Virus record (IMG/VR): IMGVR_UViG_3300009000_000052
Coordinates: 1 to 20,846 of that record
DNA: 20,846 nucleotides
Direction: 5' to 3' (one strand)
DNA from: a virus
Shown here: positions 1-20,846 of the stretch, piece by piece
Layout of the letters: the number at the start of each line of letters is the position of its first letter
Position numbering within the stretch: position 1 is the stretch's first letter
Translations under genes and position numbers: made by a program
Notes under the pieces: model-generated
What the model saw: only the letters and a program-made list of their open reading frames with translations
Databases searched by the model: none
Told to the model about the DNA's origin: nothing

Positions 1-96
1 AGCTGTCTATGGGAAGCTCCTGTAGCTATGCCAGACGATGGACAGAAATACTCTTGGAATGAAGAAACAACAAGTTGGGATTTAATAACAGAATAA
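1..96 (+). CDS. C-terminal end of a phage tail-fibre type protein (partial)
   Basis: Frame 1 is open from the first base and ends at a TAA, giving the last 31 residues of a protein that starts upstream of the window. The residues include WEAPVAMPDDGQKYSWNEET followed by TSWDLITE. This short aromatic-rich end, with an acidic turn and W-x-E-x-T-T-x-W spacing, is one I associate with the C-termini of fibre or appendage proteins in marine phages. That is a memory of the family, not a search result. It lies 10 bases before the next gene in the same direction, so it most likely belongs to the same tail-appendage operon. With so little sequence a precise function cannot be given. Confidence 0.6.
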   Translation, partial: SCLWEAPVAMPDDGQKYSWNEETTSWDLITE

Positions 97-106
97 ATAA
101 ATAATT

Positions 107-427
107 ATGGCACTAACTAAAATCACGTCAAATGTTTTAGCAGACGAGTTTACTACAGTAGCAGCAATGTCAACTGATGACGTTGATTTTACGTCTGCTC
201 AAGTATTTACAAAAACATTGTCAGCTGATACAACATTGACATTTTCAAACGTATCAACTGGGATGGTTAAAGACCTTATAATCACAGGAACAGGTACTTT
301 AACTCTTCCAGCATCAGTTAAGGTTATATCTGGGACGTATGACGGAACAGTATCAAACCTAATTCAAATAGTAGCAACCAACGGTGCAACTGAACAGTGG
401 GCATCTATAAGTCAAGAAGCAGTATGA
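107..427 (+). CDS. Small beta-rich tail-appendage protein
   Basis: The product has 106 residues and no signal peptide or membrane segment. It is rich in Thr, Ser, Val and Leu and alternates in short beta-strand-like stretches, with repeated T-L-T-F and T-L-T-L patterns around residues 40-70. It closes on a W-x-S-I-S-Q motif. Small proteins of this composition are common next to fibre genes in marine phages, where they may be fibre tips or trimerising beta-helix pieces. The start follows an A/T-only leader with no Shine-Dalgarno sequence. The TGA stop overlaps the next ATG (ATGA), so the two genes are probably translationally coupled. The exact function is unknown. Confidence 0.7.
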   Translation: MALTKITSNVLADEFTTVAAMSTDDVDFTSAQVFTKTLSADTTLTFSNVSTGMVKDLIITGTGTLTLPASVKVISGTYDGTVSNLIQIVATNGATEQWASISQEAV

Positions 428-888
428 TAGCAATACAACACGAAGGAGCAATTAAAAAATTCACTGCCTTACCAAAGGTATGGGCAGATGAAAACGGCAC
501 GCATTTAAACATCACAGACGGAGCTTCTTTTGGATTCTATCCTGTAGTAACTCCAACGTATAATAGTTCAACACAGAGCTTAGGGGACATTATGTGGGAT
601 GCTGATGCATCTGTATTCACCTATCCTGTGATTGACAAAGTATGGACACAGACTCTTGAAGAAATGAAGGCTGCTAAAGTGGCTGTATTGAAAAGTTTAT
701 ACCATGCTGAATATGAAAAAACAGATTGGTATTATATTAGATTAACAGCTACAGGAGAGGAAGTTCCGCAAAGTGTTATAGATGCAAGAGCAAATTTTAA
801 AGCAGACTGTGATGCTCGTGAGGCAGAAATAAATGCATTAACAACACAAGCAGAGGTCGCTGAATATCAACTACCAAGCTTTATGTAA
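424..888 (+). CDS. Tail-fibre assembly chaperone-like protein
   Basis: The product has 154 residues. I chose the ATG at 424 because it overlaps the upstream stop as ATGA. The ATG at 397 would add nine residues and overlap the upstream gene by 31 bases. The N-terminal half is beta-like and aromatic. The C-terminal half (about residues 78-145) is helical and carries TDWYYIRLTATGEEVP at 100-115, then an R-x-x-F-K-x-D-x-D-x-R-E-x-E-I helix. A TDWY-x-x-R segment followed by a long charged helix is typical of small phage proteins placed next to fibre genes and annotated as tail-fibre assembly or DUF4376-like proteins. It sits directly before the LamG fibre gene, which fits a folding helper for it. 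The role is inferred from pattern and position. Confidence 0.6.
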   Translation: MIAIQHEGAIKKFTALPKVWADENGTHLNITDGASFGFYPVVTPTYNSSTQSLGDIMWDADASVFTYPVIDKVWTQTLEEMKAAKVAVLKSLYHAEYEKTDWYYIRLTATGEEVPQSVIDARANFKADCDAREAEINALTTQAEVAEYQLPSFM

Positions 889-3254
889 TGGTTGGAAAGA
901 GATTAGTTAATACAGGAGGAGCTGGGGGTGCAGCAGCATTTGATGCTTTAGCCAATTTTGAAACTGTAACCTATACAGGGAATGGTGGTACACAAAAGAT
1001 AACAGGGTATATTAGAAAGGGTGCTGCTTTTAATGGGAGTAGTAGCGATATAGATTTACCATCAGGTGTACAGTCTTCTACTATGGCTGTTTCAATGTTT
1101 GTTTATTTTAATTCTACTCCCGACACAGACGTTTTGATTGAGTTTGAAAATGGATATGGAATTAATTTTTTATCTTCAGATTCAGGATATGTTTTAGCAC
1201 AATATGCAAATTCAAATGGCAGTAATGTTAAATCAAACTCTGCAATAACTACAGGACAATGGTATCATATAGCAGCAAATTTTACAAGTTCTTCTGCGGA
1301 ATTATATATAGATAAAACACAACAAACAGGAGGAACAGTAAGTAATTATGTTACTTCCGACCAAAATACAATAGGCTCAAGAAGAGCAGATGCTTTTATA
1401 CCTGCAAAAATAGACCAAGTAAGAATATTTAATACTACATTAAATCAAACACAAATAAATCAATTAGCAGATGAGGATTATACTAAAGCTACTAAATCTA
1501 CTACTGATATATTTGGAGATGGTTCAGGTGTTGCTTTATATCAGTTAGATGAAAATGCTAATGATACAGGGGGTAATATTGGTTCCCTATATACCACAAA
1601 TAGAGAACTTGATTTAGATGTTGATGGCTACACAAGTGGAACTGTTTCGGATTTAAGCGGTAATTCCTATACCGCAACTTTAAATGGAAATACAACTTAT
1701 GGCACAGATTCGAATGGAGGCGGATATTTTGATTTTGATGGTACGGGAGATTATTTAAGTGTTGACCAAACTATTGGAAGTTCTTTTAGTGGAGATTTTA
1801 CATTAGAATTTATAATTGAACCACACGAAACAGGAAATTTCACTTATGTTTATGCTAAACAAAACGCCTCTACTAATGGACTTCTTATTGGTAATTTTGG
1901 AGGTTCAAATTCGGATATTGAAGTTTATAGATACAATACAAGTGGAAGTGCCGCAATCAACGGTCAGTTTACATCTACAGGAATAACTGCTGACGAGTGG
2001 CAACATATTGCAATAGTTTTTACAGCAACAACCGCAAAATTATATAGAAATGGTTCACAAGTAAGTAGTACATTAACAGGTTCAGCAGCTACATATCCTG
2101 CTGATTTTACTGAATTTTATATAGGAGGAAATTTTTCATCTTATGATTTGAATGGTAGAGTGGGCGATTTCAGAATACATAGTTCTGCATTGTCTGATAG
2201 TCAAGTATTACAAAACTTTAACGCTTCTAAAGGTAGTTATGGATTAGCATACAACGGAACACCTACCAACGTAAACTTTTTAGGTATGGCATTCCAACCT
2301 GATTTTGTTTGGATAAAGTCAAGAGATGCAACTCCCGCCCATAAATTATTTGATTCAGTAAGAGGTATTTCAAAATTTTTATCTGCAAATGCTATAGACC
2401 AAGAATATACTTTTAGTCCTTATGGTGTAACTTCTTTTGATTCGAATGGTTTTACTATTGCTGATATTACAAATGGAGGCTATGCAGTTAACGGAGCACC
2501 TGGACAAACTTATACAGGAGCAAATGCAGACTACGTTGCTTGGTGTTGGAAAGCAGGAGGAGCAGCTTCTACAATTAGTAGTGGGGATATTTCTGCGAAT
2601 GTGAGTGCGAATACTGATATTGGATTTTCTATTGTGAAATATACAGGAAATGGTAATACAACTTACGATTCTGTTCCTCACGGATTAAATTCAACACCTG
2701 AACTTATTATCAACAAAGGTATTGATTCTTTAACACAAGGAACGAATAATTGGGTTGTAAGTTTACCTTTGCTTGGTGCGGGAAAATATGCATTTTTAAA
2801 CACAACAGGTGAAGTATTAACTTCATCAAATTATTTTGGAACATTACCCGATTCAACTTATTTTTATGTCGGTGGCGCTGCACAAGTAGGCAATGAAAAT
2901 GCAAAAAATTTTATTTCATATTGTTTCCATTCAGTTTCGGGAGCATCAAAAGTTGGGACATACGTTGGCGGTGGTGCAACAAACGTAACAGTTACACTTG
3001 ATTTTGCGCCAAGATTTGTAATGATAAAACGAACACAGAACACGGGATATGATTGGTTAATGTATGATAATGTCCGCCAATCGGGAACAAGACCATACGA
3101 TAATTCAACAACATTATATGCAAATACTTCATTAACTGAAGATTCTGACACTGCACGAAAAATTCAATTTACAGATACGGGGTTTGTTGCAAATAATAAT
3201 TGGTCGGGTACAAATGCTTCGGGTATAACTTATCTATATATTGCAATCGCATAA
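888..3254 (+). CDS. LamG-domain tail fibre / receptor-binding protein
   Basis: The product has 788 residues and starts at an ATG overlapping the previous stop (TAATG). Two concanavalin/LamG-like beta-sandwich domains are visible. The first spans about 42-190 (TTGQWYHIAANFTSSSAELYID core near 121-142), and the second about 258-445 (ADEWQHIAIVF near 368-378, then LYRNGS and IGGN). The rest, from about 455, carries three related units beginning FQPDFVWIKSRD (469-480), LNSTPELIINKG (600-611) and FAPRFVMIKRT (706-716), with YVAWCWKAGG and FISYCFHSV between them. It ends in YLYIAIA. I recognise this C-terminal layout as a common marine-phage domain (DUF7483-like). LamG domains bind glycans, so a role in adsorption to host polysaccharide is likely. 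The protein would sit on the virion surface. Confidence 0.85.
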   Translation: MVGKRLVNTGGAGGAAAFDALANFETVTYTGNGGTQKITGYIRKGAAFNGSSSDIDLPSGVQSSTMAVSMFVYFNSTPDTDVLIEFENGYGINFLSSDSGYVLAQYANSNGSNVKSNSAITTGQWYHIAANFTSSSAELYIDKTQQTGGTVSNYVTSDQNTIGSRRADAFIPAKIDQVRIFNTTLNQTQINQLADEDYTKATKSTTDIFGDGSGVALYQLDENANDTGGNIGSLYTTNRELDLDVDGYTSGTVSDLSGNSYTATLNGNTTYGTDSNGGGYFDFDGTGDYLSVDQTIGSSFSGDFTLEFIIEPHETGNFTYVYAKQNASTNGLLIGNFGGSNSDIEVYRYNTSGSAAINGQFTSTGITADEWQHIAIVFTATTAKLYRNGSQVSSTLTGSAATYPADFTEFYIGGNFSSYDLNGRVGDFRIHSSALSDSQVLQNFNASKGSYGLAYNGTPTNVNFLGMAFQPDFVWIKSRDATPAHKLFDSVRGISKFLSANAIDQEYTFSPYGVTSFDSNGFTIADITNGGYAVNGAPGQTYTGANADYVAWCWKAGGAASTISSGDISANVSANTDIGFSIVKYTGNGNTTYDSVPHGLNSTPELIINKGIDSLTQGTNNWVVSLPLLGAGKYAFLNTTGEVLTSSNYFGTLPDSTYFYVGGAAQVGNENAKNFISYCFHSVSGASKVGTYVGGGATNVTVTLDFAPRFVMIKRTQNTGYDWLMYDNVRQSGTRPYDNSTTLYANTSLTEDSDTARKIQFTDTGFVANNNWSGTNASGITYLYIAIA

Positions 3255-3281
3255 ACAATGGAAAATTAAATAAAATAAAAA

Positions 3282-3500
3282 ATGAATTTAATACGAAAAA
3301 TATCAATTGGTCGTGATTATAAAAACGACGCAATGCATTATTCAATTGGTCAAGAAGTATTTGGAGGACATACAATATCTGAAATACTTGAAGAAGAAGA
3401 AGGATACGTAATATATATAAAGAAAAATGACGAAATATTGCCATGGAAACATTTTAATAAAAACATGGCTGTATCAATTGAATTTAATTTACAATATTAA
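3282..3500 (+). CDS. Small hypothetical phage protein
   Basis: The product has 72 residues and I do not recognise it with confidence. It begins MNLIRKISIGRDYKNDAMHY and has an acidic centre (EILEEEEG, about 34-41), followed by YVIYIKKNDEILPWKHF and a beta-like end. It has no membrane segment and no catalytic motif. The leader is almost pure A with some T (3255-3281) and has no Shine-Dalgarno sequence. The stop overlaps the next ATG as TAATG, so it is coupled to the GroES-like gene. It is the first gene after the fibre block and opens the packaging and head block. Its role could be regulatory or structural, and nothing in the sequence decides between these. Confidence 0.65.
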   Translation: MNLIRKISIGRDYKNDAMHYSIGQEVFGGHTISEILEEEEGYVIYIKKNDEILPWKHFNKNMAVSIEFNLQY

Positions 3501-4099
3501 TGAAACATACTCACGCTTATATTGTACAACCAATAGAAGGCAGATATAATAACAAAAAAAATATTGATGATAAAGAGTTAATACTTAATACATCAATAGA
3601 AGACCATAAGTTTGTAAATAGGAATGGTATCATAATTGAAACCCCTATTATCAAAGATGAATATGATCTACAAATAGGTGATGAAGTAATTATTCATCAT
3701 AATGTATTTAGAAGATACTACGATATGCGTGGTAATGAAAAAAATAGTAGAAACTATTTTGAAGAAGATAAATACTTTTGTTTTTCAGATCAAATATTTT
3801 TATACAAAAGAAGTGGTAAATGGTACACACCACCAGGTTTTTGCTTTGTAAAACCAATACATAGTTTAAATAAGCTAGATGATACCAAAGAACAGCCGCT
3901 AACAGGTGTTTTAAAGCATTTAGGAAGCGATTTAAAAAGCTTTGGGTTACAAGATAATGATTTAATAGGTTTTACACCAAACAGCGAATATGAGTTTATA
4001 ATTGACTCAGAAAAATTATATAGAGTACCACTTAATTCAATTTCAATTAAATATGAACGCAAAGGAACTGAAGTCGAATATAATCCAAGCGGGGTATAA
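3500..4099 (+). CDS. Putative double GroES-like (Cpn10-fold) phage protein
   Basis: The product has 199 residues and its two halves follow the same Cpn10-like plan. Half 1 (about 5-103) has YIVQPI at 7-12, GIIIETPI at 43-50, LQIGDEVIIHH at 57-67 and DKYFCFSDQIFLY at 90-102. Half 2 (about 113-185) has FCFVKPI at 114-120, LTGVLKHLG at 134-142, LQDNDLIGF at 150-158 and KLYRVPLNSISI at 172-183. GroES shows the same order: a first strand with R-P-L/I, G-x-V-x-x-V-G, then V-K-x-G-D-x-V-x-F, and a final E-x-D-I-L-type strand. Residues 20-40 of half 1 hold a loop with a hydrophobic LIL triplet (27-29), where GroES has its IVL mobile-loop contact with GroEL. This would be a cytoplasmic protein working with the host chaperonin. 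The motif match is what I see; the fold and function are inferred. Confidence 0.55.
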   Translation: MKHTHAYIVQPIEGRYNNKKNIDDKELILNTSIEDHKFVNRNGIIIETPIIKDEYDLQIGDEVIIHHNVFRRYYDMRGNEKNSRNYFEEDKYFCFSDQIFLYKRSGKWYTPPGFCFVKPIHSLNKLDDTKEQPLTGVLKHLGSDLKSFGLQDNDLIGFTPNSEYEFIIDSEKLYRVPLNSISIKYERKGTEVEYNPSGV

Positions 4100-4328
4100 G
4101 GCAGTACATGAGCTTATACGAGTAGCAGAAGAAGAAATTATTGTAGAAGGCGGTGATGATGAACTTGCTGCAGATCGTTTAAAGAATGCTGCTGCTACAA
4201 AAAAACTTGCAATATTCGATGCTTTTGAAATTCTTACACGCATAGAAGCCGAAAAGAATTTAATGGAAGATAAGCCCATTGAAAAGAAAGAAGCATTTGG
4301 TGGATTTGCTGAAAGAAGATCTAGATAA
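4053..4328 (+). CDS. Probable terminase small subunit
   Basis: The product has 91 residues, is all-helical in character and strongly charged. It begins MNAKELKSNIIQAGYKAVHE and contains a central ELAADRLKNAAATKKLAIFD helix (about 37-56). It ends in a basic FAERRSR tail. It lies directly before the large terminase and overlaps its start as TAATG, the usual place for the small subunit, which recognises phage DNA and regulates the motor. I chose the ATG at 4053, which overlaps the GroES-like gene by 47 bases. An ATG at 4002 is open in the same frame but would overlap by 98 bases and adds residues unlike the rest. No clear helix-turn-helix can be called by eye, so the assignment rests on size, composition and neighbours. 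Confidence 0.55.
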   Translation: MNAKELKSNIIQAGYKAVHELIRVAEEEIIVEGGDDELAADRLKNAAATKKLAIFDAFEILTRIEAEKNLMEDKPIEKKEAFGGFAERRSR

Positions 4329-6535
4329 TGTACGAACAGACATTAGTTAAAACCATAACACCAGTTAAACCTAACGTAATCAAAAGATTAAATAGGTATA
4401 ACAAATGGGAATATGGATATAATAAAGAACACGATATTATTGTTATCAGTAAAAACGGCAAGATAGGTGAGATAATAGATATTCAAGGATTGTGTATAGC
4501 ATTACCTCCTCAGCCAAAAGAAATTGAAAACAATAATAACAGATGGACTCCGCATGAGTTTCCTAAGGAACTTAAAAACGTAAAAAGTATATTTGATTGG
4601 GAAACATATCCGGATTCTTTTAAAAACAAATGGTATGCATATATTGATAGAGAATTTACCAAACGCGAAGAAGGTTATTGGTTCATTAACAAAGGTATCC
4701 CTACTTTTATTACTGGTTCTCATTATATGTACTTGCAGCACACCAAAATTGATGTTGGGAAGCCAGACTATAGGGAAGCAAACAGATTATTCTTCATATT
4801 CTGGGAAGCATGCAAGGCAGATAAAAGATGTTATGGAATGTGCTACCTCAAAAATAGACGGTCTGGGTTTAGCTTTATGGCCTCATCAGAGACTGTTAAC
4901 CAAGCTACAATTACATCAGATGCTAGATTTGGAATATTATCAAAATCCGGTGCTGATGCAAAAAAGATGTTCACCGATAAAGTGGTACCAATATCAGTCA
5001 ACTATCCGTTCTTTTTTAAACCGATACAAGATGGGATGGACAGACCTAAATCAGAATTGGCATACAGGGTACCAGCATCCAAACTCACAAAAAAGTCGAT
5101 TACGGAAACGAGTGAAAAGCAAATACTTGAGGGGCTTGATACAACAATAGACTGGAAGAATACTGGGGATAACAGTTATGATGGTGAGAAGCTTAAGTTA
5201 TTAGTACATGATGAATCAGGTAAATGGGAAAGACCTGATAACATATTAAATAACTGGAGGGTAACAAAAACAACGCTGCGTCTAGGTAGTAGGATTATAG
5301 GAAAGTGTATGATGGGATCAACATCCAATGCATTAGAAAAAGGTGGTGACAACTTCAAAAAGCTTTATTATGACTCAGACGTTACAAGACGCAACAAAAA
5401 TGGACAGACTAGCTCGGGATTATATAGTTTGTTCATACCTATGGAATGGAACTACGAAGGATACATTGATTCTTTTGGATACCCTGTCTTTGATACTCCA
5501 GAAGAACCCGTCCTTGGAAACGATGCGGACTATATCGATACCGGAGTCATAGACTTTTGGGAAAATGAAGTTGATGGATTAAAACACGATAGTGACGGTT
5601 TAAATGAATATTATCGTCAATTCCCTCGTACTGAGGAACATGCATTTCGAGACGAAGCTAAAAATAGTATATTTAATTTGACTAAAATATATGAACAGAT
5701 TGATTTTAATGAAACTGCCATAAGAGATGGTTTGGTCACTAAGGGATCGTTCTCGTGGGAAAATGGAATAAAAGACAGTAAAGTTATATTCTCGCCTAAT
5801 CCAAGTGGTAGATTTTTAGTCAGCTGGGTACCGTCTAAGAATCTGCAAAACAATGTAATAGTAAAGAATGGCATAAAGCATCCGGGTAATGAACATGTTG
5901 GTGCATTTGGATGTGACTCATATGATATATCCGGTACAACTGATGGTGTAGGTTCTAAAGGTTCACTTCACGGCCTTACTAAATTTAGTATGGAAGATGC
6001 TCCACCTAATACATTCTTTTTAGAATATGTTGCCCGACCTCAAACAGCAGAGATATTTTTTGAAGATGTGCTTATGGCATTAATATTTTATGGTATGCCA
6101 ATATTAGCAGAAAATAACAAACCTAGATTGTTATATCATTTAAAACGAAGAGGTTACAGGGGGTTTTCAATGAATAGACCTGATAAAATTTGGAATAAAC
6201 TATCTGTAACAGAGAAAGAAATAGGTGGAATACCTAATACATCTGAAGATATAAAGCAAGCTCATGCTGCTGCAATTGAAACGTATATAGACAAATATGT
6301 TGGCTATAATGAAGAAGGCAGTGGTAATATATATTTTAATAGAACATTAAATGATTGGGCAAGATTTGATATAAATAAACGAACAAAGTATGATGCAACT
6401 ATTAGTTCTGGGCTCGCTATTATGGCTTGCAATAGGCATTTATATCATCCAAAACCAAAATACGAAAAACAATCATTAGGAATACAAATAAAAAGATTTA
6501 ACAATAAAGGAATGCATTCGCAAATAATTAAATAG
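4328..6535 (+). CDS. terL: Terminase large subunit (packaging ATPase/nuclease)
   Basis: The product has 735 residues and would be the motor that cuts phage DNA and drives it through the portal. The ATPase half has a Walker A-like KNRRSGFS at 175-182. Here the Lys leads the loop and the usual G-K is G-F, a deviant form that recalls lambda terminase (KSARVGYS). A Walker B with catalytic acid, LLVHDE, lies at 291-296, and a coupling-motif-like GSTSN at 330-334. The nuclease half has GCDSYDIS with acidic residues D530 and D533, and a late acid, D689, in YDATISSG, consistent with an RNase H-type site. Length is normal for a large terminase. It ends with TAG, the only TAG stop among the complete genes, one base before the portal ATG. 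Confidence 0.87.
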   Translation: MYEQTLVKTITPVKPNVIKRLNRYNKWEYGYNKEHDIIVISKNGKIGEIIDIQGLCIALPPQPKEIENNNNRWTPHEFPKELKNVKSIFDWETYPDSFKNKWYAYIDREFTKREEGYWFINKGIPTFITGSHYMYLQHTKIDVGKPDYREANRLFFIFWEACKADKRCYGMCYLKNRRSGFSFMASSETVNQATITSDARFGILSKSGADAKKMFTDKVVPISVNYPFFFKPIQDGMDRPKSELAYRVPASKLTKKSITETSEKQILEGLDTTIDWKNTGDNSYDGEKLKLLVHDESGKWERPDNILNNWRVTKTTLRLGSRIIGKCMMGSTSNALEKGGDNFKKLYYDSDVTRRNKNGQTSSGLYSLFIPMEWNYEGYIDSFGYPVFDTPEEPVLGNDADYIDTGVIDFWENEVDGLKHDSDGLNEYYRQFPRTEEHAFRDEAKNSIFNLTKIYEQIDFNETAIRDGLVTKGSFSWENGIKDSKVIFSPNPSGRFLVSWVPSKNLQNNVIVKNGIKHPGNEHVGAFGCDSYDISGTTDGVGSKGSLHGLTKFSMEDAPPNTFFLEYVARPQTAEIFFEDVLMALIFYGMPILAENNKPRLLYHLKRRGYRGFSMNRPDKIWNKLSVTEKEIGGIPNTSEDIKQAHAAAIETYIDKYVGYNEEGSGNIYFNRTLNDWARFDINKRTKYDATISSGLAIMACNRHLYHPKPKYEKQSLGIQIKRFNNKGMHSQIIK

Positions 6536-6536
6536 C

Positions 6537-8960
6537 ATGGCTGAAACAATTTTAAAAAGTTCATTTCCAAGTCAAATAGCAAGCGATGCTGAAAAGGCTA
6601 GTTTAGATTACGGATTAGAAGTAGCTCGTGCTATTGAACACGAATGGTTCAAAAGAGATTCTGGTGCTACACGATTCTATTCTAATAGAGATGAATACCA
6701 TAGACTCAGACTATATGCAAGAGGTGAGCAGTCTGTAAAAAAATATAAAGATGAATTATCTATTAATGGTGATTTGTTTTATCTTAATTTAGATTGGAAA
6801 CCTGTACCTATCATACCAAAGTTTGTAGACATCGTTGTAAACGGTATGTCTGATAGACTATATGATGTTAAAGCTTTTTCACAAGATCCATCTTCTATAG
6901 AACAAAGAACAAAATACGTTGAATCTATTATGACAGATATGCAAACAAGAGCAATATCTGATCAAATACAAGAACAGTTAGGTATCAATGTATATAACAA
7001 TGACCCTGAAAAATTACCAGAGTCTGAAGAAGAACTATCATTACACATGCAGCTTGAATACAAGCAAGCAATTGAAATAGCGCAAGAGCAAGCTATTAAT
7101 TCTGTAATGAATGCAAATAATTATGATTTACTACAAAGAAGAGTAAATTATGATTTAACAGTTATTGGTATTGGCTGCGTTAAAAATGAATTTAATAAAT
7201 CTGAGGGTATTAGACTTAAATATGTTGACCCTGCAGATATTGTTTATTCATATACATATTCGCCTTATTTTGATGATATATATTATATAGGTGAAGTTAA
7301 AAGCGTAACAATCAATGAATTAAAACAACAGTTTCCTGAATTAACTGATGAAGATTTAAGTAACCTAACTAAGCAAGGTGTACAAACACCAGCTTCGCAT
7401 AATAGGTTTATTAATGAAGACAGTGTTTTAGATGCGAATACTATTCAAGTTTTATATTTTAATTATAAGACTTATAATAATGAAGTATTTAAAATAAAGA
7501 AGACTGCATCTGGTGCTGATAAAGCAATACCTAAGAATGATCAATTCAATCCGCCTAAAGATGACAGATCAAGATTTAGTAAAGAATCAAGATCAATTGA
7601 AGTTGTTTATGATGGTGCATTTGTTTTAGGCACAAAGAAAATGCTTAAGTGGGAGATTGCTAAAAATATGGTACGACCAAAAAGCGATACTACAAAAGCA
7701 ATGCTTAATTACCATGTCGTAGCACCTAGAATATATAAGGGTCGTATTGAATCACTTGTAAGCCGTATAACTGGTTTTGCAGATATGATTCAATTAACAC
7801 ATTTAAAACTACAACAAGTATTATCAAGAATGATACCTGATGGAGTTTATTTAGATGCTGATGGTTTAGCTGAAATTGATTTAGGTAATGGTACAAACTA
7901 TAATCCGCAAGAGGCATTGAATATGTTCTTCCAAACAGGTTCTGTTATTGGTAGATCAATGACTCAGGATGGAGACTTAAATCACGGCAAAGTGCCAATT
8001 CAAGAATTAACATCTAATGGCGGTAATAATAAAATAAGTTCGCTTATAAATACTTACAATTATTATTTACAAATGATCCGTGACGTGACAGGCTTAAATG
8101 AAGCAAGAGATGGTTCTATGCCAGATAAAAATGCTTTAGTTGGTGTGCAAAAACTTGCAGCAGCAAATTCAAATACTGCTACCCGTCATATATTACAATC
8201 AAGTTTGTATTTAACAGCTAAAACAGCTGAAGCTATTAGTTTACGTATATCAGATGTATTAGAGTTTTCGCCAACAAGAGATTCGTTTATTTCAAGTATT
8301 GGAAGATTTAATGTTGGCACATTAGAAGATATTAAAAACATGCATTTGCATGATTTTGGTATTTATATTGAATTGTCGCCAGATGAAGAAGAAAAAGGAA
8401 TGCTTGAAAACAATATACAACAAGCATTAGCTAAAGATCAAATATATCTTGAAGATGCAATTGATATTAGAGAAATTAAAAATATCAAGCTTGCTAATCA
8501 ATTATTAAAAGTACGTAGAAGAAAGAAACTACAACAAGATCAAGAATCACAGCAGCGTAATATTCAAGCACAAGCAAACGCTAATTCACAGAATACACAA
8601 GTTGCTGCGGAAATGGAGATTCAAAAGAATGAAGCTATTACAAATCAAAAAGCACAACTCATTCAAATTGAAAATGATCTTGAAATGCAAAAAATGCAGC
8701 AAGAAAAAGAACTTAAGAAAGAGCTTATGAAATATGAGTTTGATCTTAATATAGCTCTTAAAGATAAAGAGAATGAAGTGATTGACAAAAAAGAAAAGTA
8801 TAAAGAGGATCGTAAAGACGAAAGAACTCGTATACAAGCTTCACAACAATCTAAGCTTATAGAGCAAAGAAAAGATAGAAAAGGTGAACAAGAATTTGAA
8901 TCTGCAGGAAATGATACAATGGGTAGTGGATTTAATTTAGAAATGTTTGAACCTAGATAA
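6537..8960 (+). CDS. Portal protein
   Basis: The product has 807 residues. The portal ring sits at one capsid vertex and is the channel for packaging and ejection. The N-terminal region has the typical YHRLRLYARGEQSVKKYKDE (54-73), then PKFVDIVVNGMSDRLYDVKA (94-113). A helical Q/E-rich stretch (about 140-190) precedes a core with DLTVIGIGCVKNEF (206-219) and YVDPADIVYSYTYSPYFDD (229-247), a combination seen in many phage portals. The last 150 residues (about 656-790) are almost free of Gly and Pro and very rich in K, E and Q, predicting a long coiled coil. The end is SGFNLEMFEPR. Placement straight after the large terminase and before scaffold and capsid supports the call. The coiled-coil tail makes it longer than an average portal. 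Confidence 0.85.
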   Translation: MAETILKSSFPSQIASDAEKASLDYGLEVARAIEHEWFKRDSGATRFYSNRDEYHRLRLYARGEQSVKKYKDELSINGDLFYLNLDWKPVPIIPKFVDIVVNGMSDRLYDVKAFSQDPSSIEQRTKYVESIMTDMQTRAISDQIQEQLGINVYNNDPEKLPESEEELSLHMQLEYKQAIEIAQEQAINSVMNANNYDLLQRRVNYDLTVIGIGCVKNEFNKSEGIRLKYVDPADIVYSYTYSPYFDDIYYIGEVKSVTINELKQQFPELTDEDLSNLTKQGVQTPASHNRFINEDSVLDANTIQVLYFNYKTYNNEVFKIKKTASGADKAIPKNDQFNPPKDDRSRFSKESRSIEVVYDGAFVLGTKKMLKWEIAKNMVRPKSDTTKAMLNYHVVAPRIYKGRIESLVSRITGFADMIQLTHLKLQQVLSRMIPDGVYLDADGLAEIDLGNGTNYNPQEALNMFFQTGSVIGRSMTQDGDLNHGKVPIQELTSNGGNNKISSLINTYNYYLQMIRDVTGLNEARDGSMPDKNALVGVQKLAAANSNTATRHILQSSLYLTAKTAEAISLRISDVLEFSPTRDSFISSIGRFNVGTLEDIKNMHLHDFGIYIELSPDEEEKGMLENNIQQALAKDQIYLEDAIDIREIKNIKLANQLLKVRRRKKLQQDQESQQRNIQAQANANSQNTQVAAEMEIQKNEAITNQKAQLIQIENDLEMQKMQQEKELKKELMKYEFDLNIALKDKENEVIDKKEKYKEDRKDERTRIQASQQSKLIEQRKDRKGEQEFESAGNDTMGSGFNLEMFEPR

Positions 8961-8970
8961 TTTTTATTTA

Positions 8971-8992
8971 ACCAATTTTATATTATTTTATT
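8971..8992 (+). promoter_or_regulatory. AT-rich leader (copy 1) before the scaffold-like gene
   Basis: The 22 bases before the ATG read ACCAATTTTA, then ten A/T bases, then TT and the start ATGGCT. A near copy with identical spacing precedes the gene at 11773. There is no Shine-Dalgarno sequence. It could be a ribosome-loading leader of the Bacteroidota kind or part of a late promoter, and the sequence alone does not decide. Confidence 0.45.
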
Positions 8993-10237
8993 ATGGCTGA
9001 AGAAGCAAACAATGTTGAAGAAACTGTACAAGAAACAGTTGAACAACAAGTAGAAGAACAACCGCAAGCGGAAGTTCAAACAGAAGAGAAACCTAATAAT
9101 GTTACTGTTGATGATGACGGTACCATTAAAATAGATTTAAGACAACAACCTCAAACAGAACAAACAGATGCCGTTCAAGAGCAAGAAACAACAAGCGTGG
9201 ATGTGGGCGAACGAACCGGAGATAGCGCGGAAGTGGACCAAGAAGTACGGTCCGATAACGATGAAAGTACAACAGAAGAGCAAGTGCTCGAGCTCGTACA
9301 AGATGAAGAAACGGTAGAACAAGAAGCTACATTAGCGGATAAAATAAAAGATATTCCTAATAAGCTTAAAGAACAAGAGGAAGATGTAAATAATAATCAA
9401 GAAACCAATCAGTTACCAGAAAACATTGACAAATTAGTCAAATTTATGGAAGAAACTGGTGGTACGCTTGAAGATTATGTAAATCTTAATAAAGATTATG
9501 ATGGTATGGATGACATGCAGCTTCTGCGTGAATACTATCAACAAACAAAACCGCATTTATCAACTGATGAAATTGATTTTTTAATTGAAGACAATTTTTC
9601 ATACGACGAAGAAGTTGACGAAGAGCGAGATATAAAAAGAAAAAAATTACTATTTAAAGAATCAATTGCTGAAGCTAAATCAAATCTTTCTAATCTGAAG
9701 AACCAATACTACGATGACCTTAAGTTAAGCTCAAAGTTAACTCCAGAACAAAAAGAAGCGGTTCAGTTTTACAACGATTATAAAGTTGAGCAAGAATCAA
9801 CACAGAAATTGCGTGAACAGCAACGAAATGTTTTTGAGCAGCAAACTAATAAATTATTTTCAGATGAATTTAAAGGTTTTGAATACAAAGTTGGAAATAA
9901 TAAATATAGGTTTAATGTAAAAGACGTTGATAATGTTAAATCATCTCAATCAGATATAAACACATTAGTTAGCAAGTTTGTTAACGACAATAATGAATTA
10001 TCTGATGCGGCTGGTTATCATAAAGCATTATTTACAGCTATGAACGCGGACGCTATTGCAAATCACTTTTATGAGCAAGGTAGAGCAGATGCTGTTAAAG
10101 CATCAATGGCTAAATCTAAAAATATAGATATGGCACCTCGACAAGGCCATGAAGCGGTTACAACAGATTCCGGTATTAAAATTCGTGCAATTAGTGGTGA
10201 TGACAGCTCTAAATTAAGAGTTAAAATTAAACAATAA
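8993..10237 (+). CDS. Probable head scaffolding protein
   Basis: The product has 414 residues. Residues 1-150 are extremely rich in E, Q, D, T and V and look disordered. From about 145 the sequence becomes helical, with NIDKLVKFMEETGGTLEDYV and a long charged helical stretch (about 205-290). A more globular end follows (FKGFEYKVGNNKYRFNVKDV near 312-331) and a basic C-terminus, LRVKIKQ. An acidic disordered N-terminus, coiled helices, a basic C-terminal tip and a position between portal and capsid are the usual features of scaffolds, which template the procapsid and are then lost. No protease motif is visible. Bases 9191-9260 are unusually GC-rich for the window. The gene is preceded by an AT-rich leader repeated before the gene at 11773. 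Confidence 0.65.
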   Translation: MAEEANNVEETVQETVEQQVEEQPQAEVQTEEKPNNVTVDDDGTIKIDLRQQPQTEQTDAVQEQETTSVDVGERTGDSAEVDQEVRSDNDESTTEEQVLELVQDEETVEQEATLADKIKDIPNKLKEQEEDVNNNQETNQLPENIDKLVKFMEETGGTLEDYVNLNKDYDGMDDMQLLREYYQQTKPHLSTDEIDFLIEDNFSYDEEVDEERDIKRKKLLFKESIAEAKSNLSNLKNQYYDDLKLSSKLTPEQKEAVQFYNDYKVEQESTQKLREQQRNVFEQQTNKLFSDEFKGFEYKVGNNKYRFNVKDVDNVKSSQSDINTLVSKFVNDNNELSDAAGYHKALFTAMNADAIANHFYEQGRADAVKASMAKSKNIDMAPRQGHEAVTTDSGIKIRAISGDDSSKLRVKIKQ

Positions 10238-10256
10238 CAATAAAAAATAATTTAAA

Positions 10257-11699
10257 ATGGGATTATTTGGAACAGGTGGATCGTTTCCTGCTGGGTTAAC
10301 GCCTTCACCTACTAAAACACTTTTTTCAGGTAACTACCTGACTTTTGATTCTGCCTCTGGAGGTGGAACATTTGCACAACAATTTTTACCAGACGTATAC
10401 GAAAAGGAAGTTGAGCGTTACGGAAATCGCTCTGTTTCTTCTTTCTTACGCATGGTAGGAGCTGAGATTCCTTCTGCTTCAGATCAAGTTATCTGGTCAG
10501 AGCAAGGAAGATTACACATTGCATATGATGCTGCTGCAGCAAACACTGCAACTAATGTTATTACAGAAGCTGGACACGCTGTACGTGCTGGTCAAACCGT
10601 AGCAATTAGCGAAGGTCTTGTAACTGTAAAAGCTGTAGTTACTGCTGTAACAACCGATACATTTACTGTTGCTCCTTATGCTGAGCAAGATCTTGACGCT
10701 GCTGGTCTTTCAACTGGTACTGCTGTCGCTGTAAAAGTATTTGTTTACGGTTCTGAATTTGCAAAAGGATCTGCTGGAATGATTGGATCTGTAGACGCTG
10801 GTTTCCAACAATTTAGCAACTCACCTATCATCATCAAAGATAAATATTCTATCTCTGGTTCTGATACTGCTCAAATTGGATGGGTTGAAGTAACTACAGA
10901 AAATGGTGCTTCTGGATACCTTTGGTATTTAAAATCAGAGCATGAAACAAGACTTCGTTTTGAAGACTATCTTGAAATGTCAATGGTAGAAGGTGAATTA
11001 GCCGCTACTACTGGAAATGGTTCAGAAGCTGCTGACCAAGGATATAAAGGTACTGAAGGTCTTTTCGCTGCGATTGAAAGCCGTGGAAACATCTATCAAA
11101 ACTTTAATTCTGGTGAAGCTACTTTAAGCAATGCTGGAGCTGATAGAACTGCACTTCAAGACTTTGACGAAATTCTTAAAAATCTTGACAAGCAAGGGGC
11201 TATTGAAGAAAACATGCTTTTCTTAAACAGAGCTACTGCGCTTGCTTTCGATGATATGCTAGGAGCTGTAAATGCTCACTATAACGGTGGTACTTCTTAC
11301 GGGGTATTCAACAACAGTGAGGATATGGCACTTAACCTAGGGTTCAGCGGTTTCCGCAGAGGATCTTATGACTTCTACAAAACTGACTGGAAATACTTAA
11401 ACGACGCCGCTACACGTGGTCTTACTGAAGATATTGATGGTGTACTTGTACCTGCTGGTACTTCAACTGTATACGATCAGCAACTAGGTAAGAACATCAA
11501 GCGTCCTTTCTTACACGTACGTTACAGAGCTTCTGAAGCTGATGATAGAAAAATGAAATCTTGGATCACTGGATCTGTAGGTGGAGTTTATACTTCTGAC
11601 GTTGATGAAATGAATGTACACTTCTTGTCTGAAAGATGTCTATGTGTTCAAGGAGCAAACAACTTTGTATTATTCAAGTCTGTTACTCAAGGAGCATAA
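10257..11699 (+). CDS. Major capsid protein
   Basis: The product has 480 residues, a normal length for an HK97-fold capsid protein. It starts with a Gly/Pro/Thr-rich arm (1-40). A helix, LPDVYEKEVERYGNRSVSSF, follows at 44-63, resembling the spine region of such proteins. A beta-rich Ala/Thr/Val insertion lies at about 88-165. The core starts around GFQQFSNSPIIIKDKYSISG (182-201). Late segments RRGSYDFYKTDWKYLND and RPFLHVRYRASEADDRKMKS look like the axial/peripheral region. The codon choice stands out: 18 Ile codons are ATT or ATC and none is ATA, while neighbours use ATA freely. That fits the most abundant virion protein. A hairpin followed by a T-rich run lies 14 bases after the stop. No delta-domain protease site could be placed. 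Confidence 0.85.
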   Translation: MGLFGTGGSFPAGLTPSPTKTLFSGNYLTFDSASGGGTFAQQFLPDVYEKEVERYGNRSVSSFLRMVGAEIPSASDQVIWSEQGRLHIAYDAAAANTATNVITEAGHAVRAGQTVAISEGLVTVKAVVTAVTTDTFTVAPYAEQDLDAAGLSTGTAVAVKVFVYGSEFAKGSAGMIGSVDAGFQQFSNSPIIIKDKYSISGSDTAQIGWVEVTTENGASGYLWYLKSEHETRLRFEDYLEMSMVEGELAATTGNGSEAADQGYKGTEGLFAAIESRGNIYQNFNSGEATLSNAGADRTALQDFDEILKNLDKQGAIEENMLFLNRATALAFDDMLGAVNAHYNGGTSYGVFNNSEDMALNLGFSGFRRGSYDFYKTDWKYLNDAATRGLTEDIDGVLVPAGTSTVYDQQLGKNIKRPFLHVRYRASEADDRKMKSWITGSVGGVYTSDVDEMNVHFLSERCLCVQGANNFVLFKSVTQGA

Positions 11700-11712
11700 T
11701 TAATAATGTAAG

Positions 11713-11750
11713 GATGGGGCGTCTTTAGGGCGCCTCTATCTTTACTTTTT
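11713..11750 (+). terminator. Hairpin terminator after the major capsid gene
   Basis: GAT-GGGGCG at 11713-11721 pairs with CGCCTC-T-ATC at 11731-11740, with one bulged T and one G-T wobble. The loop contains CTTTAGG. The run TTTACTTTTT follows at 11741-11750. This is the shape of an intrinsic terminator, 14 bases after the capsid stop. It would end or reduce transcripts so that the capsid message is the most abundant. Confidence 0.7.
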
Positions 11751-11772
11751 ATCAATTTTATTATATTATATT
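11751..11772 (+). promoter_or_regulatory. AT-rich leader (copy 2) before the post-capsid gene
   Basis: This copy reads ATCAATTTTA, then ten A/T bases, then TT and ATGGCT. It keeps the same distance to the start codon as the copy at 8971 and follows directly after the hairpin at 11713-11750, so it may restart transcription or translation after that site. Confidence 0.45.
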
Positions 11773-12603
11773 ATGGCTAAGAAAAAAGAGTCTATGGAAG
11801 CTTTAGAAGCACCCGTAGCAGAAGCAGTTCAAACTGCACCACAACCAAAACAACCTATTCAACCAAAAAATGAATGGGAATTAAAAGATAGGACTTATAT
11901 TTTATTAGGTAATAAAGCGCCAATTACATATACCCTAGCTTCAAGACATCACAGTAGAAATCCATTAATGTGGTGGGATGAAGGAAAAGGTATAAGCCGA
12001 GAATTAAGATATGCTTCAAACCAAAATTCACCTTTTAAAGATGAACAAGATGGTTTTTCTACATTAAAGCATATTGTATTTAGAAATGGTTCTTTATTTG
12101 TACCAAAGTCAGACCAAGCTTTACAAAAGCTATTATCTCTGTATCATCCACAAAGAAATTTAACTTATTATGAGGTTGATGCAATTGCTGAAGCAAAAGA
12201 TGATTTAGAAGATCTTGAACTTGAAATTACAGCACTTAACCTAGCTAAAGATTTAGATATTGATCATTCTGAAGCGGTATTAAGAGTTGAGCAAGGTTCG
12301 GCTGTATCTAAAATGACATCTTCAGAAATTAGAAGAGATATATTATTATTTGCAAAACGTAATCCAGCTACATTTATTGCACTTGTTGAAGACGATAATG
12401 TACAATTAAGAAACTTTGCTATTAAAGCTGTTGAAGCTGGTATTATCAGCCTTTCTGGTGATCAAAGATCATTCCACTGGGGAAGCAATAATAAAAAGTT
12501 AATGTCAGTACCTTTTGATGAAAATCCATATTCTGCATTTGCAGCATATTTAAAAACAGATGAAGGTGTTGAGGTTTATAAATCAATAGAAAAGAAAATT
12601 TAA
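11773..12603 (+). CDS. Conserved phage structural protein following the capsid gene
   Basis: The product has 276 residues. The first 35 are Ala/Pro/Gln/Lys-rich and probably disordered. A folded domain follows, with LKDRTYILLGNKAPITYTLA (37-56), then a W-W-D-E segment, RELRYASNQNSPFKDEQDGF and KHIVFRNGSLFVPK up to about residue 116. The second half is helical and charged, with E-x-E-I-T-A-L-N-L-A-K-D-L. The pattern R-Y-A-x-N-Q-x-S-P-F-x-D-E-Q followed by I-V-F-x-x-G is one I remember from proteins next to capsid genes in several marine phage groups. The exact structural role, such as capsid decoration or head completion, is not known to me. The gene lies between two hairpins and has its own AT-rich leader. 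Confidence 0.65.
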   Translation: MAKKKESMEALEAPVAEAVQTAPQPKQPIQPKNEWELKDRTYILLGNKAPITYTLASRHHSRNPLMWWDEGKGISRELRYASNQNSPFKDEQDGFSTLKHIVFRNGSLFVPKSDQALQKLLSLYHPQRNLTYYEVDAIAEAKDDLEDLELEITALNLAKDLDIDHSEAVLRVEQGSAVSKMTSSEIRRDILLFAKRNPATFIALVEDDNVQLRNFAIKAVEAGIISLSGDQRSFHWGSNNKKLMSVPFDENPYSAFAAYLKTDEGVEVYKSIEKKI

Positions 12604-12617
12604 GTAAACCACTGTAG

Positions 12618-12646
12618 TGATAGGGTCGCTTTGGTGGCCCTTATCA
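12618..12646 (+). terminator. Hairpin, terminator-like, after the post-capsid gene
   Basis: TGAT-AGGGTCG at 12618-12628 pairs with TGGCCCT-T-ATCA at 12635-12646, with two G-T wobbles and one bulged T. The six-base loop is CTTTGG. The plan and loop match the hairpin at 11713. No good T-run follows (ATTATAATAC), so it may instead be a weak terminator or an RNA-stabilising end. Confidence 0.5.
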
Positions 12647-12662
12647 TTATAATACAAGATAC

Positions 12663-13361
12663 ATGATTAGTATAGATACAGTATATCAAAGAGTACTTGC
12701 CATACTTAATAAAGAGCAAAGGGGATATATTACACCGCAAGAATTTAATTTGAAAGCCAATCAGGCACAGCTAGAAATATTTGAACAATATTTTTATGAC
12801 CTGCAACAATTTAAAAGAATGCGTGATAATAATACAGAGTATTCTAACATGGTCAAGCTTATTGATGAAAAAATAAGTAAGTTTAAAAAATCTGGTGCTA
12901 TGACTTTTAGTTCTGGATCATTTTTAATGCCAAGTAATTTACATAAATTAGGTACTGTTATATATAATAATACTGAAATTGAAAGAGTTGATGCTAAAGA
13001 AGTTTTATACTTAAATGCATCACCGCTAGCTGCACCAACTACAACACACCCAATATATACTGAAAATATTGATAATACAAGTGAAAGCTGGGGAGTTAAA
13101 ATTTATCCTACATCAATTATATCAGGGGTTACTTGTACATATGTGCGTAAACCAGCACAAGTTGAATGGAGCTATATAGAAGTTGACAATACACCTTTAT
13201 ATAATGCAAACAATAGTGTTGACTTTGAATTACACGAATCAGACGAATCAAGTTTGGTTATAAAAATATTATCTTATTCTGGTATTATAGTAAGAGAACC
13301 AGAAATTACTAATACAGCAGAAGCCAAAGAAAATAAAACTTTAACACAAGAAAAATCATAA
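12663..13361 (+). CDS. Head-tail connector / ring-type structural protein
   Basis: The product has 232 residues. The N-terminus (VYQRVLAILNKEQRGYITPQ then EFNLKANQAQLEIFEQYF) is a helical segment. I recognise it as well conserved in podovirus-like phages of Bacteroidota, where it belongs to a structural protein encoded between the capsid and the long tail stabilization protein. The middle (about 78-180) is beta-rich, with FLMPSNLHKLGTVIYN, WGVKIYP and TCTYVRKPAQVEW. The last 25 residues are Glu/Lys/Thr-rich and likely flexible. It starts about 17 bases after the second hairpin and lies three bases before the next gene. A role in the head-tail connector ring is inferred from position and the remembered family. 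Confidence 0.6.
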   Translation: MISIDTVYQRVLAILNKEQRGYITPQEFNLKANQAQLEIFEQYFYDLQQFKRMRDNNTEYSNMVKLIDEKISKFKKSGAMTFSSGSFLMPSNLHKLGTVIYNNTEIERVDAKEVLYLNASPLAAPTTTHPIYTENIDNTSESWGVKIYPTSIISGVTCTYVRKPAQVEWSYIEVDNTPLYNANNSVDFELHESDESSLVIKILSYSGIIVREPEITNTAEAKENKTLTQEKS

Positions 13362-13364
13362 TAT

Positions 13365-14255
13365 ATGGCTTTATTTACACAAACACATGAACAATATTAT
13401 GATGGCAATGATTACGGCAATTACCAATATACCGCTTTAAACGATGTTATTAATAACTTTATCATTTCTTATGTAGGAGATGATAAAATTATTAATACAG
13501 TAAAGCGAAGCGAAGTTGCATATCATGCTAGAAGAACTTTACAAGAACTTAGCTATGATACATTGCGTTCAATTAAATCGCAAGAGCTTGAAGTTCCACC
13601 ATCTCTTTCTGTTGTATTGCCACACGATTATGTGAACTACACACACATATCTTGGGTTGATGATGCTGGTATTGAGCAAGTTGTTTTACCAAATAGAATA
13701 ACTAGTTCACCTACAGCACCATTACAAGATGAAGACTACAATTATCTTTATGACCAAGATGGTAATTTACTATTAGCAAATAAATCAGTAACTGAAACAA
13801 GATTTCAAGATGGTACAGCTTATGATAATAGTTTATCAGATGTAAGCACAGACTTTTTAGAAGAAGGTTACGGATATAATGTTGATTATGGAAAGCGTTA
13901 TGGAATAAACCCTGAAGTAACTACAAAAAATGGTGCTTTTGTAATAAATTATAATAAAGGTATTATATCTTTTTCAGGTGATTTTGCAGGTAGAATTATT
14001 ACATTAAAATATATATCTGACAGCGTTGCTACAGATGAAGAAATGAAAATACATAAATTAGCGGAAGAAGCTATGTATAAAAGCATAGCTTATGCTATTA
14101 TGTCTGTAAAGCAAGGCATTCCTGAATATCAAGTTAAAAGAATACGTAAAGAAAAAATTGCTGCAACAAGAAAAGCTAAATTAAGATTAAGTAATATCAA
14201 GCTTAAAGAAATTTCGCAAATTATGCGAATTAAGTCTAAGCAAATAAAACACTAA
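13365..14255 (+). CDS. Head-tail connector / adaptor-type structural protein
   Basis: The product has 296 residues. An N-terminal helical part carries NDVINNFIISYVGDDKIINT (25-44), then VKRSEVAYHARRTLQELSYD (45-64). It is followed by a beta-rich domain with LPHDYVNYTHISWVDDAGIE (84-103). The helix set is similar to gp4/adaptor-like proteins that bind below the portal. The far C-terminus is helical and strongly basic (RKEKIAATRKAKLRLSNIKL and beyond), suggesting contact with DNA or an acidic partner. It lies between the preceding connector-like gene (three-base gap) and the stabilization-type gene (six-base gap), as in the crAss-like podovirus block I remember. Connector function is inferred. 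Confidence 0.6.
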   Translation: MALFTQTHEQYYDGNDYGNYQYTALNDVINNFIISYVGDDKIINTVKRSEVAYHARRTLQELSYDTLRSIKSQELEVPPSLSVVLPHDYVNYTHISWVDDAGIEQVVLPNRITSSPTAPLQDEDYNYLYDQDGNLLLANKSVTETRFQDGTAYDNSLSDVSTDFLEEGYGYNVDYGKRYGINPEVTTKNGAFVINYNKGIISFSGDFAGRIITLKYISDSVATDEEMKIHKLAEEAMYKSIAYAIMSVKQGIPEYQVKRIRKEKIAATRKAKLRLSNIKLKEISQIMRIKSKQIKH

Positions 14256-14261
14256 GGTATT

Positions 14262-14441
14262 ATGCCAGAAATTAAGCATGTATTTACCTCAGGTCGAATG
14301 AACAAAGACCTGGATGAAAGAGCTATACCTGAAAATGAGTATAGAGATGCTTTAAATGTGCAAGTTTCTACTTCTGATGGGAGCGATGTTGGTACTTTAC
14401 AAAATATATCTGGTAATCAACAAATATCTTTACTTGCTTAA
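14262..14441 (+). pseudogene. N-terminal fragment of an interrupted tail stabilization protein
   Basis: This open frame codes 59 residues from an ATG six bases after the previous stop, up to a TAA. It carries VFTSGRMNKDLDERAIPENE and YRDALNVQVSTSDGSDVGTL, then QNISGNQ. I recognise this set as the very conserved N-terminus of the long 'stabilization' tail protein of crAss-like and related phages. In those proteins the sequence simply continues. Here two adjacent TAA codons stop it at 14439-14444 and a third in-frame TAA follows at 14463. After that the expected continuation, VRDIQNNKIYWFISS, resumes in exactly the same frame at 14466. So this is the true start of the gene at 14565-18275, cut off by nonsense codons. 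Whether it is a defect, an assembly artefact or a separately made peptide cannot be told from sequence. Confidence 0.7.
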
Positions 14442-14465
14442 TAATATAGCAAAACAATTGGATAA
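14439..14465 (+). other. Cluster of three in-frame TAA codons inside a conserved reading frame
   Basis: In the frame set by the ATG at 14262, codons read GCT TAA TAA TAT AGC AAA ACA ATT GGA TAA GTA. Recognisable family sequence lies on both sides in the same frame (the GNQQISLLA side and the VRDIQNNKIYW side). The +1 and +2 frames across this stretch also hit stops, so a single frameshift does not bridge it. TAA is the normal stop of nearly every other gene here. Confidence 0.85.
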
Positions 14466-14564
14466 GTAAGAGATATACAAAATAATAAAATATATTGGTT
14501 CATATCATCTGAAGGCAAAAGTATTATTGCTGAATATGATGAAGCTACAAATTTAACAGTACCT

Positions 14565-17500
14565 GTGCTTGTTGATGTGTATAGCATTTTAAATTTTAGT
14601 GATCAATATTTAATTACAGGTGTAAACATAATAGACGGTTTATTATTTTTTACTGATAATCAAACTGAGCCTAAAAAAGTAAACATAGAAAAATTTAAGG
14701 CTGGGTCATCAAACTTTAGCAGCCATACACAAGTTTATGGAAGAAATTTTGTTGAAGGTGATATTACTGTTATAAAACAAAAGCCATCCAACGCACCACA
14801 AATAGCATTAGCAGATAAAATTGGTAGTGATAGCGTTGAATCCTCTGCATTTTTTAATTTTTCAAAAAACAATGGGGCTAACGCAGTAGAAGTTGGTGAT
14901 TCATATACTATAAATATACTTACTACAGATAGAGATTGGAAAGTTGGTGATATATTAGTATTTGAATATGAACAAAATGCAGGCCAGTTTAGTACTAATT
15001 GGGATCCAATTGAAATAAAAGGTTTAATTACTTTTTATAATGGTGGTAGCACCGTTACTATTGAAATTGTAACTGCATCAGAAAATTTTGCAAATGAAGC
15101 TGCTCAATATAGTATTATTAAAGAGCAACCAAATCCGTTATTTGAACTTAAATTTCCTAGGTTTGGGTATAGATGGAAATATGAAGATGGAGAATATTCT
15201 GTATTTTCACCATTTTCTGAAATAGCATTTTTACCAGGTGATATTAAATATAATGCTAAAGACGGGTATAATGAGGGCATGATTAATACTGTTAGAAGAA
15301 TTAATCTTTATGGCTTTGATGATGCACCTGATAATGTAGAAGAGGTTGAAATACTATATAAAGAATCAAACAACAATAATGTATATACTGTAGAGTCTAT
15401 TAAAAAAGAAGAATTAACTTCTTATAATATAGATTCTGAAATTATATATAAAGTAGTTGAAAATAATCAATTACTTAGAGCTTGGGATAATGTACCTAAA
15501 AAAGCAAAAGCACAGGAAATTACAGCAAATAGATTAATGTTTGGTAATTATACTCAAGGGTATAATATAGAAAATGAACCAGATGTTGCTAGTAGAATAA
15601 TTTCAAGAAATGATTCGGGTGCTTCTATAAAAACTGATAGAACATATCAAATAGGTACTGTATTTGAAGACAAATACGGAAGACAATCGCCAGTTATAGC
15701 AAAACAATCTGGTGTTATACAATTAGATAGATCTGCTTCAGATAAAAAAAATAGTATAGCTGTTAAAGGAATAGGATCAGCGCCAAGCTGGGCTTCAAAG
15801 TTTAAATATTATGTAAAAGAAACATCTGCTCCATATTATAATGTTCTTGTAGATAAATATTATTTAAATAAAGATGAACCAAATTCCATATGGTTTTCTT
15901 TGCCATCATCTGAACGCAATAAAATAACCGAAGATACATATTTAATATTAAAGAAAAAGCATGGTGCAGATGTAGCTGTAGATGATACTACGACAAAATA
16001 TAAAATATTAGATATTGATAATGAAGCTCCTAACTTTTTAACTGATAAGTTTCAAAGTAAAGGACAAATTAAATTAACAAATGTTACAACAAATCTTGCA
16101 TCTAATTCAAGTTTAATTGAGGCAGATATTCAGCCCAATGAAACGCTTGAAGCAACAATTGCTGCGGGTTCTAAAATAAGACTTGTTGATGCTGGTGGAG
16201 ATAGCGATATTTATACTGTTTCAAATGTAACTTTTGAAGATACTGATGCTGATGATAAGTCAGATACAATATCTTTAACTATAAATGAAATTTTTAATGA
16301 AACTGATGTAAATAAGTTTTCTTCTTTATCTAATTATAATATTGTTTTTGGTGAAGTTGAAACAAAGGTATCTCCTGAATTTAAAAATAGATTTTTTATA
16401 AAGCTTCGTATTGACTCTTTATTAAAACAAAATATTGTTAATGCAGTATCAATTAAAACTGATAATACAAGTGAGTATAGAATAATATCAAGCGAAACAA
16501 TACTTGGGGATACTTATACTAATATAAACTCAGGGGGAGGGGCAAATTGTTCCGGTGAAAATAAAGGATATTATTGGCCAGGACCTGGTACTGCAAATGA
16601 ACCTACTGGATTACAAACAGCTATGGCTACCGGTAGTAATATAATAAAAATACGCAGAACTGGGCAAGCATGGAAAGATAAAAATAGTAAATTTGATGAC
16701 TTTGCTGAATTTTTAGATGCGGCTGGTACTAAAATAAGATTTGAATCTGACCCTAATGCTAAAACATATGAAATTCAGTCTTCATTAAGAACCGATGGAA
16801 ACCATGGGTTTAATAATTTCTGGGGAAATAAAATAGATGAAGATATATGTAATTATTGGGTTCAATGGGAAATTAAATTAGATAATAATATTGATTTTAC
16901 ACCCAATATAACAGCATTAGATAAAAGAATATACATACTTGATAATATAATAAACGAAGAAGAAAATCAGTTATCTGTAAATTCGCCAATAATATTTGAA
17001 ACAGAACCAGAAGAAGTTGCTGATTTAGATTTATATTATGAAACTGAAAATTCTTATGATATTACACAATGGAATACAGAGCAAGAATTAAAATGGTTTA
17101 ATTGCTTTTCATTTGGTAATGGTGTTGAATCTAATAGAATACGTGACGATTTTAATGGTGTTACCATGGATAAAGGTGTTCGTGTTAGCTCTGTAATTGC
17201 GGAACAATTTAAAGAAGAACATAAGAAAAATACTATTATATTTTCTGGCATATACAATAGTATCAATGGTATAAACCAAACAAATCAATTTAATCAAGCA
17301 GAAGCAATAACAAAAGATATTAATCCAGAATATGGATCAATACAAAAGCTTCATGCAAGAGATGGTGATTTAATTGCATTAACTGAAGATAAAGTTTTAG
17401 GTATATCAGCTGGCAAAGACGTTTTATTTAATGCTGATGGAAATCCTAATTTAATATCTTCTACAAATGTATTAGGTTATGTAAGACCTTATGCTGGTGA

Positions 17501-18275
17501 GTTTGGTATATCCAATAATCCTGAGTCATTTGCAACATACGGTAATAGATTTTATTTTACTGATAAAGCTAGAAATGCTGTATTAAGATTTTCAGGAGGC
17601 ATTGGGGGTGGTGATGGTTTGACAGTCATATCTAATTATGGCATGTCTGATTATTTTAAAGATTTATTGTCTACAAATTCTGGTGCATTTATTGGTAGCT
17701 TTGATGAAGATTTAGGTACTTATAATATATCTATAAATGATCAAACAGTAGGTTTTGATGAAATGGTAAAAGGTTGGACATCTCGTTATAGCTTTTTACC
17801 AGAAAATGGTATAAGCTTAAATGCTAAATATTATACATTTAAAAATGGAAATCTTTGGTTGCATAACGTAGAAAGTCGTGCTAAAAATAATTTTTATAAT
17901 GGACAGTATTCATCTAAAGTAACTTTCTTTTTTAATCAAGAATCTTCTGTAGTTAAAAAATTTAAAACATTAGGTTATGAAGGTGATGATGGTTGGGTTG
18001 CTAATTATGTAAAAACAAACTTACAAGATGGATCTGTAACAAAGTTTATTGATAAAGAAGGTAAGTTTTTTAATTATATAAAAGGTGATAAAACATATTT
18101 AGATGTTCCTAATAAAACAACAAATTGGGATAGTAAACAATTTTCAAGCCAAGGTATTGGGAAAACAACTGCGCTTTCAGGCGATTTAGATATTACAATA
18201 GCAATAATGGATGCTTATATAGTAAATACAATAATAGAATGGCGTGGAGACACGTATGAATGTGAACAAATATAA
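14565..18275 (+). CDS. Tail stabilization-type protein, main portion (5' end interrupted)
   Basis: This is the longest gene, with 1,236 residues from a GTG at 14565. If the upstream stops were absent it would run from 14262 as about 1,337 residues. Early motifs ITGVNIIDGLLFFTDNQTEP (17-36) and KKVNIEKF are strongly conserved in the crAss-like stabilization/tail protein I recall. Later come NLYGFDDAPDNVEEVEILYK, IGTVFEDKYGRQSPV and GDLIALTEDKVLGISAGKD. A propeller-like stretch of short beta repeats follows, with FATYGNRFYFTDKARNAV. It ends in IEWRGDTYECEQI. The protein would form the lower tail or muzzle of a short-tailed virion. Homology extends upstream of the GTG to 14466, but no ATG, GTG or TTG is in frame there, so GTG is only the first ordinary start. 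Codons are very AT-rich. Confidence 0.75.
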   Translation: MLVDVYSILNFSDQYLITGVNIIDGLLFFTDNQTEPKKVNIEKFKAGSSNFSSHTQVYGRNFVEGDITVIKQKPSNAPQIALADKIGSDSVESSAFFNFSKNNGANAVEVGDSYTINILTTDRDWKVGDILVFEYEQNAGQFSTNWDPIEIKGLITFYNGGSTVTIEIVTASENFANEAAQYSIIKEQPNPLFELKFPRFGYRWKYEDGEYSVFSPFSEIAFLPGDIKYNAKDGYNEGMINTVRRINLYGFDDAPDNVEEVEILYKESNNNNVYTVESIKKEELTSYNIDSEIIYKVVENNQLLRAWDNVPKKAKAQEITANRLMFGNYTQGYNIENEPDVASRIISRNDSGASIKTDRTYQIGTVFEDKYGRQSPVIAKQSGVIQLDRSASDKKNSIAVKGIGSAPSWASKFKYYVKETSAPYYNVLVDKYYLNKDEPNSIWFSLPSSERNKITEDTYLILKKKHGADVAVDDTTTKYKILDIDNEAPNFLTDKFQSKGQIKLTNVTTNLASNSSLIEADIQPNETLEATIAAGSKIRLVDAGGDSDIYTVSNVTFEDTDADDKSDTISLTINEIFNETDVNKFSSLSNYNIVFGEVETKVSPEFKNRFFIKLRIDSLLKQNIVNAVSIKTDNTSEYRIISSETILGDTYTNINSGGGANCSGENKGYYWPGPGTANEPTGLQTAMATGSNIIKIRRTGQAWKDKNSKFDDFAEFLDAAGTKIRFESDPNAKTYEIQSSLRTDGNHGFNNFWGNKIDEDICNYWVQWEIKLDNNIDFTPNITALDKRIYILDNIINEEENQLSVNSPIIFETEPEEVADLDLYYETENSYDITQWNTEQELKWFNCFSFGNGVESNRIRDDFNGVTMDKGVRVSSVIAEQFKEEHKKNTIIFSGIYNSINGINQTNQFNQAEAITKDINPEYGSIQKLHARDGDLIALTEDKVLGISAGKDVLFNADGNPNLISSTNVLGYVRPYAGEFGISNNPESFATYGNRFYFTDKARNAVLRFSGGIGGGDGLTVISNYGMSDYFKDLLSTNSGAFIGSFDEDLGTYNISINDQTVGFDEMVKGWTSRYSFLPENGISLNAKYYTFKNGNLWLHNVESRAKNNFYNGQYSSKVTFFFNQESSVVKKFKTLGYEGDDGWVANYVKTNLQDGSVTKFIDKEGKFFNYIKGDKTYLDVPNKTTNWDSKQFSSQGIGKTTALSGDLDITIAIMDAYIVNTIIEWRGDTYECEQI

Positions 18276-18281
18276 TTAATA

Positions 18282-19667
18282 ATGGCAAATTCGGGTTATA
18301 AAAACTGGTTAACACTTAAAAAATATGTAAATGGTGTAGCTACGAGCGAAACAAAAACAAACGCAAGTAGTGATCCAAATTATATTGCACCAGTATTGGA
18401 CACAGAAAATTGTCCAACAACATCTAATACTTGTCCTACGGTTACTTCTGCTATATCTGATATTTCAGTAACGGTTGGGGCGACAAACCAAGTTATAAAC
18501 TTAAACAATGTATTTAATGATACCGATGGTGATACTTTAACATATACGGCTACTTCATCAAATACAAACGTAGCTTCAGTATCAATAGATGTTAATAACC
18601 TTACTATTGTTTTTGCTGGTTCAACAGGAGGTAGCTCAACTATTAATGTTACTGCTTCTGATGGAACTTGTTCTGCAACAGATTCTTTTATAGTAACATT
18701 GACAGAAGTATCTCAAGCCTGCAACACAGGACTTACGCAATTAAGTTTATTTAATGGAACAACTTCAGAAGAAGCTTGTTCAGTATCTGTTTCAAATATA
18801 GATATTGTTTATGCAAATAATACATCAATAACTACAGCTACTGTGTTTTATGATGATATTTATGGTTGTGATACAAGTGCTAAATTTTTATCAGATGGAA
18901 CTAATTGGGTACAAATAAATAGTTCTGGTACTAAAATAGATAGCGGATTATGTGCTACACAAGCAGCTTGCCCAAGCTATTTTACCGGAAGTAATTATTC
19001 TGAAGTTTCCGAAAGTCAACCTTATTTAAGATTAGGTGGTTTATGTACTACAGAAAACCAAACAATATATTATTCAGAAGCTTGGATTGATATTTCTGGG
19101 GCTGGAACTAATGTACCTACATATTATTCTTTATCTGAAGCTCAAAGTATTTCATTAGGTTGTCCAATATCACCAATAGGTTATAATGGAGATGTTATGT
19201 CCGGCGGAACATATACTGGTGACGGAGGTACTATAACTGTAGCCTCTGGCAATACACTTATTAATCACGGTTATATATGGCCTGGTAACTCAACTTATGT
19301 AGCAGATAATGGTTGGACAGTATTTTCCGAGTGGGATGATTATGGAATTGTTAATGTCTTTTTTATGCCTAATTGCGAAACCGCTGCAACGCCTCCAACC
19401 GCTCCTCCTACTGCTACAGCATATACTGGTTTAACTAGATGTGATAATAATAGTGTTACTTGGTATACAAACCATGAAGTACAACATGCCGACGGTACTT
19501 ATAAACAACTTAGTAGTGGTAGTTCTTTTTATAGCGCAGGACAGGTATGTTATATAAGCACAGGTACAACATATGATATATCTGGAAAAACGTTTATAGA
19601 CGGTACGGGTTATAATCCCTATAGCGGTGGGCCTTGTGATTGCGATTGCTATAATTATAATTGTTAA
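18282..19667 (+). CDS. Cysteine-rich modular tail adhesin with Ig-like domain
   Basis: The product has 461 residues. A short conserved-looking lead (GYKNWLTLKKYVNG, 5-18) may attach it to the tail. Next comes an Ig/cadherin-like domain at about 50-140, with VFNDTDGDTLTYTATSSNTN and a closing INVTASDGTCSATDSF, a type common in Bacteroidota surface proteins. Two or more Cys-bounded beta modules follow (FLSDGTNWVQINSSGTKIDS near 202-221). A TPPTAPPTAT linker lies at 370-379. A final module begins at R386 and has YSAGQVCY at 417-424. The end is CDCDCYNYNC. I count 17 Cys, far more than in the head genes. There is no signal peptide, as expected for a virion protein. The final module recurs in the next gene. 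Receptor binding is inferred. Confidence 0.7.
   Translation: MANSGYKNWLTLKKYVNGVATSETKTNASSDPNYIAPVLDTENCPTTSNTCPTVTSAISDISVTVGATNQVINLNNVFNDTDGDTLTYTATSSNTNVASVSIDVNNLTIVFAGSTGGSSTINVTASDGTCSATDSFIVTLTEVSQACNTGLTQLSLFNGTTSEEACSVSVSNIDIVYANNTSITTATVFYDDIYGCDTSAKFLSDGTNWVQINSSGTKIDSGLCATQAACPSYFTGSNYSEVSESQPYLRLGGLCTTENQTIYYSEAWIDISGAGTNVPTYYSLSEAQSISLGCPISPIGYNGDVMSGGTYTGDGGTITVASGNTLINHGYIWPGNSTYVADNGWTVFSEWDDYGIVNVFFMPNCETAATPPTAPPTATAYTGLTRCDNNSVTWYTNHEVQHADGTYKQLSSGSSFYSAGQVCYISTGTTYDISGKTFIDGTGYNPYSGGPCDCDCYNYNC
19437..19553 (+). repeat. Shared adhesin end module, copy in the first adhesin gene
   Basis: This codes RCDNN, then WYT, then SSGSSFYSAGQVCY (residues 386-424). It has clear similarity at DNA and protein level to 20754-20843 in the neighbouring gene. 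The copy here carries about nine extra residues between the WYT and SSGS parts. Confidence 0.65.
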
Positions 19668-19676
19668 TAATATATA

Positions 19677-20846
19677 ATGGGTTTAATAAATTTTAGTTCA
19701 TCTGTTTGTAATTATACAACTAAAGTAGTAGAATTAGCTGCTGTTCCTGGTTCATTAGCAACAAATACATATCCTTATGTAGATCTTGAAATGATTCCAG
19801 ATAGCGGTTATTCACTTAATGCTACAAATTTTACGTATGTGCCAAATACATATGTAGATTATGTTGTATTTATGACTGATGGCAATAATCTAAAAGCCCG
19901 CGTATATTTAAATGGTTTTACTTGGCCTTCAGAAAGAACAGATTTAGAGGTGCCAATTTCTGGATGTGCTACAAAAATTATACCAGTAGTTCCAACGCCT
20001 GCACCATCGCCTGTTCCTACACCAACGCCTACACCTACCCCACCAGCGTGCCCCGCAGTTACTGGTTATTTTATAAATAAAAGTATTATTGAATTGCGTG
20101 GTGAAACACGTATATTTAAAGTGTACGGGCAGCAAGGTGCTGAGTTTACATATACTGTAGTAGATAATGGTAATGGTATTTCATTAGACACAGGAACAGA
20201 AACAATACCATATTCAGGTTTTGTTAATATAGAAATTGTAGTTCCATTAGTATCAGCGGCAAGAGTGCTTGATGTAACTATTACAACCGCAGAATCTTGT
20301 ACATTACAATTACAAACCCAACCAGCAACATTTAAATTATATCAAGGCATTGATGAAGAATGGTTAGGTGATACTTATGAATGTTGTGAAGCAGCTGGTG
20401 TATTACAAAGTACTAATTGTGTTGGGTATGATTTATATGGTACATATACTGACGGCCAATGCGGAACTACTAATAGCTTAATTGAAACTAATTCTACTAC
20501 TTGCGGATATGTGCCTCCTGTTGCTCCTGTAGCACCAAGTCCAGTACCTAGTCCTACTCCTTCTCCTGTAGCGCCTGTTGCACCATCTCCTGCTCCGGCT
20601 CCCGCAGCACCTGTACCTGTTCCAGCACCAACAGTAACACCTGTAGCTCCAGTACCTTCTCCTGTAGCTCCGAATCCTGCACCAGTTGCACCAGTACCTG
20701 CTCCTACAGCACCGTCTCCTGCACCAGTTGCACCACTTGGAACTCAGCTAGTGAGATGTGATAATAACACAAATAATTGGTATACACCAACAACAAATAT
20801 ATCGTCTGGTTCTATATTTTATAGTGGGGGCCAAGTTTGCTATAGA
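19677..20846 (+). CDS. Pro-rich, cysteine-containing tail adhesin (partial, runs off the end)
   Basis: The frame is open from the ATG at 19677 to the last base, giving 390 residues with no stop. Order of parts: an N-terminal beta domain (about 1-98, ending GFTWPSERTDLEVPISGC); a Pro/Thr linker (103-124); an Ig-like beta domain (about 125-208); and a Cys module, CVGYDLYGTYTDGQCGT with ETNSTTCGY (248-278). I know that motif style from phage and Bacteroidota surface proteins. A 75-residue linker of P-V-A-P and P-S-P repeats (279-353) follows, then a module starting at R360 that matches the end module of the upstream gene (FYSGGQVCY). The whole looks like beads on stiff Pro rods, as in a host-contacting fibre. 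It starts nine bases after the previous stop. Function is inferred from composition and place. Confidence 0.7.
   Translation, partial: MGLINFSSSVCNYTTKVVELAAVPGSLATNTYPYVDLEMIPDSGYSLNATNFTYVPNTYVDYVVFMTDGNNLKARVYLNGFTWPSERTDLEVPISGCATKIIPVVPTPAPSPVPTPTPTPTPPACPAVTGYFINKSIIELRGETRIFKVYGQQGAEFTYTVVDNGNGISLDTGTETIPYSGFVNIEIVVPLVSAARVLDVTITTAESCTLQLQTQPATFKLYQGIDEEWLGDTYECCEAAGVLQSTNCVGYDLYGTYTDGQCGTTNSLIETNSTTCGYVPPVAPVAPSPVPSPTPSPVAPVAPSPAPAPAAPVPVPAPTVTPVAPVPSPVAPNPAPVAPVPAPTAPSPAPVAPLGTQLVRCDNNTNNWYTPTTNISSGSIFYSGGQVCYR
19983..20048 (+). repeat. Short Pro/Thr-rich linker repeat
   Basis: This codes residues 103-124 of the last gene, a run built of P-T-P, P-A-P-S and P-V-P-T units. The DNA repeats CCT/CCA-ACG/ACA codon pairs. 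It separates the N-terminal domain from the Ig-like domain. Confidence 0.75.
20511..20735 (+). repeat. Long Pro/Ala/Val/Ser linker repeat
   Basis: This codes residues 279-353 of the last gene, built almost only of P-V-A-P, P-S-P, P-A-P and P-V-P units. The DNA is locally more GC-rich than its surroundings because of CCT/CCA/GCA/GCT codons. Such runs readily gain or lose units by slippage. Confidence 0.8.
20754..20843 (+). repeat. Shared adhesin end module, copy in the second adhesin gene
   Basis: This codes RCDNN, then WYT, then SSGSIFYSGGQVCY (residues 360-389), matching the module at 19437-19553. Both copies begin with AGATGTGATAATAA at the DNA level and both follow a Pro-rich linker. Confidence 0.65.

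Follow-up and report, generated by a model that had tools for sequence, protein, structure and literature searches.

Three clustered in-frame stop codons in a crAss-like muzzle protein gene on a metagenomic phage fragment

The locus and the identity of the interrupted gene

The window analyzed here is a whole stretch of viral DNA of 20,846 nucleotides, a metagenomic fragment held in IMG/VR (IMGVR_UViG_3300009000_000052). One of its genes opens with an ATG at 14262 on the forward strand and is interrupted by three in-frame TAA codons that lie within 27 bases (Table 1). The same frame is open again from 14466 up to the final TAA, which ends at 18275, and 14262-18275 thus amounts to 1338 codons, with all four stops, three internal and one final, included in the count. 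The original prediction had described three in-frame TAA codons in a conserved tail gene with no change of frame, and its coordinates proved exact. The remaining genes of the window are uninterrupted. By our own arithmetic, the chance that three stops placed at random all land in a run of 9 out of about 1337 codons is near 1e-4, so that the cluster points to one local event or local problem rather than to general decay of the gene.

Table 1. Coordinates of the features at and around the interrupted gene (positions in the window)
Feature	Position	Strand	Details
Virion structural protein, upstream neighbor, intact	13365..14255	+	PHROG 13977
N-terminal piece of the muzzle gene	14262..14438	+	59 codons, ATG start; PHROG 14478, E 2.7e-16; PF25731 crAss_MUZ
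Mosaic breakpoint	14303..14331	.	Identity to IMGVR_UViG_3300023110_000034 about 94% upstream, about 75% just downstream, about 80% beyond
AT-rich low point	14396..14495	.	19% G+C over 100 nt; lowest 0.3% of the contig
Tandem in-frame TAA TAA	14439..14444	+	Codons 60-61, in the length-variable loop
Third in-frame TAA	14463..14465	+	Codon 68, directly 3' of invariant Gly67
Bridge	14466..14564	+	33 open codons between the last stop and the earliest candidate canonical start, GTG 14565
Remainder of the muzzle gene, open	14565..18275	+	Listed as a GTG-start ORF, 1236 aa; PHROG 14478, E 1.7e-118; PF25729 crAss_MUZ_C

The N-terminal and downstream parts belong to one gene, as had been proposed, because both match PHROG 14478 and the crAss_MUZ or crAss_MUZ_C family, and in relatives the two are read as a single frame. 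The N-terminal piece aligns with profile positions 7-54 of Pfam PF25731, crAss_MUZ (E 4.4e-08; 32.1 bits against a curated cut-off of 27), and the C-terminal part scores 40.1 bits against PF25729, crAss_MUZ_C, for which the cut-off is also 27. On this homology the interrupted gene is a crAss-like (Crassvirales-type) muzzle protein gene. For this conserved tail gene, earlier likened to stabilization proteins, muzzle protein is the better name. With three TAA codons the gene does not form the one continuous reading frame expected of a crAss_MUZ member, and we class it by homology as an interrupted member, with no demonstrated function implied. A search of the PDB by sequence with the muzzle gene gave no match.

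The muzzle protein of PhiCrAss001, gp44, is a hexamer at the tail tip and comprises five domains, among them a ring-joining domain and a seven-bladed beta-propeller (PMC10172136). Both halves of the interrupted gene fall in the family of gp44 (PF25731 / PF25729), but in the present record, unlike gp44, three of the first 68 codons are in-frame TAA. The gene order upstream is that of the cultured Cellulophaga phage phi38:1, in which the homologue of the interrupted gene, the virion structural protein gp097 (33% identity over the matched part), is a single intact CDS of 3,975 nt, unlike the gene described here.

Relatives, loop structure and constraint

The muzzle gene is interrupted in none of 89 related loci, in which tblastn revealed no stop and no change of frame. 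A family search likewise returned every one of its best 80 loci uninterrupted in this gene, although these are the best-scoring loci and a weaker interrupted homologue could have escaped. The alignment of homologues across the position, which had been put forward as a check, was run, and it places three relatives, L002, L003 and L004, whose proteins are 65-80% identical, in a gap-free alignment with one open frame across the stop patch. Among 354 copies of four neighboring genes only one real interruption was encountered, a frameshift in locus L049 (about 2743-2756) in the homologue of the window gene at 11773-12603. What looked like two stops in the major capsid gene (L021 and L037) were natural gene ends. 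By these sequence comparisons the interrupted muzzle is an exception in its family, and such defects are rare in the compared set.

A separate arrangement is seen in the Maribacter phage Panino (L012, 3422-7335), where the CDS annotated for the muzzle homologue is shorter, 3422-6262, and the match runs on into a separate hypothetical protein at 6373-7335 in another frame. This may be either a natural split or a sequencing error in the genome of the isolate.

Of 82 aligned homologues, 68 carry insertions of up to 22 residues that the alignment puts after codon 57, and no other site among the first 160 residues varies as much in length. The variable site comprises codons 57-61 (14430-14444) and lies just before the first predicted sheet, and the first two stops fall inside it. 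Gly67 is invariant in all 82 homologues and is kept in frame here between the second and third stops, while codon 68, the third stop, is most often Ser in relatives. A structural model of the first 330 residues of the L002 protein contains strands at 64-71, 76-82, 87-93 and 98-105, with per-block pLDDT values of about 87-92 for this sheet and low confidence for the first 60 residues. Of the four strands of this predicted sheet, the first includes codon 68, and the bridge encodes the end of strand 1, strands 2 and 3, and the start of strand 4. In the model this sheet (64-105) would be compatible with a first blade of a beta-propeller; several propellers were among the top Foldseek matches, all of them weak and none below E 0.001.

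It had also been suggested that the stops were made by a paired insertion and deletion together with one substitution. A one-base shift in the patch does put a short conserved piece in register with L002 and L003, but the best shift gains 7 matches against the three relatives, shuffled patches gain 7.1 on average and 156 of 300 reach the same value, while intact relatives set against each other gain 2-6. Moreover, Ile66-Gly67 is conserved in frame 0 with no shift needed. The proposal was not confirmed and now looks scarcely probable. Each stop could have arisen by a single substitution, or the first two by a paired indel.

The sequence on either side of the stops has the character of a gene under normal constraint. 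Of the 22 near-invariant residues in codons 1-55, the N-terminal piece has retained 21, and its pN/pS against L002 is 0.11, compared with 0.23-0.24 downstream. The bridge has a pN/pS of 0.59 against L002, where pairs of intact genes give 0.40-0.76, and its amino-acid identity to relatives is 58-64%, against 58-67% among the intact relatives themselves; polarized parsimony assigns three non-synonymous changes in it to the window branch and three to that of L002, all of these being selection tests of limited power on so short a segment. Codons 69-105 stand at the 51st percentile of homologue scores and retain all five near-invariant residues. Judged from sequence, neither the flanks nor the bridge is decaying, and the lack of relaxation in the bridge fits a very recent event or a sequence error.

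These observations bear directly on the idea of a genuine split gene, in which a 59-residue N-terminal peptide and a large muzzle started internally would be separated by a spacer free to gather stops. A stop cluster in one spacer between conserved flanks is the pattern expected of such a split, and GTG codons are available at 14565 and 14577. The region 14466-14564, however, contains no ATG, GTG or TTG in frame and yet is conserved as in intact relatives; the first in-frame candidates after the stops are those two GTG codons, and the first ATG comes only at 15279. GTG 14565 lacks the A/T-rich leader that precedes most other starts in the window, and a start there would drop most of the predicted first sheet, which would then be absent from both products. 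Since the bridge is unrelaxed and without a canonical start, the evidence speaks against a gene split long ago and started internally, and against the weak internal start entertained originally. Neither a second start signal nor a relaxed spacer, as two cistrons would call for, was found, and none of the 89 homologues is split here. Such a split is accordingly considered unlikely.

Origin of the stops

The frame is identical on either side of the stops and the coding signal is back at once after the last of them, as would be seen if recoding (readthrough, TAA reassignment or bypassing) or an event at the RNA level joined both parts. Against this, tandem TAA is a strong terminator, and readthrough of such a pair and then of a third TAA is very unlikely. 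TAA is also the usual terminator in the window, ending 12 of the 14 other listed genes, so that it is not reassigned; a reassigned codon would not be used to end genes and would occur often in frame elsewhere, and no other gene here is interrupted. There is no insertion relative to L002-L004, so neither an intron nor a bypass gap is needed. Searches for tRNA genes found none in the window or in the loci of 18 relatives, no Rfam family was matched, and the RNA fold is no stronger than that of shuffled sequences (z -0.43). Stop readthrough, which the original prediction had listed, is thereby disfavored, and recoding of any of these kinds is very improbable.

A core module that spans about 3.25 to 14.30 kb is some 94% identical to L002 (IMGVR_UViG_3300023110_000034), and outside it the identity is about 70-85%. 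A second contig, L105 (3300023108_000528), is likewise about 94% identical in DNA to the window in the core module, and both contigs have the gene order of the window. The muzzle gene is intact in L002, and in L105 it is intact as far as the contig reaches. From the breakpoint on, the muzzle gene of the window is only about 80% identical to that of L002, and the stops lie about 110-160 nt past this step. Such a breakpoint could be read as a chimeric join, but a second sharp drop in identity is found at about 3207-3250, the other end of the 11-kb core, and the symmetric boundaries suggest natural mosaicism of core against host-contact modules rather than chimeric assembly. In the diverged module upstream of the core, the gene at 888-3254 encodes a large protein that carries Laminin_G_3 and DUF7483 domains and is probably a fiber or adhesin. 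The stops further coincide with the AT-rich low point, although its low G+C content owes partly to the TAA codons themselves.

Taken together, the interruption is real in the record but is most likely not a biological feature. The preferred explanation, to which we give a probability of roughly 55%, is that the stops arose as an error of consensus or assembly in this variable, AT-rich loop near a mosaic breakpoint, and it is the placing of the error in the consensus that we infer. On this explanation, strain variants of an AT-rich, length-variable loop would be hard to assemble, the consensus would fail there, and the living phage would make a single unbroken muzzle of about 1,337 residues. 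Such an error agrees with the absence of interruption from all of the related loci and from phi38:1 gp097, with the normal constraint on flanks and bridge and the retention of Gly67 in frame, and with the position of the stops, which lie near a breakpoint, in the loop that varies most in length and in a stretch among the lowest 0.3% for G+C content, on a metagenomic fragment. It sits less easily with the rest of the 20.8-kb window, which is intact and shows that the contig is not generally error-rich, or with the steps at both ends of the core (about 3.2 and 14.3 kb), which look like natural mosaicism and not like a chimera. In addition, three clustered stops with no frame shift rarely arise in short-read assemblies.

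A real and very recent nonsense lesion is a tentative alternative to such an error. The sequenced copies would then be defective, either dead or helper-dependent, and the muzzle gene a fresh null allele. The stops are, after all, present in the consensus, their clustering is compatible with a single mutational event, and the unrelaxed bridge demands only that the event be recent. A 14-nt sequence, TATAGCAAAACAAT, occurs identically in the stop patch (14445-14458) and further along the same gene (15695-15708), and this could be a weak hint of a template switch, but identity of this length is reached by about 4% of random 40-nt stretches. A broken essential tail gene would, moreover, not persist as the majority in a population, and the gene is intact in L105, the nearest other contig with a related allele. 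No other record with the patch was found: a search of IMG/VR for strain-level siblings yielded none for the stop patch or for a degenerate version of it, and phage records searched at the nucleotide level with the surrounding region gave no match. The bridge sequence was found by the IMG/VR search only in the contig of L004. An assembly patch and a real defect, both among the options first listed, are the two that are still live.

Meaning for the muzzle

In crAss-like phages the muzzle protein is the hexamer that plugs the tip of the tail. If the stops are an error, the lesson is that clustered stops in a variable loop of a structural gene from an uncultured phage are not to be equated with recoding unless reads are at hand. 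The analysis also yielded, as useful by-products, the identification of a crAss-like muzzle, a loop of variable length just ahead of the first sheet predicted in it, and an abrupt mosaic boundary at the gene's start. If instead the stops are real, none of the other muzzle loci, out of 90 compared, would share such an interruption. Should they be both real and stable, which we regard as improbable, the muzzle would be assembled from two polypeptides, with a separate 59-residue ring-joining N-terminus and the rest made via a non-canonical start or inefficient readthrough. Real stops would pose the question of how two chains make up a plug at the tail tip.
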